DNA of 64,000 bases from Chloroflexota bacterium (lineage in GTDB: Bacteria; Chloroflexota; Dehalococcoidia; Lucifugimonadales; Lucifugimonadaceae): NCBI GenBank assembly GCA_002730555.1, contig PCAM01000005.1:149799-213798 (forward strand). Direction: 5' to 3'. How positions within the stretch are numbered: the first letter of the stretch is position 1; every line of letters starts with the position of its first letter. This document shows, piece by piece, positions 1-64,000 of the stretch. The translations under genes were made by a program, and so were the position numbers. The notes under the pieces were generated by a model. The model did no database searches and was not told the origin of the DNA. It saw nothing but the letters and a program-made list of their open reading frames with translations.

Positions 1-96
1 GTGGTCATTCCACTGCAGTCGCACTACGCCACCGGCGTTGTATGACGAGTGTGCGGCCGGCGAAGTTCGAACACGCTGCGGGAGCGAAATTAACAA

Positions 97-1473
97 TTGC
101 CAGATATTCAGGACATCTACGACCACATCGATGCGCACCTGGACGAATCGATGGCGCTGCTGGCCGAACTCGTTCGACAGCCCAGCGTCTCGGCGCAGGA
201 CCTAGGGTTCGATAAGGCGCCGGGGCTGGTCAAAGACGCCCTGGATTCGGTCGGGCTGAACACCGAAATCGTTCCCGTGCCTAACGACGGGCATCCTTCT
301 GTGTTCGGGTCGAAGTCCGGCGCGGGCGAGCACACGCTGCTGTTCTATACGCATTACGACGTACAGCCAGCTGACCCGCTGGAGCTGTGGGACTCGGAGC
401 CGTTTGAGCCTTCACGCCGGGACGGCCGAATCTACGGGCGCGGCACGTCGGACGACAAAGGCAACATCGTCGCACGCCTCGCCGCTGTTCGCGCCTTCAA
501 CGAGGTGTGTGGAGGGCTGCCGTGCAACCTGAAGTTCTTTGTGGAGGGGGAGGAAGAGATCGGCAGCCGCAACCTGCGCGGGCTGATCGAAACCCGGGGA
601 CAAGAGTTCAAGGCGGACGCCTGTATCTGGGAGGGCGGCGGCCGGAATCTTTCCAACGACCCTTTCATCTACCTCGGATTGAAGGGCGTTCTCACCATCG
701 GGATGTCGGTCAAAAAACTGCACGGCGACGCCCATTCGTCCTATGCGCCCATCCTCCCGTCTGCTTCGTGGCGACTTCTCCAAGCGCTGAACAGCATCAA
801 GGACCCCTCGGACGACCGCTGCCTGATCCCGGGTTTTTACGACGACATCAGGCCAGCGACAGACGTCGAGAACGCCGCCCTTGCCACGCTGCCTGACGAG
901 GTGGAAGAGTGGCGAGAGACGTTTGGGGTGGACGGTTTCGTCGGCGGTATCGGCGGCGAGGACTTGCGGCGCAAGCTGCTATTCGAGCCAAGCGCCAACA
1001 TCAACGGCTTTGAGAGTGGTTACAACGGTCCTGGCATGAAGACGGTGCTGCCGGCCGAGGCAAGGGCCAAGATGGATTTCCGCCTAGTACCGGACATGCG
1101 CCCGGAGGACATCTTCAGAAAACTGCGCGGCCACCTGGACCGCCAGGGGTTCGAGGACATCGATCTCGAGTATCTGGCCGGAGTGAACCCCGCCCGGACG
1201 CCGATCGACTCGCCGTGGGTGCGGCTGGTGGCCGAGACGGCCGAGGAGATCTACGGCCGGAAACCGGTGATCGCCCCGACCATGGCCGGGACCGGGCCGA
1301 TGTATGAGTTCGCCGACATCCTGGGCATGCCGATCGCAACGTCCGGGGTCGACCACCCGTCACACAAGATCCACGCGCCTAACGAGAACATCACGGAAGA
1401 GGATTTTCTGTACGGGGCGAAGCACGCCGCTCTGATCATGCAGCGGTTTGGAGAGCGCGGGATGGACGGATGA
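97..1473 (+). CDS. M20 family metallopeptidase (dipeptidase-like)
   Basis: Zinc-dependent exopeptidase or amidohydrolase of the M20/M28 superfamily, probably a cytoplasmic dipeptidase that releases amino acids. Of 458 residues, the metal-ligand motifs are in family order: THYDVQ (His near 86, Asp near 88), GRGTSDDKGN (Asp near 120) and EGEEEIGS (acidic ligand and general base near 150-154). KMDFRLVP lies in the dimerisation/lid segment, and the C-terminal GTGPMYEF and DHPSHKIHAPNE carry the last ligands. The start is TTG, with GGAG 12 bases upstream; no ATG lies in frame near it. Length is normal for the family. Exact substrate cannot be read from sequence. The gene stands alone, followed by a repeat-filled spacer. 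Confidence 0.9.
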   Translation: MPDIQDIYDHIDAHLDESMALLAELVRQPSVSAQDLGFDKAPGLVKDALDSVGLNTEIVPVPNDGHPSVFGSKSGAGEHTLLFYTHYDVQPADPLELWDSEPFEPSRRDGRIYGRGTSDDKGNIVARLAAVRAFNEVCGGLPCNLKFFVEGEEEIGSRNLRGLIETRGQEFKADACIWEGGGRNLSNDPFIYLGLKGVLTIGMSVKKLHGDAHSSYAPILPSASWRLLQALNSIKDPSDDRCLIPGFYDDIRPATDVENAALATLPDEVEEWRETFGVDGFVGGIGGEDLRRKLLFEPSANINGFESGYNGPGMKTVLPAEARAKMDFRLVPDMRPEDIFRKLRGHLDRQGFEDIDLEYLAGVNPARTPIDSPWVRLVAETAEEIYGRKPVIAPTMAGTGPMYEFADILGMPIATSGVDHPSHKIHAPNENITEEDFLYGAKHAALIMQRFGERGMDG

Positions 1474-1523
1474 AAGGGAAGGGTGGGGCAGCTGAGACCA
1501 TCCTGTCGTCAGCATGCTTCCAC

Positions 1524-1666
1524 CGTCATCCCGAACTTGGTTCAGAATCCAGTTGAATTGCGGGATCGTGACTAGTCAGCGGAACGGTTTTCGAGTGTTG
1601 GATTTGAGGTTCGAAGTAGCGTCGGTCGCGAGCATGAGCAGATCCTGGATCGAGTTCAGGATGACA
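1524..1666. repeat. Nested-palindrome intergenic element, family A copy 1
   Basis: The left end reads CGTCATCCCGAACTTGGTTC and on. The right end at 1641-1666 reads GATCCTGGATCGAGTTCAGG and on to ATGACA. The two ends are inverted relative to each other and each is itself an imperfect palindrome. Length 143 bp. Related copies occur at 4692, 36526, 42568 and 45103. Confidence 0.7.
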
Positions 1667-1711
1667 TGTGATCGGTGATTGGTAACCGAAATCTGACCAT
1701 GTGCTCGCACG

Positions 1712-1750
1712 TCCCCTCTCCCAGCCGGGAGAGGGTTAGGGTGAGAGGGA
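1712..1750. repeat. CCCTCTCCC hairpin repeat, family B copy 1
   Basis: CCCCTCTCCCAGCCGGGAGA followed by GGGTTAGGGTGAGAGGG. It is a short perfect stem-loop (CTCTCCC/GGGAGAG) with a GGGTGAGAGGG tail, and the same motif recurs in at least nine other spacers of this window. Confidence 0.7.
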
Positions 1751-1992
1751 CCACCAGAGGCGGGTAGTGCGCAAGCCCGTCTGCCATCGATCAAGTTAAA
1801 GAAACGGCGCTCACGCCTATATTCCTGTCCAGAAATTCAGAGCGCCCGGGCGGTGGGGCAAGTGTTCAGTGCAACGGGGCTCTTCTGAATAGTCCTTCGG
1901 CGGGAGGACTCCCTCATCCTGCACCCGTTCGGAACGGTTCAGGGCAGGCTCTTCTCCCGACCGGAGGAAAGGATTGATCGATGTCCTCAACC

Positions 1993-2910
1993 CTAGAACA
2001 CCGCTATCGGGTTTGCCGGGGAACCTGTTCCGCCGATGACGTTTAGCGGGTTGATGGTGATCATGAACTCGTACCGGTTTTCCTCTGCGCACACGTCAGC
2101 CAGCGGTTCCAGCAGCGAGTTGTCCACCAGGGATACGCCGTAAGCGAAGATTGCCCCGTGCATCGTCCACGGGATGTTGTACTCGTTCGGAGTCGCATCC
2201 ATCATGTCCCACACGATCAGCGAGACGTCGTTGTGCCTGACAAACGGCAGGCAGGACGCGTGCAAACCGGGTCGTTCGGCCCCCCGGGTCCACATGCCGC
2301 CGTTAGTCGCAGCAAACTTCTCTCGACCGCTGTAGACGCACAGGGCGTCGCCGGGCCGGATCTCGACGCCCTGTTCCGCGGCGATCTCCTCCAGCTCCCA
2401 GCCGTGTACCGGCGAGTTCAGCGTCACATGTGCCCCGCCCCGGTGCTTCACCACGTCCAGCAGTACGCCTCGTGTCAAGATGCCGTCCGACCACTCGTCG
2501 ATCGTGCCGTACCGCACGCCATCGAACTGAATGTTTTCGTCGGGATCTTTGCCGTCCCAGCCGCCGTTCTTGTCCCAGACGTGGCAGAGGGCGTCGATGT
2601 GAGTGGTCGCCGTGCCGTGATATGCGACGCCGTAGTAGTCGGTCGCGGCGCCACCACCCGGCGGCCGATCGCCCTTCATCAGGAACTGGACGGCGGGACG
2701 TGGATTTTCGGGGGACGGCGTTACCGGGAAGGGCCGGCTCAGGGAAACGGTACGGCCCTTTTTGACCGTTGCAACGGCCTCAAGCCGCTTGGCGTCATCG
2801 ATCAGGTTCATTGCCCCCGCGGGGCCCTTGTCACCCCAGCGACCCCAGTTGCGGCGGTCCTTCAGGTAGGAGTCGATTTCTGCACGAGTCGGAATGGCGT
2901 GATCGGCCAT
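1993..2910 (-). CDS. Cyclase family protein (kynurenine-formamidase-like)
   Basis: Member of the cyclase/metal-dependent hydrolase family (Pfam PF04199), which includes bacterial kynurenine formamidase and isatin hydrolase. These are cytoplasmic enzymes that hydrolyse amide or lactam substrates. The 305 residues contain the family signature as YHGTATTHIDALCHV, where the His and Asp residues are the expected metal ligands, followed by a WDGK segment. The ATG start at 2910 opens MADHAIPTRAEID. Length fits the longer cyclase subgroup. The family is often found in aromatic catabolism, but no such genes adjoin it here, so the substrate is open. It is transcribed alone and convergent with the M20 gene across a repeat-rich spacer. 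Confidence 0.85.
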   Translation of the reverse strand: MADHAIPTRAEIDSYLKDRRNWGRWGDKGPAGAMNLIDDAKRLEAVATVKKGRTVSLSRPFPVTPSPENPRPAVQFLMKGDRPPGGGAATDYYGVAYHGTATTHIDALCHVWDKNGGWDGKDPDENIQFDGVRYGTIDEWSDGILTRGVLLDVVKHRGGAHVTLNSPVHGWELEEIAAEQGVEIRPGDALCVYSGREKFAATNGGMWTRGAERPGLHASCLPFVRHNDVSLIVWDMMDATPNEYNIPWTMHGAIFAYGVSLVDNSLLEPLADVCAEENRYEFMITINPLNVIGGTGSPANPIAVF

Positions 2911-3075
2911 GATGCGGTCTCCCGATAATAATTCTGAGATCTATTCGTGGCGCATCGTACTCGCGTGAAAGCGGTCCGGGCGCTATTCAAGGGGTCACGC
3001 CGTCGGCGGTAAAGTTGTTAGACGTGCGATACATCAACGTCCCTACCAAACCCCACAGGCCTCACGCCGCGTGCC

Positions 3076-3267
3076 GTGCTCGTCGCCCTTGCGTTATTCC
3101 TGCTGCTGGCGCGGTCGGGCCCTGGTGGGTATTCCGGAGAGGGGACGGTGGAGCGGGCCAACCATGCCGTACGTGTGCTGGTGGATCGGATAGACGACGG
3201 GCTCGATCCGTGGTTCACGGGGTCGAGTAGGTCGGGGACGGTGAGCCGTTACGGCGACTACAAATGA
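3076..3267 (+). CDS. Possible small membrane-anchored protein
   Basis: A 63-residue frame from a GTG start. It begins with a strong hydrophobic segment (VLVALALFLLLA) followed by a soluble tail with charged residues (RANHAVRVLVDRIDDGLD). The frame is open back to 3022, so the start is uncertain. It lies just upstream of, and in the same direction as, the RNase D gene. I recognise no family. The hydrophobic anchor and reasonable tail make it a candidate, but the ribosome binding site is not obvious and a chance frame in GC-rich DNA is a real alternative. The rest of 2911-3366 shows no other coding signal. Confidence 0.3.
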   Translation: MLVALALFLLLARSGPGGYSGEGTVERANHAVRVLVDRIDDGLDPWFTGSSRSGTVSRYGDYK

Positions 3268-3366
3268 ACTGACAAGGTGGCACACAGGGATGTCGGCGCA
3301 ACACGTTGCCATGTATCCGGCGACCTCCGCTTGTGCGGTTTCGGCGGTTCGCCGCATACTCGCGGC

Positions 3367-4524
3367 GTGCTAATCACAGATTCCCGCGACCTCGCCGAAT
3401 TTTGCAGGCGGCTTGAGGGCGCTCCTTACGTTGCTGTAGACACTGAGTTCCTGAGAGAGAAGACCTACTGGCCGAAGCTTTGCCTCGTGCAGGTCGCGTA
3501 CGATGACGCGGCGGCGGCGATTGACCCGTTGACCCGTGACATCGACCTTGAACCACTGTTTGAGCTGATGGACGATCAGGACGTACTGAAGGTGTTCCAC
3601 TCGGCGTCGCAGGACATGGAAGTGTTCTTCAGCGTCTCCGGACGCGTGCCGCTCCCGATCTTCGACACCCAGGTCGCGGCGATGGTGGCCGGATACGGCG
3701 AGCAGGTCGGTTACGCCACTCTAGCGTCGCAAATTGCCGGCGTGACGCTGGACAAGTCGTCGCAGCTCACCGACTGGTCGCTGCGACCGCTGTCGGACCG
3801 CCAGATCGAGTACGCCCTTGGTGATGTCACGCACCTCTGCACCATCTACGAAGAACTCGACGGTCGGCTCGAGGAAACCGGTCGGGGGTCCTGGGTGTCG
3901 GAAGAGATGGCGGCGCTCACCGACGTCTCGTCCTACAAAGCCGACCCGCGAAAAGCGTACCGACGGGTCCGCATCCGCCGCCCCAACCGCAAGGCCCTCG
4001 CCATCCTACGCGAGGTCGTCGCTTGGCGGGAGGAGACGGCGCAGCGTAGGAACCTGCCGCGCAACTGGGTTATCCGGGACGACGCGCTGGTCGAGATTTC
4101 GACGCATGCGCCACGGACCGTGGATGACCTGAGTCGAGTGCGCGGGCTGCGCGGCAACGCAGCGAACGGCCGTGATGGCGAGGCGCTGCTGGACGCAGTG
4201 CAGGCCGCGCTGGATATGCCGAAAAACGAGTGGCCGAAGATCCCGCCGCGACGGACCCCGATCCGCGGGCACGAGGCGCTGGTGGCGTTGCTCCAGACGC
4301 TGTTGCGGCTGCGCTGTGAGGACCACGATGTCGCCCCGAAGCTGGTCGCCACGCGTGACGAACTGAACCGGATTGCAACGACGAACGACCAGGACCTACG
4401 TCCGCTCAAAGGCTGGCGACGCGAGCTGTTCGGCAACGATGCGCTGGAGCTCAAAGCCGGACGACTGGGACTGACCGGTGATCGCGGGCAGGTGCGCGTG
4501 CTTAAACCGGATCAGCTGGAGTAA
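3367..4524 (+). CDS. rnd: Ribonuclease D (3'-5' exoribonuclease with HRDC domain)
   Basis: Trims 3' ends of tRNA precursors and other small RNAs. Of about 385 residues, the N-terminal DEDD exonuclease domain shows VDTEFLREKTYW (Exo I, Asp and Glu), HSASQDMEVF (Exo II) and the Exo III region YALGDVTHL. The C-terminal half has an HRDC-type helical domain (ILREVVAWREETAQRRNLPR). The frame opens earlier at 3277, but the conserved domain begins right after the GTG at 3367 (VLITDSRDLAEFC), and the upstream 30 residues look untranslated, so I place the start there. Length is close to E. coli RNase D. It is followed by a long repeat-containing spacer. Confidence 0.9.
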   Translation: MLITDSRDLAEFCRRLEGAPYVAVDTEFLREKTYWPKLCLVQVAYDDAAAAIDPLTRDIDLEPLFELMDDQDVLKVFHSASQDMEVFFSVSGRVPLPIFDTQVAAMVAGYGEQVGYATLASQIAGVTLDKSSQLTDWSLRPLSDRQIEYALGDVTHLCTIYEELDGRLEETGRGSWVSEEMAALTDVSSYKADPRKAYRRVRIRRPNRKALAILREVVAWREETAQRRNLPRNWVIRDDALVEISTHAPRTVDDLSRVRGLRGNAANGRDGEALLDAVQAALDMPKNEWPKIPPRRTPIRGHEALVALLQTLLRLRCEDHDVAPKLVATRDELNRIATTNDQDLRPLKGWRRELFGNDALELKAGRLGLTGDRGQVRVLKPDQLE

Positions 4525-4550
4525 GGTCGTTGAGGGCGGATTGGCATTCT

Positions 4551-4593
4551 CCTTCCCCTCACCCAGGCCCTCTCCCGCAAGGGGAGAGGGGGC
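4551..4593. repeat. CCCTCTCCC hairpin repeat, family B copy 2
   Basis: CCCTCACCCAGG followed by CCCTCTCCCGCAAGGGGAGA and GGGGGC. This is a clear stem-loop just downstream of the RNase D stop codon; it may act as a transcript-end hairpin, but it lacks a T-run. Confidence 0.7.
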
Positions 4594-4691
4594 AAGTCTC
4601 GGCGGTTAGCAACTTGTTGCCGTAAGGGAGTATGGCAATACGTCCCCCACGGTCATCCTTCAATCACCTCGGAAACGAGACGCACCTTCCC

Positions 4692-4820
4692 TGTCATCCT
4701 GGGCATATATCAGCGTTGTGGTGATCCTTCAGCCTATGGCGCTGGAGTTCGCAGGCGGTTCCGCTCATTGAACGACGTTGGCGCTGTATTGCCCGATCTT
4801 GAATCAAGTTCAGGATGACA
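4692..4820. repeat. Nested-palindrome intergenic element, family A copy 2
   Basis: The left end is TGTCATCCTGGGCATATAT and the right end (4795-4820) is GATCTTGAATCAAGTTCAGG and on to ATGACA. Length 129 bp, close to the other copies. The left end belongs to a CCTGGGCATA subtype that is also seen at 45103. Confidence 0.65.
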
Positions 4821-4993
4821 ATATCCACGTGCTGTTGGCAGCGGGCGGGGCGAGCGCCGCCCCTACAATTTGCCAAATGCGCTGCAGGGGCGGATTAGTA
4901 TCCGTCCGAAGGTGGGCTGCTGCCCACCCTTCCCGTCTGAGACAATGGCGCACGATTACCCGATCATCTGAATACCCGGGAGAACGCCCACAC

Positions 4994-5758
4994 ATGGAGC
5001 CTCGCGTTCATGTCAGCGACGAGATCCTCGATCGATTTCGCAAGGCCACTTCGGCCACCGTTTACAGCGCCGTGTGGCGGCACCCCGTGCAGGGGAGCGA
5101 GTGGTTTGCGTCGGCCAACTGGCAGCGCTGTTTGATGAAAAACGTGCTGCCGATGACGCACGGCGAAACGATGGTCGGCCGGGCGCGGACCCTCAGGTTT
5201 GTTCCACCAAGACCGGACCTGCTGAAAATCACGCGGCAGGGGGAGAACTCGCCGGAGTACATCGCGATGGGGACCTGCGGGCCGGGAGACATCCTGGTTG
5301 TGGAGGCCCACGCCGCGGAGCCGGAAGCCAACATCGTCGGCAACATGAAGGCCCGTCAGCTCTGGCACAACGGCGCGGTCGGGATCGTCACGGACGGCGG
5401 TATCCGCGACCTAGACATGATCGTGTCCGACTACGGCCTGTCGGTGTTCGCCGGCCACCGTTCGCCCGCCGGCAACCTGCCGTGGATCGAGGCGTACGAG
5501 GCCAACGGAGCGATCAATTGCGGCGGCGCGCTCGTGTTCCCGGGTGACGTGATCGTCGGGGACGACGACGGCGTTGTGGTCGTCCCCTGCCAGCTCGCCG
5601 AGGGCGTGATCGACTGGATTGAGGAGCAGGACAAGGCCGAGGAATTCGTGATCGGATTGATCGACGAGGAGAAGGCGCCGCCCGGCCGCTACTATCCGAT
5701 ATCGGAGGAGACCAAGGAACGTTACCGGCGCTGGGCCGAGGAGCGCGGTGGCGGTTAG
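4994..5758 (+). CDS. RraA family protein
   Basis: Member of the RraA / demethylmenaquinone-methyltransferase-like fold (PF03737), which contains the RNase E regulator RraA and HMG/CHA-type aldolases. Of 254 residues, the characteristic glycine-rich stretch DGGIRDLDMI gives the Arg-Asp pair used by the aldolase members, and GTCGPGDILVVEAHA and FPGDVIVGDDDGVVVVP are typical core strands. The ATG at 4994 (MEPRVHVSDEILDRF) follows a GGGAG-like site and matches the usual N-terminus; the longer upstream frame crosses repeats and is rejected. Aldolase-like activity on a 4-hydroxy-4-methyl-2-oxoglutarate type substrate is more likely than RNase regulation, but this is inference. No pathway neighbours. 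Confidence 0.85.
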   Translation: MEPRVHVSDEILDRFRKATSATVYSAVWRHPVQGSEWFASANWQRCLMKNVLPMTHGETMVGRARTLRFVPPRPDLLKITRQGENSPEYIAMGTCGPGDILVVEAHAAEPEANIVGNMKARQLWHNGAVGIVTDGGIRDLDMIVSDYGLSVFAGHRSPAGNLPWIEAYEANGAINCGGALVFPGDVIVGDDDGVVVVPCQLAEGVIDWIEEQDKAEEFVIGLIDEEKAPPGRYYPISEETKERYRRWAEERGGG

Positions 5759-5792
5759 GTGATGGGTCTATGGGTGAGGTTCTACGACAGGG

Positions 5793-5826
5793 CTTCTCCC
5801 TCACCCTCACCCGCTGGGAGAGGGGA
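5793..5826. repeat. CCCTCTCCC hairpin repeat, family B copy 3
   Basis: CTTCTCCCTCACCCTCACCC then GCTGGGAGAGGGGATT, in the spacer after the RraA-like gene. It is more degenerate than the other copies. Confidence 0.55.
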
Positions 5827-6002
5827 TTAAACGACGAGCCTGATTGCCGGGAGTTCTCTGGCACATGGAGACGATTTTTCGTCCGAGCATCTGCCGAAAA
5901 CGATGGAGTTGGGACGCCCGCGTGTGCTCGTGCTGGAAGCCATCGCCTACCGGGGCGACGGAATGCATCGCCGTCAGCCTGGTTCGCCGGGCCTTCCCCA
6001 GC

Positions 6003-6764
6003 CTACGGCGCCGTGAGCGGTTCCTCGGACTCCAGCGCGCCGTGCTCGGCCGCCAGTAGCCCCTGCTCGTCCATCTGCCGGGCTGCGTAAACGATCACGC
6101 CCGCCGCGTACTCCAGGCTGACCTCTGATGTGTTCAGCATGAAGTGATACAGATACGGATCGACCGGGCTGGACTCGAACGCCTTTTCAAAATACCTAGC
6201 CTGCGCCGAATCCGAGTGCTCGATCAGTTCCCTGGCGGCTTCTAGGCTCGGCAACTGCTCACGTTGCTGGATGCGGCGTGCCCGATCCTCTGATTCGCCG
6301 AGGAGTCCGACCCTGAGAACGCCGGTCGTACCCCGCAGTATGGCGCCTCCGCCCCTGCTCAGGATGACGGCATCGCCGGCTGCTGCGATCTCACGGATCA
6401 CTTCGGCGGTCGTGTCGATGAACTGAGACTCGTGAAGCTCCTCGGCGCGTGTCGCCGGGGCGGCCTCAAAATCACGATACGGTCGTGAAACAAGGACTTC
6501 CATGCCGGGGCCGAAGTAAGGGTCGCCCGCTCCGGCGCTTCCGGTTCGTTCCAGGGTGCGCTGGATGAATGAGATGAAACGATCACCCCGTGATGGGAGG
6601 CGGCGCTCAGAATCCTGGACGGCTTCAACGGTCGCGCCCACTCGTCGACCGATTTCGGACAGAAGCAATCGGTCTACAAAATCCAGGCCTAGAGCCCGGG
6701 CGACCAGTCGCCCCACTCCGGGGCCACCTGCTCCGACCCGTCCTTCGATAGTAATAACTGGCAT
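6003..6764 (-). CDS. Cytidylate kinase-like family protein
   Basis: Belongs to the cytidylate-kinase-like P-loop family (PF13189), distinct from housekeeping Cmk. The 253 residues begin MPVITIEGRVGAGGPGVGRL, where the P-loop region is GRVGAGGPGVG: it aligns with the GxxGxGG start of the family but lacks the usual Lys-Ser/Thr of Walker A (family members normally have SGGGxxG-x-x-(I/V)A). A DFVDRLLL segment follows, as in Cmk-like proteins, and later LSRGGGAILRG and RVGLLGESEDRARRIQ match the family's NMP-kinase core. The physiological substrate is unknown. It is transcribed away from a decayed phage fragment. The unusual P-loop makes activity uncertain; fold assignment is firmer than function. 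Confidence 0.8.
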   Translation of the reverse strand: MPVITIEGRVGAGGPGVGRLVARALGLDFVDRLLLSEIGRRVGATVEAVQDSERRLPSRGDRFISFIQRTLERTGSAGAGDPYFGPGMEVLVSRPYRDFEAAPATRAEELHESQFIDTTAEVIREIAAAGDAVILSRGGGAILRGTTGVLRVGLLGESEDRARRIQQREQLPSLEAARELIEHSDSAQARYFEKAFESSPVDPYLYHFMLNTSEVSLEYAAGVIVYAARQMDEQGLLAAEHGALESEEPLTAP

Positions 6765-6838
6765 TTGACCCCTCCCTCGTTTGTGAGATCAGCTGTCGTC
6801 TGAAGGTTAACAGGTGACGGACGGAATTTCGCTGCTGG

Positions 6839-7540
6839 TTGAAGGCTGCTGGGCGTTGCCGAAATCAGGCAAGCCAACGATTCTCCAATAAGAATATATG
6901 TTCTAATTCTATCTGCAAAACTATAACAAATGCAGGCGCTGGCACAGATCATTCCGGGTATCCAGGGATGTGGCCATGGAGAGTGCGAGGGAGCCTGAAC
7001 GGGGAGGGGCGATTGACGCAGACGGCGGGGGTGGGGATGGATGGTGCGCTGGAACGCGTGAACGGCGTAACGGCACGCCGGAGTTCAGAACCCGGCCTGG
7101 TGACGAAGTGGCTTTCGGTACGGGCGCTGGAAACCGATGACCCGGAACCCGGAAACCTGAACGGGAACGGCCCGGGCGAAACGCTGACATTTGTGGCGTC
7201 GAGCCTGGGTGAAGATCGCGCCGGTGATATGACGCTGGCACACGGGTCGGACAAATTCACGGTCGCCGGCGGAGACACCCACGTCGAGAACGAAAACAGC
7301 CTCGTCATCGGCCACTCGTCTCAGTACGCCCACGACGCTCTCAGCCTTGGAGAGTTTCAGATGCTGGGGCTCGGCGCGCTCGACTCTGAGATGGTTCTGG
7401 GCACATGGTCGAACGACTCGAACGGATTCACGCTCGGGTTTAAAAAGTCACGCGATACAGCATCGGGAGCAACGACCTTGTTGCGGATGGCGATGCCATC
7501 TTGAAGTTGACCGGCTACGCCGTCAATGCCCGGGCGGAAT
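6839..7540 (+). pseudogene. Remnant of phage tail-fibre-like protein, frameshifted
   Basis: The convincing part is about 7170-7540. It reads GETLTFVASSLGEDRAGDM, then SLVIGHSSQYAH, then FQMLGLGALDSEMVLGTWS and GFTLGFKKSR. From memory this follows the pattern of tail-fibre proteins that carry FQVLG..DSS..LGRWS and KSR-x-x-T-I-G-S-N segments. After KSR the frame runs into junk and stops at 7502. The minus-one frame continues YSIGSNDLVADGDAILKLTG, exactly the expected next segment. Restoring one G at about 7454 would give KSRGYSIGSN with correct spacing, so a single-base deletion is the simplest lesion. The first 100 residues are unrecognised and the true start is unknown. The gene would be cut off by the convergent gene ending at 7543. 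Confidence 0.6.
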
Positions 7541-7542
7541 GC

Positions 7543-8037
7543 CTATTTTGCCGGGATCTCCTCGATGCGGATGATGTGCTTTGACGACTCGTAGTACCAG
7601 ACGCTGACGCGCATTCCGGGGCGCAAACGGCGGAGCGCCTTTAGCGCCAGACCGTAGTGCACGCCATCGATTACGATCAACCCGAGGTGCGTACCGCGCC
7701 CGCCAAACCACTGCCAGTTCCACCCCGTGGCGTCCACCACTCCCACGCCTTCACCGGCCTTCACCGCCCGGGCCTGATCACGCGTGAGGACGACCGTCCG
7801 GCGGGCCACCAGGTAGAGCAGCCACAGGATGAAGATCCCGAACGGAATCCCGAATAACAGGTTGTCGATCCCAAACGCCCCGAAAACCCAGGCGGCGGGC
7901 GCGAACACAACGCCGATCAGCCCCAGAAAGCGAAACACCTCCATGTCCAGCGGCGACTGGATGTGGGGATCACGCGGGATTACTTCCTCGTTAGTCGGCT
8001 CGGGGGGTGTCTGGAACGGTTGTGGAGAGTTGCCCAT
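7543..8037 (-). CDS. Hypothetical membrane protein with two transmembrane segments
   Basis: 164 residues from ATG at 8037 (MGNSPQPFQTPPEPTNEE). A Pro-rich cytoplasmic-looking N-terminus is followed by two hydrophobic helices around residues 37-80 (FLGLIGVVFAPAAWVFGAFG and FGIPFGIFILWLLYLVA). A soluble C-terminal domain of about 75 residues has mixed strand character (VKAGEGVGVVDATGWNW, LGLIVIDGVHYGLALKALR) and ends IIRIEEIPAK. I recognise no family. The frame stays open upstream to 8262, but that section is Arg-rich and unlike a domain. It is convergent with the phage relic. The two-helix anchor plus a small C-terminal domain suggests a membrane-surface role that I cannot name. Confidence 0.65.
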   Translation of the reverse strand: MGNSPQPFQTPPEPTNEEVIPRDPHIQSPLDMEVFRFLGLIGVVFAPAAWVFGAFGIDNLLFGIPFGIFILWLLYLVARRTVVLTRDQARAVKAGEGVGVVDATGWNWQWFGGRGTHLGLIVIDGVHYGLALKALRRLRPGMRVSVWYYESSKHIIRIEEIPAK

Positions 8038-8588
8038 GTGCAACCATTCTAGGGTCGCTAGCTGCACGCCGTCCGTCCCAGGATTGCTATCGGCGAGCAA
8101 TCTTTCCGGGTGACACACCGAGACGAAATATACAGCGCGCCGGGCAATGCTCACCCGCCAAAGATATGGTTGACGAACGTAGGTGCTAATGCGGCGCATC
8201 CGTTTATCAGCCTGCGCTTTGAGGGCGGCCACCCACTGCGATACGGCGTTCGACACGCTCACCTAAGGCGACAACGGCGATGAACAATGCACCTATCAGG
8301 GCGTTGGTGGGCTTCAAGTTGATACGTCCGTACTTTTCAGGTTGTTTTTTCTGGCGGGGAGTCGTCGCAGGGGCGTGATTACCTCGTCCATCACCGGGCT
8401 CCCCTTGCCAGTAAGACGCTCAAAGATCGCTCAAAGGTGCGGGCGAATTTTCGGTTCACCGAGAAACCCCGATGGAAGGCCGGTATCCTTGCCTGCGCGG
8501 ACGGTCTGCTGCGTCGGCTGGATTGGGGCCTTTATGGAAAGCCCCCGCGTCGTTTTAAACAATCTGTGAATCGAGATCGAAGCGCCAT
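8038..8588. other. Intergenic spacer between divergent genes
   Basis: About 550 bases upstream of two divergent genes. None of the repeat families seen elsewhere is obvious. Short open frames exist, but none has a convincing start, composition or family. It presumably contains both promoters; I could not place them reliably. Confidence 0.4.
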
Positions 8589-9365
8589 ATGACACCTGTA
8601 CGTAAAGTTCTTGTTACCGGTTCGGGCGGTCTTATCGGCGGAGCGCTATTCCGCGAATTCGGTGACCGGTTTGAGTTCTCCGGCCTGGACATCGGGCCGT
8701 CCGGTAGCGGGGATGTCCCGATGACGGTTGGCGATCTTTCCGATATGGAGAGCGTGCGGCCGGTTTTCGACGGCGCGGATGCGGTGGTCCACCTGGGCGC
8801 CGATTCAAACCAGAACGCGCCGTGGTCGAGCGTCCTGCCAAACAACCTGATCTCCACCCGTAATGTGTTCGAGGCGTGCCGCGATGCCGGGGTGAAGCGC
8901 ATCGTATTCGCCAGCTCGAACCACGCCGTCGGAATGCACGAGCTGGACGATCCGTACAGCAGGATACGCGTCGGCGATTACACGGGACTGGACCCCGAAA
9001 ATATCCGACAGATAGACCACACCATCCAGATCCGACCTGACGGACAGTATGGGATCAGCAAGGCGTTTGGCGAGGCGACCGGGGCGTACTACGCCGAGAA
9101 CTTCGGGATGGAGGTGGCCTGCCTCCGCATCGGGACTGTCAATCGCGCCAACCGCCCGACAGAGGTCCGACAACTGGCGACCTGGTGCAGTCACCGCGAC
9201 GTGCTCCAGCTAATCCAGCGTTGCCTGGAGGTTGAGCCGCTCCAGTTCGACATCTTTTACGGCGTGTCTGATAACAAGTGGCGATTCTGGGACATCGACC
9301 ACGCCCGCGACGTCCTCGGCTACGCGCCGCAAGACAACGGAGAGGACTACCGGGACTCGCTCTAA
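8589..9365 (+). CDS. NAD-dependent epimerase/dehydratase, uronate-dehydrogenase-like
   Basis: Extended short-chain dehydrogenase of 258 residues. The N-terminal NAD-binding motif is LVTGSGGLIGGAL, with an Asp (GLDIG) after the second strand that favours NAD. The active-site YGISK supplies Tyr and Lys, preceded by FASSNHAVG with the catalytic Ser. The C-terminal pattern (LATWCSHRDVLQLIQRCLE, then YGVSDNKWRFWD) resembles hexuronate dehydrogenases (Udh), which oxidise galacturonate or glucuronate to aldarolactone, and the length is similar. ATG at 8589 is the only sensible start. It is a single gene followed by a repeat-containing spacer. A role in uronic-acid oxidation is inferred from similarity recalled, not proven. 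Confidence 0.85.
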   Translation: MTPVRKVLVTGSGGLIGGALFREFGDRFEFSGLDIGPSGSGDVPMTVGDLSDMESVRPVFDGADAVVHLGADSNQNAPWSSVLPNNLISTRNVFEACRDAGVKRIVFASSNHAVGMHELDDPYSRIRVGDYTGLDPENIRQIDHTIQIRPDGQYGISKAFGEATGAYYAENFGMEVACLRIGTVNRANRPTEVRQLATWCSHRDVLQLIQRCLEVEPLQFDIFYGVSDNKWRFWDIDHARDVLGYAPQDNGEDYRDSL

Positions 9366-9674
9366 CCGAGGGACGCCGCCCTGGCAACACCTTGTGAGGG
9401 TGTTGCACTTCGTTTGTGAACTCAGGGAATCCGGGGACGTCGTCATGTCAGTAAATGTGTTCGGGACAGACAATGCGCTGGCGTCTTCGGCCTGTGGCGG
9501 AACCCCTCATCCTGCACCTTCTCCCAATTGGGAGAAGGTAACGGTTCGCCCGATCAACCGATAATCAGGTTTAGAACCACCCGCTGATATGATTGCCGAT
9601 GAGGCTCCCTTTCCTGACATTAAAGTTTTGGGGGCCTTTCGTTTTGTAAGCCGAACACGGCCCGGAGCACAGAT
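9366..9674. other. Intergenic spacer with one hairpin repeat
   Basis: About 310 bases. One family B hairpin occupies 9501-9540 (ACCTTCTCCCAATTGGGAGA then AGGT). The remainder up to the tldD TTG start has no other gene and probably carries the tldDE promoter. Confidence 0.5.
9501..9540. repeat. CCCTCTCCC hairpin repeat, family B copy 4
   Basis: CCCCTCATCCTGCACCTTCT and on to CCCAATTGGGAGAAGGT. The stem ACCTTCTCCCAA/TTGGGAGAAGGT is perfect over 12 bp. Confidence 0.7.
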
Positions 9675-11039
9675 TTGACCGTTCGTGACCAGATGCAAGA
9701 CGCCCTCAAGGGGCACGGGGCGGACTTCGTCGAGATCCGCCTGGAAGAATCGGACTCCTCGCGCATCCAGTACAGGGCGCGTGAGATTGAGGAGACCGGT
9801 CGTACCTCCGGACGTGGGGGCTCCGTAAGGGCTGCCGTGAAGGGCGGCTGGGGCTTTGTCAGTTTTAACGACACCGACGATCTCGAATCCCGGGTGAAAC
9901 TGGCGGTCGAGCAAGCTCACGCCGTGGGCGACGCGAAGACGGAACTGGCTGAAACCGAGCCCTCGGTCGCCGACGTGCCGCCGGTGCTGGTGAACGACCC
10001 CGGCAACATCTCCCTGTCTGACAAGAAAGACCGGATGGATCACTACAACGATCTCATCTGGTCCACCCCGGGCATCCAGAGCTCCACCGTGATCTACGCC
10101 GACAATCGCCGCCGTGTCCACTACGTGAACAGCGAAGGCACCGCCGTCGATCAGGAGTTCGTCCACGTCATCTGCTACATCGCTGCGATCGCACGAGATG
10201 GGGGTGATGTGCAGCAGGCTGGGTTCTCTATCGGGAGCCTGGGTGATTACGGACTAACCGAGGGGTTGGACGACGAGATACGGGCCGTCGGAAAGCGCGC
10301 CGTGGATCTGCTAAAAGCCCCGGGGATCGACGGCGGCGAGCGGACGGTGATCTTGGACCCGGTGCTCGCCGGAGTGTTCGCTCATGAAGCGTTCGGACAC
10401 CTTTCGGAGGCCGACCATGTTTACGAGAGCGACCAGCTCAAAGAGATCATGGTATTGGGTCGGCAGTTTGGCCAGCCGCACCTGAATATCGTGGACGGCG
10501 GCGCCATCCCGGGGCTGCGCGGCTCCATGTCGTACGACGACGAGGGCACGCCGACCAAACGCAGCGATCTGATACGAGACGGTGTACTGGTGGGACGGCT
10601 GCACTCACGCGAGACGGCCGCAAAGATGGGCGAAAAGCCCTCCGGCAACGCTCGCGCCATCAGCTTCAACCATCCGCCGATCGTCCGTATGACCAACACC
10701 GTTATCGAGCCGGGTGACGCCTCGTTTGAAGACCTGTTTGAAGGCGTCGACGACGGTGTTTACGTCCGCAACTGGTACGGCGGCATGACCGAGATGGAGA
10801 TGTTCACCTTTTCCTCCGGAGAGGCGTACCGGATCCGAAACGGTCGGATCGAAGAGATGGTCCGACCGGTGAAATTGTCGGGCAACGTGTTCAAAACACT
10901 GCACCAGATCGACGGCATCGGTCGCGACCTCGGCATGAACCAGGGAGGCGGATGCGGCAAGGCCGGACAGAGCCCCCTACCGGTTTCCAACGGGAGTCCA
11001 CATATCCGCATCCAAAATTGCCTGGTATCGGGAGCGTAG
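9675..11039 (+). CDS. tldD: Metalloprotease TldD
   Basis: Catalytic subunit of the TldD/TldE protease, a cytoplasmic heterodimer that degrades unfolded small peptides and matures peptides such as microcin B17. The 454 residues include the zinc motif HEAFGH with first His at residue 237, embedded in VFAHEAFGHLSEAD. Also visible are the N-terminal barrel (AREIEETGRTSGRGGSVRA) and the C-terminal YVRNWYGGMTEMEMFTFS with GGGCGKAGQSPLPVSNG, as in TldD. The start is TTG at 9675 (MTVRDQMQDALKGHG); no better start is in frame. It is followed after 3 bases by tldE, so the pair is one transcript. Length and motif order are normal. Substrate is unknown, since no RiPP precursor is seen nearby. Confidence 0.95.
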   Translation: MTVRDQMQDALKGHGADFVEIRLEESDSSRIQYRAREIEETGRTSGRGGSVRAAVKGGWGFVSFNDTDDLESRVKLAVEQAHAVGDAKTELAETEPSVADVPPVLVNDPGNISLSDKKDRMDHYNDLIWSTPGIQSSTVIYADNRRRVHYVNSEGTAVDQEFVHVICYIAAIARDGGDVQQAGFSIGSLGDYGLTEGLDDEIRAVGKRAVDLLKAPGIDGGERTVILDPVLAGVFAHEAFGHLSEADHVYESDQLKEIMVLGRQFGQPHLNIVDGGAIPGLRGSMSYDDEGTPTKRSDLIRDGVLVGRLHSRETAAKMGEKPSGNARAISFNHPPIVRMTNTVIEPGDASFEDLFEGVDDGVYVRNWYGGMTEMEMFTFSSGEAYRIRNGRIEEMVRPVKLSGNVFKTLHQIDGIGRDLGMNQGGGCGKAGQSPLPVSNGSPHIRIQNCLVSGA

Positions 11040-11042
11040 CCG

Positions 11043-12350
11043 ATGGCCGATCTTTTCCAGTCAGCAAAAGACGCCGGGTTTGACCAGGCCGAGGTTTACC
11101 GAGTCTCCAGCCAGAGCCAGCCGATCCGGTTCGAGGCGAATCGACTCAAAGAGGCCACCCGTCGCGACACATCGGGCGCCGCCTTGCGGGTCATCAAAGA
11201 CGGCAAGCTTGGGTTATCCGCCACTACCGATCCCGCGATGGAAACCGATCTTCCGGCGCGCCTTGAAGAGCTAATCTCTTTTGGGGCCGAAGCTTCTTTC
11301 GAATTGCCAGGACCGTCCAACGTTCCGGAGGTAGATATCTTTGACCCGGCCGTGGAGTCGCTCGCATTCGACGCCATGGTCGAGACCGGCCAAACCCTGA
11401 TCGACGCCGTCCGTGAAGGCTGGCCGGAACTGAACTGCTCCGCCAGCGTTTCGCGTGGGGTGCACAGCCAGAACCTGGTCAACACCGCAGGATTGGACGT
11501 GGGCTTCCGGCAAACGTCCTACTCGGTCGGATTCGGTGGGGAGCTGGTTCGGGGCGACGACATGTTGTCCGTGTGGGAAGGCTTCGCGGCATCCCGCATG
11601 TTCACGGACACGGACTGGATGGTCGAATCCTTGCGTCGACAGCTTGAGTGGGCTCGCAATACCGCCTCGACCCCGACAGGCCAGGTTCCCGTCATCTTTA
11701 CACCGCGAGGCGTGTCGGCCGTCCTGCTCAGGCCGCTTCTCGGCGGTTTCAACGGCAAATCAGTAATGACCGGCAGCTCCCCGATTGGCGACAGGATCGG
11801 CGAGCGCGTGATAGATGAACGGATCTCCGTATTCGATGACCCGACGATCGACGGAGCGATCGGAAGCCGCCCGGTCGACGATGAGGGCATTCCGAGCCGG
11901 CGTATGGCGCTGATCGATCACGGCGTCGTGAGCAACTTCCTGTACGACCTTCAGACTGCCGGCCGCATGAATGCCACCAGCACCGGGGCCGCGGGGCGCG
12001 GGCTTTCGACGCTCCCGGGTCCAAGGACCAGCGTCTTGGACGTTGCGCCGGGCGAGACGCCTTACGACGATCTGTTCCTCGGCATCAAAGAGGGCATCAT
12101 GGTTGAGCGGCTTCTTGGCGCCGGCCAGGGCAACGAGATGGGCGGCGATTTTAAGGCGAACGTCTCGCTTGGATATAAGATCGAAAACGGCAAAATAGTG
12201 GGTCGGATCAAAGACACGATGATCTCCGGTAACGTTTACGACGCTCTGAGCAAGCTGGAAGCCGTATCTGACACGGCAGAATGGGTGTACGGGAGCCTGC
12301 GGGCGCCGGCGATCCGCTGTCTGGGCGTGGAAGTGGCCGCGGCCAGCTAA
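11043..12350 (+). CDS. tldE: TldE/PmbA family protein
   Basis: Non-catalytic partner of TldD, 435 residues. It has the shared N-terminal region (QAEVYRVSSQSQPIRFEANR) and the C-terminal two-stranded fold (GNEMGGDFKANVSLGYKIENG) but no HExxxH, as expected for TldE, which helps to form the closed protease cavity. It begins with ATG three bases after the tldD stop, so translation is probably coupled. The end (CLGVEVAAAS) is typical. It is followed at 50 bases by the acidic HEAT-repeat gene in the same direction, which may belong to the same operon. No lesion seen. Assignment is secure from family features and gene order. Confidence 0.93.
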   Translation: MADLFQSAKDAGFDQAEVYRVSSQSQPIRFEANRLKEATRRDTSGAALRVIKDGKLGLSATTDPAMETDLPARLEELISFGAEASFELPGPSNVPEVDIFDPAVESLAFDAMVETGQTLIDAVREGWPELNCSASVSRGVHSQNLVNTAGLDVGFRQTSYSVGFGGELVRGDDMLSVWEGFAASRMFTDTDWMVESLRRQLEWARNTASTPTGQVPVIFTPRGVSAVLLRPLLGGFNGKSVMTGSSPIGDRIGERVIDERISVFDDPTIDGAIGSRPVDDEGIPSRRMALIDHGVVSNFLYDLQTAGRMNATSTGAAGRGLSTLPGPRTSVLDVAPGETPYDDLFLGIKEGIMVERLLGAGQGNEMGGDFKANVSLGYKIENGKIVGRIKDTMISGNVYDALSKLEAVSDTAEWVYGSLRAPAIRCLGVEVAAAS

Positions 12351-12399
12351 GCGACGGCTTCCAGCAGCAGCACGGGGTGTACCACAAAGGAAAACGGAC

Positions 12400-13554
12400 T
12401 TGGGACTGCCTGACTTTTTACATAAGATTGAAGAAGAGATCGAAGAACCTGAATCGATCCCTTACTCAACCCTGTCCGAGCTATCCAGGATCGGCGCCGT
12501 CGACGCCCAGGAACTCGCGGAGTACCTAGGTTTCTGGAACCCGGAACAGGTCCGCGATCTGTACGCCCGCCTGACATCGATGATCGAGGCCGACCTCCAG
12601 ATGGAGTTCGACTCCATCTTCCTGCAGGGCCTGGAGTGGCGCGACGAAGTGGTCCGTTCACTGTCCGTGACCGGACTCGGCGAGAGTACGCACCCGTCCC
12701 TACTGCGCCACTTTGTGCGCATGCTGCGGAACGACGATTCAGAGGACGTCCGCATCGCCGCCGCTCTTGGGTTGTCTCGTATCGCGACGCTGGCGCATGA
12801 GGACAAGATTCCCGCACGCCAGACCGTGGAGCTTCAGGCCATGTTGACCGAATGCTTCAACGACGAGCTGGAGACGTCCGATGTTCGGCGTCGCGCGTTG
12901 GAGGCGCTTGCCATATTTCAGGGCGATGTGATCGAGGCTTACATCGAGATCGGATATGAAGAGGGCGAAAATGACGAGGAAGAGGACGCCAAAATGCGAC
13001 AGTCGGCCATCCACGCCATGGGCCGGAACTGCAACCCGAAGTGGACCGAGATCGTCGTGAAAGAGCTTGAAAGCGCCGACGCCGCGTGCCGGTTTGAAGC
13101 CGCCATCGCACTCGGCCAGGTTGGCACCGAGGAACACTTGCCCCACCTGCTGGAGCTTATGGACGACGAGGATATCGAGGTCCAGACAGCGGCCGTACGG
13201 GCGATAAGTTTCATCGGTGGGGCGCAGGCGCAACGCACGCTGAGAAAGCTTCTCACGAGCACCGAGCCGGCGGTTGTTGAAGCGGCGAAAGAGTCACTCC
13301 GGTACGTGGACGCCGAGGATATGTCGATGTTTGAGGAGCGGGCGCAAACCGTAGAACAGGTGATGGAAGAGGCGCAGCCCTTCCTGCCGGAGGACGAGGA
13401 GAACCTGTACCTGGACGACACGGACCTGGAGGCGCAGGGGTTCCACTCGCCCGGTGAGCGCGACACCAGCCTGGACTGGGTGGGCGAGGAAGAGGACTGG
13501 GACGACGATCCGATGACGATCACGGACGAGGATCTGGGACCGGGCGGCGGGTAG
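12400..13554 (+). CDS. HEAT-repeat protein with acidic C-terminal tail
   Basis: 384 residues from TTG at 12400. The N-terminal 90 residues are helical (ELSRIGAVDAQELAEYLGFW). From about residue 100 to 310 there are helical HEAT/PBS-lyase-like repeats: SEDVRIAAALGLSRIA, SDVRRRALEALAIFQGD, AACRFEAAIALGQVGTEEH, DIEVQTAAVRAISFIGG and AVVEAAKESLRYV. The last 70 residues are very acidic (EEEDWDDDPMTITDEDLGPG) and probably disordered. Such proteins usually act as binding scaffolds; no catalytic motif is seen. It lies 49 bases after tldE on the same strand, so co-transcription with the protease is plausible and a role as client or adaptor is a guess. The following spacer has repeats. Confidence 0.85.
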   Translation: MGLPDFLHKIEEEIEEPESIPYSTLSELSRIGAVDAQELAEYLGFWNPEQVRDLYARLTSMIEADLQMEFDSIFLQGLEWRDEVVRSLSVTGLGESTHPSLLRHFVRMLRNDDSEDVRIAAALGLSRIATLAHEDKIPARQTVELQAMLTECFNDELETSDVRRRALEALAIFQGDVIEAYIEIGYEEGENDEEEDAKMRQSAIHAMGRNCNPKWTEIVVKELESADAACRFEAAIALGQVGTEEHLPHLLELMDDEDIEVQTAAVRAISFIGGAQAQRTLRKLLTSTEPAVVEAAKESLRYVDAEDMSMFEERAQTVEQVMEEAQPFLPEDEENLYLDDTDLEAQGFHSPGERDTSLDWVGEEEDWDDDPMTITDEDLGPGGG

Positions 13555-14079
13555 CGCGCGTTGTTGGGGCGATTGGAATCGACCCCAGGGCGGATAATCA
13601 TTCGCGCCGCCGGCGTTTTTGCGTCCGTTGCCAGTGTCGTCGTCATCCTGAACTCGATTCAGGATCCGTTCGCACAACCATCACAGTTGTTTCGGCCCTC
13701 AACCTTCATCTGTCGTTCCGAAGTCGGCACGCCCAAGACGCCTCGCTTATGAGGGTTCTTCCGGGGTTCCGTGCATCTGAGTGTTCCGTTGCCGTCACAC
13801 CGCTTACATCCTCGCTGATTGCGCGATCGCGGCGAGCCTGGACGGACCCGGAGGTGGGGTACGAGCGTTTATTTGAATTACCCGGGAGATCCTTCGCGTG
13901 CCAGTTCAGGATGACAGGATTGCTGCCGCGGACGTTTTCTGGAGTCCAAGAGTCATGGGCGTGGGTGGAGCAAGCGCCGTCCTACGATGTTGTCGCACCA
14001 CCCTGCAGCCCGTTTCCTGAGGCCGACCGAGCCCACCCTGAGGTTCTCGAAGGGCGGACGTCTCAAGGAAAAACGCGCG
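13555..14079. other. Intergenic spacer with partial repeats
   Basis: About 525 bases. It contains a family A left end (13641-13666), a CCAGTTCAGGATGACA end (13886-13916), and a single CCCACCCTGAGGTTCTCGAA motif near 14034 followed by GGGCGG. No credible gene. Confidence 0.5.
13641..13666. repeat. Family A element end (partial copy)
   Basis: CGTCATCCTGAACTCGATTC followed by AGGATC: one palindromic end without the usual partner at about 130 bp. The nearest inverted end is at 13886-13916, about 245 bp away, so this is a partial or rearranged copy. Confidence 0.6.
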
Positions 14080-14619
14080 TTACTCTATCGCTACCACGCT
14101 GGTCTTCGCCGGGAGCAAGATGGGCCGGCTGTAGGGTGTTACGGATGAGCCGTTTTCTGGGGATGCGACCGGTTGTTGCACGACGAACTCGGCAAAGCTG
14201 TCCACGTTGTACGCAACGAAGGCCGAGGACAGCCGCTTCACGTGCATATCGATCTCGGCGTTCAAACCGCCATCGCCAGAGGCCAGCTCGACGCGACCCA
14301 ACAGCGGCTTCCCTGCCATCGACGCTCTGACGATCTCCTCACCGCCGCCAAGCACCGTTCCCTCGACCTCCACCAGCCGCTCGGTCACGTCGACGAACGT
14401 GCCTTTCCACAACCCATCCTCCCGGAAGCGCGGCGTATGGCTGGAGTAGGCCCGGAAGATCACGTACTCCTGATCGGAGAAGATGCCGTTGAAGTCGTAA
14501 TTACTCCGGTAGAACAGACCCCTCGGTGCGAAGGTGTCTTCCGACTTGCATGAGGCGAAGAACAGGTAGCGAGCCGACTTCCCGGAGCGGGTGTCGGTGA
14601 TCGTCGTCCGCGACTCCAC
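14080..14619 (-). CDS. Hypothetical protein, possible N-terminal frameshift
   Basis: 179 residues from GTG at 14619. Composition is protein-like: KSARYLFFASCKSEDTFAPR, then FNGIFSDQEYVIFRAYSSHT, then TFVDVTERLVEVEGTVLGGG and VELASGDGGLNAEIDMHVKR, mostly beta strand, perhaps a small barrel. No family recognised and no signal peptide. The start is suspicious: another GTG at 14651 opens VVDIRT in a shifted frame, and adding one A near 14637 would join VDIRNNAHLQVESRTTITDT into one continuous N-terminus. A one-base deletion in an A-run, either real or a sequencing error, is therefore likely. It lies downstream of nothing obvious and ends in the repeat spacer. Confidence 0.6.
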   Translation of the reverse strand: MESRTTITDTRSGKSARYLFFASCKSEDTFAPRGLFYRSNYDFNGIFSDQEYVIFRAYSSHTPRFREDGLWKGTFVDVTERLVEVEGTVLGGGEEIVRASMAGKPLLGRVELASGDGGLNAEIDMHVKRLSSAFVAYNVDSFAEFVVQQPVASPENGSSVTPYSRPILLPAKTSVVAIE

Positions 14620-14725
14620 CTGGAGGTGGGCGTTGTTCTAATATCGACCACCTTGAGATAGGAAAGTCAAGAAAGAGCGGACGCAGTCCAGTTCCTGCAT
14701 CCGGTTATTTCTTCCCTTAATTTTT

Positions 14726-15706
14726 CTAGCCTGACACGGAATCGGCAAGATCGAAGGCGTGGGCCGCCGCACCCACCAGGCTCACGTCGTCGCCTAGAAG
14801 CGATACGTACAGCGGGACGGCGTCCTTGAAGTGCGGGAGCGCCTTGTCCTCGATCAGGGCTTCCAGGTCGCTCCAGTAGGGCTGTAAAGCCCCGGTCACG
14901 GCGCCGCCCACGACGAGGTACTCCGGATCGAGCGTGTTCAGGATGTCGGCAAAACCGGTGGCCACGGCGTCGACAACGCTTTCCACGACCTCGACCGCCA
15001 GCGTATCGCCGTCCGCTGCGGCCTCGAACACGATCTGAGAGCTGATAGCTGACGTATCGCCCCCCACCATCTCCAGCATTCGGGTGCTTCGCCCATTCTC
15101 GATGGCCGTCACCGTGGCGCGTGCAATGCCCCCGCCCGATGCGATGCCCTCAAGACAGCCGTCGCACCCAACATTGCAACTTTGGCCGCCGGGCCTAACC
15201 AGCAGATGCCCCATCTCTCCGGCATGGCCATGCGCGCCGGTGACCATCTGCCCGTTGGTGATGATCCCGCCGCCGACGCCGGTGCTGAGCGTCACGTACA
15301 AGAGGTGTTGTGCGTCCTTTCCAACGCCGTAGCGCGACTCGGCAAGCGCGCCTAGCGTCGCGTCGTGGCCGATCGTCACCGGCAGATTCAGCGATGTCGC
15401 AAGACCCGGCTTCATCGTTTTGCCGTGCCAGCCGGGGAGGTTCGGTGGGTGCACATAAACCCCCGTCGTGGGATCGATCGGCCCGGCGGACGAGAGGACT
15501 ACACCGCCAACCTGTTCCCTGGGCACGCCGGAGGCCACTTTTTCAAAAAGGGCCCTCAGTCGCTCCTCGGCCGAGGGCAATCCTTTCTCGGGCTCCGTCG
15601 CACAAGAGCCCCTCGCCACCAGTGATCCGCTGCGGTCGGCAAGTGCCGCGCGCATGTTGGTGCCGCCGATATCGCTGGCGAGGACGTATTTGATTTGGCT
15701 CGGCAT
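14726..15706 (-). CDS. ROK family sugar kinase (glucokinase-like)
   Basis: Phosphorylates glucose or an amino sugar with ATP in the cytoplasm. The 326 residues start at ATG 15706 (MPSQIKYVLASDIGGTNMRA), giving the ATP phosphate-1 motif DIGGTNMRAAL. PPNLPGWHG and GHDATLGALAESRYG supply the sugar-binding part, including the catalytic Asp. STGVGGGIITNG is phosphate 2, and the ROK zinc motif is GEMGHLLVRPGGQSCNVGCDG with CLE following. The frame runs open to 16390, but the upstream 228 residues antisense the neighbouring gene and are rejected. No transcriptional-repressor HTH is present, so it is a kinase, not a NagC-type regulator. Divergent from the orphan gene at 15923. Exact sugar unknown. 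Confidence 0.92.
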   Translation of the reverse strand: MPSQIKYVLASDIGGTNMRAALADRSGSLVARGSCATEPEKGLPSAEERLRALFEKVASGVPREQVGGVVLSSAGPIDPTTGVYVHPPNLPGWHGKTMKPGLATSLNLPVTIGHDATLGALAESRYGVGKDAQHLLYVTLSTGVGGGIITNGQMVTGAHGHAGEMGHLLVRPGGQSCNVGCDGCLEGIASGGGIARATVTAIENGRSTRMLEMVGGDTSAISSQIVFEAAADGDTLAVEVVESVVDAVATGFADILNTLDPEYLVVGGAVTGALQPYWSDLEALIEDKALPHFKDAVPLYVSLLGDDVSLVGAAAHAFDLADSVSG

Positions 15707-15922
15707 GGTCGGGATTCTAACGGAGCCGGCGGTCTTCACAGACCGGGCCGCTGATATCATTGGGGCCGCAATCAGCCCGTTATTCCGGTGGAGACGGGAC
15801 TCTAGCCGCGATCCCCGTCCACAACGCACGCCACCACCCGATTCGCTCCTTCTGGATTTCGTCCTGAGTGGACATGTCGGTGAGGCAACGAAAGACGGTA
15901 AGGACATCGTTCGAGTACTCGC

Positions 15923-16549
15923 ATGGAACAACCCTTCACACACAGCATAGACCTGTCGCGCGTCACGCATCGTCGCGGGCAGTCCCCGGACCTTGAGCCT
16001 AAGCGCCAGCGGGCGTGGGACCGGATGGACGATCGGGAGCAGCGCTACGTGGTGAGTGTCTACAACAAACCGATCACGGATTGGGACCTGCCATTTGCCG
16101 AACTCGGCAGTGCGTACGAGCGAGTGCTGTACGTGCTTGTCACAACGGACAGGGCGCTCAGCGCTGACCAGATCGCGTATCTGCTCATCGCCCGTCACTA
16201 CCGCAACGCCGACATCACCTCTATCCGGAAGCAGCTCGCCATCGGGGTCCGGCAGACCCACCTCCGCTTGGTCGGCCACGACCGTTACGGATCGACCGAA
16301 GACGCCGACGAGAAGATCAGGCAGATCGAGCAACAGTGGCGTGCCAAACGCAACGCAGCACGTGTAGCGCGCGTCATCCGGGCGGCCCATGACGCCGGAA
16401 TAGACGCGCCCGATCTCTCGCTGGAGCCGGAGCCGGTGGCCGAGAAATCTTCAGATGCGCCGGATGACGCCTCCCTGGAGGAGCGATCCCCGGGGCTGAC
16501 CGGGGAGTTCGAGGGCGATGGAGAAGATTCTCATCAGGTTGACGGTTGA
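15923..16549 (+). CDS. Hypothetical protein with a probable helical/winged-helix core
   Basis: 208 residues from ATG at 15923 (MEQPFTHSIDLSRV). The central part (YERVLYVLVTTDRALSADQI, then AYLLIARHYRNADITSIRKQ, then LAIGVRQTHLRLVGHDRYG) has the length and helix pattern of a winged-helix unit. It is followed by a basic helix (RQIEQQWRAKRNAARVARVI) and an acidic tail. I do not recognise a family, so DNA binding is only a suggestion. It is divergent from the ROK kinase, with about 215 bases between, and might regulate it, but nothing in the sequence shows that. Downstream lies a beta-lactamase relic. Confidence 0.6.
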   Translation: MEQPFTHSIDLSRVTHRRGQSPDLEPKRQRAWDRMDDREQRYVVSVYNKPITDWDLPFAELGSAYERVLYVLVTTDRALSADQIAYLLIARHYRNADITSIRKQLAIGVRQTHLRLVGHDRYGSTEDADEKIRQIEQQWRAKRNAARVARVIRAAHDAGIDAPDLSLEPEPVAEKSSDAPDDASLEERSPGLTGEFEGDGEDSHQVDG

Positions 16550-16570
16550 CATCACCGGACAGCGCCCCGA

Positions 16571-16747
16571 GTAACACCGCAGGGATGGACACTGGGATCG
16601 GCGATTACCGATTACTCCGCCTTCTGCCAGATGATGGTCAACGACGGAAACCTGAACGGCACACGGATTCTCGGCCCGAAGACGGTCGATCTGATGACGC
16701 GGAGCCACCTGCCGGATGAGGTCAAGACCTTCACCGCGCACAAACGT
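16571..16747 (+). pseudogene. Beta-lactamase-family serine hydrolase fragment
   Basis: About 59 codons in one frame without a start: PQGWTLGSAITDYSAFCQMM, then VNDGNLNGTRILGPKTVDLM, then TRSHLPDEVKTF. This matches the segment of class C beta-lactamase/esterase family proteins that usually reads TAxDYxRFxQMLLNGGELDG and RxLSPKTVELMTSNHLP. The catalytic SxxK and Tyr motifs upstream, and everything after the HLP, are missing, so it is an internal fragment of a former gene. It sits immediately after the orphan gene and just before the convergent ABC-F gene. Similarity is recalled, not computed, but the match is long. Confidence 0.75.
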
Positions 16748-16792
16748 CATCGCCCAACAGGACAACCCCAGATATTCCCCTCTGCAAGGGGC

Positions 16793-18445
16793 TTAGCGGG
16801 TGTTGGCGGCTTCCTGGGCCTCTTTGGCCTCACGCCGCTGACGGGCCGTCTTCGGGCCATCGTCGCCGATCGGATCGATCTTGCGCATCGCGAGGATCTC
16901 GGTTGCTTCGCCGTCCTTGACCTCGTAAACATGCGTGGCGATGCCGTCGACGATTCCCGGGTCGTGGCTGGCGCAGATGATCGTACCGTCGTAACTGGCC
17001 AGCGCCTCGATCAGGCGGGCGCGGGTGGCGCGGTCCAAGTGGTTCGTAGGCTCGTCAAGGAGAAGAACGTTGGTGGGTTGAATCAGGAACTTCGCCAGCG
17101 CCACACGGGAACGCTCCCCGCCGGATAGGACCTTGACGGGTTTGAACACGTCATCCCCGCCGAAAAGGAACTGGCCGAGGATCGCTCGAAGCCGCACGTC
17201 GGGTGCGCCGTTTGAGCCCTCCCGTACCTCTTCGATCACGGTACGGTTCGGGTCCAGCGCCTCGTCCTGGTGTTGATCGTAATAACCGGGCCGGGCGCGT
17301 TCCGCCCAGGCGATCGTCCCTTCATCGGCGTCGAGCGAACCGACCGCTATGCGCAGCAACGTGCTCTTGCCGCCGCCGTTCTCGCCGATGAGGCACACTT
17401 TGTGCCCACGTTCGGTATCCAGATTCACGTCCACCAGCACCGTCTCGTCGCCGAACGATTTCACAACGCCGCGCATCTTCAGGACTTCTCGTTCGGTACG
17501 TCCGTTGGCCTTGAGCGCGAAACGCACCTCAGGGGCCTTACGCACCTGCTCGAGGATGTCCATCTTTTCGAGCGCAGCTTCCCTGCTCCGGACCTGTGCA
17601 GCCTTGGTCGCCTTGGAGCGGAACCGTTCAATGAAGCGCCGCTGCCGTGCGATCTCACGCCGCTGGCGTAAACGGGCGCGTTCACGTGCCTCTGCACGGG
17701 CCTTCTTCTCTGCGAGGTAAGCGCTGAAATTACCTGCAAAGGTGGTGATGGCGCCGCGGTCGATCTCCATTACCTTGGTGACGACCTTGTCCATAAACTC
17801 GCCATCGTGCGTGACGATCACCACTGCGCCCGGGTATTCCTTCAGATAAGTCGCCAACCAGTCACGGGCGGCGGCGTCTAGGTGGTTGGTCGGCTCGTCA
17901 AACAGTGCGTGCTCCGGGACTGACACCAGGATCTTGGCCAGCGCGACCCGCATCTGCCAGCCACCGGAAAACTCCGCGCAGAGCTTGTCCCAGTCCGGGC
18001 GCTCGAAACCGAGGCCGTCCAGCACCCTGCCGATGCGTGCCTCGATCCGGTATCCGTCGAGCAATTCGTAGCGCTCGTAAAGCGCCGTCTGCTCGTCGAC
18101 GAGCTCCATGATGTCGCCCTCGCCCGTCTCGAGCATCTTCCCGACTTCTTCGAGACGGCGTCGGATTTCGAGCGCCTCCGGGAACGCCTTCCACAGCTCG
18201 TCAACGAGAGTGTTTTCTGGCGTGAGGTCCGCCTCCTGCTTCAGGAAACCGATCGCACCGTTCCGGTGACCCACCGAACCCGCCTCGGGGTCTTCCTGTC
18301 CCGTGATGAGCCGGAGGAGGGTCGATTTGCCAGCCCCGTTCGGTCCGACGATGCCGACGCGGTCGTTCTCGCCAATGACAAACGTCACGTCGTCGAACAA
18401 CTCTTGCGTTCCGTAGAACATGGCTAATTTATTGGCGAAGAGCAT
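16793..18445 (-). CDS. ABC-F family ATPase
   Basis: Soluble tandem ABC ATPase that acts on ribosomes (translation factor or antibiotic-protection type), with no membrane domain. In 550 residues it has two nucleotide-binding domains: Walker A GPNGAGKST and GENGGGKST, signatures FSGGWQMRVALAKIL and LSGGERSRVALAKFL, and Walker B regions FDEPTNHLD and LLLDEPTNHLD. Between them is the P-site tRNA-interaction linker, here strongly basic and helical (RAREARERARLRQRREIARQ, then RRFIERFRSKATKAAQ). The ATG at 18445 is right at the start of the domain. The C-terminus is a short charged tail. Convergent with a beta-lactamase relic; no operon partner. Sub-group (EttA, Uup, YbiT or resistance type) cannot be decided here. 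Confidence 0.93.
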   Translation of the reverse strand: MLFANKLAMFYGTQELFDDVTFVIGENDRVGIVGPNGAGKSTLLRLITGQEDPEAGSVGHRNGAIGFLKQEADLTPENTLVDELWKAFPEALEIRRRLEEVGKMLETGEGDIMELVDEQTALYERYELLDGYRIEARIGRVLDGLGFERPDWDKLCAEFSGGWQMRVALAKILVSVPEHALFDEPTNHLDAAARDWLATYLKEYPGAVVIVTHDGEFMDKVVTKVMEIDRGAITTFAGNFSAYLAEKKARAEARERARLRQRREIARQRRFIERFRSKATKAAQVRSREAALEKMDILEQVRKAPEVRFALKANGRTEREVLKMRGVVKSFGDETVLVDVNLDTERGHKVCLIGENGGGKSTLLRIAVGSLDADEGTIAWAERARPGYYDQHQDEALDPNRTVIEEVREGSNGAPDVRLRAILGQFLFGGDDVFKPVKVLSGGERSRVALAKFLIQPTNVLLLDEPTNHLDRATRARLIEALASYDGTIICASHDPGIVDGIATHVYEVKDGEATEILAMRKIDPIGDDGPKTARQRREAKEAQEAANTR

Positions 18446-18752
18446 CTATTTGTTCTCTGTGTCTGGAGACGTCAAGCGGGCGCTCGCGTTAAACCGCGAA
18501 CAGGCAGCAAGGTTTATCGATTGATTTGGTGACGGGTCCAATTAGTCGGGCGCGTCTATATGCGTATTGCCCCGGTCACATCGTTTGCGAAGCGGTGTTG
18601 TATGCCCGGCAACTCCGTTGGACGCATCCATCGACAGAACAGGACCCCGACCAAACGGCGCAAATCACGCCACGGTCAGTAATCATACCGCGACATCGGC
18701 CCTGGAACACGTAGAACTTCTGGGTGAATCCACCCAATATTGACCGGTCGAG

Positions 18753-18859
18753 GCCTGTATTCAAAACGATTTGCATCCACCGAAGCAGGGCTGCAGCAAA
18801 GTTTTCAGTGAAGACGACTGGCCGGTTAGTTCTATTGACGGCTAATCCTGAATACAGGC
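18753..18859. promoter_or_regulatory. 10-bp inverted repeat upstream of TetR relic (possible old operator)
   Basis: GCCTGTATTC at 18753-18762 and its exact complement GAATACAGGC at 18850-18859, 87 bases apart. The right arm lies just after a TTGACG box and just before the TetR ATG, where an autorepressor would bind. Chance cannot be excluded. Confidence 0.35.
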
Positions 18860-18863
18860 GTAA

Positions 18864-19004
18864 ATGTCTCCCAAAGTTTCCGACCAACATCTCAAAGAGC
18901 GACGCAATCACATCATGGACGCGACCGTCCGGTGTTTCTCGGGCGATGGGTTCCATCAAACCACGATTCCGCGCCCCGGCCCATGCTTTCAAAAGTCATC
19001 TTGA
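18864..19004 (+). pseudogene. TetR family regulator, truncated after the first helices
   Basis: 46 codons from ATG: SPKVSDQHLKERRNHIMDAT then VRCFSGDGFHQTTI, after which the reading turns into PRPGPCFQKSS and stops. This is the start of a TetR DNA-binding domain (compare the usual RRxxILDAAxxCFxxxGFHxTTM). The recognition helix and the whole ligand domain are missing. A weak promoter-like TTGACG lies at 18835-18840. The gene is a relic; whatever it once controlled is not evident. Confidence 0.75.
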
Positions 19005-19182
19005 GTAGCTTGCGATGAAGGATCTCGCCGCCGGATGGCCGCACGCACGCCGGATGTTCTCGCGCTCTACGACCGGCGATTTCCCTGAATCACGTTCAGA
19101 ACAGGCTCTTCGCATGCCAGCTCAGGGTGACCGGATGTTGAAAGGTGTCGTCGTGGAACTAACGCCACTGACAGAGTCTGAT

Positions 19183-19209
19183 GGATCCTGAATCAGGTTC
19201 AGGACGACC
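19183..19209. repeat. Family A element end (partial copy)
   Basis: GGATCCTGAATCAGGTTCAG followed by GACGACC: a right-type palindromic end. A CGCATGCCAGCTCAGGGTGA variant lies at 19110-19129, resembling the end at 13886-13916. Confidence 0.6.
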
Positions 19210-19302
19210 TGGGGTGGCGGGCCGTCTCGATAGCGGCTCGGCGTGGACGTATTGCCATACGCCCGTACGATGCGCCCGCTCCAAGCTTTGCCTGGAACTT
19301 TG

Positions 19303-19338
19303 CCTCCTCTCCCTTTGCGGGAGAGGGCCGGGGTGAGT
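19303..19338. repeat. CCCTCTCCC hairpin repeat, family B copy 5
   Basis: CCTCCTCTCCCTTTGCGGGA then GAGGGCCGGGGTGAG, about 35 bases downstream of the sucD stop codon (sucD reads leftward-to-rightward on the minus strand and ends at 19372). Confidence 0.65.
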
Positions 19339-19371
19339 GGTTCTCATGGTGGAGGTAATCCGCCTTCAAAT

Positions 19372-20247
19372 CTACCGTCCCAGGACCTCCGCCATCTTCG
19401 CCCCGATAACCGCCGCCGACTCTGCTACATGCACCCCGGCCTCTTTGAGCCCACGGATCTTCTCGGAGGCGAGCGCGGCTTTGCCCGTGATGACCGCCCC
19501 GGCATGTCCCATGCGTTTTCCGGGAGGCGCCGTTTGGCCGACAATCGCGCCTACGACCGACTTAGTGACGTGGTTCTTAATGAACTCCGCCGCCTGCTGT
19601 TCCTTGGTCCCGCCGATCTCGCCGATCATCACGATGGCGTCGGTCTCGTCGTCGTTCTCAAACATCTCGAGGACGTCCACAAATGTCGTGCCGTGCAGGG
19701 GGTCGCCGCCGATTCCGATGCATGTCGACTGGCCGATTCCCAGATCCGTTAGCTGCATCACTGCCTCGTAGGTCAGCGTGCCGCTGCGCGACACCACGCC
19801 CACCCGGCCTTCGCTCAGGATGTTGCCGGGGATGATGCCGACCTTCGCCCGGGAGCTGGGATGGATCAGGCCCGGGCAGTTGGGGCCAAGCAACCGTGAA
19901 GATTTGCCCTCGATATACGCCAGCGTCGTCACCATGTCCTGCACCGGAACGCCCTCGCTGATGCAGACGACGAGGGGTAGCCCCGCGTCGACCTGCTCGA
20001 TGATGGCGTCAGCGGCGCCGGCGGCTGGCACGAAGATCAACCCGACGTTAGCGCCGGTCGCTTCAACGGCCTCTGCGACAGTCTCGAATATCGGGACCTC
20101 GTCCTCAAACTTCGTCCCGTCACGGCGCGGGTGCACGCCTGCCACCATGTTTGTCCCGTACGCCCGGCAACTGCTGGCCTGGAACGACCCGTCCCGTCCA
20201 AGCCCCTGCACAAGCAGGCGTGTATTCTCGTCGACAAGGATGCCCAT
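19372..20247 (-). CDS. sucD: Succinyl-CoA synthetase, alpha subunit
   Basis: Alpha subunit of the TCA-cycle ligase that interconverts succinyl-CoA and succinate with substrate-level NTP formation. In 291 residues: N-terminal CoA-binding Rossmann domain ([20 protein letters not shown]), [34 protein letters not shown], and the phospho-histidine loop in [12 protein letters not shown], which carries the active-site His. One point differs from the common version: the usual GxTGxxG start is GLGRDGSFQ here. It starts at ATG 20247, one base after the sucC stop (20248), so the two are translated together. Complete in length and not obviously damaged. Confidence 0.93.
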
Positions 20248-21426
20248 CTAAGCGTTGCTCCCGTCTGCGCCAAGCACCTGAGTAAGCGCAGTGGCTGCCT
20301 CGCCAAGGTCGCCGACCGTCGTGACGTTGAGGCCCGCGTCGGCCAGGATTTGCAGACCCTCATTAGCGTTAGTGCCGCGCATGGCGACCACCAGCGGCAT
20401 CTGCGTGCCGGTGTATTGGGCGCCCATGACGATCCCCCGGGCCGCCACATCGCAGCGAAGAATCCCGCCGAAAAGGTTAACCAGAATTACCTCAACATCA
20501 TCGTCTGAGACGATGATCTCAAACGCCTCAGCGATCTTGTCTTCCGCCGCGCCACCGCCCACGTCTAAGAAATTGGCCGGGGCCGCGCCGGCCGTCTTTG
20601 TGATATCCATCGTCGCCATCGCCAACCCCGCTCCGTTGACCATGCATCCCACGCGGCCACCGTCCAGCTTCACGTACGCCAGCCCGGCGTCGTGCGCCTT
20701 CTGCTCGAGCTCGTCGTTCTGTTCCGAATCCTCAAGGTCCAGAATCTCCCTGTGCCGGAACAGCGCGTCGTCCTCAAAGGCGATCTTGGCGTCCAGCGCC
20801 ATGACCCGTCCGTCGGTTGTCACCACCAGCGGGTTGATCTCCACCAGCGAGGCGTCCAGTTCTTGAAATACACGGCACAGGTTCGTGATGAGGCCCGTCG
20901 CCGGCTGCACGAGATCGGTGGGAACCCCGATCTTCATGGCGATGTCGCGGGCGTGATAGGGAGACAACCCAATGAGCGGGTCGACCGCGTGTCGGACGAT
21001 CTTATTCGGTGTGTTTGCGGCCACCTCCTCGATCTCTACGCCGCCCTCTGAGCTCGCCATCACCATCGCCGCTTTTGCATCGGCGTCCATTGTGATCGCC
21101 ACGTATAGCTCGTCTGCGATATCGGTCAGCTCGGCCACGAGCACCTTACGCACCGGGGCACCCCCGGCCTTCGTCTGATGGGTGACCAGATTCGTCCCGA
21201 GCATCCCGGCTGCGGCTTCCGCTGCCTCGTCCGGGGCCTGGACGAGCTTGACGCCGCCCGCCTTGCCGCGCCCGCCCGCGTGGACCTGGGCTTTGACGGC
21301 GACGCGTCCGCCGAACTCAACGGCGAGTTGACGCGCTTCATCGGGCGTGGATGCGACACCGGCGCGTGGAACCGAGACCCCGTAGGATTCGAGTATCTCG
21401 CGTGCCTGATACTCATGAATGTTCAT
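20248..21426 (-). CDS. sucC: Succinyl-CoA synthetase, beta subunit
   Basis: ATP-grasp subunit of 392 residues that binds nucleotide and succinate and pairs with SucD. MNIHEYQAREILESYGV is the standard N-terminus, VHAGGRGKAGGVKL the ATP-grasp lysine/glycine loop, and LVEINPLVVTTDGRVMALDA the metal-binding segment. NGAGLAMATMDI and the C-terminal VNLFGGILRCDVAARGIVMG are typical of the succinate/CoA ligase domain. First gene of a sucC-sucD pair with zero spacing. No other TCA gene is in the window. Nucleotide preference (ATP or GTP) cannot be told from what I can see. Confidence 0.95.
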   Translation of the reverse strand: MNIHEYQAREILESYGVSVPRAGVASTPDEARQLAVEFGGRVAVKAQVHAGGRGKAGGVKLVQAPDEAAEAAAGMLGTNLVTHQTKAGGAPVRKVLVAELTDIADELYVAITMDADAKAAMVMASSEGGVEIEEVAANTPNKIVRHAVDPLIGLSPYHARDIAMKIGVPTDLVQPATGLITNLCRVFQELDASLVEINPLVVTTDGRVMALDAKIAFEDDALFRHREILDLEDSEQNDELEQKAHDAGLAYVKLDGGRVGCMVNGAGLAMATMDITKTAGAAPANFLDVGGGAAEDKIAEAFEIIVSDDDVEVILVNLFGGILRCDVAARGIVMGAQYTGTQMPLVVAMRGTNANEGLQILADAGLNVTTVGDLGEAATALTQVLGADGSNA

Positions 21427-21508
21427 ATTTGAATTCTGCTTTTATCCCGCTCTGAAATCCGTCGTTTTTCATGGGCCGCCGTCCCGGAGGGCGGCGTGAG
21501 ACGGCCGA

Positions 21509-21931
21509 TCAGCTGCCCTCCGCCTCTTCCACGTTCGCCTTGAGCCGGTCCAGTTCCTTGATAAGTCGCTTCCGGGTGAACATCATGCCCGCAATACCGG
21601 AGGCGTTCAGCTCAGCGGTGAGATGCGTACCGCCGTTATCCGCCACGAACGTGAAGTGCTGCAACACGCGCCCGCCAACGGGCAGGCCGGTTTCAAATCC
21701 CAGCTCACGATCGAGATCGTAAACGGTCACGGCACCGTCGAGGTTCATCCCCATCACACGGCACGCCATCGGCCCGTTCTCGGTCCAGCCTTTCGGGAGG
21801 CTGACATTCTCTATCTGCGGCCACCATGCCCGCCACCGTTTGAGGTCGGTCATGGCGGCAAACACCATCGATACCGGTGCGTCGATGACAACTGATTCCT
21901 CGTGGTGCGGCAAATTGACCTCGGGATCCAT
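21509..21931 (-). CDS. SRPBCC family protein (polyketide-cyclase/START-like fold)
   Basis: 140 residues from ATG at 21931. It has the START/Bet v1-type layout: an opening strand with VVIDAPVSMVFAAMTDLKRW and the RAWWPQIENV motif, then strands (DGAVTVYDLDRELGFETGLP, HFTFVADNGGTHLTAELNAS), and a long C-terminal helix (KRLIKELDRLKANVEEAEGS). Such proteins bind hydrophobic ligands in the cavity; no ligand can be inferred. It lies downstream of the FAA-hydrolase-family gene on the same strand with about 110 bases between, and upstream of sucC, so it may be its own small unit. Confidence 0.8.
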   Translation of the reverse strand: MDPEVNLPHHEESVVIDAPVSMVFAAMTDLKRWRAWWPQIENVSLPKGWTENGPMACRVMGMNLDGAVTVYDLDRELGFETGLPVGGRVLQHFTFVADNGGTHLTAELNASGIAGMMFTRKRLIKELDRLKANVEEAEGS

Positions 21932-22043
21932 CGCAGCTCGACGACGTCGTCTTTGACGGTCGGGAGGCGACGAATATCGTAGTCACCCCTCAGTCGGGTG
22001 TCCACTTGTAGAACATGTGCGTCGGCTCGTGGGCTCCGCCCGT

Positions 22044-22838
22044 TCAGACGAACCGGGCGTTGGCCCCTCCCAGACCCGCGATCTGAATCTCCACCAGGTC
22101 GCCCCGTTCCAGCCACTTCGTTTCGACGATGCTGCCCAGGAAGACAAACTCTCCCGCCTGAAGCGGCGAGTCGTGTTGCGCGGCCGTGTTCGCCAGCCAC
22201 GCGAGCGCCTCGAACGGATGCCCCATGATGTCGCCGCCAACGCCGGAACCAACCTCGACGCCGTTTATGGACATCGTCCCGCGTAACGACACCAGGTCCA
22301 GCTCGCGCCACCCCGTGAGCGGCGCACCGAGCACGCAACCCGCCCCGAAGAAATCGTCCGCGATCAGCGTCGCCACGTCCATTGAGCGATAGTCGACCCA
22401 GCGATCGTCCACGACCTCTATTCCGCACATAACCGCCTCAACGGCACGCGCCACTCTGGAACAATCGTAAGGTGAGCTGGAAGCCGGAAGGCCCTCACCC
22501 AGCCGGACCACAATCTCGCATTCGACCCCCACGTGATGGAACGACGAGAAATCGAACTCGCCGTCGCCGTCACGGACCGTCGGCGCGTACACAAATCCGG
22601 CGCAGGGATTCGGAATCTGCAGGTACTCCTGCATCACCGCCGTCGTGCATCCGATCTTCCGTCCACCCGGCTCGCCGTACCCGCTGGCGGTCAGCCGTTC
22701 CCGGACCGCAGCCTGCAGCCGGTAGGCGTCCGCCTCATCGGAAGGCCGATCCCCCTCCGGGAGATGGTCCAGTCTAGTGTGAGTCAGCCGTCCGGCGGAG
22801 AGGTTACCCGCCGCTCTCTCGATGGCCCCGGAGTCCAT
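22044..22838 (-). CDS. 2-keto-4-pentenoate hydratase / FAA hydrolase family protein
   Basis: 264 residues. The ATG at 22838 has AGGTGGG six bases upstream, which favours it over the ATG at 22868. The family (MhpD, HpaH, 4-oxalocrotonate decarboxylase) hydrates 2-hydroxy-dienoates in meta-cleavage pathways. Visible features: GRKIGCTTAVMQEYLQIPNP, a metal-binding VECEIVVRLG with the Glu pair, a later Asp in VVDDRW, and SGVGGDIMGHPFEALAWLAN followed by a C-terminal GDLVEIQIAGLGGANARF. Assignment to the superfamily is solid; substrate is not. No other aromatic-catabolism gene lies next to it. The strong terminator at 22930-22965 lies upstream of this gene and insulates it from the zinc-ribbon gene. 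Confidence 0.85.
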   Translation of the reverse strand: MDSGAIERAAGNLSAGRLTHTRLDHLPEGDRPSDEADAYRLQAAVRERLTASGYGEPGGRKIGCTTAVMQEYLQIPNPCAGFVYAPTVRDGDGEFDFSSFHHVGVECEIVVRLGEGLPASSSPYDCSRVARAVEAVMCGIEVVDDRWVDYRSMDVATLIADDFFGAGCVLGAPLTGWRELDLVSLRGTMSINGVEVGSGVGGDIMGHPFEALAWLANTAAQHDSPLQAGEFVFLGSIVETKWLERGDLVEIQIAGLGGANARFV

Positions 22839-22929
22839 GGTCCCACCTGTCTTATTCGATGCGTACATCCCCTAAGCTACAAGCTTACAACCCGGCATCC
22901 CGGGATAGCCGCCCGACCGCCCGAAAAGC

Positions 22930-22965
22930 AAACCGCCCCGGTGACCGAAGTCACCGGGGCGGTTT
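22930..22965. terminator. Strong bidirectional hairpin terminator
   Basis: AAACCGCCCCGGTGAC, loop CGAA, GTCACCGGGGCGGTTT: a perfect 16-bp stem with a tetraloop, flanked by A- and T-containing ends on each side. It lies between the zinc-ribbon gene and the FAA-hydrolase-family gene, 29 bases downstream of the minus-strand zinc-ribbon stop codon. Confidence 0.85.
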
Positions 22966-22994
22966 CGCTAACAAAAGCTATCGGGCGCTAACGC

Positions 22995-23324
22995 CTACCA
23001 GCTGCGGGACTGCCGCTGCTGCGAGAAGCAAGAGTTGCAGTACACCGGTCGGTCGCCGCGCGGTTGGAAAGGCACCTGGGCCTCCTGTCCGCACTGCGCG
23101 CAAGTGGTGGTGAACATGGGACGGTCGGATCGGAATCCGCCGCCGCCGCCGCCGCCGCCGTAGCCGCCGCCACCGCCGCCGCCCTGGGCCCTGCGGGCTG
23201 CTCGACAAGACGGGCAACGTTTGGGGTCGGAGTAGCCACGCTCTGAGTGGTACTGCTGGTCGTCTGCGCTAAACACGAACTCTTGCCCGCACTCAACACA
23301 CGCTATATTTCGATCCTGGAACAC
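22995..23324 (-). CDS. Zinc-ribbon (CxxC) protein with glycine-rich linker
   Basis: 109 residues from GTG at 23324 (VFQDRNIACVECGQEFVFSA), preceded by GGAGA. Two zinc ribbons are seen: CVECGQEF with CPSC about 26 residues later, and CAQCGQEAQ with CNSC. The layout is that of the widespread zf-trcl / CxxC-type small proteins, thought to bind RNA or ribosomal components, though the role is not established. Between them lies RAQGGGGGGGYGGGGGGGGF, a flexible linker encoded by a GCC/CCG-rich run (23140-23180). The frame is open to 23357, but the family starts at the VFQD segment. Single gene with the terminator just downstream. Confidence 0.85.
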   Translation of the reverse strand: MFQDRNIACVECGQEFVFSADDQQYHSERGYSDPKRCPSCRAARRAQGGGGGGGYGGGGGGGGFRSDRPMFTTTCAQCGQEAQVPFQPRGDRPVYCNSCFSQQRQSRSW

Positions 23325-23716
23325 TTCAATCCATCTCCATGGTCTTGTTCGGGGCATCTCGGACTGGTCATCACGGATCCGAGCATTGCCGGTTAACCAT
23401 GGGACGAGCTTTCTTACATGCCTACTGACACAATAACATACCGAAAGCGCAGTAGCCCGCTTTAAATGCGAGGCAAAGACGTGCGATTTCGGCGCACGTA
23501 CCCGTCAGCGTCATTGCCGTTCCGAAGGCCCACGGGCCCCTAATGGGCGAATCCCGTGCCCGCCGGATCAAGTCCAATCCCGCCTGGTTTCCGTAGGTTG
23601 GGAGACGGAATATCAACCCGGATCGACGACTTCGCTGTAAGATTCATGCTCCCCGGCTGCATCAACTGAGGCTTATAGCCCCGACCCCACGGAGGGAATT
23701 GAGGGAATTGTTGCAC
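23325..23716. other. Intergenic spacer, no gene seen
   Basis: About 390 bases between divergent genes. An ACGTGCG/CGCACGT inverted repeat lies near 23480-23500. No convincing ORF or known repeat family; probably holds the two promoters. Confidence 0.4.
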
Positions 23717-24787
23717 GTGACAACCGGGCATAAGAACTTCCTGCCCATTTCGCTGGCACTTCTCGCATCTATTCTCGTCGCCTGCTCCGGAGGAGATGGC
23801 GACAGCATCGTGCTCGACCTGCCAGGAATTCAACCGCTGTCCAACGGCTTCCACTACGAGGGCTGGATGGCAGCCGACGGGGAGTACGTGTCCCTGGACA
23901 AGTTCAACGCCTCCGCGGACGGCACCCTCGTAACTACTGAGGGTGAGATGATCAAAGCCGGGGCGTTTGAGATCGCATCCGGGGACGCTCTCGGGATCGA
24001 CGATATAACCTCCGTGATGGTGTCAATCGAGCCCGCCGGGGACTCAGATGGCGTGCCGTCAGACACTCGCTTCCTGGCCGGGGACATAGTCGATGGCGTC
24101 GCCTCTCTGGTGGTCGGCCATCCCGGAGCTATCGGCGACACGTTTGAAAGCGCCAACGGTTTCTACATACTGGCCACGCCGACTGATGGCCATCTGCGCA
24201 CCAACGAAAACGCCGGGATCTGGTTCCGGCGCGCGGTCGACCAGCTTGAGCCGGACCCGCGCGGCCTCTACCTCCCGGAGCTGCCCGACGGATGGCTCTA
24301 CGAGGGCTACGTCGATATCGAAGGCATGCCCGTGACATCCGGCAAATTCTGGGATCCTTGGGACATCGATTTCGCGGCGCCCTACAGCGGGCCGGCCGAC
24401 ATGAACACGACCGATATTTTCGACGTGATGCTGGACGAGTACGTATCGGTGGTTGTCCAGGGAGATGACGGAATCGAACTGTTCACCGGGCCAGAAGGCT
24501 GGAAGATGTTCCAGAAGGATGGGCTGGACCTGGACCTGTTCTTCCACGGCCCGCCGGAACCGGGCGAGGATTACCTGCTCAACGCGCCGCCGGGCCTCAC
24601 GTTCCCGGTCGATCTTAACGGGCTGCCGATATACGTGACCATCGAGCCGGACCCAGACGACTCACCGGCGCCGTTCGGCCTGAAGACGCTGGTCGGCACC
24701 GTCCCGGATAACGCCGTGTCACACCACACGTACATCCTCGACCCCGGCTTCAAGACCTTCCTGACCGGAACCGCAACGCTGAACTAA
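23717..24787 (+). CDS. Putative lipoprotein with two repeated domains
   Basis: About 356 residues. Starts at 23699, 23708, 23711 and 23717 are all possible; GTG at 23717 is best placed relative to GAGGGA at 23701. A signal sequence (KNFLPISLALLASILVACSG) ends in a lipobox LVAC, so the protein is probably lipid-anchored outside the membrane. The mature part has two similar units, beginning NGFHYEGWMAADGEYVSLDK and DGWLYEGYVDIEGMPVTSGK, each followed by VSI/VVVQGDD strands. This suggests an internal duplication of an all-beta domain, perhaps related to the anti-sigma-factor C-terminal type. No catalytic motif seen. Single gene; the following region holds the tail of the B12 operon on the other strand. 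Confidence 0.75.
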   Translation: MTTGHKNFLPISLALLASILVACSGGDGDSIVLDLPGIQPLSNGFHYEGWMAADGEYVSLDKFNASADGTLVTTEGEMIKAGAFEIASGDALGIDDITSVMVSIEPAGDSDGVPSDTRFLAGDIVDGVASLVVGHPGAIGDTFESANGFYILATPTDGHLRTNENAGIWFRRAVDQLEPDPRGLYLPELPDGWLYEGYVDIEGMPVTSGKFWDPWDIDFAAPYSGPADMNTTDIFDVMLDEYVSVVVQGDDGIELFTGPEGWKMFQKDGLDLDLFFHGPPEPGEDYLLNAPPGLTFPVDLNGLPIYVTIEPDPDDSPAPFGLKTLVGTVPDNAVSHHTYILDPGFKTFLTGTATLN

Positions 24788-24856
24788 CGGCGCACCATCG
24801 CGAGCCATACCCGCTGTCGACGCGGCTTCCCGTTTCGCCTACCGGATATGGGCGCG

Positions 24857-24919
24857 CTAGATAACGGCGGGGTTGGCAGGGACGATGTCGTCGATGAGGC
24901 TTCGCAGTTCGAGATTCAC
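24857..24919 (-). pseudogene. 20-codon remnant at the end of the B12 operon (possible cobT start)
   Basis: GTG at 24919, with GGAG seven bases upstream, opens VNLELRSLIDDIVPANPAVI and then a TAG stop at 24857. It starts 15 bases after the stop of the degenerate CobO. The spacing and ribosome binding site look like a genuine gene start in the operon. The peptide resembles the first residues of nicotinate-nucleotide:DMB phosphoribosyltransferase (CobT), which often begins LLxxIxPxxxxA, but the match is short and from memory. Either a tiny peptide gene or the stump of a lost gene. Confidence 0.35.
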
Positions 24920-24933
24920 GTTGATTCTCCGGC

Positions 24934-25488
24934 TCAGTAGTCGATTCCGGCGATGGCCGGACTGTTTGCGTCTCGTTGTTTGACTGCACGCATGTTGCTG
25001 ACAAGGTCCGCTATTTCGACGATTTCGGGCACCGGTTTTCGGCCGGTGACGATGATGTGGAGTAGCGAGTCGTCGTGAGCGAACGTGTCAGCTACGTTCC
25101 GGGCTGACAACCAACCTTTCGTAACGGCATCGAGAAGCCCTTCAAGAACGATGACACCCTCGTTCATGGCGCTCATATGGTGTGCGGCGCAGTTCCACAA
25201 AGGATCGGCGCCGTTTGCACCCGGCTCGCCTATCACGTCCGACGGGATACCCAGTTTCTGGAGCGCCAGATCGTCTCCATCTGGATCGTCGAGTCGGGTG
25301 TCGTCAAATCTCACGTGGCGTACCGGCAGTTCGCGCCCGTGGGCGCGAAACAACACGCCGAGCGCCGCCGACTCTTTGCCAGCCCCATCGCCGTGATAGA
25401 CGACCAGCATCCCCTTTCGGGAAGGCGAGGAAACCTCAGGGGATTCCGGTGTTACGGCTGGGTCACTGCGTGGGAATTCGTCGGCCAT
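24934..25488 (-). CDS. CobO/BtuR-like protein, probably catalytically inactive paralogue
   Basis: 184 residues, beginning two bases after the cobO stop codon. It has the fold pattern of corrinoid adenosyltransferase: strand MLVVYHGDGAGKESAALG, then helix VLFRAHGREL, Walker-B-like strand GVIVLEGLLDAVTKGWL, IIVTGRKPVPEIVEIADLVS and a terminal AGIDY, like GLDF in cobO. However, the P-loop GDGKGKTT of the neighbour is GDGAGKES here (the essential Lys is kept, Thr becomes Glu, Lys becomes Ala), and the Walker B VLDEAT is VLEGLL. The middle section with RGDGFTW is replaced by RLDDPDGDDLALQKLGIPS. So it is either a non-catalytic partner or a decaying duplicate. Its conserved length and intact frame favour some retained role. 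Confidence 0.7.
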   Translation of the reverse strand: MADEFPRSDPAVTPESPEVSSPSRKGMLVVYHGDGAGKESAALGVLFRAHGRELPVRHVRFDDTRLDDPDGDDLALQKLGIPSDVIGEPGANGADPLWNCAAHHMSAMNEGVIVLEGLLDAVTKGWLSARNVADTFAHDDSLLHIIVTGRKPVPEIVEIADLVSNMRAVKQRDANSPAIAGIDY

Positions 25489-25490
25489 CG

Positions 25491-26027
25491 TTAGAAATCC
25501 AGTCCCGGCTGCGCCTTGAATCCGTAGTCCCGGTAGGGATGCTTCACGTCCTCCATCTCCGTCACCACGTCCGCAATACTCACCAGCTTCTCATGGGCGT
25601 CCCGTCCCGTGACGACGATGTGGATGTGAGGAGGCCGGTTGGCGATGGTGGATGCGACCTCGTCGGCATCCAGCCAGCCGTACGTGACCGGGTATGTCGC
25701 CTCGTCCAGCACGATCAGATCCGTCTCTCCGGCGTTGATCGCCGCCTTGCAGTGCGCCCACTGGTCGATCGCTATGGCCGCCGTCTCGTCCATGTCTTTG
25801 GACAGCCACGTGAACCCGTCGCCGCGTGATTCGATCGAGATCCCGGCCCTCTCCGCTGTACGGTGTTCGCCGAAACGAGCGCCCGTGTGCTTCAGAAACT
25901 GGAACATCTTGACGCTCATGCCGCGCCCCCAGGCCCGCATCATCAGTCCGAGCGCTGCGGTCGTCTTCCCCTTGCCGTCGCCCGTATTGATGATCATCAA
26001 GCCGTTCGGAATTTGCGTATCGGTCAC
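25491..26027 (-). CDS. cobO: Cob(I)yrinic acid a,c-diamide adenosyltransferase
   Basis: Transfers the adenosyl group of ATP to the cobalt of corrinoids to make adenosylcobalamin precursors (CobA/CobO/BtuR family). 178 residues from GTG at 26027: the 4-base overlap GTGA with the btuD stop codon marks the start. P-loop INTGDGKGKTTAALG, then KMFQFLKHTG, SRGDGFTWLSKDMDE (ATP and substrate region), Walker B LIVLDEATYPVTYGWLD and TGRDAHEKLVSIAD, ending PGLDF. A longer frame to 26096 only adds residues that belong to the btuD C-terminus. Part of the btuC-btuF-btuD-cobO operon. All expected motifs are intact. Confidence 0.93.
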   Translation of the reverse strand: MTDTQIPNGLMIINTGDGKGKTTAALGLMMRAWGRGMSVKMFQFLKHTGARFGEHRTAERAGISIESRGDGFTWLSKDMDETAAIAIDQWAHCKAAINAGETDLIVLDEATYPVTYGWLDADEVASTIANRPPHIHIVVTGRDAHEKLVSIADVVTEMEDVKHPYRDYGFKAQPGLDF

Positions 26028-27310
26028 GGTTGAGCCACCCGGGAGCTTTGAGCCAGGCCGGGCAGTCCGGTGACAAGCGCCTCCAGGTCTGACCACGCCG
26101 CGACCGGCGATAACCGTTCAAACAGGGCCGCCGCGTCGCCGCCCGTAAAATCGCGTTCTGAGATCGGCCTCAACGTGGCGAGGACGATTTGCTGCGCTCT
26201 GGCAAGCGCTTCAAGCGAGCGCAGGTTGCCGGTGCCGAACGCCACATCGCTGAGTACGGCGACATCACATCGTTGAACGAGCTTGATGTGGGCTTCATGC
26301 GAGGCGTCGTCGATAGCGTCAAACGCCTGCACAGGCACATGCTCCACGCCCAGCGACTCGGCCGCGACGCGATCCGTATCGCCGGTGCCCAGAGGTCCCG
26401 CCGTCACCGTGAACCCCGCCTCGCACAACCGGTACATCAGGCGTGCGCCGGTTCCTCCTCCGCACACAACGTGGATCCTAGTTCCCGCGCCGGGGCTAAT
26501 TTCGGGGGATCCGGGCACCATAATCGACAGGTTGAGCGACCCGCTCGCCGGATCGGAAGACACGATCGCCCTCACACCGAAAGCGGCCTCGATGTTCTCA
26601 GGCGACAGCACGTCGCCCGGCGCGCCATCCGCAACGACGACGCCCTCGCTGAGAAGCACCATCCGATCGCAGAAGCGCGCCGCCAGCGACAGATCGTGGA
26701 TCGCCGCCACGGCCGTCATGCCGCCATCGACCAATCCGCGAACGATGTTGAAGAAACGTGCCTGGTGATTGATATCCAGGTTGGAAGTGGGCTCGTCCAA
26801 CAACAGCAATCGCGGTTCCTGCGCCAGGGCCCGCGCCACAAAAACGCCCTGGCGCTCCCCGCCGGACAGCGTCTCAAGCGTGCGGTCGGCGAGCGATCCG
26901 ACCCCGGTCGTTTCAAGCGCTCGCTTCACCACCTCACGGTCCACAGCCCGTTCAGACTGCAACCGCCCCATGTGTGGATAACGGCCCATCATCACCACTT
27001 CCAGAGCGGTGAATCCTTGCGCCAGAGGGGCGAGCTGGGCGACGTGCGCGATCGACTTCGCCCGTTCGCCGCTGTCCATTCGGCGGACCTCGTCGCCGTC
27101 CAGAAGCACCGCGCCGTCACGCGTCTTGAGCAGCCCGCCGATGGTCCGAAGCAACGTCGTTTTGCCGGCGCCATTAGGCCCCACCAGACCCACCAGTTCG
27201 CCTTCAGCGACGTTGAGGTCCACACGGTCAAGCAGGCGCGCCGCATCGACCTCGTACACGACATCGCGTGCCTCGAGCCGCCAGTCGGTTTGCTCTACGG
27301 TATCCGTCAT
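26024..27310 (-). CDS. btuD: Cobalamin ABC transporter ATPase with extra C-terminal domain
   Basis: 428 residues. The first about 260 are a classical importer ATPase: Walker A GPNGAGKTT, Q-loop region HVAQLAPLAQGF, signature LSGGERQGVFVARALAQEP, Walker B LLLLDEPTSNLD and H-loop AIHDLSLAARFC. From about residue 270 comes an additional domain (THIHVVCGGGTGARLMYRLC in part, then GPLGTGDTDRVAAESLG, then VAVLSDVAFGTGNLRSLEAL), which looks like a Rossmann-type nucleotide or corrinoid handling domain. A similar extension is known in some archaeal and bacterial cobalamin ATPases. It overlaps cobO by four bases and follows btuF by 31. It energises uptake through BtuC. Confidence 0.9.
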   Translation of the reverse strand: MTDTVEQTDWRLEARDVVYEVDAARLLDRVDLNVAEGELVGLVGPNGAGKTTLLRTIGGLLKTRDGAVLLDGDEVRRMDSGERAKSIAHVAQLAPLAQGFTALEVVMMGRYPHMGRLQSERAVDREVVKRALETTGVGSLADRTLETLSGGERQGVFVARALAQEPRLLLLDEPTSNLDINHQARFFNIVRGLVDGGMTAVAAIHDLSLAARFCDRMVLLSEGVVVADGAPGDVLSPENIEAAFGVRAIVSSDPASGSLNLSIMVPGSPEISPGAGTRIHVVCGGGTGARLMYRLCEAGFTVTAGPLGTGDTDRVAAESLGVEHVPVQAFDAIDDASHEAHIKLVQRCDVAVLSDVAFGTGNLRSLEALARAQQIVLATLRPISERDFTGGDAAALFERLSPVAAWSDLEALVTGLPGLAQSSRVAQP

Positions 27311-27341
27311 GAAGCTACTTACTCGGTCTCGTTACTCCCAG

Positions 27342-28451
27342 TTATTCGGATGGAAAGCTGAACGACCCGAACGTTACGTCCGCCAGTTCCTCAGGCCACA
27401 GATCCCTGGCCAGTGCCTCTGCCCCTTTGAGGTTCCAGAACGACAGCGTCGTGAAGTATTTGGGGTCCGCCATGAACACCCGTCCGTCTCTTATCGCTGC
27501 GACGCTTGCCAGGGTTGGGTCTGCGAGCATGGCGCCCCGGAACTTCTCGCCACCCCAGGCTGCTGGCTGCGGGATGAAGATAACCTCCGGATCCATAGCG
27601 ATCAGGCTCTCGTAACTGATAACCGGGTTGTTCTCCAGTCCCGCTTCATCGGCCACGTTTATGCCGCCCGCTATGTTGATGATCTCGCCCTCGGTCGATC
27701 CGGCCCCGGCAGTGTAGAGGGAGTCAGAGTAGAGCGTCACAGATAGCACCCGCACGCGCTCGCCCTCGGGGTTGCTCTCCCAGACCGCTCGTAGCTCGGC
27801 TTCAAACTCCTCCACCTCTTTCACTACCACGGCGGCGCGCTCCTCTTCTCCGTAGGCGTAGCCGAGCAGCATGATGTCCTGGCGCCGTCCGTCGGAGTCG
27901 TTGTGCAGATCGGTTTGCAGGACGACCATGCCCACGCTCTCCAGCGCTTCGATCAGTTCAAGGGAGGTGAACGGCGATGCGATCACGATGTCCGGGGACT
28001 GCGCCACGATCACCTCGGTATCGGACGTGATCTCCGGAAGATCGGCGGCAAGGTGGGCGACGTTGGACTGGTCCGGGCTCTGCGTCATAACGCTGGCGGC
28101 GACGACGCGGTCCCGCGGCACCAGCGCAAAGGTCACCTCGTCATGGCCGAGAGAGATCGTCACGATGCGCAGTGGCTGCGCGGGGATTGTTACGCGCCCG
28201 TTCAAGCCTTCTACTACGCGCGGCCAGTCCAGGTTGGTCGGGTCGACGATGCCGTCCACGTTTACCAGAGCGGTGGACGGGTCCGGCGTCGGGGTTGGCT
28301 GCGGCGTGGCGGTCGCTGGGATCGACGTCGGAACGATCTTTTCTACGACCGCATCGGAGCCGCAGGCCGCAAGCACGAACATCGCCGCAAACAGGCCGGC
28401 GACTATCGCCAGGGAGGTCTTGTTGAAGCCGGTCCTCGTACGCAATTTCAC
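27342..28451 (-). CDS. btuF: Cobalamin ABC transporter substrate-binding lipoprotein
   Basis: 369 residues from ATG at 28451. A lipoprotein signal (TSLAIVAGLFAAMFVLAAC) ends at the lipobox LAAC. A Pro/Thr-rich linker (PTSIPATATPQPTPTPDPST) is followed by two lobes of a cobalamin/iron-siderophore type binding protein (PF01497): RIVTISLGHDEVTFALVPRD, AQSPDIVIASPFTSLELIEA, a long connecting helix (VVVKEVEEFEAELRAVWESN), and AMDPEVIFIPQPA. It lies between btuC and btuD in the riboswitch-controlled operon, which supports corrinoid as the ligand rather than iron. Anchored on the outside of the membrane, it would deliver substrate to BtuC. Confidence 0.9.
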   Translation of the reverse strand: MKLRTRTGFNKTSLAIVAGLFAAMFVLAACGSDAVVEKIVPTSIPATATPQPTPTPDPSTALVNVDGIVDPTNLDWPRVVEGLNGRVTIPAQPLRIVTISLGHDEVTFALVPRDRVVAASVMTQSPDQSNVAHLAADLPEITSDTEVIVAQSPDIVIASPFTSLELIEALESVGMVVLQTDLHNDSDGRRQDIMLLGYAYGEEERAAVVVKEVEEFEAELRAVWESNPEGERVRVLSVTLYSDSLYTAGAGSTEGEIINIAGGINVADEAGLENNPVISYESLIAMDPEVIFIPQPAAWGGEKFRGAMLADPTLASVAAIRDGRVFMADPKYFTTLSFWNLKGAEALARDLWPEELADVTFGSFSFPSE

Positions 28452-28491
28452 GGACTTTTCTCCTGGACTGTGTGGGTTAACAATTTCCAGT

Positions 28492-29568
28492 TCATAGCGA
28501 GGCCACGCGGCGGTTGTGCCGCAGGAGCAGGAACAAAAAGAAAGGCGCGCCGATAAAACTGGTGATGATTCCTACGCGTAGCTCGGCCGGCGAGATGACG
28601 GTCCGGGCGATCTCGTCCGCCAGCACCACGAACGCGGCGCCGCCGAGGGCGCTCAAGGGCACGAGGACGCGGTTATCCGGGCCGAAAATCAGCCGAAGCA
28701 TGTGCGGCACGATCAGGCCAACAAAAGCGATCATCCCGCTAACCGCCACTGCGACTCCGGTAATCAGGGACGCCACCGTCAGCAGCATGGGCCGGATCAC
28801 ACGTACGTTGACGCCGAGCGAGCGGGCGTCGTCGTCGCCCATCATCAGCAGGTTCAGGTCCCGGGAGAAGGCGATGATCACGCCGCCTCCGACCAGGATC
28901 AAAGGCCCGGAAAGCCACACGTGGTCCCAGGACCGGGAGCCGAGCCCGCCGGCGAGCCAGAACAGAATGCCCCGCAGCGTGCCCTGCTCCGGTACGGCGA
29001 TGATGACGAGAGAGATGAGGGCATTCATGAATGCGCTGACGGCGACCCCGGAGAGGATCAGCGTGGCGACCGAGAATCGGCCGCTGGCGATGGCGATGCC
29101 GTACACCAGGAACGCCGTGCCGATCGCCCCGGCCAGTGCGATCAACGGCAGGGCGAGGAAGAACAGCGTCGATGCGCCGGTGGCGATCGCGATGACCGCC
29201 GCCGCCGCGCCGCCGGACGCCACGCCGATCGTGCCTGGGTCGGCGAGTGGGTTGCGGAACAGGGCCTGCATTGTCGCCCCGGCTATCCCGAGCGCCATGC
29301 CTACAAGCGCTCCTACGACGATACGTGGAATGCGGATTCGCTCAACCACTAACTCTTCGGTACGGTCGTAGTCCGTCAGATGGACCCCGGTAGGCTCTGC
29401 GATGATCGCGACGACATGAGATACGGGGATGGCCAGCGGACCAGAGCTAAGCGAGACGAGGACGATTGCGGCCAGCAGAACGGTTAGCGCGGCGACGCCC
29501 GCGGCCAGCCGTGCGCCGAGCGCGGCTTCACGTGGCGGAATGAGCCGGGTCACGAGTGCGAGTGCCAT
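28492..29568 (-). CDS. btuC: Cobalamin ABC transporter permease
   Basis: 358 residues with about nine or ten hydrophobic helices. It has FecCD/BtuC family hallmarks: RIPRIVVGALVGMALGIAGA then TMQALFRNPLADPGTIGVAS, the cytoplasmic coupling segment GDDDARSLGVNVRVIRPMLL, and the C-terminal GMIAFVGLIVPHMLRLIFGP followed by RHNRRVASL. ATG at 29568 is the first start after the riboswitch leader; no strong ribosome binding site is seen. First gene of the minus-strand operon btuC-btuF-btuD-cobO. The leader carries an aptamer and a rho-independent terminator, so its transcription should fall when cobalamin is plentiful. Confidence 0.93.
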   Translation of the reverse strand: MALALVTRLIPPREAALGARLAAGVAALTVLLAAIVLVSLSSGPLAIPVSHVVAIIAEPTGVHLTDYDRTEELVVERIRIPRIVVGALVGMALGIAGATMQALFRNPLADPGTIGVASGGAAAAVIAIATGASTLFFLALPLIALAGAIGTAFLVYGIAIASGRFSVATLILSGVAVSAFMNALISLVIIAVPEQGTLRGILFWLAGGLGSRSWDHVWLSGPLILVGGGVIIAFSRDLNLLMMGDDDARSLGVNVRVIRPMLLTVASLITGVAVAVSGMIAFVGLIVPHMLRLIFGPDNRVLVPLSALGGAAFVVLADEIARTVISPAELRVGIITSFIGAPFFLFLLLRHNRRVASL

Positions 29569-29668
29569 GTCCGAGACGGGATCCCTTCAGCACTTCGCTT
29601 AGTGGGACCCGTGAGCGCGCCTTTCGGCCGTCTCATACGGTTGGTTTGCGCTATTCCGTTTCAGGAAT

Positions 29669-29694
29669 AAAAAACCCAGCGATATATCGCTGGG
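29669..29694 (-). terminator. Intrinsic terminator of the cobalamin riboswitch
   Basis: On the minus strand, CCCAGCGATATATCGCTGGG forms a perfect 10-bp self-complementary stem (29675-29694), directly followed by TTTTTT (29674-29669). It lies about 95 bases after the aptamer and about 100 before btuC, which is the position of an expression platform. Confidence 0.85.
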
Positions 29695-29745
29695 GTCGTG
29701 GCGGCAAAGCCGATGGCGACAATGAATCTCTTAAGGGTTCAAAGC

Positions 29746-29781
29746 CGACGGACCCCTTATTGAGCGAAGAGTAGTCCGTCG
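29746..29781 (-). promoter_or_regulatory. Hairpin between aptamer and terminator (possible switching element)
   Basis: CGACGGAC and GTCCGTCG, an exact 8-bp inverted repeat at 29746-29753 and 29774-29781 with a 20-base loop, just downstream of the aptamer in the minus-strand transcript. It may take part in the alternative fold that decides termination, but no antiterminator was modelled. Confidence 0.45.
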
Positions 29782-29783
29782 TC

Positions 29784-29905
29784 CAACCAGGCAGGTCTCC
29801 TGGCTTTCGGGAGGTGAATCCCGATTTACAGTGGCGCTTCCGCGGCGGCTTTTCACCGCCTTCCCTATTCTCCCCGGACGTGATGTGAGGGGCACCGGGT
29901 CGGAC
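29784..29905 (-). promoter_or_regulatory. Cobalamin (adenosylcobalamin-type) riboswitch
   Basis: On the minus strand the leader contains GGTGCCCC, then GGGAA, then GCGGTGAAAAGCCGCC, then GCCACTGTAA, and ends with AAGCCAGGAGACCTGCC at 29806-29790. The last two are the B12-box-type conserved cores of the Cobalamin riboswitch family. It lies 5' of btuC-btuF-btuD-cobO and ahead of a terminator, so it should attenuate transcription of uptake and adenosylation genes when B12 is present. Boundaries are approximate. Confidence 0.95.
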
Positions 29906-30006
29906 GAATATTTAATTTTCCAACAAGTGGCAAATGACTCTACCGGAGACAGGTCAAAGGGTCAACGGTGAGGTTGTTGAAGCCGGTGTATGAGGTGACA
30001 CCGTAG

Positions 30007-30026
30007 GGGCGGATTGGTATCCGCCC
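30007..30026. repeat. Family C hairpin repeat
   Basis: GGGCGGATTGGTATCCGCCC: an 8-bp perfect stem with loop TGGT, preceded by GTAG. Related GTAGGGG-type motifs with TATGGCAATACG occur near 4628, 19246 and 56289. Confidence 0.6.
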
Positions 30027-30068
30027 TTCCCCTCACCCTAGCCCTCTCCCGCAAGAGGGAGAGGGGGC
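30027..30068. repeat. CCCTCTCCC hairpin repeat, family B copy 6
   Basis: TTCCCCTCACCCTAGCCCTC then TCCCGCAAGAGGGAGAGGGG, directly joined to the family C hairpin before it. Nearly identical to the copy at 4551. Confidence 0.7.
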
Positions 30069-30206
30069 GATCCGTGCTGCAATCCCGCGATCAAACAGGC
30101 CAATTACGGCGTATTGTCATCCTGATCCTTCCACGGAAGGATCAGGATCTCCCGGCCAGCACTCCGCCACGTCGGCCAACGTCGAACAGTCAAACGCCCG
30201 CGCCTG

Positions 30207-30947
30207 TCACCCCGCCACTGGCCGTTCCCAGACCGCGATAAGGTTCCGGCTTTCGCTCGTGTACAGTTCTCGATTCCATCCTGACCAGCGCTGCCGTAAC
30301 TTCATCCCGGACAGCTTCGCCATGAGATCAAGTTCCGACGGCCAAACGTAGCGAAACGGGATCGAAAACCGCTCCCATCGTCCGTCGTTCAGTGTGAAGT
30401 GATGGGACGTGAGGCCCTGCGCTGCGACGTCGTACTCGTCGAAGCCCAGCCGGTTTTCGCTGACCCGGAAAGGGTGAACCGTCTCGCCGGGAGGGAGGCG
30501 CTGGAGGTCAGGGGTGCTCACCTCTATGACGAAGCAACCGCCGGGTTTCAATTGCGCCGCAACGTTGCGGAAACAGGCGATCTGCCTTTCCTGGGTCGTC
30601 AGGTTCATGATCGTGTTGAAGACGAGATATGCGAGATCAAACGGCCCGCCCGCCCGGGCGGTGGCGAAATCGCCGACCGTGACTTCGATGTCTTTGCCGC
30701 CGGGTTTGTCGCGCAGCCGGGAGACCATCGCCGTCGATAGATCGATCCCGTGCACCTGCACCCCGCGCTCGGCAAGGGGCAGCGCTATCCGCCCCGTGCC
30801 GATGCCAAGCTCAAGTGCGCGCCCATCCCCGGCAAGCTCAGCCAGAAAGTCGACGGCGGGATCGACGATAGCGGGGTCGAACATCTCCGCCGACGATTCG
30901 TCGTACCGAGAGGCGACGGGCTCATCGAAATATCCGTCATCGTGCAT
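30207..30947 (-). CDS. Class I SAM-dependent methyltransferase
   Basis: 246 residues from ATG at 30947 (MHDDGYFDEPVASRYDESSA). The SAM-binding motif I is ALELGIGTGRIALPLAERG, with the acidic end of strand 2 in HGIDLS. Motif II is YLVFNTIMNLTTQERQIACF, and LKPGGCFVIEVSTPDLQRL is the post-II strand. The C-terminal strands (GRWERFSIPFRYVWPSELDL) complete the fold. The N-terminus with DEPVASRYD is common in the methyltransferase-25 type group with unknown small-molecule targets. Second methyltransferase next door on the same strand with a 117-base gap. Substrate unknown. Confidence 0.85.
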   Translation of the reverse strand: MHDDGYFDEPVASRYDESSAEMFDPAIVDPAVDFLAELAGDGRALELGIGTGRIALPLAERGVQVHGIDLSTAMVSRLRDKPGGKDIEVTVGDFATARAGGPFDLAYLVFNTIMNLTTQERQIACFRNVAAQLKPGGCFVIEVSTPDLQRLPPGETVHPFRVSENRLGFDEYDVAAQGLTSHHFTLNDGRWERFSIPFRYVWPSELDLMAKLSGMKLRQRWSGWNRELYTSESRNLIAVWERPVAG

Positions 30948-31064
30948 GGCATGAGTCTACCGGGCGGTTCATCCGGCGATCAACGACGAGTTTACTTAGC
31001 CTTGAGAGGAAACTCCATATTGTGCCCGTCAGATGATTAAAGAGCGCGCCGTTTCACCCCGCGC

Positions 31065-31874
31065 CTACTTCCAGCCCAGCGCCTCGGCGTGAGTTAACGA
31101 GAAGTAGGCGCCTGACGCCTGGCCCCAGTCATGCAGCGCCGCGCCGACATGCGCCAGCTCGTCAACGCTTGAAATCCCGGTCTCCACCGCCACCGTGGCG
31201 ATGTTCGACTCCTGGATGCGCGATCGCCACAGGTCGCCCCACTGCGCGGTCGCAACGGCATCGCCGAACGGCCACACGATCGCCCCGATCTCTATCCGCG
31301 CCAGCCCCAGCGGCTCCAGCATGGAGCGCAGGCGCCGTCCCATATCCGGGTCACCGCCGTTGTGGATGGCGACCGCGTCGTAAATCTCCAGGAAGCGGTC
31401 CGTCTCCGGGGAAAGCGGCCAAAACACGGCGGTGTCCCAGACGACCTCCGTGATGCCGATCACGCCGCCGGGGGCCAGTACGCGCAGCGCCTCCCGCATA
31501 GCGCGCTCCGGTTCCGAGAGGTGCTGTAACACCTGGTGCATATATGCCGCATCAAACGATCCGTCCGGAAACGGTAGGTCGTAAGCGTCTCCGATCTGGT
31601 ATTCGAGAAGGGCCAGATCGGCTGTCTCGGCATCGGCCCTCGCCCGTTCCAGCGCGGCCTTGGAAGTGTCCACTCCGACGGCGCGTCCTGGCGCCACGGC
31701 CTTTGCTAATCCGGCCGTGATGCTGCCCGGTCCGCACCCGATATCGAGCAGCGACATCCCGGGTTTGAGGTGGGGCAGCAGGTAGGCGGCATTGCGTTGT
31801 GCGCTGCGCCTCGCGTGCTCATCCACCACCACCGGATGATGGCCGTGAAGATAGGTCTCGTCTGTGTGTTTCAT
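31065..31874 (-). CDS. Class I SAM-dependent methyltransferase (UbiE/Methyltransf_11 type)
   Basis: 269 residues from ATG at 31874 (MKHTDETYLHGHHPVVVDEH). Motif I LLDIGCGPGSITAGLAKAV is classical, followed by VGVDTSKAALERARADAETA, DLPFPDGSFDAAYMHQVLQHL (motif II and the His-rich loop) and LRVLAPGGVIGITEVVWDTA. The C-terminal cap holds the substrate side (RRLRSMLEPLGLARIEIGAI). It is in the same direction as the 30207 gene but not closely spaced, so it is uncertain whether they share a transcript. Upstream DNA is AT-rich and leads to a broken transporter gene. Small-molecule methylation is expected; target unknown. Confidence 0.85.
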   Translation of the reverse strand: MKHTDETYLHGHHPVVVDEHARRSAQRNAAYLLPHLKPGMSLLDIGCGPGSITAGLAKAVAPGRAVGVDTSKAALERARADAETADLALLEYQIGDAYDLPFPDGSFDAAYMHQVLQHLSEPERAMREALRVLAPGGVIGITEVVWDTAVFWPLSPETDRFLEIYDAVAIHNGGDPDMGRRLRSMLEPLGLARIEIGAIVWPFGDAVATAQWGDLWRSRIQESNIATVAVETGISSVDELAHVGAALHDWGQASGAYFSLTHAEALGWK

Positions 31875-32030
31875 CGGGCCCTTTCGTGGATATTGGTGTC
31901 GATACGATCAAATCTCCCCGTCGGTTGGCGGAAAAAAGTGGAGGAAACCGCACAATATTTACCCTTTGTAGTACAAAAAAATGGGGCGTTTGTAAAAATA
32001 TTCACATGCCGCTGGTTTATTAATGCAGCA
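31875..32030. other. AT-rich spacer upstream of a methyltransferase gene
   Basis: About 155 bases, clearly richer in A and T than the neighbours (runs such as CAAAAAAATGGGG and TAAAAATATTCACAT). No gene; the junction may reflect a past insertion or deletion near the SulP relic. Confidence 0.4.
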
Positions 32031-32633
32031 GCTCCGAAACCCGACCAGATTCGCACAGCAATCCTGGCCGGACTCACCGTCTCACTCGCGCTCGTCACTG
32101 AGACAGTCGCCTTCGCCTTTGTAGCGGGCGCACACCCGCTTGTCGGTCGGTAGGCCGCGTTCATCACCTCCCTGATGGGTGGCCGCCCAGGGATGATTTC
32201 CGGCGCGACGGGCGCACTTGCCGTGGTAATGGTCGCGCTTGTGAAAGACCACGGCGTCGAGATGCTGTTCCTCACGGTGATCCTCATGGGGATCATCGCG
32301 ATGGCCATCGGGGTGTTGAAGCTGGGCGGACTGATCCGAATGGTGCCGTCCCCGGTCATGCTCGGGATTATGGCACTGACTATGGCGGGGATCTTCATCG
32401 TCCCGAGACTCACTTCAAAGTTCCCCGCCGCCCTCGCCGGAATTCTGGCCGTCTCCGCCATCGTTATCTTCGGGAACGTCGATTCACCGACCGTTGGCGA
32501 CCTATCAAGCATCTCCGACGGACTGCTCTCGGCCGGCGCGCCGGACGTGACCCTCGATTCCGATCCGGATCACGGACCCTCGCACAGGGTCACGGTTTCA
32601 GGGCCGGGCTGCGCCAGCGGCGGCGGGCCCTAA
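32031..32633 (+). pseudogene. SulP family anion permease, broken
   Basis: One frame from about 32031: KPDQIRTAILAGLTVSLALV then TETVAFAFVAGAHPLVGR, then a TAG stop (32151-32153) where the family has Tyr or similar, then [20 protein letters not shown] and [20 protein letters not shown] in the same frame. The expected SulP text is VTEAVAFAFVAGxxPLVGLYAAF and [13 protein letters not shown]. After [20 protein letters not shown] the middle of the protein (about five helices) is missing, and it then reads [20 protein letters not shown] before the end of the frame. So the gene carries a nonsense codon plus at least one large deletion, and cannot make a working transporter. Confidence 0.8.
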
Positions 32634-32857
32634 CGGGGACATGTCAGTCCGGCTTTCGCGTACGGAGCGCTCTCTGCAACGCGCCTGCGTGACGTCCTTC
32701 TACCGAAAGGCCCTTTCATCCCGCACCTTCTACCGGAAGGGGGAAGAGAATCAGACATTGGCGTGCGTTGATCACACCATCGCACTAAACTTGCGGGCGG
32801 CTGCCGCGATGAAACCTGAATCCAACTCCCGCCTCTACGGGAAGAAAAGATCGGCGC

Positions 32858-34081
32858 ATGAAACACCCGCTCAGCGTGTTGGTGAAACCAACATCGAGCC
32901 GGTGCAATCTCAACTGCGGATACTGCTTCTACCTGCGCAAGGCAGAGCTGTACCCGTGGGGCGATCACCCCAAGCTCACGCTCGATACGTACGAGGCATT
33001 TCTGCGCCAGTACGCCGACGGCTTCACCCCGCTCTACAACTTCGCATGGCAGGGCGGCGAGCCGACGATCATGGGGCTGGATTTTTACCGCTCAGCCGTT
33101 GAGCTGCAGGGGCGTGTCGCGAGCGAGAACAAGCTGCACCCCCGGCTCGCCATGTCGAACGCCATTCAGACGAACGCCACGATGATCGACGACGACTGGG
33201 CGCGGTTCCTGAGTGAGTCCAACTTCTTGGTCGGCGTCAGCCTAGACGGACCGCCGGAATTGCATGACGTACACCGCGTCGACTGGAAAGGGCGGCCGAC
33301 GCACAGCCGCGTGATGGACGGCGTGGAATATCTGCGGGCACGGGACGTACCGTTCAACGTGCTCGTCGTGGTCAACAGTGCCAACGTGGATCACCCGCGT
33401 GAGGTGCTGAACTGGGCGCATGAACAGGGCTTAGACAACCTCCAGTTTATTCCTTGCGCCGAGCCGGTACCGGCGGATTCAAGCGTCGCCGAAACGGGCG
33501 AAATCAGCCCGGGCTCGATCACGCCGCAGCAGTACGGGGCTTTTTTGCGTGGGCTGTTTGACGCCTGGGTTGATATCGGCATTCGGAAGGTCAGGATTCG
33601 CTGGTTCGACAACCTGATCCAGATGCTTTGGGGGCAGCCGGCCGAGATGTGCGAGATGGCCACATCGTGCGGGTACGTGGTGCTTGAACATAACGGGGAC
33701 TGCTACCCGTGTGACTTTTTCGTCGAGACCGACTGGCTGCTCGGAAACGTCCACGACACGACGCTGTCGGAGATGATCGATTCCGATAAGTTCAGGGAGT
33801 TCAGTGGCCAGAAAAGCAAGCTGAACGCCCGGTGTCAATCGTGCAGTTGGAAGACACTGTGCTACGGCGAGTGCCCGCGCTACAGGATTACCGCCGCCGG
33901 GTCGTCTGACGGCACGCTGCCTTACTTCTGCCCTTCGTTTACAGAGTTTTTTGACCGACGTTTTACGAAGCTGGAACGGCTGGCGGTGAACGCCGGTCGG
34001 CAGCTCGGGTTTCCGGTACCGGGCGGCCGGTTGACGGCGAGCAAGCGAACAGCGACGCAGCTAGTGCAGGGCCGCCGCTAG
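32858..34081 (+). CDS. Anaerobic sulfatase-maturating enzyme (radical SAM/SPASM)
   Basis: Converts the active-site Cys (or Ser) of sulfatases into formylglycine, working in the cytoplasm without oxygen. The 407 residues show the radical-SAM cluster motif CNLNCGYCFY (Cys 16, 20 and 23), then FAWQGGEPTIMGLDFY, and the SPASM domain with CEMATSCGYVVLEHNGDCYP, CDFF, CQSCSWKTLCYGECPRYR and a final CPSF, giving two auxiliary clusters. ATG at 32858 is preceded by a weak GGAAG. The gene lies 5' of a GMC oxidoreductase and close to two Cys-type sulfatases (36774 and 38342), which are likely clients. All cysteines expected for this family appear to be present. Confidence 0.93.
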   Translation: MKHPLSVLVKPTSSRCNLNCGYCFYLRKAELYPWGDHPKLTLDTYEAFLRQYADGFTPLYNFAWQGGEPTIMGLDFYRSAVELQGRVASENKLHPRLAMSNAIQTNATMIDDDWARFLSESNFLVGVSLDGPPELHDVHRVDWKGRPTHSRVMDGVEYLRARDVPFNVLVVVNSANVDHPREVLNWAHEQGLDNLQFIPCAEPVPADSSVAETGEISPGSITPQQYGAFLRGLFDAWVDIGIRKVRIRWFDNLIQMLWGQPAEMCEMATSCGYVVLEHNGDCYPCDFFVETDWLLGNVHDTTLSEMIDSDKFREFSGQKSKLNARCQSCSWKTLCYGECPRYRITAAGSSDGTLPYFCPSFTEFFDRRFTKLERLAVNAGRQLGFPVPGGRLTASKRTATQLVQGRR

Positions 34082-34307
34082 GTTTTGGTCGCGGACGGGT
34101 GTTGTCGCCGGTGCGCGTCCTTCGAGGTCCTCAGGGCGCGTTGGTGGCATTATTACGTTGGTTTGGCATCGGGGCGTGTATGCGCCACGCAAGGGCGCTA
34201 TTTTTCACCTCTGGCGCGCACTGGACGCAAGGATCGTCATCCCGAGCGAAACGGGAGTTGAGAGCGTCTGGATACCCGCGCACCGTACTGATACTCTGCC
34301 CTCGGAT

Positions 34308-35933
34308 ATGACCACTACTGACCACGATCCTGACCGCACGGCCGACGTCTTGATAGTCGGCGCTGGCGCTTCCGGCGCCGCGGTCGCCGCATCGCTCTCC
34401 GAGGCCAGCTTCGATGTCGTTTGCATCGAACAAGGCCACTGGCAAGACTCGTTTAAATATCCGTCGGCGGATCCCGACTTTGATTTGAAGGCGATTAGTT
34501 CGTGGTCGATCAACCCGAACAAACGCCGGCTTCCAGTGGACTACCCGACAAACGTCGAAGACTCGGCGGTCGACCCCGTGATGTTCAACGGCGTCGGCGG
34601 GAGCACCATCATGTGGGTGGCGCACACCCCACGCCTGCATCCTTCCGATTTCCGAGTCAAATCCCAGGACGACGTCGCCGATGACTGGCCGATTTCGTAC
34701 GAAGACCTGGAACCGTGGTACGACCTTAACGACCACGTGATGGGCTGCTCCGGAATCTCCGGAGACCCGGCCAATCCGCCCCGCTCAACGCGCCCGATGC
34801 CACCCATTCCGATCGGCCGAGACGGCGAGATGATCGCCGGCGCATTTGATCGACTCGGCTGGCACTGGTGGCCGTCTGACGCCTACATCAACTCGACTCG
34901 ATACGGCGAAGGACGTGACGCCTGCAACTTCTGCGGGCACAACATGCTGGGGTGCTACCAGCGCGCCAAGGCGTCGACCGATCTGACGTACTGGCCGCGC
35001 GCCATCGACCAGGGAACCGAACTTGTGACCGGCGCCCGGGTCAGGGAGATAACGACCGACTCTACGGGTAGAGCCACGGGTGTGAACTATCTGGACGCCG
35101 AGGGTATCGATCGGCACCGATCTGCGAGGGCCGTGGTGATGGCGGCCAACGGCATCGGGACCCCCCGCCTGTTACTGCTTTCCGACTCTGAAAAAAGCCC
35201 GAACGGCCTGTCGAACTCGTCGGGACTGGTCGGTAAAAACCTGATGTTTCACATGTTCGGCGGCGCCTCGGGGGTCTTCCCGAACCACCCGGACCCGTGG
35301 GTGGGCCCGGTCGCCAACATCATCCTCTCGCAGGAATTTTATGAGACCGACTCAGACCGGGGATTCCTGCGCGGCTACACCTTCCAGATGGGGCGGGGGC
35401 AGGGACCGGGCGCGATCGCTCGGGGCGTTGCCGGCCAGCGCGCGCCATGGGGTAACGAACATCACGCCATACTGGAAAGACGTTTCCGTAACACCCTGAG
35501 CCTCGGCTGCATCGGCGACGATCTGCCTGAAGAACATAACTCGGTCACGCTTGATAAACGCTTGACCGACAGTTCCGGCCTCCCGGCGCCGAAGATCACC
35601 TACAGGGTGAGCGAAAACTCACGCGCTTTGTTGGACCACGCCATCGCACAGGGAACGAAAGTGCTGGAGGAGGCGGGAGCGACCGAGATCCTGATCAATC
35701 CGCAGTCGAGAGAAACCGGCTGGCACTTGCTTGGGACGGCACGCATGGGCAATGACCCGGAACGGTCTGTAGTCGATAAGAACGGCCAGTCACACGATGT
35801 CGACAACCTGTTCATCGTGGACGGCAGTGTTTTTGTAACCGGGGGCGCTGTGAACCCAACGCCGACCATACAGGCGATTGCGCTTCGCACGGCGGACTAC
35901 ATCATTAACGAGCGCGGGGACCTGAAAGCCTGA
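34308..35933 (+). CDS. GMC family FAD oxidoreductase
   Basis: 541 residues from ATG at 34308 (MTTTDHDPDRTADVLIVGAG). The FAD-binding motif is LIVGAGASGAAVAASLSEA. The substrate part includes NGVGGSTIMWVAHTPRLHPS and CNFCGHNMLGCYQRAKAST, a Cys-containing region typical of the gluconate/fructose dehydrogenase alpha branch. The C-terminal GWHLLGTARMGNDPERSVVD and VTGGAVNPTPTIQAIALRTA carry the catalytic His and Asn. The partner gene overlaps by one base (TGATG) and encodes a gluconate-2-dehydrogenase subunit 3 homologue, so the two form a complex that would pass electrons to a membrane acceptor. No cytochrome subunit is seen here. Likely oxidises a sugar or alcohol; exact substrate unknown. Confidence 0.92.
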   Translation: MTTTDHDPDRTADVLIVGAGASGAAVAASLSEASFDVVCIEQGHWQDSFKYPSADPDFDLKAISSWSINPNKRRLPVDYPTNVEDSAVDPVMFNGVGGSTIMWVAHTPRLHPSDFRVKSQDDVADDWPISYEDLEPWYDLNDHVMGCSGISGDPANPPRSTRPMPPIPIGRDGEMIAGAFDRLGWHWWPSDAYINSTRYGEGRDACNFCGHNMLGCYQRAKASTDLTYWPRAIDQGTELVTGARVREITTDSTGRATGVNYLDAEGIDRHRSARAVVMAANGIGTPRLLLLSDSEKSPNGLSNSSGLVGKNLMFHMFGGASGVFPNHPDPWVGPVANIILSQEFYETDSDRGFLRGYTFQMGRGQGPGAIARGVAGQRAPWGNEHHAILERRFRNTLSLGCIGDDLPEEHNSVTLDKRLTDSSGLPAPKITYRVSENSRALLDHAIAQGTKVLEEAGATEILINPQSRETGWHLLGTARMGNDPERSVVDKNGQSHDVDNLFIVDGSVFVTGGAVNPTPTIQAIALRTADYIINERGDLKA

Positions 35934-36361
35934 TGGTGATTAAACCCGATGCCGACCTTCTGTCGGCCGCCCTAGACCGCGTTGTGCCGCCGGTGGGAGA
36001 CCTGCCCGGCGCCGGAGGGATGGGTCTGTCTGAAGAGGTGATCAAACGGTGCTCTGCCGATGATCGTTTCAATGGAGCTCTGAACACCGTGCTTGAGGCG
36101 CTGCCATCGCCGAACGATTTCATGGCGCTGGACGACGGGGGGCGGGACGGCGCACTTCGCGCCGTCGAGTCTTCCCACCCGGCCGCCTTCGGGCTTTGGC
36201 TGGATATCGTTTACACCATCTACTACATGCAACCGGATGTACATGCACGGTTGAACTGGCACGGCCGCTCCCCGCAGCCGGATGGCAACGAAATGCCGCC
36301 GTGGGACGAGTCGATCCTTAGCGTGATACGGCAGCGTGAGCCGTTCTGGCGCAAGGTGTAG
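35933..36361 (+). CDS. Gluconate 2-dehydrogenase subunit 3 family protein
   Basis: Small subunit, 142 residues, that accompanies GMC-type flavin dehydrogenases. ATG at 35933 lies within the stop of the preceding gene (TGATG), showing translational coupling. The sequence has the family's helical pattern: DADLLSAALDRVVPPVGDLP, EEVIKRCSADDRFNGALNTV, EALPSPNDFMALDDGGRDGA and the aromatic DIVYTIYYMQPDVHARLNWH. Many homologues carry a Tat signal; none is evident here, and the GMC partner lacks a clear one too, so the complex may be cytoplasmic. Function is as partner of the dehydrogenase; no catalytic residues are expected. Confidence 0.85.
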   Translation: MVIKPDADLLSAALDRVVPPVGDLPGAGGMGLSEEVIKRCSADDRFNGALNTVLEALPSPNDFMALDDGGRDGALRAVESSHPAAFGLWLDIVYTIYYMQPDVHARLNWHGRSPQPDGNEMPPWDESILSVIRQREPFWRKV

Positions 36362-36773
36362 TCGGCGGCGGACGCCGTGACCAGCGCGATCTGTCCCAAA
36401 CACTGTGGCGGCGGATTGGCATTCGTTCACATCCATCCTTCGAGAGCCTCTGGAAGCGGGCGTGACAACCCTCCCCTGTCATCCTTGGCATATACGCCAA
36501 AAATGTGTGGTTTTGGCCATTTTGCTCATCCTGAACTCGATTCAGGATCCGGTTGAGTGCCGGCACGATTACTCCGGTTCATGAAGGGGAGTTACCGGGG
36601 TGGTAGCGCCCATGAGCGGTGGAGCTAGATGAGCGAATTCTGAATCAAGTTCAGGATGACAGATTGATTGCGAGCGGTAGCAGGCCAATGGACCGACCCT
36701 GGGTAACCGATAGTCCGGCAATAACCCCCCGAATTCTGTCAATCGTACGATGGTACCGTTATCCGACCCGCAC
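36362..36773. other. Intergenic spacer with family A element
   Basis: About 410 bases: a family C-like GGCGGATTGGCATTCGTTCA near 36411, an extra left-type end (CTGTCATCCTTGGCATATAC near 36477), a family A element (36526-36661), and no credible gene. Confidence 0.55.
36526..36661. repeat. Nested-palindrome intergenic element, family A copy 5
   Basis: The left end TCATCCTGAACTCGATTCAG plus GATCC runs to 36550. The right end (36635-36661) is GAATTCTGAATCAAGTTCAG then GATGACA. Length 136 bp, inverted ends each palindromic. The interior, including TGAGTGCCGGCACGATTACT, is not conserved strongly with other copies. Confidence 0.7.
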
Positions 36774-38240
36774 TCATGCCTCCACGTTTGTCACGGGGAA
36801 CGGGAACGGCCTGGAGCCGCCCTCGTAGCCGAACTCGGTCTGCATGGCCATTCCTCCTAGGTCTGCAAGTCGGTCGTGCATGGAAAGCCTGATCGAATTC
36901 ATGATCTCCTGATCGAGCTCTGTGCTGAGCTCGTTCCTTAATTCTCGATGCGCCGGGTCGTCTGCCAGATTGACCTGCTCTTGTGGGTCGTCGTGCAGGT
37001 TGTAAAGGGTCACCTCGCCCGTAGAGTAGCGCGACAGCCGCCACTCGCCATCGTAGATCATCCAGCCGTCCGAGAGCATGCCGTAAATGCGCTCTCGCGC
37101 CCGTTTATTCGTGAGGCCCAACCCCGGCAGGGGACGTGAGTCCATGTGCCCCGGGATGGGCACCCCGGCTGCCGACAGCATCGTCGTAGTGATGTCCCGG
37201 ACCTCCACCAGATCGTCTGACACCTGTCCCACGGGCAGCCCCGGCCCCTGGATCACCATCGGGATGTGGATCGCGGCCTCATAAAACGACGCCTTGCCGA
37301 TCAGGCCGTGGTCGCCCAGGTAGTCGCCGTGGTCCGTGGCCAGGATCACCACGGTGTTATCCAGCAGTCCGTTGCGACGCAGCGCGTCCAACACCTCGCC
37401 GACCTCATGGTCGACTTGCTTCACAAGCCCGGCGTAGTGCGCCCGCACCTTGGCCTTCTGGGCGCCCGTGAAGTCGGAGATATCGACGCCGTTCCAGTCG
37501 TTCTTGTTGCCGTTGATGTTGCCCTGCCGCAACTTCGGTGTGTCGCCCGCATCCGGAGCCGGGGCGGGCATGTCGGATGGGTCGAACTTCCAGGCATCCT
37601 CAAAGTCGGCCGCCGGGTCGTACGGACAGTGCGGCCCCGGGAATCCGACCATCATGGCGAACGGGCCATCGGCGCCGTAATCATCCAGGAACCTGACCGC
37701 CTCCCGGCCCACGAACCGGTCCCACGAGTGTTCCCACGGAAGCTGGTGGACGATAGCACCCTGGTTCTCGAAGTAGCCCTCATGCTCGTTGCCGTGCAGC
37801 TTACGCAGGCCGCGCTCACGAAGGTACTGGAAGTAGTCGTCCCGGACGTTGAGCCAGCGCTTGTCCTCGCAAATCACCCGGTGCCGGAAGCCGAACCGGG
37901 CGTCCCACGGGTAGAAGTGCATCTTGCCGATGGCCGAGGTGTAGTAACCGGCGTCGCTTAGCAACTCCGGCCAGGTCTGGATTCCGGCGGCCTGGTAGTC
38001 GAGTCTGATGCCGTGGTTATTGTCCGTGATGCCGTTGCGGATGGCATTCATTCCGGACAGCAGGGCGTTACGCGCGGGGACGCATATCGGCGATTGCGAG
38101 TAGGCCTCGTTATAGCGGGTGCCGTTTTCGGCGATGGAGTCGATGTTCGGCGTGTCGATGAAGGCGGCACCGTAGCACGACAAGAAGTCGCGCCGTAGCT
38201 GGTCTGGAAACAGGAAAACGATGTTGGGTCGGTCGGCCAA
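36774..38240 (-). CDS. Sulfatase (Cys-type formylglycine)
   Basis: Hydrolyses sulfate esters. 488 residues from TTG at 38240, which has GGAG 6 bases upstream; the upstream frame is rejected. N-terminal MADRPNIVFLFPDQLRRDFL gives the first metal Asp. The formylglycine site is SQSPICVPARNALLSG with Cys 53 (CxPxR). Metal/catalytic segments HFYPWDARFGFRHR, DHGDYLGDHGLIGKASFYEA (Asp-His and following Lys) and QGPGLPVG are present. No signal peptide is seen, so it acts in the cytoplasm or is exported by an unseen route. Divergent from the second sulfatase, about 100 bases between starts; an anaerobic maturase is upstream at 32858. Likely attacks a sulfated sugar or phenol. Confidence 0.92.
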   Translation of the reverse strand: MADRPNIVFLFPDQLRRDFLSCYGAAFIDTPNIDSIAENGTRYNEAYSQSPICVPARNALLSGMNAIRNGITDNNHGIRLDYQAAGIQTWPELLSDAGYYTSAIGKMHFYPWDARFGFRHRVICEDKRWLNVRDDYFQYLRERGLRKLHGNEHEGYFENQGAIVHQLPWEHSWDRFVGREAVRFLDDYGADGPFAMMVGFPGPHCPYDPAADFEDAWKFDPSDMPAPAPDAGDTPKLRQGNINGNKNDWNGVDISDFTGAQKAKVRAHYAGLVKQVDHEVGEVLDALRRNGLLDNTVVILATDHGDYLGDHGLIGKASFYEAAIHIPMVIQGPGLPVGQVSDDLVEVRDITTTMLSAAGVPIPGHMDSRPLPGLGLTNKRARERIYGMLSDGWMIYDGEWRLSRYSTGEVTLYNLHDDPQEQVNLADDPAHRELRNELSTELDQEIMNSIRLSMHDRLADLGGMAMQTEFGYEGGSRPFPFPVTNVEA

Positions 38241-38341
38241 AGTGGGCTCCTGGGTATCTTGGTGGTTCGTGAACTGGGATTGTATCGTCCGTGTGGGTGC
38301 CCGTAAGAATGCGGCGACATTTATGTCAAAAAAGCGAACAT
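38241..38341. promoter_or_regulatory. Divergent promoter region of the sulfatase pair
   Basis: 101 bases between two divergent starts, TTG 38240 and ATG 38342. The region must hold both promoters, and both genes may share control. No clear -35/-10 pair or operator palindrome could be assigned. Confidence 0.35.
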
Positions 38342-39880
38342 ATGCCACGTCCTAACGTCCTGTTCATCATGTGCGACCAGCTCAAGGCGACGGCCATGAG
38401 CTTGTACGGCAATCAGGTCTGCAACACGCCGTCTCTGGAGCGATTGGCGGGTGGGGGTGTGACATTTGAAAGCGCGATCACACCGCACCCGTTATGCGTA
38501 CCGGCGCGCACGGCGATCATGGCTTCCCGCTATCCGCACCAGCTCGGCACAAGGCGCAACGAGACGTTGATGCCGGCGGGCGTCACCCACGCGTTTGACG
38601 TGTGGAAATCGGCCGGTTACACGACCGGGTTGATTGGTAAGAACCATTGTTTTGATCGCTCTGAGGACATTGACCTGCTGGACGTCCACGGTGAGCTGTG
38701 GCATCGGGGATTGCAGGGTGACGCACCGTTGAAGGGTATGGAGTGGGTTCGGCCCGTGGCGAAAGTTCGCGCCGCCGAGACTGTGCGCGCGAATATGCCG
38801 CGCCAGAGTCCCCGTATCTCGTACGCCGTGACCGACTTTCCCGAGGAAGATTACGGCACATCGGTCATCACCGCCCAGACGGAAAAATATCTAGAGGACC
38901 ACGCCGCAGCGGATAACCGGGGCGGCCGCCCCTTTGCACTGTGGGTGTCCTACCCCGACCCACACGAGCCGTACGAGGCCCCGCGACGATACGCAGATAT
39001 GTTCCCGCCGGAGTCGATCGATCTGCCGCCACGGCGTGACGGCGAGTTCGACGAAACGGCCCCGGAGCGCAATCGAATCCTGCACCGGATCCTCGGGCTG
39101 TCCGATGACAGTGAAGAGGACATTCGGCGTGCCATCGGCGTCTACTACGCCATGACACGCTTCGTTGACGACGGAATCGGCCGCATCCTGGACACGCTGG
39201 AGGCAACGGGGCTCCGGGAGAACACGATCGTGGTGTTCACGGCCGACCACGGCGACTTCATGGGCGAACACGATATGATCGTCAAAGGCGGCGTGTTTTA
39301 CGACTGTCTGGTGCGTGTCCCATTAATCGTCTCGTGGGCTGGCCATCTGCCGGAGGGCGTGACGGACGACAGCATGGTCAGCACCATCGACATCGTGCCG
39401 ACGCTGCTGCATTTACAGGACATCGATATCCCACCCGAGTTTTTGGGTGAACCGCTACCGACAGTCACTGACACCCCACCTCGCGACGCCGTGTTCTCCG
39501 AATACGGGAGCGGAGGACCCGCGTTCACGATGCCGGACCTAGAGGTGATGCCGGAGCCGTACGGGTACGAAACGCTAATCGGGAGCCTCCAGTGGCGTGA
39601 AGCGGAGGGCGACCGGCGCATGGTGCGCAACCGGAGCTGGAAGTACGTCCACGACCCGCTGGCGCCGCCCGATGAGCACGACGAGCTTTATGATCTCGTG
39701 GCGGACCCGGCTGAGTTGACCAACGTGTCGGGGGATCCGGCCAACTCGGCGGTAGTGGCGGAGATGCGGCAACGGTTGGAGTCGTGGCGCGCGGCTACCG
39801 GAGACGGGCCGGCGGTGTCGTTGCCCGGGCAGGAGCACTACGCGGCGGGCGGCAACTTCCGACCGCGGGCTAGGAGGTAA
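38342..39880 (+). CDS. Sulfatase (Cys-type formylglycine), second copy
   Basis: 512 residues from ATG at 38342 (MPRPNVLFIMCDQLKATAMS). The formylglycine site is HPLCVPARTAIMASRYP with Cys 52; metal-binding Asp occurs in FIMCDQL and VFTADHGDFMGEHDMIVKGG, with the catalytic His and Lys. IGKNHCFDRSEDIDLLDVHG is the substrate-side region. The protein is only distantly related to its divergent neighbour, so this is not a recent duplication. No signal peptide. Its opposite orientation and shared spacer suggest joint control with the 36774 gene. Possible substrates: sulfated sugars or choline-type or phenol sulfates; not decided. Confidence 0.92.
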   Translation: MPRPNVLFIMCDQLKATAMSLYGNQVCNTPSLERLAGGGVTFESAITPHPLCVPARTAIMASRYPHQLGTRRNETLMPAGVTHAFDVWKSAGYTTGLIGKNHCFDRSEDIDLLDVHGELWHRGLQGDAPLKGMEWVRPVAKVRAAETVRANMPRQSPRISYAVTDFPEEDYGTSVITAQTEKYLEDHAAADNRGGRPFALWVSYPDPHEPYEAPRRYADMFPPESIDLPPRRDGEFDETAPERNRILHRILGLSDDSEEDIRRAIGVYYAMTRFVDDGIGRILDTLEATGLRENTIVVFTADHGDFMGEHDMIVKGGVFYDCLVRVPLIVSWAGHLPEGVTDDSMVSTIDIVPTLLHLQDIDIPPEFLGEPLPTVTDTPPRDAVFSEYGSGGPAFTMPDLEVMPEPYGYETLIGSLQWREAEGDRRMVRNRSWKYVHDPLAPPDEHDELYDLVADPAELTNVSGDPANSAVVAEMRQRLESWRAATGDGPAVSLPGQEHYAAGGNFRPRARR

Positions 39881-39925
39881 CTTCACACGCCGAACAGCGT
39901 TATGGTCGTCCTGACGTCTGTCGTT

Positions 39926-39972
39926 GTCATGCTGAATCGAGTTCACGATGGGCATATATGCCCGGGATGACA
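39926..39972. repeat. Compact family A-type hairpin
   Basis: TGTCATGCTGAATCGAGTTC then ACGATGGGCATATATGCCCG and GGATGACA, 47 bases with TGTCAT/ATGACA ends and a GGGCATATATGCCC inner hairpin. It combines parts of the two left-end subtypes and may be a deletion derivative. Confidence 0.55.
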
Positions 39973-40072
39973 GGGTTCCAGTATCGCACCGCCCCTGCTG
40001 GCGTTGAGCGTACAGCCCGGCTAGTATCCGGGCTCTTGAATGACGGTAGTGACCCACGTCACGGGAGGACAC

Positions 40073-40837
40073 ATGCGGCTCGACGGCAAGGTGGTGCTCA
40101 TCACGGGCGCGGGCAGCGGTATCGGCGCGGCAAGCGCCCGCTACATGGCCGAACTCGGCGCATCGGTGACGCTGGCCGGGATCCCTGCGCAGGGGGTTGA
40201 TGAGGTGGCGGCGGAGCTGGCCGGGCGCGGCGCCAAAACGCTGGCAATCCCGGTCGATGTGACCGTCGATAGCCAGGTGAAGGCCGCGGTGGTGCACACG
40301 GTTGAAGTATTCGGCAGGCTGGACATCGTCGTGGCCAACGCCGGGATCCAGCGTCACAACACCGATGTGGACCTATTTGAGATGGAGGAAGAGGAGTGGG
40401 AGCGTACCCAGGACGTGAACCTGCGGGGTGTCTTTCGTACCTGCAAACACGGGCTGGCGCAAATGATCAAGCAGGGGGACGGAGGAGCGATCGTGATCGT
40501 CAGTTCGATCACCGCGCTCCAGGGCCGGACGCCAAACGTCTCGTACATGACCGCGAAGACCGGATTGCTGGGCCTGAACCGGCACATCGCCGTTCACTAC
40601 GGCGATAAAGGTATTCGGTCCAATGCCGTGTGCCCGGGCGCGCTGGAACGGACGCCGGACTGGGATGAGCACCCGGACCCGGATGGGCGGCGTCAGACGA
40701 TGTTATCCGCCACTCCGCTTGGCCGACTCGGCACGCCGGAGGACATAGCGCCCTGGATAGCGTTCCTAGCCTCAGACGACGCCGGATTCGCCACCGGCGG
40801 GCACTACGTCGTTGACGGCGGCATTACCATCACCTGA
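40073..40837 (+). CDS. Short-chain dehydrogenase/reductase
   Basis: 254 residues from ATG at 40073, which has GGGAGG six bases upstream; the longer frame from 40040 is rejected. NAD(P) motif LITGAGSGIGAASARYM, NAG motif VVANAGIQRH, catalytic Ser in VIVSSITALQG and SYMTAKTGLLGLN giving Tyr and Lys. PLGRLGTPEDIAPWIAFLAS and the C-terminal FATGGHYVVDGGITI are typical of classical SDRs. Following the second sulfatase with about 190 bases between, it could act on a desulfated sugar alcohol, but that is inference from location. Substrate unknown. Confidence 0.9.
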   Translation: MRLDGKVVLITGAGSGIGAASARYMAELGASVTLAGIPAQGVDEVAAELAGRGAKTLAIPVDVTVDSQVKAAVVHTVEVFGRLDIVVANAGIQRHNTDVDLFEMEEEEWERTQDVNLRGVFRTCKHGLAQMIKQGDGGAIVIVSSITALQGRTPNVSYMTAKTGLLGLNRHIAVHYGDKGIRSNAVCPGALERTPDWDEHPDPDGRRQTMLSATPLGRLGTPEDIAPWIAFLASDDAGFATGGHYVVDGGITIT

Positions 40838-40847
40838 GATTCCGGAG

Positions 40848-41231
40848 TTACCCGCAAGCCAGTCTGGACTCCGCGATAACGGTCCCGAGTCGTTTACTTG
40901 TTGTCCCGGTTTGGAATAATGCCTTTACAAATAGATCAATGCTGACCGCTGGATCACCGGCTTCCATTTTCGCTACCCGCGACTGACTGGAATTCATACG
41001 CTTGGCAAGTTGTTCCTGGGTCAATTCGACCTCTGATCGGTTCGTTCGGAGTAGATTCTTAAGGATGAGTTTGAGTTCGACGTATTGACGTTCCTGCTCC
41101 GTTAATCCTAGGAATTCAGATACGGACACATCTTTCCACGCTGTTGTTGGTTTCGTTACAGTCTTGAGAGATTTCACAGTATTTATACAGTGGCGCGGTC
41201 TTCGCCGTACATCGAGAACCGCCGCCGTCAA
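40848..41231 (-). CDS. HigA-like XRE antitoxin
   Basis: Helix-turn-helix antitoxin of a type II toxin-antitoxin pair, binding its toxin and autoregulating. Up to 127 residues; TTG 41231 is coupled to the toxin end, while GTG 41177 (VKSLKTVTKPTTAW) fits the family N-terminus better and has a TATAAAT sequence upstream. The core is SVSEFLGLTEQERQYVELKL then LTQEQLAKRMNSSQSRVAKM and EAGDPAVSIDLFVKALFQTG, all typical of XRE antitoxins with this RelE/HigB group. The gene is intact, although the toxin frame upstream carries two stops. Confidence 0.85.
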   Translation of the reverse strand: MTAAVLDVRRRPRHCINTVKSLKTVTKPTTAWKDVSVSEFLGLTEQERQYVELKLILKNLLRTNRSEVELTQEQLAKRMNSSQSRVAKMEAGDPAVSIDLFVKALFQTGTTSKRLGTVIAESRLACG

Positions 41232-41235
41232 ATAT

Positions 41236-41517
41236 TCAATATGAATTTAGATGTTTCAGTAGTTTTTTGTCAAGAATGACAGCGACTAAAATTGCGCCGC
41301 CATCTGTTCGGTAATTAATCCTCCATGTCTGACTTGCGTCCGTGATCCTCAATTCATGACACCGTCGATCTATCGATGGCATGGGCAAGGAATAGGGCAA
41401 CCCGATGGATTCGCCGCACTGCAATCTCTAGAGGAGATACTCTGCTTTCATGCGGGCGCCATCGCTAACAGGGGACAACTTGATCTCGTCATGTCATACA
41501 ACAGGCGCAAATGACAT
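41236..41517 (-). pseudogene. HigB/Gp49-like toxin with two in-frame stop codons
   Basis: One frame of 93 codons from ATG 41517: MSFAPVV, TGA at 41494-41496, HDEIKLSPVSDGARMKAEYL then L, TAG at 41428-41430, RLQCGESIGLPYSLPMPSID then RRCHELRITDASQTWRINYR and so on to LNSY. This matches the RelE-fold phage Gp49 family pattern, recalled as PVVWL..EIKTPPFS..AR.EAGYLLR.LQ.GE.L..PHSRPMPSI..RCHELRI, with the TGA at the Trp position. The last stop is five bases from the TTG of the antitoxin. No shorter start restores the N-terminus needed for the RelE fold. So the toxin is inactivated while the antitoxin is kept. Confidence 0.8.
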
Positions 41518-41547
41518 GATAGGCATACATAGGGGGTACTGATTTCC

Positions 41548-42540
41548 ATGGTCAATCTCCACGGCGACGACCCGCATCCCGCATTCGTAGGATTGCCGAC
41601 ATATCTACACCTGCCGTTCGCTAAAGATGCTAAAGAGCTCAAGTCGTCCAAAGCCGATATCGCCATCCTCGGCGCGCCCGTCGATATGGGCGTCGTGTAC
41701 CGCCCAGGCACCCGCTTCGGTCCCCGCGCCATTCGTGAGGCGTCCTACTTCACGGCGTCCCGGACGCTGTACCACCTCGGACTGGATATCGATCCTCTTG
41801 AGTTCCTGAAAGTGATCGACTTCGGTGACGCCAACTGCCCGCCGTCCGATCTCCAATTGAGCCACGATGCCGTCAAAGCGAAAGTAGCCGAGGCGCTGGA
41901 CGCAGAAACATTGCCGATCGTCCTGGGCGGCGACCACTCGATCACCCTGCCCTCAGCAACGGCGGTTGCCGACAAATACGGCCACGGCAACGTCGGGATC
42001 CTCCACTTCGACGCCCACGCAGATACCGGTGAGTCCGGCTACGGCGGCGTCCTGATCGCCCACGGCAACCCGATGCGGCGTCTGATCGAATCGGGCGCGG
42101 TGCCCGGCAAGAACTTCGTCCAAGTCGGGCTTCGCGGCTACTGGCCGCCACAGGACACGTTCGACTGGATGCAGGAACAAGGGATGCGCTGGCACCTGAT
42201 GTCGGAGATAGAAACGCGCGGCTTTGACGAGGTCATCGCCGAGGCCATCTCACAGGCGTTGGACGGCGCGAAACACCTGTACCTGTCTGTTGATATCGAC
42301 GTCGCAGACCCGGGTTTCGCCCCCGGCACCGGCACGCCCGAGCCCGGCGGCCTCTCCGGGCGCGAGCTGCTGCGTGCTGTACGTCGCATCGTTGGTTCAG
42401 ACGTTCACCTGGTTGCGATGGACGTCGTCGAGGTGTCGCCTCCTTATGATTCCGCCGAAATCACGGCGCAACTGGCGCATCGCGTCGTGTTAGAGGCGAT
42501 CAGCGCACTGGCTACGAAAAGGCGTGACGCCGGCGGATAG
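41548..42540 (+). CDS. Agmatinase/ureohydrolase family protein
   Basis: Binuclear-manganese ureohydrolase, 330 residues from ATG at 41548 (GGGGGT upstream). Motifs in order: GGDHSITLPSA (metal His), HFDAHADTGES (DAHAD metal ligands) and LSVDIDVADPGFAPGTGTPE followed by PGGLSGRELL. This is the agmatinase/guanidinobutyrase pattern rather than arginase; agmatine, guanidino-acids and formiminoglutamate are the likely substrates. Length is slightly long, with a short N-terminal extension (HPAFVGLPTYLHLPFAKDAK). No urease or putrescine genes adjoin it. Placed next to a flavoprotein and the toxin relic; single transcript as far as can be seen. Confidence 0.9.
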   Translation: MVNLHGDDPHPAFVGLPTYLHLPFAKDAKELKSSKADIAILGAPVDMGVVYRPGTRFGPRAIREASYFTASRTLYHLGLDIDPLEFLKVIDFGDANCPPSDLQLSHDAVKAKVAEALDAETLPIVLGGDHSITLPSATAVADKYGHGNVGILHFDAHADTGESGYGGVLIAHGNPMRRLIESGAVPGKNFVQVGLRGYWPPQDTFDWMQEQGMRWHLMSEIETRGFDEVIAEAISQALDGAKHLYLSVDIDVADPGFAPGTGTPEPGGLSGRELLRAVRRIVGSDVHLVAMDVVEVSPPYDSAEITAQLAHRVVLEAISALATKRRDAGG

Positions 42541-42567
42541 GCCCGCCCCCCGGTTCATCGTACTAAT

Positions 42568-42697
42568 TCATCCTGAACTTGATTCAGGATCTGTTCGTAT
42601 TCGGCAGCGCGGGCATCGGGACTTACGGGCGGCGTGGTACTGAGTACACAATCGATATCGTCACACTGACCGATCCTGAATCAAGTTCAGGATGACA
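42568..42697. repeat. Nested-palindrome intergenic element, family A copy 6 (best preserved)
   Basis: Left end at 42569-42591 and right end at 42672-42694 are exact inverted copies over 23 bases. Each is internally palindromic around TCCTGAACTTGATTCAGGA. Flanks are T and ACA, giving a TCATCC and GGATGACA frame, with 80 bases of unrelated interior. Total length 130 bp. The structure resembles a MITE or BIME. Confidence 0.8.
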
Positions 42698-42798
42698 ATT
42701 GCGGAATGCCGCCCCGTTCTGCGCTATCACCTATAACCGCGGGTAAACTTTCTCCAACCCGAGCCCTTCACACCTTCCTACCAATCCCGGAGAACTGA

Positions 42799-44292
42799 AT
42801 GTCGCCTCTGAAAGACAGGTACGACGTCGTCGTAGTCGGCGCCGGCAACGCCGCCCTGAGCGCGGGCATCGCCGCCCATCTTGACGGGGCGAGCGTCCTG
42901 GTTCTTGAGAAGGCGCCCGAGGCGGCGCGCGGCGGCAACTCGTACGTCACCGGCGGCGCAGTCCGCTTTCCGTACGAAAACCTCGATGACCTGATTCCCC
43001 TTCTCGGTGAAATCTCGGACGCTGAACGGGCGCAGATCGACGTCGGCTCATACCCGCGCAGCGCGTTTTACGACGACCTGATGCGGGTGACAGGCGGGAA
43101 GTCCGACCCGGAGCTGGCGGACGTTCTCGTCAACAACGCCCACGCCACCGCCGTGTGGCTCCGTGAGCAGGGCGTCCGCTGGGGCCTCATGTACAGTCGC
43201 CAGTCGTTCAAGGTAGACGGCGTTTACAAGTTCTGGGGCGGGCTTGCGTGTGAGACCATCGGCGCAGGCAAAGGGCTTGTCGATTCTCTCTTTGACCGCA
43301 CCGTGGAGCTCGGGATCGACATCGCCTACGGGACGATGGGCGATCACCTCCTGATCGATCGGATGGGCGCGATACGCGGCATCGCCATCCGTGGATCGGA
43401 CGGCCTCTCAGAGATCGTTACATCATCGGTCGTCCTGGCCTGCGGTGGTTTCGAGGCCAACGCCGAGATGCGCACCCGCTACCTCGGTCCCGGCTGGGAC
43501 ATGGCCAAGGTGCGCGGCACCCGGTACAACACCGGGGACGGCATCCGCATGGCGCTGGAGATCGGCGCACGCTCGCATGGCCACTACAGCGGCTGTCACG
43601 CCGTGGCGTGGGACGCAGGTGCGCCGGACGAGGGCGGTGACAGAAACATCGCAGACCTGTTTCAGAAGCACTCGTACCCGCTCGGGTTGATCGTGAACAC
43701 AGAGGGTAACCGATTCGTAGACGAGGGCGCCGACTTCCGCAACTACACCTACGCCAAGTACGGCAAGGAGATACTGAATCAGCCGAACCGGCTGGCGATC
43801 CAGGTGTTTGATTCGCAGGTCACCGACATGCTGCGGGACGAATATCACATCCGAGAGACGACCAAGTTCGAGGCGAACACCATCCGGGAGCTGGCGGTCG
43901 GCCTGGATATCGATGCGGAAACGCTGGAGAAGACGGTTTCCGACTACAACACCGCAGTGCAGGACACGCACTACAACCCGGCGATTCTTGACGGAAAAAC
44001 CACCGTCGGGTTGACGCCGGAAAAAACTAACTGGGCGCTACGTCTGGATCAGCCCCCGTACACCGGGTACGCCGTCACATGCGGTATCACGTTCACGTTT
44101 GGCGGCCTGAAGATCGATACCACCGGCCGGGTCATAGACACGCAGGACAGGCCGATACCCGGTCTGTATGCGGCGGGCGAACTGGTCGGCGGCATCTTCT
44201 ACGAAAACTACCCGGGCGGCTCCGGCATCACTAACGGCTTCGTCTTCGGCAAGATCGCCGGGTCGGGCGCTGCCGAGCACGCCGCGGTATGA
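42799..44292 (+). CDS. FAD-dependent tricarballylate dehydrogenase-like flavoprotein
   Basis: 497 residues from ATG at 42799 with GGAG upstream. It belongs to the fumarate-reductase/succinate-dehydrogenase flavoprotein superfamily, resembling TcuA: FAD motif VVVGAGNAALSAGIAAHLDG, the covalent-flavin-free KAPEAARGGNSYVTGGAVRF segment, the second dinucleotide region GLDIDAETLEKTVSDYNTAV, and a C-terminal GLYAAGELVGGIFYENYPGG. No heme-cytochrome subunit TcuB is adjacent; instead the last four bases overlap the start of a PAP2 membrane protein. TcuA oxidises tricarballylate to cis-aconitate, but other carboxylic acids are possible here. Family assignment good; substrate uncertain. Confidence 0.85.
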   Translation: MSPLKDRYDVVVVGAGNAALSAGIAAHLDGASVLVLEKAPEAARGGNSYVTGGAVRFPYENLDDLIPLLGEISDAERAQIDVGSYPRSAFYDDLMRVTGGKSDPELADVLVNNAHATAVWLREQGVRWGLMYSRQSFKVDGVYKFWGGLACETIGAGKGLVDSLFDRTVELGIDIAYGTMGDHLLIDRMGAIRGIAIRGSDGLSEIVTSSVVLACGGFEANAEMRTRYLGPGWDMAKVRGTRYNTGDGIRMALEIGARSHGHYSGCHAVAWDAGAPDEGGDRNIADLFQKHSYPLGLIVNTEGNRFVDEGADFRNYTYAKYGKEILNQPNRLAIQVFDSQVTDMLRDEYHIRETTKFEANTIRELAVGLDIDAETLEKTVSDYNTAVQDTHYNPAILDGKTTVGLTPEKTNWALRLDQPPYTGYAVTCGITFTFGGLKIDTTGRVIDTQDRPIPGLYAAGELVGGIFYENYPGGSGITNGFVFGKIAGSGAAEHAAV

Positions 44293-44993
44293 GCCCCGGG
44301 TCGGGAGCCAGCGTCGTCCGGGCCGATCTGCTGCGCTGGATGCCCGCGATCGCTGTAACGGCACTGGCTGGGACCCTGTTCACGCTCGTCATCAGGAGCA
44401 ACGATCTCCTGGCTGGCGAGCGCACGCTGACGCGCTGGTTCAGCGAGCTGGACGTTGTCGGTGTGCGGACGGTCGTCGATGTGCTCGACTTTATCTCGGA
44501 AGACGCGGTCGCCCTGGTGGTGTTCGTCCTGATCGTGCCGGTCGTGTGGTGGGCATGGAGCCGATATGCGGCGCTCACCTACTTCGCCATGGGAGGACTG
44601 GCGGCGCTGACCCGCATAACCGATTTGGCATCTCGCCCGAAGCCGAACGCGGAGCTTGAGTGGACCGACGCTGTGTTTGGCTCCGGCGGCTACCCGAGCG
44701 GGCACGTCGTATACGCCGTCGTGGTGTTCGGCATCCTCGCCTATCTGGCGGGCGTCTACATGACGCCGAGCCGTGGCAGAACCGCGCTGCGGATATTCCT
44801 AATGGTGCTCGTCGTCACAATGGGGCCGGCACGGATAATCGAACTCGACCACTGGGCGATGGACGTCGTTGGATCCTACCTGCTGTCCGCACCGTTCCTC
44901 CTGGTAGCCATGTGGCTGCACCCACGCCTCCCAGGCTGGCTATCGCGAGCACCGAGGCTGCGGTCGCTGATAGGAGCCGATAGCGCGTTTTGA
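44289..44993 (+). CDS. PAP2 family phosphatase, integral membrane
   Basis: 234 residues, six hydrophobic helices. Its ATG overlaps the TcuA-like stop codon by 4 bases (ATGA), so the two are co-translated. Phosphatase motifs: RITDLASRPKP (motif 1, KxxxxxxRP-like with Arg-Pro), YPSGHVVYA (motif 2, PSGH) and ARIIELDHWAMDVVGS (motif 3, SRxxxxxHxxxD with Ala in place of Ser before Arg). The key Arg, His and Asp are all present. The family dephosphorylates lipid phosphates such as undecaprenyl-diphosphate at the membrane surface. Its coupling to a flavoprotein is unusual and no functional link is clear. Signal peptide absent; topology not determined. Confidence 0.85.
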   Translation: MSPGSGASVVRADLLRWMPAIAVTALAGTLFTLVIRSNDLLAGERTLTRWFSELDVVGVRTVVDVLDFISEDAVALVVFVLIVPVVWWAWSRYAALTYFAMGGLAALTRITDLASRPKPNAELEWTDAVFGSGGYPSGHVVYAVVVFGILAYLAGVYMTPSRGRTALRIFLMVLVVTMGPARIIELDHWAMDVVGSYLLSAPFLLVAMWLHPRLPGWLSRAPRLRSLIGADSAF

Positions 44994-45102
44994 TCATGGG
45001 ACCCCTTCTCCCAGCGGGAGGTGAGCCGTCGCCCGTCGCGCGCCTGTCGCTGTCCAACACTGGTCCACTAAGCGCCCGCCACTCATCCGCCTGCCAACGA
45101 AC

Positions 45103-45226
45103 TGTCATCCTGGGCATAATGACGAAATCACGCGGAATGCGCGAAAACGCCTTTCCCAACAACTCTTGACTCCAGGGCATGTCAGCACGCCGAAACAAGG
45201 GGATTCTGAATCGAATTCAGGATGGC
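45103..45226. repeat. Nested-palindrome intergenic element, family A copy 7
   Basis: Left end TGTCATCCTGGGCATAATGA, right end (45202-45226) GATTCTGAATCGAATTCAGG then ATGGC. Length 124 bp. The left end is the CCTGGGCATA subtype, as at 4692. Confidence 0.65.
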
Positions 45227-45260
45227 GGTGAGAAAATAGTTCAAGGTGATGAAGGTACGA

Positions 45261-45296
45261 CCCTCCCCCTCCCAGCGGGAGAAGGCGGGGATGAGG
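45261..45296. repeat. CCCTCTCCC hairpin repeat, family B copies at 45001 and 45261
   Basis: CCCTCCCCCTCCCAGCGGGA then GAAGGCGGGGATGAGG. A shorter piece (ACCCCTTCTCCCAGCGGGAG then GTGAG) lies at 45000-45023. Both are stem-loops of the same type as 1712. Confidence 0.55.
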
Positions 45297-45408
45297 CAGA
45301 AGATCCTCAATCATCACGGTCCGGATTCCATTTCTTCTCTCACACGGCGACAAAACCACCTAAACTCTCCCCCCTACGCCGCTCGACGCCCTAGAAAAAG
45401 GATCGCAA

Positions 45409-47028
45409 GTGACTGATCGCAGAAGTTTCTGGGCATGGGGCATGGAATCCCAGGAACCGACGCCCGCAAAGCGTGAGGCCGCTGCAAAGACCATGTCGGA
45501 ACGCTTTGGAGTATCGCTCGATACCGTCCAGCCGCACTCTCCCGATCAACTACAACTGCGCCCGCCCCGCATCACTCCGCCGGTCACCCTGTCGGAAATC
45601 ACGACTACCGATACCTACGAACGCGCTTTTCACACCTACGGGCACAGTTTCCGGGACCGCGTGCGCAAGTTCGCCGCCGACTTCCCGAACCCGCCAGATG
45701 TCGTTGCGTACCCGCGAAATGAAGCCGATGCCGTCGCGCTGCTGGATTGGTGCGGCGGCGCCGGATACACGGCTACGCCGTTTGGCGGCGGCTCATCGGT
45801 GGTCGGCGGTGTCGAAGCGCCGGACGGTTACGACGGGATCGTCACGATAGACATGACGCGCATGGACCGCGTGCTCGAGGTCGACGCCACTTCCAGAGCG
45901 GTTCGGGTGCAGGGTGGCACCCTCGGTCCGTTGCTGGAGGCGCAACTCAAGCCGCACGGTTTCACCATGCGCCATTTCCCGCAGAGCTTTGAGTACTCGA
46001 CCGTCGGCGGCTGGATCGTCACACGTTCCGGCGGCCACTACGCCACCAACGAAACGCGCATCGACGAGTTCGTCGAATCGGTCCGCATGATTACGCCGTC
46101 CGGCCCCTGGGAATCGTTCCGGCTTCCCGGCAGCGGCGCCGGACCAAGCCCGGACCGGCTCGCACTTGGCAGCGAAGGCATCCTGGGTATCGTCACAGAG
46201 GCTTGGATGCGGATACAGGGCCGTCCTCGCTTCCGGGCGTCCACCGGCGTCTCGTTCCCGTCGCTGGAATCGGTCTCTGAGGCCGCCCGCTCCATCGCGC
46301 AAGCCAAGCTCTGGCCCGCCAACCTGCGGGTGCTCGACCCCGGTGAAGGCCAGGCGATGGCCGGGTTGGACGGCAAGACCGCCATTCTGATCATCGGGTT
46401 TGAGTCTGCAGACGTTCCGCAGGATGCATTCATCAAAGAGGCCGTATCGATCGCACGCGACGCCGGCGGACAGGTGGACGACGACGAGATCGTGATCTCG
46501 CCAACTCCGGCCGGGGCAAAGGCGAGCAGCGACGCCGCCGGGCGGCAGGGAGCGGTGGGCGCATGGCGTCAGGCATTCCTCGACCTGCCTTTCGACTGGA
46601 ACGACATTACCGGCCTCGGCGTCATCGCCGACACCTTTGAGACCTCGATCACATGGGATCGATGGCCGGAGTTCGACCGCGTGGTTCGTGGGGCGGTGCA
46701 GGACGCGATGGACCGTGTCTGCGGCGACGGTACGGTGACGGCCCGATTCACGCACATCTACCCGGACGGGCCCGCGCCTTACTACTCCTTCACGGCGCTC
46801 GGGAAGCCGGGCTCGGAACTGTCCCAGTGGGCTGAGATCAAGCAGGCGGCGTCGGAAGCCTTGATCGCAGCCGGTGGAACCATCACCCACCACCACGCCG
46901 TCGGCCGCGACCACCGGCCCTGGTACGACAAGCAGCGACCTGAGAGCTTTGCAACAGCCCTCAGGGCTGCCAAGAAATCGCTCGATCCATCAAGCATTCT
47001 CAACCCGGGAGTTTTGATCGACCCTTAG
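45409..47028 (+). CDS. FAD-binding oxidase, alkyldihydroxyacetonephosphate synthase-like
   Basis: 539 residues from GTG at 45409. Vanillyl-alcohol-oxidase-type fold (PF01565/PF02913). The FAD-binding segment is YPRNEADAVALLDWCGGAGY then TATPFGGGSSVVGG, which supplies the pyrophosphate loop; WIVTRSGGHYATNETRID forms the isoalloxazine contact. The C-terminal GTITHHHAVGRDHRPWYDKQ resembles the HHH and Tyr motif of alkyl-DHAP synthase, and the protein begins RRSFWAWG as in that family. No peroxisomal context exists, and bacteria often use this scaffold for other D-2-hydroxyacid substrates. Followed by a DUF1330 gene after 58 bases on the same strand. Confidence 0.87.
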   Translation: MTDRRSFWAWGMESQEPTPAKREAAAKTMSERFGVSLDTVQPHSPDQLQLRPPRITPPVTLSEITTTDTYERAFHTYGHSFRDRVRKFAADFPNPPDVVAYPRNEADAVALLDWCGGAGYTATPFGGGSSVVGGVEAPDGYDGIVTIDMTRMDRVLEVDATSRAVRVQGGTLGPLLEAQLKPHGFTMRHFPQSFEYSTVGGWIVTRSGGHYATNETRIDEFVESVRMITPSGPWESFRLPGSGAGPSPDRLALGSEGILGIVTEAWMRIQGRPRFRASTGVSFPSLESVSEAARSIAQAKLWPANLRVLDPGEGQAMAGLDGKTAILIIGFESADVPQDAFIKEAVSIARDAGGQVDDDEIVISPTPAGAKASSDAAGRQGAVGAWRQAFLDLPFDWNDITGLGVIADTFETSITWDRWPEFDRVVRGAVQDAMDRVCGDGTVTARFTHIYPDGPAPYYSFTALGKPGSELSQWAEIKQAASEALIAAGGTITHHHAVGRDHRPWYDKQRPESFATALRAAKKSLDPSSILNPGVLIDP

Positions 47029-47086
47029 ACTTCAGGCCTCCGGAACAACGTAACCTCACCCCTGATCCCATAAAGGAGCCCAGAGA

Positions 47087-47374
47087 ATGTCCATCTACTC
47101 CGTCTCAGACATCACCGTGAAAGACGCTGAGGCCTACAAGGAATACATGGCCCTGGCCGCGCCGCTGGTCGAGAAATTCGGCGGCCGGTACCTCGTGCGT
47201 GGCGGCCAGGTGACCCCGGGCGAAGGCGGATGGACGCCCAACCGCGTTGTCATCCTGGAGTTCCCGGATGATGAGTCGATGGTGGCCTTCCGCACCTCGC
47301 CCGAGTACGCACCGGTCGGCGAGATAAGACATAAAGCCGCCGATACAAAATCGTTCAAAGTGGAAGGCATCTAG
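47087..47374 (+). CDS. DUF1330 domain protein
   Basis: 95 residues from ATG at 47087 with AAAGGAG upstream. Ferredoxin-like dimeric alpha/beta-barrel family (PF07045): MSIYSVSDITVKDAEAYKEY then MALAAPLVEKFGGRYLVRGG, with the NRVVILEFPDDESMVAFRTS and GEIRHKAADTKSFKVEG strand/helix units. The family has no well-defined enzyme role. It lies close behind an FAD oxidase and may be co-transcribed. A damaged second copy follows at 47492. Confidence 0.9.
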   Translation: MSIYSVSDITVKDAEAYKEYMALAAPLVEKFGGRYLVRGGQVTPGEGGWTPNRVVILEFPDDESMVAFRTSPEYAPVGEIRHKAADTKSFKVEGI

Positions 47375-47491
47375 CGCCGGAACGCCGCAGGGACGGGTAG
47401 CGGCCCGCCCACGCCCGTCCTTTGAGAATGAGAACCTCGGGAAGTGGGCGCAGCAGAAATTTCGCGTGGACGAACCACAAAGGATCTCGAT

Positions 47492-47609
47492 ATGTCCGTC
47501 TACACAATCGCCGAGATCACGATCAAGGGTGAGGCCGCCTACCCTACAAGGAATACCAGGCCCTGGTGCCCGCGACCATCGCCCAGTACGCCGCCCGCCC
47601 GGGCGGCGA
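47492..47609 (+). pseudogene. Truncated, frameshifted second DUF1330 gene
   Basis: ATG with AAAGGA upstream opens MSVYTIAEITIKGEAAY, then a small indel breaks the frame (GCCGCCTACCCTACAAGG). A shifted frame continues YKEYQALVPATIAQYAARPG. This is clearly related to the complete gene 118 bases upstream (MSIYSVSDITVKDAEAYKEY). The copy ends at GGCGGCGAT, exactly where the family B hairpin starts. So a tandem duplicate was cut by, or joined to, the repeat. Confidence 0.75.
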
Positions 47610-47646
47610 TCACCCTCACCCTCTCCGGTCAAGGGAGAGGGTGCGA
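47610..47646. repeat. CCCTCTCCC hairpin repeat, family B copy 9
   Basis: CACCCTCACCCTCTCCGGTC then AAGGGAGAGGGTGCGAG, abutting the end of the DUF1330 fragment. Confidence 0.65.
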
Positions 47647-47720
47647 GCGACATCACCGTAGGGGCGCGCTTGCTCCGCCCGATTTTGGTTCTGCGCAATA
47701 CCCACGCAGTCACACCCAAC

Positions 47721-47840
47721 TGTCATCCTGAGCCGAAGTGAAAGATCTACCGGTCAGTAAAGCCCGACAACATCTTTCGTGTAGACATCATCTGGCGGTG
47801 AGATTCTTCGTTGCAAGCTCCTCACAGTCACAGTACGTTG
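47721..47840 (+). repeat. 120-bp direct repeat D1 (left of acetyltransferase gene)
   Basis: Begins TGTCATCCTGAGCCGAAGTG and ends CACAGTCACAGTACGTTG. Aligns without gaps with 48534-48653 in the same orientation; shared blocks include GAGCCGAAG, GGCGG(T/C)GAG, GCAAGCTCCT and TACRTTG. Typical of mobile intergenic repeats with TGTCATCC starts. Confidence 0.7.
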
Positions 47841-47968
47841 GCCCGGGTTTTCGATATCAACTCGTGTTGGAACAAGAACACTGTAGGGGCAGGCAACGGC
47901 CCGCCCACGCCCGTACCTCAAGAACAGCCGCTGGAAACGGGTGTCACTGGCAGGTAGGGACACAGACT

Positions 47969-48490
47969 TTGAAAATCTCTTTCAGACCACTCACCATGTC
48001 CGATCTCGACAATGTCGTGCGATGGTCGCTGGATCGAGAAGTCGCCTTCTGGTGGCACGAAAGCGACACACCTGAGGAAGACATTCGATCCAATTGGGAA
48101 TCCCGTGCTCGGGGCGGGGATGAGAAGACACGGATCTTCATTATCAGTCTCGACTCCACTGACATCGGCGTGATCCAGACGTACCGCGTGGTGGACTACC
48201 CGGACCACATGGCGGAACTCCAAACCGACGATTCCGCGGGGGTTGACGTCTTCATCGGGTTGCCCGAATGGCGCAATCGGGGAGTCGGGTCCGCGCTCAT
48301 ACGGCAGTTTCTGAGCGAGATCGTATTCGCTGACCCGTCAATCCAGCGCTGTGTGATCGACCCAGAGCCGGACAATCGTCGTGCCATACGTGCTTACGAA
48401 AATGCGGGATTTCAACACGTCAGGTCGTACCGATCAGAGGTCAATGATGTTGACGTTTATCTGATGGTGAGGGAACGGTCGGCAGGGTGA
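47969..48490 (+). CDS. GNAT family N-acetyltransferase
   Basis: 173 residues from TTG at 47969, with GGTAGGGA upstream; the frame opens earlier over repeats, which are rejected. Acetyl-CoA-dependent transferase: core FRPLTMSDLDNVVRWSLDRE, VFIGLPEWRNRGVGSALIRQ (motif A, the R-x-x-G-x-G/A pyrophosphate loop seen as RNRGVGSAL) and AIRAYENAGFQHVRSYR (motif B). The start and the D-P region (VIDPEPDNRRAIRAYE) resemble AAC(6')-type aminoglycoside acetyltransferases and related small-molecule acetylases, so an aminoglycoside or peptide-type target is possible. The gene is flanked by two 120-bp direct repeats (47721 and 48534). Confidence 0.88.
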   Translation: MKISFRPLTMSDLDNVVRWSLDREVAFWWHESDTPEEDIRSNWESRARGGDEKTRIFIISLDSTDIGVIQTYRVVDYPDHMAELQTDDSAGVDVFIGLPEWRNRGVGSALIRQFLSEIVFADPSIQRCVIDPEPDNRRAIRAYENAGFQHVRSYRSEVNDVDVYLMVRERSAG

Positions 48491-48533
48491 TTGTCGGCAT
48501 ATTGCTCTCCGGGGACACATGGCTACATGTAAT

Positions 48534-48653
48534 TGTCATCCCGAGCCGAAGCGAAGGATCTCTCGGCTAATTGAGCGCGAAAACGTCGATCGTGCAAACG
48601 TCATTCGGCGGCGAGTTTCATTGTCGCAAGCTCCTTAAAATGACAATACATTG
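48534..48653 (+). repeat. 120-bp direct repeat D2 (right of acetyltransferase gene)
   Basis: Begins TGTCATCCCGAGCCGAAGCG and ends ATGACAATACATTG; same length and orientation as D1. The two copies flank the GNAT gene. Confidence 0.7.
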
Positions 48654-48691
48654 TTCAGGCACGCTTAGAGGTTCCTGAAGGATGTACACGT

Positions 48692-48729
48692 AACCCCTCT
48701 CCCGGTGGGAGAGGGTTGGGGCGAGGGAG
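48692..48729. repeat. CCCTCTCCC hairpin repeat, family B copy 10
   Basis: AACCCCTCTCCCGGTGGGAG then AGGGTTGGGGCGAGGGAG, the same layout as the copy at 1712. Confidence 0.7.
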
Positions 48730-48886
48730 GTTCAAGGTCCTCGCCTCATTGGTATGTCTACGGCGAACCTTCTTCCGGTGAAGGTTCGCCGGCTACGTTC
48801 GGAATGGCCGGGCAAGCGCTTTGGGAATGCACCCTCGCGCGCCCTGAGGCTCTCGTCGTGTGACCCGTGCGGCCACGTCCCCCGGA

Positions 48887-49093
48887 TCACTCCCGGTCGA
48901 AATTCACATGTCGCAGATCGCGCGTCGGGAACTCCTTACGTGTCAGATGCCCTTCGATTACCGGGCCTCCAGACCGTTTCTCCGCCTGTCGATGATCGTA
49001 TTTCCGCCCCAAGTACCCGAGTAACAGCGGGAGTCCCCACCGCAGTAACGGAAACAAAATTATGGGGACCAGGATGCGGAGAAATACGCCCAT
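48887..49093 (-). CDS. Small membrane protein
   Basis: 68 residues from ATG at 49093. The N-terminal half is a single hydrophobic region (FLRILVPIILFPLLRWGLPL then LLGYLG), followed by a positively charged, soluble tail (RKYDHRQAEKRSGGPVIEGH then LTRKEFPTRDLRHVNFDRE). Single-pass anchor with a cytoplasmic tail. No family recognised. It starts 25 bases after the stop of the 78-residue gene, so the two may be co-transcribed. The well-organised composition and coupling support a real gene. Confidence 0.6.
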   Translation of the reverse strand: MGVFLRILVPIILFPLLRWGLPLLLGYLGRKYDHRQAEKRSGGPVIEGHLTRKEFPTRDLRHVNFDRE

Positions 49094-49118
49094 AGTTGGT
49101 CCAGTTCAGCCCCTGGAT

Positions 49119-49355
49119 TCAGCTGGTGCCAGCGTCGCGTCTCGCGCGCTCCGGTTCTTTTTCAGATACGGAGACGACGGCATCCGAGTTCTCGCCGTCT
49201 ATCTGAACACGGTACCGCGCGACGCCGCCCAGGTGGTGATCCAACGTGTCGGCTTCGATACTCTGCACCACACCGATCCACCCTTCGTACCGGACGTGCT
49301 GGCCGGTAACGTTCGGGTGAAGGACCACCCGGTCGCCCGCTCCGTACTTCGCCAT
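49119..49355 (-). CDS. Small hypothetical protein, SH3-like
   Basis: 78 residues from ATG at 49355 with GAGGTG six bases upstream. The pattern is mainly beta: MAKYGAGDRVVLHPNVTGQH then VRYEGWIGVVQSIEADTLDH then GVARYRVQIDGENSDAVVSV, with a charged end. The opening GAGDRVVLHPxxxxxxxxYEGxxGVV resembles a KOW/SH3-like barrel of the kind found in NusG-tail or hypothetical proteins. No named function. Gene pair with the small membrane protein downstream. Confidence 0.65.
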   Translation of the reverse strand: MAKYGAGDRVVLHPNVTGQHVRYEGWIGVVQSIEADTLDHHLGGVARYRVQIDGENSDAVVSVSEKEPERARRDAGTS

Positions 49356-49462
49356 TGAAACACCTCGGGCCTAGCGCCGGAAACACGAACGGATCGACGC
49401 GGGAATCGTCGTCCGGTCAGCCCCAATCTTAGCCCGGGCGATCTAAATTCAACCCGGAAGGA

Positions 49463-49882
49463 TTAGCCCGGCAGCTGGTCGATCCGTTCCTGTGCAAACT
49501 GCAGGATATCCCGGGCGATCTCCAGCGCGCGTTCGGAATCGTACGCCTCGTACACTTCCGCAGGAACGCCGCCCGGTAGCCCGCCCGGGTAACGAGCGCC
49601 CAGGTAATGCTTGTCCAGCAACGGGCCGATCGACTTCATGAAGTCGAACGACGGCTCCACCGCCATGGCGTCCTCGCAAAGATCGGCAAGCGAGTGACCC
49701 CACACCATCTCGGCACCCCGTGCCAGCAGATAACCCGTTACCGCTTTCTCAGCGGACTGGTGACAGAGGAAACACGCCAGGGCATGCCGGCCGGAAGCGG
49801 CGACAAATTCTGCGTCCGACAGGTCGATGCATGATTGTTTCACCCATCTGCCGGAGTTCTTGAGAGCTGCCGATTCAGCCAA
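49463..49882 (-). CDS. HEPN domain protein
   Basis: 139 residues, helical HEPN domain (PF05168) often forming a toxin or RNA-cleaving partner of MNT nucleotidyltransferases. Visible: SGRHALACFLCHQSAEKAVT then GYLLARGAEMVWGHSLADLC (the classical ACFxxxQxAEKA segment), and ARYPGGLPGGVPAEVYEAYD with SERALEIARDILQFAQERID. The RX4-6H RNase motif typical of HepT toxins is not seen, so nuclease activity is doubtful. Starts inside the last codons of the MNT gene (8-base overlap), which proves a single operon. Whether it acts as a toxin or has another role cannot be judged. Confidence 0.85.
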   Translation of the reverse strand: MAESAALKNSGRWVKQSCIDLSDAEFVAASGRHALACFLCHQSAEKAVTGYLLARGAEMVWGHSLADLCEDAMAVEPSFDFMKSIGPLLDKHYLGARYPGGLPGGVPAEVYEAYDSERALEIARDILQFAQERIDQLPG

Positions 49883-50213
49883 TGATCACCTCTCCATCGC
49901 GTTCGACCGCCATGAGCAGGGGGTCCGTATCGACCAGTTCCTCGTACTCCTCCGGCGTGTAAACGAAAAAACTCGTATCGAGCCTTGGCCGGAGATGCGT
50001 CGTCCAGAAATCGGCTCGCCGGCGAAACGGCTGATCCGTGGCCTGGATCACAACAAGCTCCAGCGCGGTCTCGGGCGTGACGCGGTTGACCGCTAGGTCG
50101 CCGGTGAGGGAGACGCGCATCGCGCCGAGCGGCGGCATCTCGATGCTGAGCCGTTCCAGCTCCACCTCAAGCAGTTGCTTTCGCTGCGCTGCGAAGCCGT
50201 ACATCATCGGCAA
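49875..50213 (-). CDS. MNT-type nucleotidyltransferase-like protein, active site lost
   Basis: 112 residues, fold partner of the HEPN gene. Similarity to the MNT family is seen in its C-terminal half (TDQPFRRRADFWTTHLRPRL then DTSFFVYTPEEYEELVDTDP). The N-terminal strand with the diagnostic GSxARG reads TGDLAVNR, and the DxD in the following strand (usually EDSDIDLLVV) reads PETALELVVI, so the glycine-serine pair, the arginine and both acidic metal ligands are gone. In known systems MntA adenylylates HepT. This copy could only bind, not modify. ATG at 50213 is not strongly supported. Confidence 0.7.
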   Translation of the reverse strand: MPMMYGFAAQRKQLLEVELERLSIEMPPLGAMRVSLTGDLAVNRVTPETALELVVIQATDQPFRRRADFWTTHLRPRLDTSFFVYTPEEYEELVDTDPLLMAVERDGEVIIG

Positions 50214-50300
50214 ATGGCTGGCCTCCCGTTTATTCGAGCTAAATCGAAAGGCACCCCGTTATCAGCGGGACGCCCCTCGCCAACCGTTTTGTTTTGGCGC

Positions 50301-51338
50301 TCAGACCGTGTAAAGCGTTGGGTGGTTCGGGACCGGAGCGATCTCTTCCGGCGTCAGCTCGTAAGCCTGCTTGATGTAGACCTGGATTCGGTGGCTTCCG
50401 AAGTCCGGGATGTACATCCGGCCCTGGTTGTCGAACCGTACCGACGCCGCCCCACGCATCCGCTTCTGCTGCTCCGTGTTCGCCATCTCGCGGTTTCGCA
50501 GCACGGCAGGATTCGCCCTGACGTAGGTCTCGCCGCTCTTGGAAAGCGTGGCGTCGCCGATGAACTTGTCGACGTACTTGCCCGCCGGGTTGAACAGCTG
50601 GACCCGGTTGTTGCCGCGGTCCACAACGTAGATATCGCCGTGGTGGTCGACCTCGACACCGGCCGGGCGATGGAACTCGCCGTCGCCCGAACCGGAAGAG
50701 CCGAACTCCATGATGAACTCACCGTCCGCAGTGAGTTTCTGCACGCGGTCGTTGTGCCAGTCGGCGACCAGGATGTTGCCCTCGCCGTCCGCGGTAATGC
50801 CCCACGGCATATCGAACTCGCCCGGGCCGGAACCTTTGGTCCCGAACCTGGAGATGAACCTGCCGTCCTTGTTGAACTTCTGAACGCGGTGGTTGAGGGT
50901 ATCGACCACCCAGAGATCCTCGTTGGCGTCGAAAGCGATGCCGGACGGGCGGTTCAGCTGGCCCTCGCCGGAGCCCTCCTCGCCCCATTCGCCAACAAAG
51001 GTTCCGTCCTGCTTGAACTTGATGATCTTGTGGCTGCCCTCGTCGGAGACGTAAAGCGTGCCCTCGGCGTCACGGATCATCTGGACCGGCCAGAGCAGCT
51101 TGCCGCCGCCCAGCGTGTCCAAGTCGTCATCGTTCCAGTTCGTGCGGCGGATGTTGCTGCCGCCCAGTCCCGGACTGTCCGCACGGCACAGGACGAATAG
51201 CTCGTCATTGTCGCCGATGACGATATCCATGCAGTAGGTCGTCACCCGGCGCATTCCGAGCGTCGTCAGGAAGGGGTAGCCGGCGCGCAGCAGTGCGTAC
51301 GGCGGTGTGCTGGGCTTCGTGACCGATTGAAGGGTCAT
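50301..51338 (-). CDS. NHL-repeat (beta-propeller) protein
   Basis: 345 residues from ATG at 51338, GGAGAA upstream. Six-bladed propeller repeats: GEGQLNRPSGIAFDANEDLW then VVDTLNHRVQKFNKDGRFIS, GPGEFDMPWGITADGEGNIL then VADWHNDRVQKLTADGEFIM, and GDGEFHRPAGVEVDHHGDIY then VVDRGNNRVQLFNPAGKYVD. No signal peptide or anchor, so cytoplasmic or exported by another route. NHL proteins can act as peptidyl-amidating-lyase-like enzymes or scaffolds. It is the last gene of a minus-strand group (DUF1800, DUF1501, NHL) and could use a shared transcript (57 bases from the DUF1501 gene). Confidence 0.9.
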   Translation of the reverse strand: MTLQSVTKPSTPPYALLRAGYPFLTTLGMRRVTTYCMDIVIGDNDELFVLCRADSPGLGGSNIRRTNWNDDDLDTLGGGKLLWPVQMIRDAEGTLYVSDEGSHKIIKFKQDGTFVGEWGEEGSGEGQLNRPSGIAFDANEDLWVVDTLNHRVQKFNKDGRFISRFGTKGSGPGEFDMPWGITADGEGNILVADWHNDRVQKLTADGEFIMEFGSSGSGDGEFHRPAGVEVDHHGDIYVVDRGNNRVQLFNPAGKYVDKFIGDATLSKSGETYVRANPAVLRNREMANTEQQKRMRGAASVRFDNQGRMYIPDFGSHRIQVYIKQAYELTPEEIAPVPNHPTLYTV

Positions 51339-51395
51339 TGTCGTTCTCCGGAATTCAGGTAGGTCTGGCGGTAGCTGGATGTCGAATAAATCCGC

Positions 51396-52577
51396 TTACG
51401 CCGATGCGGTCTCTTTGTACGGGTGAAGCTGCTCGTAGACGCCACCCACGATCGGCTCAGGGTCGACCTTCAGGTGTTGCTCAAGCATCGTGCCGTAGAC
51501 GCCACGGAAGTCGAACGTGTGGGCTAGGTCTTCGTCGCGTTCCCAGTCCGCTCGCTCCAGGGACGGGTACTCGGCGTACAACCCGCCATCGATGTTGTCG
51601 CCGATGATGAACGCGCCGCCGCCGGAGCCGTGATCGGTCCCGGAGCCGTTGTCCTTGATGCGACGGCCGAACTCCGTAAACACGAGCATCGACACGTTGT
51701 CGGCGGCGTCGTGCTCACGCAGGTCCTGCCAGAAATCGCTGATCGCGCCCGTCAGTTCTGCGAGCAGGCGGGCGTGGGTCGGCACTTCCTGCGCGTGGTG
51801 GTCGTAACCGCCGTGCTGCGTGTAGAAGATCCGTGTGCCGAGGCCCGCCGTGTGGACCCGTGCGACGTCCCGCAGCGATTTGGCGATCGGGTTGTTGGCG
51901 TACTCAACCGTGGAGGTGTATTGCTGGGGCGCCACCTTGATCAGGTCGGCTCCGGACAGCACGCTCTGGCCTGTGTCCCCGAAGTAGTCCATCACGAGCC
52001 CAGAACCGACGGCTGGTGTGTACATGCGCTTGAAAATCGCAAGGTCTTCTGCACGACGCTGATCGGCCTCGACGCTGGTCAACAACCCGTAGTTGTCCAG
52101 GTCGTCAACGGATGTCGCAACGACGCCCGGGGCGGCCATCGCGCGCGGCAGACCGCGCCCGAAACTGACACCCGTCAGGGGGTTCTCAGAATTCGGGTCG
52201 AACTGCTTGATCACCTTGGCCAGCCAGCCCTCTGTTGCGATGATTTCCGGCTCACAGGTGTGCCAGATGTCCATCGACCGGAAGTGTGACCGGGAGGCGT
52301 TCGGGTACCCGATGCCCTGGACGATCGCGACCTTGCCGTCCTCGAACATGCCTTTCAGGGGCGCGGCGTCCGGGTGGAAGGCCAGCGTGTCGTTGATCGG
52401 GAGGGACTGATCTTCCGGGATCCCGACCAACGGCCGGTTGTCATAGTACATCCCGGCCGTGTACGGGATGAGCGTGTTCATGAAGTCGTTGCCGCCCGAG
52501 AGCTGCACGACAACCAGTACGGGATCTTTCTTGGCCCCATTGTTTTGGCCGTTGGCACTGTTTCCATTGGTCGTCAT
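51396..52577 (-). CDS. DUF1501 family protein (sulfatase/alkaline phosphatase-like fold)
   Basis: 393 residues from ATG at 52577, with AGGAT upstream. The family (PF07394) is related to alkaline-phosphatase-superfamily proteins and often paired with DUF1800. Features: VLVVVQLSGGNDFMNTLIPY at the start, YPNASRSHFRSMDIWHTC, TSVDDLDNYGLL, FYTQHGGYDHHAQEVPTHAR (metal-like His/Asp region), and MLVFTEFGRRIKDNGSGTDH then GSGGGAFIIGDNIDGGLYAE. Many homologues begin with a Tat signal; this N-terminus (TTNGNSANGQNNGAKK) has none. Pairing with the DUF1800 gene upstream in the same direction is conserved in many phyla, but the role of neither is known. Confidence 0.9.
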   Translation of the reverse strand: MTTNGNSANGQNNGAKKDPVLVVVQLSGGNDFMNTLIPYTAGMYYDNRPLVGIPEDQSLPINDTLAFHPDAAPLKGMFEDGKVAIVQGIGYPNASRSHFRSMDIWHTCEPEIIATEGWLAKVIKQFDPNSENPLTGVSFGRGLPRAMAAPGVVATSVDDLDNYGLLTSVEADQRRAEDLAIFKRMYTPAVGSGLVMDYFGDTGQSVLSGADLIKVAPQQYTSTVEYANNPIAKSLRDVARVHTAGLGTRIFYTQHGGYDHHAQEVPTHARLLAELTGAISDFWQDLREHDAADNVSMLVFTEFGRRIKDNGSGTDHGSGGGAFIIGDNIDGGLYAEYPSLERADWERDEDLAHTFDFRGVYGTMLEQHLKVDPEPIVGGVYEQLHPYKETASA

Positions 52578-52685
52578 GTCTGCAGGATCCTCCCCTGGTT
52601 TGCGCTGCCCCGGCCCGTCCGGAACCGTTCATTAATGCGTCTGGGTTGGCCGCTCGCTCCGTTCAGCAGGCGACTGATAAATCAA

Positions 52686-54092
52686 TTAAGCGAACTGGTA
52701 CTCCCGGGACGCCACTGCAAGGGCCAGCATGCGTGCGATCCGGTCTTCGTTCTTGGTGCGGTCTGCGGAATTGCCAAAGGCAAGGTCGCCGTCAAGCTCT
52801 GCCAGCTGCAACAGCGCCGTACGCGTCTCGTCCGCCACCTCGATAGGTCCGGCCAGGTTAAGCACGCCGTCCACGAGTTCTGCGGGGGTGATCGGGTCGC
52901 CCGAGCCGGAGAGCCGATCGATGATCGCCTTCGTGCCTGGCGTCTCTGGGTTGCCAACACGAGCGGTGGCGAAGTTGATGCGCTCCGTGAGCGTCCCTCC
53001 GTCGATCCATTCCTTGCCGGTGTGCCAGCCCTCGACCGTCGGCGGGTCCATCAATTTCTGGCCCATCACGACGCTCGCGGCGTCCAGCGTGGGCAGCCCG
53101 GGTTCGATCTCCCGGAACTCGCCCGTCAGCTTGATCGTGCCTGCTATGAACTCTGCCGGGCACTTGACCCGCTTTGCCCGCGCTGCCTTGAAGAAGTCGG
53201 AAAGGAACAGGGTCTTCATTACGGTGCGGATGTCTGCATCCGAGTCCATGTACGCTTTCACGAGGATGTCGATCGCCGCTTCATCTTGCGGCGGCGTCAC
53301 GCTCCAGGCCGGGATCTGCGGCTCGTCCGCAACAAAGAAGTTGTAGATGTGGCGGCAGACGAACCGGGCGTTCGCCTCTTGCTTGACGATGATGTCGATT
53401 ATGTCTGCGCCATCCAGGTTGCCCGTCACGCCCAGGAAGGTCTTTTTCGTGTTGTCGTGGTCCTCCGGCCGGAACTCAAACCTGGCGTTGTAGTGGCCAA
53501 AGGGGTAGAGCGGGAGCGGCTGCTCAAAGGTCCAGCCCGTGAAGGCGCGTGCCGCGTCCTTTACGTCCGGTTCGTCGTAGGTGCCAATGCCCATCGAGAA
53601 CAGCTCCAACAGCTCCCTGCCGTAGTTCTCGTTCGGCGTTGCGCCGTGGTTCTCCGAGTTGTCCAGCCAGAAGCTCATGGCCGGGTCTTTAGATAGATCG
53701 AGCAGCAGCGTCCGGAAGTTGGCGAGGCCGTTCTTCCTGAGCATTTCGATGTGGTCGACCATAGACGGCGTGTGCTCGCTCTTGGTCCAGCCTGTGGCGA
53801 ACACGTGGTGCCAGAACAGGGTCATCTTCTCTTCCAGTGGGCGCCTGGTGTTAACCATCCTCCAGAACCAGCGGCCGTTCCACACGCCCGGGTTGTCCTT
53901 GTTGGAGAAGATGTGAGGGTAGAACCGTTCCAGCGCGTCCTCGTCTAGGGGCTCGAACCGTTCCGGGTTCACGAGGTCGTCGACCACCTCTTCGTAAGGC
54001 CGTGCCGCGTACTCCTCGAGTTCGTCACGTGAAGATCCAAAACCTGCACGTCGAAGCAGGTGAGCCATCGTCGCGAGTCGCTCATCCGCCAT
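52686..54092 (-). CDS. DUF1800 family protein
   Basis: 468 residues from ATG at 54092 with AGGAGG six bases upstream. Pfam PF08811 members: DERLATMAHLLRRAGFGSSR at the start, then NGRWFWRMVNTRRPLEEKMT and LFWHHVFATG (the family's WHxxF region), then NYGRELLELFSMGIGTYDEP, HIYNFFVADEPQIPAW, and ending LALAVASREYQFA. No signal peptide or membrane helix. Adjacent DUF1501 gene is typical; function unknown. First gene of the three-gene minus-strand set and probably the start of its transcript. Confidence 0.92.
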   Translation of the reverse strand: MADERLATMAHLLRRAGFGSSRDELEEYAARPYEEVVDDLVNPERFEPLDEDALERFYPHIFSNKDNPGVWNGRWFWRMVNTRRPLEEKMTLFWHHVFATGWTKSEHTPSMVDHIEMLRKNGLANFRTLLLDLSKDPAMSFWLDNSENHGATPNENYGRELLELFSMGIGTYDEPDVKDAARAFTGWTFEQPLPLYPFGHYNARFEFRPEDHDNTKKTFLGVTGNLDGADIIDIIVKQEANARFVCRHIYNFFVADEPQIPAWSVTPPQDEAAIDILVKAYMDSDADIRTVMKTLFLSDFFKAARAKRVKCPAEFIAGTIKLTGEFREIEPGLPTLDAASVVMGQKLMDPPTVEGWHTGKEWIDGGTLTERINFATARVGNPETPGTKAIIDRLSGSGDPITPAELVDGVLNLAGPIEVADETRTALLQLAELDGDLAFGNSADRTKNEDRIARMLALAVASREYQFA

Positions 54093-54268
54093 CGGTTCCT
54101 CCTGAATTCTTCACGGTTGCGAGGCCGGGCACCGATGCCTTGATACGGCATTCTGGGCCGATGCGCGGGTAATCTCGTTGAGATTGCGCCAACTTTACCC
54201 CAAGCTCAAGCGCCACGGTAGACGCGCGAGTCCGCCGAGGTGTCAGATCGGGAACGTACGGACCGTGT

Positions 54269-54892
54269 CTATCGGAAGAGGTTGCTCAGTGCGGTGGGAC
54301 TTAAGCCAGAGCTAACGGTCGAGTAAAGCTTCATCAGGGGAGGCGGCCAGTAACCGAACCAGACGCGCCCCACCACGTTCTCCGCGGGCAACTGGCCCCA
54401 CGTCCGTGAATCATTCGACCGACCGCGGTTGTCGCCCAGCACAAATAACATGTCCGCTTCTACCGAGAGCGGATACGTGCCGCCGTTCACTTTTGTCACC
54501 GGGAAGTTTTCGTCGCGCGGCTCGCCGTTCACCCAGACCTGACCGCCGCGGATATCGATCTCATCGCCGGGAATCCCGATCACCCGCTTCACGAGGAAAT
54601 CAGCGTTAGGTCCCGTGGGCGGCGTGAACACGATCACGTCGTCACGTTGCGGCGCATGGAACAGATACGAGCGTCCCCCATCGTCCCCTTTGATGGTGTG
54701 CAGGATGTCGCCAAATAGCCCGTCGGCTGCGCTCGCGTAAACAAACTTGTTGACGAGGACGTGCTGACCGTCGGCCATCGTCGGTTCCATGCTCCGTCCG
54801 TCCACTCGGAAAGACTGCGTCGAGATCTGGAGGACCACGAAGATGAGCACCGCCGTGATGGCGGTCTCCGATATTTCGCGTATTGATTTCAA
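54269..54892 (-). CDS. lepB: Signal peptidase I
   Basis: Membrane-bound serine/lysine-dyad peptidase that removes Sec signal peptides. About 207 residues from TTG at 54892 (LKSIREISETAITAVLIFVV); the frame is open to 55132, and the start could be further 5'. One transmembrane helix is followed by box B FRVDGRSMEPTMADGQHVLV (catalytic Ser), box C (LFHAPQRDDVIVF), box D LVKRVIGIPGDEIDIRGGQV (catalytic Lys), and box E VLGDNRGRSNDSRTWGQLP. All catalytic elements are present. Expected as a housekeeping enzyme; transcribed alone here. Start choice is based on the helix position, not on a strong ribosome binding site. Confidence 0.9.
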   Translation of the reverse strand: MKSIREISETAITAVLIFVVLQISTQSFRVDGRSMEPTMADGQHVLVNKFVYASAADGLFGDILHTIKGDDGGRSYLFHAPQRDDVIVFTPPTGPNADFLVKRVIGIPGDEIDIRGGQVWVNGEPRDENFPVTKVNGGTYPLSVEADMLFVLGDNRGRSNDSRTWGQLPAENVVGRVWFGYWPPPLMKLYSTVSSGLSPTALSNLFR

Positions 54893-55253
54893 AAGGAACG
54901 GAAGCTTCCGTAGTCTCAGAAAAACCCTGAGATCAAAACAATCTGGATCGAATGAATCGATTATAGATATCTGGAAGGCGTCCACCTTCGTGGCCCTACT
55001 CAACTCTTCCCCAACCTTACATACGATTGTCAGGCGAACATGGTTGGCGTAGGTCCGACCGAACCTGAATCCACTCGACTCAAACGATACCCCGGGCGTG
55101 AAGCGCTCACGATTTGTCTGAACAGGATCCACACATCGGGAACAAATGTGGATCGGTGAGCGTCTCTAGTACTGCGGGACCGAATCAACGGTTATCGACC
55201 CCCGACACACGCACCCCAAAACAGGCCGCATACGGCTGTCAGGAGAAAGAAAA
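54893..55253. other. Divergent spacer with nested inverted repeat
   Basis: About 360 bases between signal peptidase and the SIMPL lipoprotein. It contains the nested inverted repeat described at 55104-55162. 54893-55100 may partly be coding (N-terminal extension of lepB). No other feature. Confidence 0.4.
55104..55162. promoter_or_regulatory. Nested inverted repeat (possible operator or hairpin)
   Basis: CGCTCAC at 55104-55110 pairs with GTGAGCG at 55156-55162, and inside it GATCCACA (55126-55133) pairs with TGTGGATC (55147-55154). Both pairs are exact. It sits upstream of both divergent genes. Confidence 0.4.
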
Positions 55254-56180
55254 ATGCTGAGGAAGATCCGGAACAGGAAGTTCGTCTTCATCGCCGCCGC
55301 CGTGGCCCTCATGATGGTCGCCGCCGTCGCATGCAGTTCAGATTCAGAAGTCGACGACGGTGGACTGGCTACGGTCGCACCGGTCAGTCCCATTACCAAC
55401 GTGCCCTCGGGAACCATCTACGCCCCGTCCTCGGAGGCGATTCCCATCGGGTTCAACGATTTCGCACGTGTCGCCGCCAGCCAGGCCAGCGGTGGATTCC
55501 AGCAGGTTGGGATCTCCGTGTCCGGTCACGGAACGGTTCTCGTCGACCCCGACATCGCGACCCTGAACCTGCGCGTGGAAGCGCGTGAGCTCACAGTCAG
55601 TGAAGCCCGGCAGGTTGCCGCCGAGGCGATGGTTCGGGCCCGGACCGCCCTCACGGGCGCCGGCGTTGCGGAAGACGATATCGTCACCCGCAACTTCAGC
55701 ATCCAACCGCAGTCCACGTACGTAGAACGCGACTCGGCGCTCGGCAAGTACGGCGAATCTGTGATCATCGGTTACATCGTGTCGAACTCCGTCGAGGTCA
55801 CCATCCGCGACCTGGATGAAGTCGGCAACGTGATCGATCAGGTGTCCGAGACCGCGGGCGACGAAGTACGGATCAGTGGGATCAGCTTCGGGCTCAACAA
55901 TCCGGCGCTTCACGGCGACACGGCCCGTGACCTTGCGGCCCGTGATGCTCACGACAAAGCTGAGCTTTACGCACGGATCCTCGGTGTTGACCTTGGTCCG
56001 GTCGTGTTCCTGCAGGAAACCAGTGGGACTTCCCCGGATCCCACGTTTGCCGTCGCACAGTCGGCATTTGCCGAAGACGCCGCACGTTCGTTCGCACCTA
56101 CGCAGATCAGCTCCGGCGACGTGGACGTGACGGCCAGCGTGTCGGCAGTTTTCGCCATCGTGATCCCTGCGGCCCAGTAG
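55254..56180 (+). CDS. SIMPL domain (DUF541) lipoprotein
   Basis: 308 residues, AGGAGA upstream of the ATG. Lipoprotein signal KFVFIAAAVALMMVAAVACS (lipobox AVAC), followed by an unstructured spacer and the SIMPL domain (PF04402): VSVSGHGTVLVDPDIATLNL then RVEARELTVSEARQVAAEAM, IQPQSTYVERDSALGKY and GYIVSNSVEVTIRDLDEVGN, ending AVFAIVIPAA. Members are lipid-anchored or periplasmic and associated with stress or signalling; no enzymatic activity is known. Not in an operon, since the hairpin terminator follows at 56232. Confidence 0.9.
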   Translation: MLRKIRNRKFVFIAAAVALMMVAAVACSSDSEVDDGGLATVAPVSPITNVPSGTIYAPSSEAIPIGFNDFARVAASQASGGFQQVGISVSGHGTVLVDPDIATLNLRVEARELTVSEARQVAAEAMVRARTALTGAGVAEDDIVTRNFSIQPQSTYVERDSALGKYGESVIIGYIVSNSVEVTIRDLDEVGNVIDQVSETAGDEVRISGISFGLNNPALHGDTARDLAARDAHDKAELYARILGVDLGPVVFLQETSGTSPDPTFAVAQSAFAEDAARSFAPTQISSGDVDVTASVSAVFAIVIPAAQ

Positions 56181-56231
56181 TTCATACAAACCTGTAAGTG
56201 GTACTTAAACACCGCTGACCCCTCCTGCCCC

Positions 56232-56265
56232 GTAGGCGCCCGTCACCCGACGGGCGCCTACTTTG
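56232..56265 (+). terminator. Terminator of the SIMPL lipoprotein gene
   Basis: GTAGGCGCCCGTC, loop ACCC, GACGGGCGCCTAC then TTTG: a 13-bp perfect stem, 52 bases after the stop codon. The T-run is short. Confidence 0.75.
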
Positions 56266-56288
56266 TTTCAGGCGTGCCCACGACCACA

Positions 56289-56312
56289 GTAGGGGTGTAT
56301 GGCAATACGCCC
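56289..56312. repeat. Family C hairpin repeat (GTAGGGG type)
   Basis: GTAGGGGTGTATGGCAATAC then GCCC. It shares the TATGGCAATACG centre with motifs near 4630 and (inverted) 19246. Located between the SIMPL terminator and dcd. Confidence 0.5.
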
Positions 56313-56441
56313 ACGCCCGTCGCGCGATTACGTACCATGAACGACGCTGAACGCGAACCCGCTCCAGTAGAATTCCGGCCGGGCTTTGCACACTGAACCC
56401 TTCACTCAACCACCCCGGTAACAACAGATTCAGGAACACAA

Positions 56442-57029
56442 ATGGTCCTCAGCGACCGTTCAATCAAAGAGGAACTCTCGGCCGGCCGAATCGTCATCGA
56501 TCCGCTGAACGAGCGCGACATTCAGCCGGCCAGCATCGATCTTCACCTGGACAATGCGATCCTGGTCTTCAGGAACTCCAGCAAGCCGTATATCGACGTC
56601 CGTGAAGACCTGTCTGACCTGACGGAGCGCCAGGAGATTCCTGATGACAAACCGTTCATCCTTCACCCCGGCGAGTTTGTACTGGGAAGCACGATGGAGC
56701 ACATCGAACTGCCGAACGACATCGTGGCGCGACTGGAGGGCAAGAGCTCCCTGGGTCGGATCGGTCTCGTGATCCACTCCACCGCCGGGTACATTGACCC
56801 GGGCTGGGAAGGCAATCTGACGCTTGAGCTCACAAACGTGGCACGCCTTCCGATCACGCTCTATTTCGGCATGCGCATCGGCCAGATATCGTTCCAGCGC
56901 ATGACGACAGAGGTTGATCGGCCTTACGGATCGAAAGAGCTTGGCAGCCGCTACCAGGGCCAGTCAGAGCCCACCACGTCCCGGCTCCATATCGATTTCG
57001 ACGACCGCCGAGCGGGCAAGGGCGGCTAA
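56442..57029 (+). CDS. dcd: dCTP deaminase
   Basis: Converts dCTP to dUTP for thymidylate synthesis. 195 residues from ATG at 56442 (AGGA upstream). The motifs RDIQPASIDLHLDNAILVFR, EFVLGSTMEHIELPNDIVAR, LEGKSSLGRIGLVIHSTAGY (nucleotide-binding and catalytic Glu/Arg part) and IDPGWEGNLTLELTNVARLP are the conserved trimeric dUTPase-like core. Its stop codon overlaps the ribD start (TAATG), so it is the first gene of the dcd-ribD-ribE-ribBA-ribH group. A bifunctional deaminase/dUTPase is a possible alternative to monofunctional Dcd. Confidence 0.93.
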   Translation: MVLSDRSIKEELSAGRIVIDPLNERDIQPASIDLHLDNAILVFRNSSKPYIDVREDLSDLTERQEIPDDKPFILHPGEFVLGSTMEHIELPNDIVARLEGKSSLGRIGLVIHSTAGYIDPGWEGNLTLELTNVARLPITLYFGMRIGQISFQRMTTEVDRPYGSKELGSRYQGQSEPTTSRLHIDFDDRRAGKGG

Positions 57030-58138
57030 TGACGACCTTCGGCACAGCAGATCATCGACGATACATGGAGCGCGCCATCGAGCTTGGCCGCGCCGGCCTG
57101 GGTGAGGTATCACCTCGCCCGTCTGTGGGTGCTGTGGTTGTTCGGGACGGTGAGGTGGTCGGAGAGGGTCGGACAACGCCGATACCGGGCCCGCACGCAG
57201 AGGTGATCGCCATCCAGCAGGCCGGCGAACAGGCGCGTGGGGCCACCGTCTACACCACGCTCGAACCGTGTTCACACACCGAGTACACCGGGCCATGTGC
57301 GGACGCCCTCATCGCAGCCGGGGTCGATAGAGTCGTTTGCCCGGTCGGCGACCCGGACCCGCGCGTAGACGGCGAGGGATTTCGCAAACTACGCGACGCC
57401 GGCATCCAAGTTGTGATACCCCTTGAAGGCGACCTGATCGAGGGCGCAATGGTGTCCCTTGAAGGGTTCCTCCACCACATCGCAACCGGCCGGCCGTTCC
57501 TGACCGTGAAGTTCGCCGCCAGCCTGGACGGCCGGATCGCGACAAGGATCGGCGATTCCCAGTGGATCACGTCCGAAGCGGCGCGTGAGCGTTCACATCT
57601 CATGCGTGCGGAATCCGACGCCGTGATCACCGGAATCGGCACGGTGCTGGCGGACGATCCCCGTCTTACGGCCCGGTTGGAGGGCCTGTCTGGGCGCCCG
57701 CGCCTCCGTGTGATTGTGGACAGTGACGGCCGGATGCCGCCCGGCGCGGCCCTGCTTGGTGAGCCCGGCGATGTGTTGTGGGTCCGGGGCGATGGATGTG
57801 AATCGACCATCGACGCGCCCAACCTGGAGGCCGTTGAGCTACCGCGCTCTGAAACCGGCGGGATCGATTTCGCGAACCTGCTGGAACATCTGGGTGAACG
57901 CGGATGTGTGAACGTGATGCTCGAGGCGGGCGCGGGCCTGACCGGCGCCGTCATCGATGCCGGACATGCCGGGAAAATCGCCGCCTTTATAGCGCCGCTG
58001 ATCATCGGCGGCGTCGGCGCATTGCCCGCGGTCGGCGGGATTGGCGTGGCAGAGGTCGCAAGTGCGCTTAAACTTGATCGTGTTCGGGTAGAACAGATCG
58101 GCCCGGACATCCTCGTTACGGGCTATACCGGCCAGTAA
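57029..58138 (+). CDS. ribD: Riboflavin biosynthesis deaminase/reductase RibD
   Basis: Bifunctional: deaminates the pyrimidine and then reduces the ribosyl side-chain in flavin synthesis. 369 residues from ATG at 57029, overlapping dcd. The N-terminal deaminase domain has the zinc site PGPHAEVIAIQQ (His-Ala-Glu) and LEPCSHTEYTGPCADALI (the two Cys). The C-terminal reductase domain shows RPFLTVKFAASLDGRIATRI, WITSEAARERSHLMRAESDA then VITGIGTVLADDPRL and MLEAGAGLTGAVIDAG. Complete length. Coupled upstream to dcd and followed 35 bases later by ribE. Confidence 0.95.
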   Translation: MTTFGTADHRRYMERAIELGRAGLGEVSPRPSVGAVVVRDGEVVGEGRTTPIPGPHAEVIAIQQAGEQARGATVYTTLEPCSHTEYTGPCADALIAAGVDRVVCPVGDPDPRVDGEGFRKLRDAGIQVVIPLEGDLIEGAMVSLEGFLHHIATGRPFLTVKFAASLDGRIATRIGDSQWITSEAARERSHLMRAESDAVITGIGTVLADDPRLTARLEGLSGRPRLRVIVDSDGRMPPGAALLGEPGDVLWVRGDGCESTIDAPNLEAVELPRSETGGIDFANLLEHLGERGCVNVMLEAGAGLTGAVIDAGHAGKIAAFIAPLIIGGVGALPAVGGIGVAEVASALKLDRVRVEQIGPDILVTGYTGQ

Positions 58139-58173
58139 TCGGGAACCGATCACACGACTGTCGTTGTTATTGC

Positions 58174-58785
58174 ATGTTTACCGGAATAGTTGAAGAAGTG
58201 GGCGAAGTCATCTCGTTTGAAGGGATGAAACTCACGATCCACGCCCCGGAGGTTACGCCGGGACTCCAGGAATCGGAGTCGATTTGCGTTGCCGGCGCCT
58301 GCCTTACGGTGATGGCGCGCGAAGAGGGCGAACTCTCGGTAGAAGTCATCCCCGAGACGCTGAGCCGCACCAACCTGTCTGATCTGAAACCGGGCGGGCG
58401 CGTCAACCTGGAACGCTCATTGGCGGAGGGTGGGCGCATCGGTGGCCACATGGTGCAGGGACACGTGGATGACGTTGCCGAGGTTTCGGCCGTCGAGAAG
58501 GACGGCGACTCGATCGTCATCCGATTTCTCGGCGACGAATCTATAATGCGTTACATCGTTCCGAAAGGGTTTATCACCGTCGACGGCGCGAGCCTCACCG
58601 TGGTGGACCGGGACGACGACGGTTTTTCCGTCGCGATTATTCCTTACACATATGCACACACGACTATTGCAGAACGAACAATGGGCTCAAAAGTAAACAT
58701 CGAGGTCGACGTCACCGCAAAATACGTCGAGCAGATGGCCCGTCCTTATCTGGAGAAGTTGCTTGCCGACCACGCCGGAAGCTGA
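58174..58785 (+). CDS. ribE: Riboflavin synthase alpha chain
   Basis: Dismutates two 6,7-dimethyl-8-ribityllumazine molecules to riboflavin. 203 residues with two lumazine-binding repeats. The first has [20 protein letters not shown] and [20 protein letters not shown]; the second has [20 protein letters not shown] and [40 protein letters not shown] is at the C-terminal end. ATG at 58174 opens [10 protein letters not shown], as in nearly all members. 35 bases after ribD and 13 before ribBA. Confidence 0.95.
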
Positions 58786-58798
58786 CCGGGGCGACAAT

Positions 58799-60022
58799 AT
58801 GCCCGATACCGACGAAGCGACCAGGGCTGTAGAGACCGCAATAATGCGGTTCAAAGCGGGCCGAATGGTCATCATCGTTGACGACGAGGACCGCGAGAAC
58901 GAAGGCGACTTCGCGATGTCGGCCGATTTCATCACGCCGGAAGCCATCAACTTCATGGCGACCATAGGCCGCGGGCTGATCTGCGTGCCGATGCTGGGCG
59001 AAGACCTTGAGAGGCTCGACATCCCTCTCATGGTCAACCGCAACACGGCATCACTCGGCACCGCGTTCACCGTATCTGTGGATGCAGCAGACGGCATCAC
59101 AACCGGCATCTCATCCGCAGACCGTTCCTACACGGTCCAGTTGCTCGCAAACCCAGAGTCCGTGCCGGAAAACCTGGCGCGACCCGGCCACATCTTCCCG
59201 CTCAGGTACGCCCCCGGAGGCGTGCTGGTCCGCGCCGGTCAGACCGAGGCTTCCGTGGACCTGGCCCGCATGGCCGGGCAGCGTGAGGCGGCCGTTATCT
59301 GCGAAGTCATGAACGAAGACGGCACGATGGCCCGCCGCGCTGAGCTTGAGACCCTGTCTACAGAGTTCGATATCCCGATCGTCAGCGTCGCCGACATCAT
59401 CGAGTACCGCTTCCGGCACGAAAAGCTCGTCGAGCGCGTCGCCGAGACACGGCTTCCCACACCGGAAGGCGATTTCACGGCCATCGCGTACCGGAGTTTT
59501 GTCGATCACGACGAGCACGTTGCCCTGGTCATGGGAGACGTCTCGGACGGGAAACCGGTACTGGGCCGCATCCACTCCGAGTGCCTGACGGGTGACGTTT
59601 TCGGCAGCCTGCGCTGTGAATGCGGCCTGCAGGTGGGGATGGCGCGCAAAGCTATCGCCGCCGAGGGACGCGGCGTTTTGCTTTACATGCGACAGGAAGG
59701 GCGGGGTATCGGCCTCCACAACAAGTTGAAGGCGTACCAGTTGCAGGACGAGGGGCTCGATACCATCGAGGCCAACGAGCAGCTAGGTTTTGCGATGGAC
59801 CTCCGCCACTACGGCGTTGGCGCCCAGATACTGGTCGATCTCGGCGTGAAACAGTTCAACCAGATGACCAACAACCCCCGAAAACTGGTCGGGTTACAGG
59901 GCTATGGCCTTGAGATCAACCAGGTCAGTCTGGAAGCTCCATCCAATCCAGAAAACCGCCGCTACCTGAAGACGAAACGAGACAAGATGGGCCACACGAT
60001 TTCCGGCGCGAGCCTGGACTAG
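58799..60022 (+). CDS. ribBA: RibBA: 3,4-dihydroxy-2-butanone-4-phosphate synthase / GTP cyclohydrolase II
   Basis: Bifunctional entry point to riboflavin synthesis. 407 residues from ATG at 58799 ([20 protein letters not shown]); an earlier TTG start overlaps ribE and is rejected. The N-terminal DHBP synthase shows [20 protein letters not shown], the acid/metal site DDEDREN, and later [20 protein letters not shown] then [13 protein letters not shown] cyclohydrolase II shows the zinc motif [20 protein letters not shown] and [20 protein letters not shown]. Both halves are complete. It is followed after 19 bases by ribH. Confidence 0.95.
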
Positions 60023-60041
60023 CGCCGGCCGTAGCGCGGGT

Positions 60042-60500
60042 ATGCCAAGAGAACTGAACGGCCACAGCGACGGGGCCGGTCTGCGGATCGGCATTGTGGT
60101 TGCGCGCTTCAACAGCTACATCACCGGCCGGATGCTGGCATCCGCGCTGGAGACGCTGGTCGAACTCGACGTGTCCGACGCCGACGTGACCGTTGCCCAC
60201 GTGCCCGGCGCCTTCGAGTTACCCGTCACGGCGGCTGCAATGGCCCGGTCAAACAACTACGACGCAGTGATCTGCCTGGGCGCGGTCATAGAGGGCGAGA
60301 CGGCGCACTTTGAGTACGTCTCCAAAGAGTCTGCTGACGGCATCGCGCGCCTGTCCGTAGATACTGGCGTTCCGGTGATATTCGGCGTCCAGACGACCTA
60401 CACGACGGACCAGGCCTTCGCCCGCATCGGACACGCCGCCGGATACGCGGAAGCGGCCGTTGAGATGGCGAACCTGCTGCGTACTCTGAACGACGCCTGA
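60042..60500 (+). CDS. ribH: 6,7-dimethyl-8-ribityllumazine synthase
   Basis: Condenses the pyrimidine and DHBP products to lumazine. 152 residues from ATG at 60042. Fold motifs: IGIVVARFNSYITGRMLASA (substrate binding, F/W position), VAHVPGAFELPVTAAAMARS (catalytic loop), VICLGAVIEGETAHFEYVSK (E-x-x-H-F-D/E motif) and PVIFGVQTTYTTDQAFARIG. The C-terminus is short. Terminal gene of the dcd-rib group; no RFN riboswitch in the leader was found. Confidence 0.95.
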   Translation: MPRELNGHSDGAGLRIGIVVARFNSYITGRMLASALETLVELDVSDADVTVAHVPGAFELPVTAAAMARSNNYDAVICLGAVIEGETAHFEYVSKESADGIARLSVDTGVPVIFGVQTTYTTDQAFARIGHAAGYAEAAVEMANLLRTLNDA

Positions 60501-60589
60501 CCCCGACAGGGGTTTGATTTGGCGGGCGGGGTTGGCGCGCCATTACAGGCTGGGAATCTTTGATTCAACCCACCACAGGAGATGGAAGA

Positions 60590-61063
60590 ATGATCTGGAG
60601 CCGCGGCATCATATTGCTGATAGCGACGATGGCGTTCCTGGCGACCGCCTGTGCCAATACGGACGTCAGTTTCCAGTTCGGGTGGACATACGAAACGGAC
60701 CGTCTGGTGAACGTCTCTGGAGACGCCAACAAGCACGTCCCCGGCGAGCAAAGCTCGTTCCAGATTGCCCTGAACAACCTCGATGGCGTTCGCTGGCAGG
60801 AAAGCTACTGCATAGCGCTCGTCGATGAGGAGCGGCTGGTCTCCATCTTCTTCGAGGGCGAGTTCGATCTGGCGCCGGGAGAGCAGGCCACGATGATCGC
60901 CACCGGAACTTTCCCGGAAAGTAAGATCGGCAAGCGCTACGGGATCAGGTTTGTGATCCCCGGCGAGGCTATCGCCGTTCCTTCATCCGTATGGTCTGGC
61001 AACAACGACCTCCACCGGAGCGCTGACTGGTTTGAAGTGGGGGACTGCACGCCGCCCTCTTAG
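60590..61063 (+). CDS. Lipoprotein, unknown function
   Basis: 157 residues from ATG at 60590, GGAG/GGAAG upstream; the frame from 60560 adds only a short leader. Signal peptide IILLIATMAFLATACANTDV with lipobox ATAC, so it is exported and lipid-linked. The mature domain is beta-rich (VSFQFGWTYETDRLVNVSGD, then FQIALNNLDGVRWQESYCIA, then FEGEFDLAPGEQATMIATGT), with a Cys near the end (GDCTPPS). No family recognised. Sits after ribH with a 90-base gap, so it may be separate. A surface-associated, perhaps adhesive role is speculation. Confidence 0.75.
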   Translation: MIWSRGIILLIATMAFLATACANTDVSFQFGWTYETDRLVNVSGDANKHVPGEQSSFQIALNNLDGVRWQESYCIALVDEERLVSIFFEGEFDLAPGEQATMIATGTFPESKIGKRYGIRFVIPGEAIAVPSSVWSGNNDLHRSADWFEVGDCTPPS

Positions 61064-61189
61064 CCGGCGCGGGGGTCCCAGCCTTGCCGGGCCGGACACA
61101 CGGGCTTGGTGCCTGACCGGAGCGGTGCTAGGCTCGGAGCCAGAGCTTTGAGCCATTCAGACGCCTTGTCAGAGCCGAGGAGGCCACCA

Positions 61190-62344
61190 GTGGCCGCCGA
61201 ACGGACCATCTTCCACGTCGATATCGACGCCTTCTTCGCCGCCGCTGAGCGATCGGCGAACCCGGACCTGATCGGGAAATTGCTCATCATCGGGGGCACG
61301 GGAGGGCGTGGCGTCGTCGCCTGCGCATCTTACGAGGTCCGCCCCTTCGGCGTCCGATCCGCGATGCCGATATCGCGCGCCCTCAGGCTCTGCCCCAACG
61401 CCCTTGTGATGAGCAGCAGTCACGGCCTTTACGGGAAGATATCAAAGTCATTCATGGCGATACTCCGCGACTACACGCCGGACGTGCAGGTGATGAGTGT
61501 CGACGAGGCGTACATGGACATGACAGGCACCGAGGCGCTTTACGGGCCTTCTGAAAAAGCCGCGCAGATCATTAAGAATCGAGTGCGTGAAGAGCTGAAG
61601 CTTACGGTGTCGATCGGTATCGCCCCTTCGCGATTGATCGCCAAGATCGCCTCGGACGAACGCAAGCCGGACGGCATGTTCACCGTCTCTCCCGGAGACG
61701 AAGCGGCCTACCTGGCGCCGATGCCGGTCCGAAAACTGCCGGGCATCGGCCCAATAGCCGCTGAGAAACTGGGCCGGCTGGGCATCCATACGCTGGGGCA
61801 GCTCGCCGTCTTCCCGGAAGGACCGTTACGCCGGGAGATGGGCAACCAGTCCGCCAGGCTGATCGAACGGGCGAGGGGTATCGATGGTTCAGAACTCGCA
61901 TCGGGCGGAGGGGCGAAATCTATCTCGGCGGAGACGACCTTCCACGAAGACTCATCCGATCGCGCTTTCTTGGAACAGACGATAAAGGAACTTGCCGAAA
62001 CGGTCGGGCGCAGACTCCGGCGCGCCGGCAAGCACGCCCGCAGCGTGAGCCTGAAACTCCGCTATCACGATTTCACAACCCTCACCCGGCACAACACCCC
62101 ACAGGTATCGTTTGACGGCGACGGCCGCATCCATGAGATCGCTACGGCACTTCTCGATGCGACGCTTAAGCAGCGTAATTCGCCGGTACGCCTGATCGGC
62201 GTGGGCGTTGAAAACCTGACGGAACCGGCGGCCCAGCTATCGCTTCTTGATTCGTTTGTGGCGGAAGATTCTGCCCTGTCATCGACACTCGACCGAATTC
62301 GGGATAGATTTGGAGACGATTCAGTTAGCCGCGGATCCAGTTAG
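61190..62344 (+). CDS. dinB: DNA polymerase IV (Y-family)
   Basis: Error-prone translesion polymerase. 384 residues from GTG at 61190, with GAGGAGG six bases upstream; the longer frame from 61106 is rejected. Active-site residues: HVDIDAFFAAAERSANPDL (first metal Asp) and VQVMSVDEAYMDMTGTEALY (Asp-Glu pair), with CASYEVRPFGVRSAMPISRA and VSIGIAPSRLIAKIASDERK. Thumb: LPGIGPIAAEKLGRLGIHTL; little finger region SISAETTFHEDSSDRAFLEQ. The C-terminal LIGVGVENLTEPAAQLSLLD is the usual end before the beta-clamp-binding segment. Gene complete. SOS box not identified. Confidence 0.93.
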   Translation: MAAERTIFHVDIDAFFAAAERSANPDLIGKLLIIGGTGGRGVVACASYEVRPFGVRSAMPISRALRLCPNALVMSSSHGLYGKISKSFMAILRDYTPDVQVMSVDEAYMDMTGTEALYGPSEKAAQIIKNRVREELKLTVSIGIAPSRLIAKIASDERKPDGMFTVSPGDEAAYLAPMPVRKLPGIGPIAAEKLGRLGIHTLGQLAVFPEGPLRREMGNQSARLIERARGIDGSELASGGGAKSISAETTFHEDSSDRAFLEQTIKELAETVGRRLRRAGKHARSVSLKLRYHDFTTLTRHNTPQVSFDGDGRIHEIATALLDATLKQRNSPVRLIGVGVENLTEPAAQLSLLDSFVAEDSALSSTLDRIRDRFGDDSVSRGSS

Positions 62345-62418
62345 CCGCGTTTTGTACTGGGATCGGTGCGACCCGAGATGTGCGAGACCGACTGAGCCTG
62401 ATAAAATCAATACGCCGA

Positions 62419-62492
62419 TGGCGATTCGTTCAACGGTAGGACAGCGGACTCTGAATCCGTCAATCCAGGTTCGAATCCTGGATCGCCAGCCA
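62419..62492 (+). tRNA. tRNA-Gln (anticodon CTG)
   Basis: Acceptor stem TGGCGAT/ATCGCCA, D arm TTCAACGGTAGGA, anticodon stem GCGGA/TCCGT with loop CTCTGAA and CTG at 62451-62453, T arm CAGGTTCGAATCCTG. Discriminator G62489 and an encoded CCA at 62490-62492. Reads CAG. Confidence 0.93.
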
Positions 62493-62495
62493 CGA

Positions 62496-62572
62496 GGCCC
62501 CTTCGTCTAGCGGCCAAGGACACCGCCCTCTCAAGGCGGAGATCACGGGTTCGAATCCCGTAGGGGCTACCA
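62496..62572 (+). tRNA. tRNA-Glu (anticodon CTC)
   Basis: Acceptor GGCCCCT/AGGGGCT (the first pair is G-U), D arm CGTCTAGCGGCCAAGGA, anticodon stem CCGCC/GGCGG with loop CTCTCAA and CTC as anticodon, T arm ACGGGTTCGAATCCCGT. Discriminator A, encoded CCA at 62570-62572. Only three bases after tRNA-Gln, so they share one transcript. Confidence 0.93.
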
Positions 62573-62581
62573 GTAATTTTC

Positions 62582-62610
62582 GGGCTCCCGCTCCGGCGGG
62601 GGCCCTTTTT
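62582..62610 (+). terminator. Terminator of the tRNA pair
   Basis: GGGCTCCCGC, loop TCCG, GCGGGGGCCC, then TTTTT: a 10-bp stem with one G-U pair and a proper T-run, nine bases after the CCA of tRNA-Glu. Confidence 0.9.
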
Positions 62611-62732
62611 GTTGGCCATTTAGACTGACTGGGCTCAGGGGGCGGCAAGCCTGATGAACGCGGCCTTGATGCCGGGAAATCCAGTGCTGAGGGCCATCTC
62701 ATGTTGACTGCTCAATCCGTCCCTTTAGGCGG

Positions 62733-64000
62733 TTGATGGCCTGCGCCGCCAACACCGCAGTGAGGGGTGAGCGAGTACCCGGTTGGGGGCTGGCCACGTA
62801 CACGTTGAGGCATGGGAAACTCTCTGAGTGGATAGCGTTCCGGATAGCCGGAAGCGTTGCGAACTCAGAGATCCACCGTGCGGTGGCTGACAGTGAGTCG
62901 CGTACCCGCGTCGTAGTGGAAACGGCGGCGGCGGGAATTATGACCACCAACGACAATCTGGAAATCCAGTCAACCAACGGCGCTCTGCTTAATATCTTCG
63001 GCTACCCCAGATCTGTACTGCCGAGACGTCGCGTCTCAGACCTGGCCGGGGAACCGTACAAGAGCGATCATCACATGTTTGGAGATCGTTATCGGAAGAC
63101 GGGCGTACAGCGAAGGTTCGGAGCGCTCCGTGAAGTCGCGGGGCAGAGGAAAGACGGAACTACTTTCCTGATAAAGATTGAGGCCACTAGGACTGAATTG
63201 GAACACGGGGTGATGTATACGGGGGCCATAAGGGACATTACGGACCGGAAAAACGCTGAAGATTAAGTTGCCATGCTGACATCCGGCCTGGAGCGGCGCG
63301 TGCTTGAACTTGCCGCGCAACTCTAGGAGATCCACTCAGAACTGGGGGAGTTTTCGTACACCGTCTCGCATGACCTGCGCGGCCCGCTGGCCATGCCCGC
63401 CCGCCTCGCTTCCCGGCTGCTTGAGCTGGATCAGGGGGCATTGTCTGAAACTTCACGACAATACGTTGAGTTGATAGCGCGCTCGTCTCAAGAAAGCTTT
63501 GAACTTGTGGCGGACCTGCTCAACTTCGCGCGCCTCGTCCATCAGGCGCTGGAGACCCAACGAGTAGATCCCGGCGAGATCGTCGCGGCCGTCCACGCGG
63601 AGTTGAGTCAAACGAGTCTCGGCGTTCGTTGGACGCTCAAATCATTGCCACAATGTGATGCCGATTACAGCCTGCTTCGATTGGTTTTGCCAATCTGATC
63701 GGCAACGCCTACAAGTTCACGACTCATCAGTCAGACCCCCGGATAAAGGTGGGGACGATGGGCATCTACGGCACACCCACCTAATACGTACGTGACGACG
63801 GCGTTGGGTTTGACATGGAACAGTCACATTTGAGCGGTTACAGAGGCGTGAGAATTATCCCGGCGCCGGCCTGGCGATAGTTCGGAGGATAATCGAGAGG
63901 CACTACGGTCAGATGTGGGTGGAATCAGGGGTCGGAAAAGGCGCGACGTTCTTCTTTACGCTGTCATCCAACGAAGACTGCCAACGAAGACCGAAGGAAA
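62733..64000 (+). pseudogene. PAS sensor histidine kinase, multiply broken (continues past window)
   Basis: Recognisable as a sensor kinase: GAF-like end (LSEWIAFRIAGSVANSEIHR), PAS domain (VVETAAAGIMTTNDNLEIQS then GALLNIFGYPRSVLPRRRVS, up to AIRDITDRKNAED), H-box (EFSYTVSHDLRGPLAM, His phosphoacceptor), N-box (FANLIGNAYKFTTHQSDPRI) and G-box ([20 protein letters not shown]). Lesions: in-frame TAA after DITDRKNAED (63264) and TAG after ELAAQL (63324-63326) in the same frame as the H-box; a frameshift near 63690 ahead of the N-box; a further TAA (63781); a frameshift and deletion near 63850 where the F-box should be. It cannot be translated as a working kinase. Start is probably upstream of 62733. 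Confidence 0.85.

Follow-up and report, generated by a model that had tools for sequence, protein, structure and literature searches.

How did a broken piece of a phage-like structural protein come to lie between host genes in the chromosome of a Dehalococcoidia bacterium? The DNA analysed, referred to here as the window, is a stretch of 64,000 nucleotides from contig PCAM01000005.1 of a Chloroflexota bacterium (GCA_002730555.1, family Lucifugimonadaceae); its genome is designated G000, and the genomes compared with it carry similar G numbers. The preliminary description of this locus had noted an isolated tail-fibre-like domain interrupted by a frame change and had attributed it to an old prophage or a horizontal insertion.

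A fused open frame of protease and fibre

Both the domain and the frame change were confirmed. The forward frame 6839-7504 reads ...GEFQMLGLGALDSEMVLGTWSNDSNGFTLGFKKSR, and SIGSNDLVADGDAI carries on in another forward frame, the change lying near position 7453 within the fragment. The motif is recognisable, although its exact letters are FQMLG and LGTWS rather than FQVLG and LGRWS as first given. The domain does not stand alone, however: the frame joins the N-terminal 50-90 residues of a prohead protease to the middle of a tail-fibre-like protein. The features of this place, called scar 2, and of its flanks are the following.

6003..6764, minus strand: left flank, cytidylate-kinase-like gene (PF13189, Pfam); the same kinase lies beside the cassette in relatives
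6962..7225, plus strand: scar 2a, remnant of the prohead protease N-terminus (shuffle z 10.9-21.7 against four relatives; E=1e-11)
7220..7225, no strand: protease/fibre deletion junction, a short similar stretch in both genes of G001, G003 and G005
7220..7453, plus strand: scar 2b, central portion of the tail-fibre-like protein, approximately residues 69-150 out of 459-470 (alignment to relatives)
7453..7542, plus strand: fibre remnant in the other frame, stopping where the next host gene starts (weak match, E=0.002)
7543..8031, minus strand: right flank, protein without Pfam match; it adjoins the cassette in G001 and G005 and lies at the empty site in G002 and G007

Window DNA in the protease part (7000-7227) is 70% identical to G004. 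In G001 the cassette that holds the fibre adjoins the same cytidylate-kinase-like gene, and this comparison showed the first half of the frame to be the N-terminus of the first gene of that cassette. Because a short similar stretch occurs at the junction in both the protease and the fibre gene of the relatives, a deletion between short repeats would be the simplest origin of the fusion, and the stretch at 7220..7225 suggests recombination of this kind.

The intact form of the fibre, which the preliminary description had proposed to look for, was found in three genomes of the same genus. The fragment matched, far better than chance would allow, open frames of 476 aa in G001 (E=9.9e-13), 476 aa in G005 (1.4e-9) and 484 aa in G003 (4.4e-9), with shuffle z values of 14.8, 17.5 and 21.4 for the fibre half against the three intact fibres and only 3.7 against a partial fourth fibre (G004b). 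The alignment to the relatives spans 7220-7468 or slightly beyond. Past the frame change, 9 of 17 residues were identical at the expected place in the G001 fibre, a weak match (E=0.002) from a single comparison. Whether the frame change is real or erroneous matters little, since whole genes are missing on both sides of it.

Among the 100 genomes first searched, the fragment matched four, its own and G001, G003 and G005, and no second copy was found in its own genome. The three intact fibre proteins matched the PHROG tail fiber families phrog_18345 and phrog_9942 (3.5e-29 to 3.7e-21, the better value per protein), whereas the window fragment alone reached none of these, its only match being to an unnamed family (E=0.081). 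Because the gene lies inside the head cassette in the relatives, the protein may be a head fibre. Searches with the fragment alone confirmed no relative in IMG/VR and gave two records of one phage in INPHARED (E=0.5). The fibre profile had three weak matches to PDB sequences (best E=0.01), and its structure prediction was too poor for use (mean pLDDT 34.7).

A second scar upstream

It had also been stated that no other phage gene lies nearby. This does not hold: 3.7 kb upstream of the fused frame, directly before an RNase-D-like gene, lies a remnant of a portal protein, with tblastx matches in G001, G003, G004 and G005.

1996..2910, minus strand: left flank of scar 1, cyclase family PF04199 (Pfam); collinear in G005, G002 and G006
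2926..3353, no strand: interval from the cyclase-like to the RNase-D-like gene, where the terminase-portal site has eroded (G005 about 4 kb, G002 about 240 bp, G006 about 340 bp)
3100..3261, plus strand: scar 1, remnant of the portal N-terminus, residues 21-67 of the 428-aa G005 portal (z 13.6 against G005; tblastn E=1.6e-6)
3277..4524, plus strand: right flank of scar 1, RNase-D-like 3'-5' exonuclease (PF01612 and HRDC, Pfam)

The genome of the window gave no match to the capsid at E<=1e-5 and none to the portal or terminase at E<=1e-3; part of the capsid gave one match of 25% identity (E=0.085). What the locus holds of the gene set is thus two scars only. Rfam found nothing over positions 1-12000.

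Interspersed in the window are also 11 copies, with up to 5 mismatches, of a 25-bp sequence (GTCATCCTGAACTCGATTCAGGATC-like) that may be a small mobile repeat. They include three inverted pairs about 105-116 bp apart; none occurred in 20 mononucleotide shuffles.

1525, 1641, 4795, 13642, 19184, 36525, 36636, 39928, 42567, 42672, 45202: copies of the 25-bp repeat

Intact, partial and empty sites in the genus

The window and G005 are collinear at the DNA level and differ at these two places. Site 1, bounded by the cyclase-like and the RNase-D-like gene, spans about 4 kb in G005, where it holds a terminase and a portal, and about 0.4 kb in the window. Site 2, which runs from the kinase to the next gene, spans about 6.4 kb in G005 against about 0.7 kb in the window; the G005 site includes a cassette of about 6 kb coding for a protease, an HK97 capsid, small proteins, the fibre, a head-tail adaptor, a tail terminator and a small protein. 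Other relatives are empty at the same places: site 1 in G002 and G006 (lengths as listed above), and site 2 in G002 (about 90 bp) and G007 (about 130 bp).

Capsid, portal and terminase occur together in four of the eight genomes of the genus (G001, G003, G004, G005), and none of the three was found in the other four (G000, G002, G006, G007), of which G006 is 79% and G007 86% complete. In the rpoB tree, from which G007 is absent, G000 groups with G002 and G006 (support 94). An RNase D gene follows the portal in six of ten loci examined, in G001, G003 and G005 of this genus and in G010, G029 and G037 of another; it does not in G008, G018 and G110, nor in G004, where the contig ends. Host genes separate the loci, whose neighbours were compared by cross-matching.

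Gene content of the intact set

Profile searches assigned the terminase (phrog_2, 5.8e-43), portal (PF04860, 4.5e-75), protease (PF04586, 2.9e-7), capsid (PF05065, 8.5e-11), adaptor (phrog_442, 5.1e-12) and tail terminator (phrog_17840, 3.7e-8). The capsid profile also matched three phage head or capsid sequences in PDB (1.1e-16 to 1.3e-14); its structure prediction (pLDDT 36.7) was too poor for use. No informative match was obtained for two paralogues of about 93 aa, for a 142-aa protein that other genera also have, for a protein of 102-132 aa and for the small last gene. The claim of phage origin therefore stands, as the intact relatives of the fragment match tail-fibre families and lie near capsid, protease, portal and terminase genes.

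An intein was considered for the longer terminases (L117, L116, L123 and L125, from G001, G003, G029 and G112) but discarded, as their insert proved to be a repetitive linker of tens to more than 100 residues of low-complexity repeats, absent from G005. Several genomes have an extra divergent terminase (G029 C170, G010 C25, G112 C62, G046 C9/C30/C44), perhaps from real prophages.

In ten genomes of the order fetched around the capsid, protease and capsid were together in all ten, with the adaptor recognised in eight, the terminator in four and terminase plus portal in two (G063, G082), where these lie several kb from the capsid on the other strand.

Tail genes in other families

In the family labelled f41 the cassette runs on into a major tail protein (phrog_10528; 1.2e-9, 3.3e-12 and 5.2e-31) and a protein of about 664 aa that we call tail-tip-like from its position and a reading by eye, as it matches neither PHROG nor Pfam. 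This tip protein occurs in 32 of 250 genomes of the order, in seven families other than that of the window. It either closes locus 2 or has a locus of its own: the distance from the capsid is about 590 kb in G070, and G099 has the two on different contigs, the tube gene standing before the tip. Of 11 loci examined, 8 have the major tail gene ahead of the tip; the remaining three are truncated at that point by a contig end. Three f41 genomes have head and tail genes in one cluster (about 39 kb fetched, without terminase or portal).

In the family of the window, terminase, portal and head genes are present and no tail was found. A single tip sequence matched none of its genomes at 1e-5. A tip profile matched 7 of 76, with 13 of 14 rows in one internal stretch (model 78-271), which is taken for a shared domain. 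With neither tail tube nor tail tip found there, the genes identified in this family amount to less than a complete particle. Readings of the small genes before the tip as tail-assembly and tape-measure genes were dropped, having no PHROG support. In some families the tail may be very short: the one candidate for a tape-measure gene seen there, read from the sequence and without profile support, codes for 97-143 aa.

Spread, descent and selection

The capsid was found in 17 of 76 genomes of the family and in 79 of 250 genomes of the order (33 of 97 genera, 12 families), as a single match row in 69 of the 79. Among 400 genomes drawn from the phylum it was found in four, all remote (36-42%). Terminase and portal, searched genome-wide in the family only, matched 24 of 76 (remote and broken ones included) and 25 of 76 genomes, respectively.

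Distances between portals followed those between rpoB genes (r=0.90, 17 genomes), and those between capsids did so with r=0.81 without G056 (13 genomes) and 0.50 with it (14 genomes); in each case none of 9999 permutations was as high. In the family trees of portal and capsid, each genus with at least two rows lay on one side of a branch, although support for g10 in the capsid tree was only 13%. Within the family, the set has descended with its host, G056 excepted. Phage descent is thus retained from the preliminary description, and the horizontal insertion is not, at least as a recent one: the same two sites are found in relatives of the genus, the portal and capsid distances of the family go along with those of rpoB, and the capsid extends to a third of the genera of the order. 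A prophage in a distant ancestor is the likely ultimate origin.

Within the genus, dN/dS was calculated. For the terminase it was 0.12-0.16 (four genomes). In three genomes it was 0.06-0.09 for the capsid, 0.09-0.13 for the portal, 0.09-0.12 for the adaptor, 0.08-0.12 for the terminator, 0.14-0.30 for the protease and, highest of all, 0.27-0.37 for the fibre. Seven cassette genes and the portal together spanned 0.06-0.37, with one value undefined; the first gene of about 93 aa and the last gene were left out. Over nine pairs from the family, the capsid gave 0.04-0.33. Purifying selection acts on every gene counted. Capsid dS was 0.56-0.95, whereas for the adjoining kinase, compared over the same three pairs of genomes, it was 0.96-3.0, which is near saturation; the lower capsid value may reflect exchange between species.

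Related capsids in virus collections

In INPHARED, 487 records had a capsid match, all below 60% identity (24.6% among the matches listed). Scanning IMG/VR gave one remote match with a narrow capsid alignment and 57 with a broader one. Capsids on IMG/VR contigs reach 55-61%, about as close as capsids from other families of the order. In the capsid tree, 13 of the 14 capsids from the family fall together in a clade (support 97) that also takes in five IMG/VR rows. Some IMG/VR entries resemble chromosomal cassettes: in L266 part of the capsid and eight neighbouring genes are 100% identical to G005, and in the tree L260 has the same capsid as G110. Beyond the family, host capsids and IMG/VR rows intermix, with G226 nesting among IMG/VR rows, so that exchange between viruses and hosts is possible there.

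Four entries (L309, L302, L305, L310) look by eye like true phages and belong to another group in the tree, which comprises 13 IMG/VR rows. All four share protease and capsid with the cassette, the capsid being 42-50% identical, and L309, L302 and L310 also have adaptor and terminator in the same order. They differ in that L309 and L302 carry further tail genes and a long tape-measure-like protein (by eye, not by profile), L309, L305 and L310 carry sugar-nucleotide-type genes (by eye), and none has the host flanks seen in the window and G005. G056 is also in this group; its capsid (L058, G056:C29) is longer, virus-like and outside the family clade, and its MAG is listed with 7% contamination.

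A probable gene-transfer-agent-like set and its loss

That the window holds scars of deleted genes is highly probable. The probable explanation as a whole is that both scars derive, by deletion, from particle genes of phage origin that were inherited with the chromosome and whose intact set is like a gene transfer agent (GTA). In relatives of the genus the intact set consists of locus 1 with terminase and portal and locus 2 with the head cassette, each wedged between host genes. Its product would be a small tailed particle into which host DNA is packaged and which passes that DNA to kin. In the genome of the window, a deletion between short similar stretches would have joined protease to fibre, further deletions would have taken the rest of the cassette, and the terminase-portal locus would have been lost too; close relatives show such loss in its clean, completed form, and genomes of the family that hold single pieces of the set would be further stages of the erosion.

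A GTA-type function of the intact set, judged from its genes, seems to us somewhat better than an even bet. Packaging and head genes of phage type lie in chromosomes of the family, and tail genes only in those of seven other families. Because its genes are distributed among several loci, a single packaged piece of DNA would be unlikely to hold the whole set; purifying selection, descent with the host and repeated loss add to the case. Against it stand the lack of a tail in the family, the low capsid dS and the possible exchange outside the family, and the element is known here from its genes alone.

An artefact of assembly or sequencing could account for the frame change. As an explanation of the fragment it is most improbable: the flanks are collinear with other genomes of the genus, two separate scars each match the gene that should lie there, and in related genomes the genes are missing entirely. 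It is more credible, though still unlikely, that the intact sets are defective prophages, from old or repeated insertions, which decay without function, the window holding one relic of them, as the preliminary description supposed. All identified parts are indeed phage genes, phage-like contigs with related capsids exist, and several genomes of the family hold pieces only (a split capsid in G025, a shortened one in G029, partial portals in G014, G104 and G109). Decay without function is, however, hard to reconcile with dN/dS well below 1 in every gene counted, with distances that follow rpoB, and with the same sites and flanks in several species and host genes between the loci; the GC content of the G005 cassette (0.603) is also like that of its flanks (0.594-0.600).

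The set might instead have been domesticated for a role other than DNA transfer, for example as a capsid-based compartment, as a killing particle or as a secreted shell with fibres. We hold this to be rather less probable still. It would suit a family that has kept shell, protease, adaptor, terminator and fibre with no tail tube or tip found, and also the fast evolution of the fibre, which is 47-51% identical where the capsid is 90-92%. Against it, terminase and portal, which are known to act in DNA packaging, have been kept at the frequencies and low dN/dS given above, and tail genes are present elsewhere in the order.

Returning to the GTA-like reading, the closest likeness is to gene transfer agents such as RcGTA of Rhodobacter capsulatus (PMC6821227): their phage-derived structural genes lie in the chromosome, descend mostly vertically, are patchily distributed and are readily mistaken for prophages. 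Here the phylum is another one and the genes are spread over two or three loci between host genes; the likeness is one of description. A wider version of this reading is tentative, with a chance that we put a little short of even: an independently evolved GTA, maybe as old as the order, with genes over up to three loci, would have been lost many times, the window being midway through the loss, and its cassettes would be among the virus entries of IMG/VR.

Gene transfer agents are known from few lineages. The literature on gene transfer agents in SAR202, Chloroflexi, Dehalococcoidia or Chloroflexota and on SAR202 prophages reported no such element in the titles and abstract openings among the matches listed. 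PMC4533152 names SAR202 among groups with newly detected viruses, and in PMC12507015 gene transfer agents appear only in the reference list. If the GTA-like reading is true, the set would be a route of gene exchange in hard-to-culture marine Dehalococcoidia, perhaps including the abundant SAR202 group, and some marine 'viral' contigs would be host genes. The window itself is a concrete example of erosion, with intact, half-lost and empty states within one genus.
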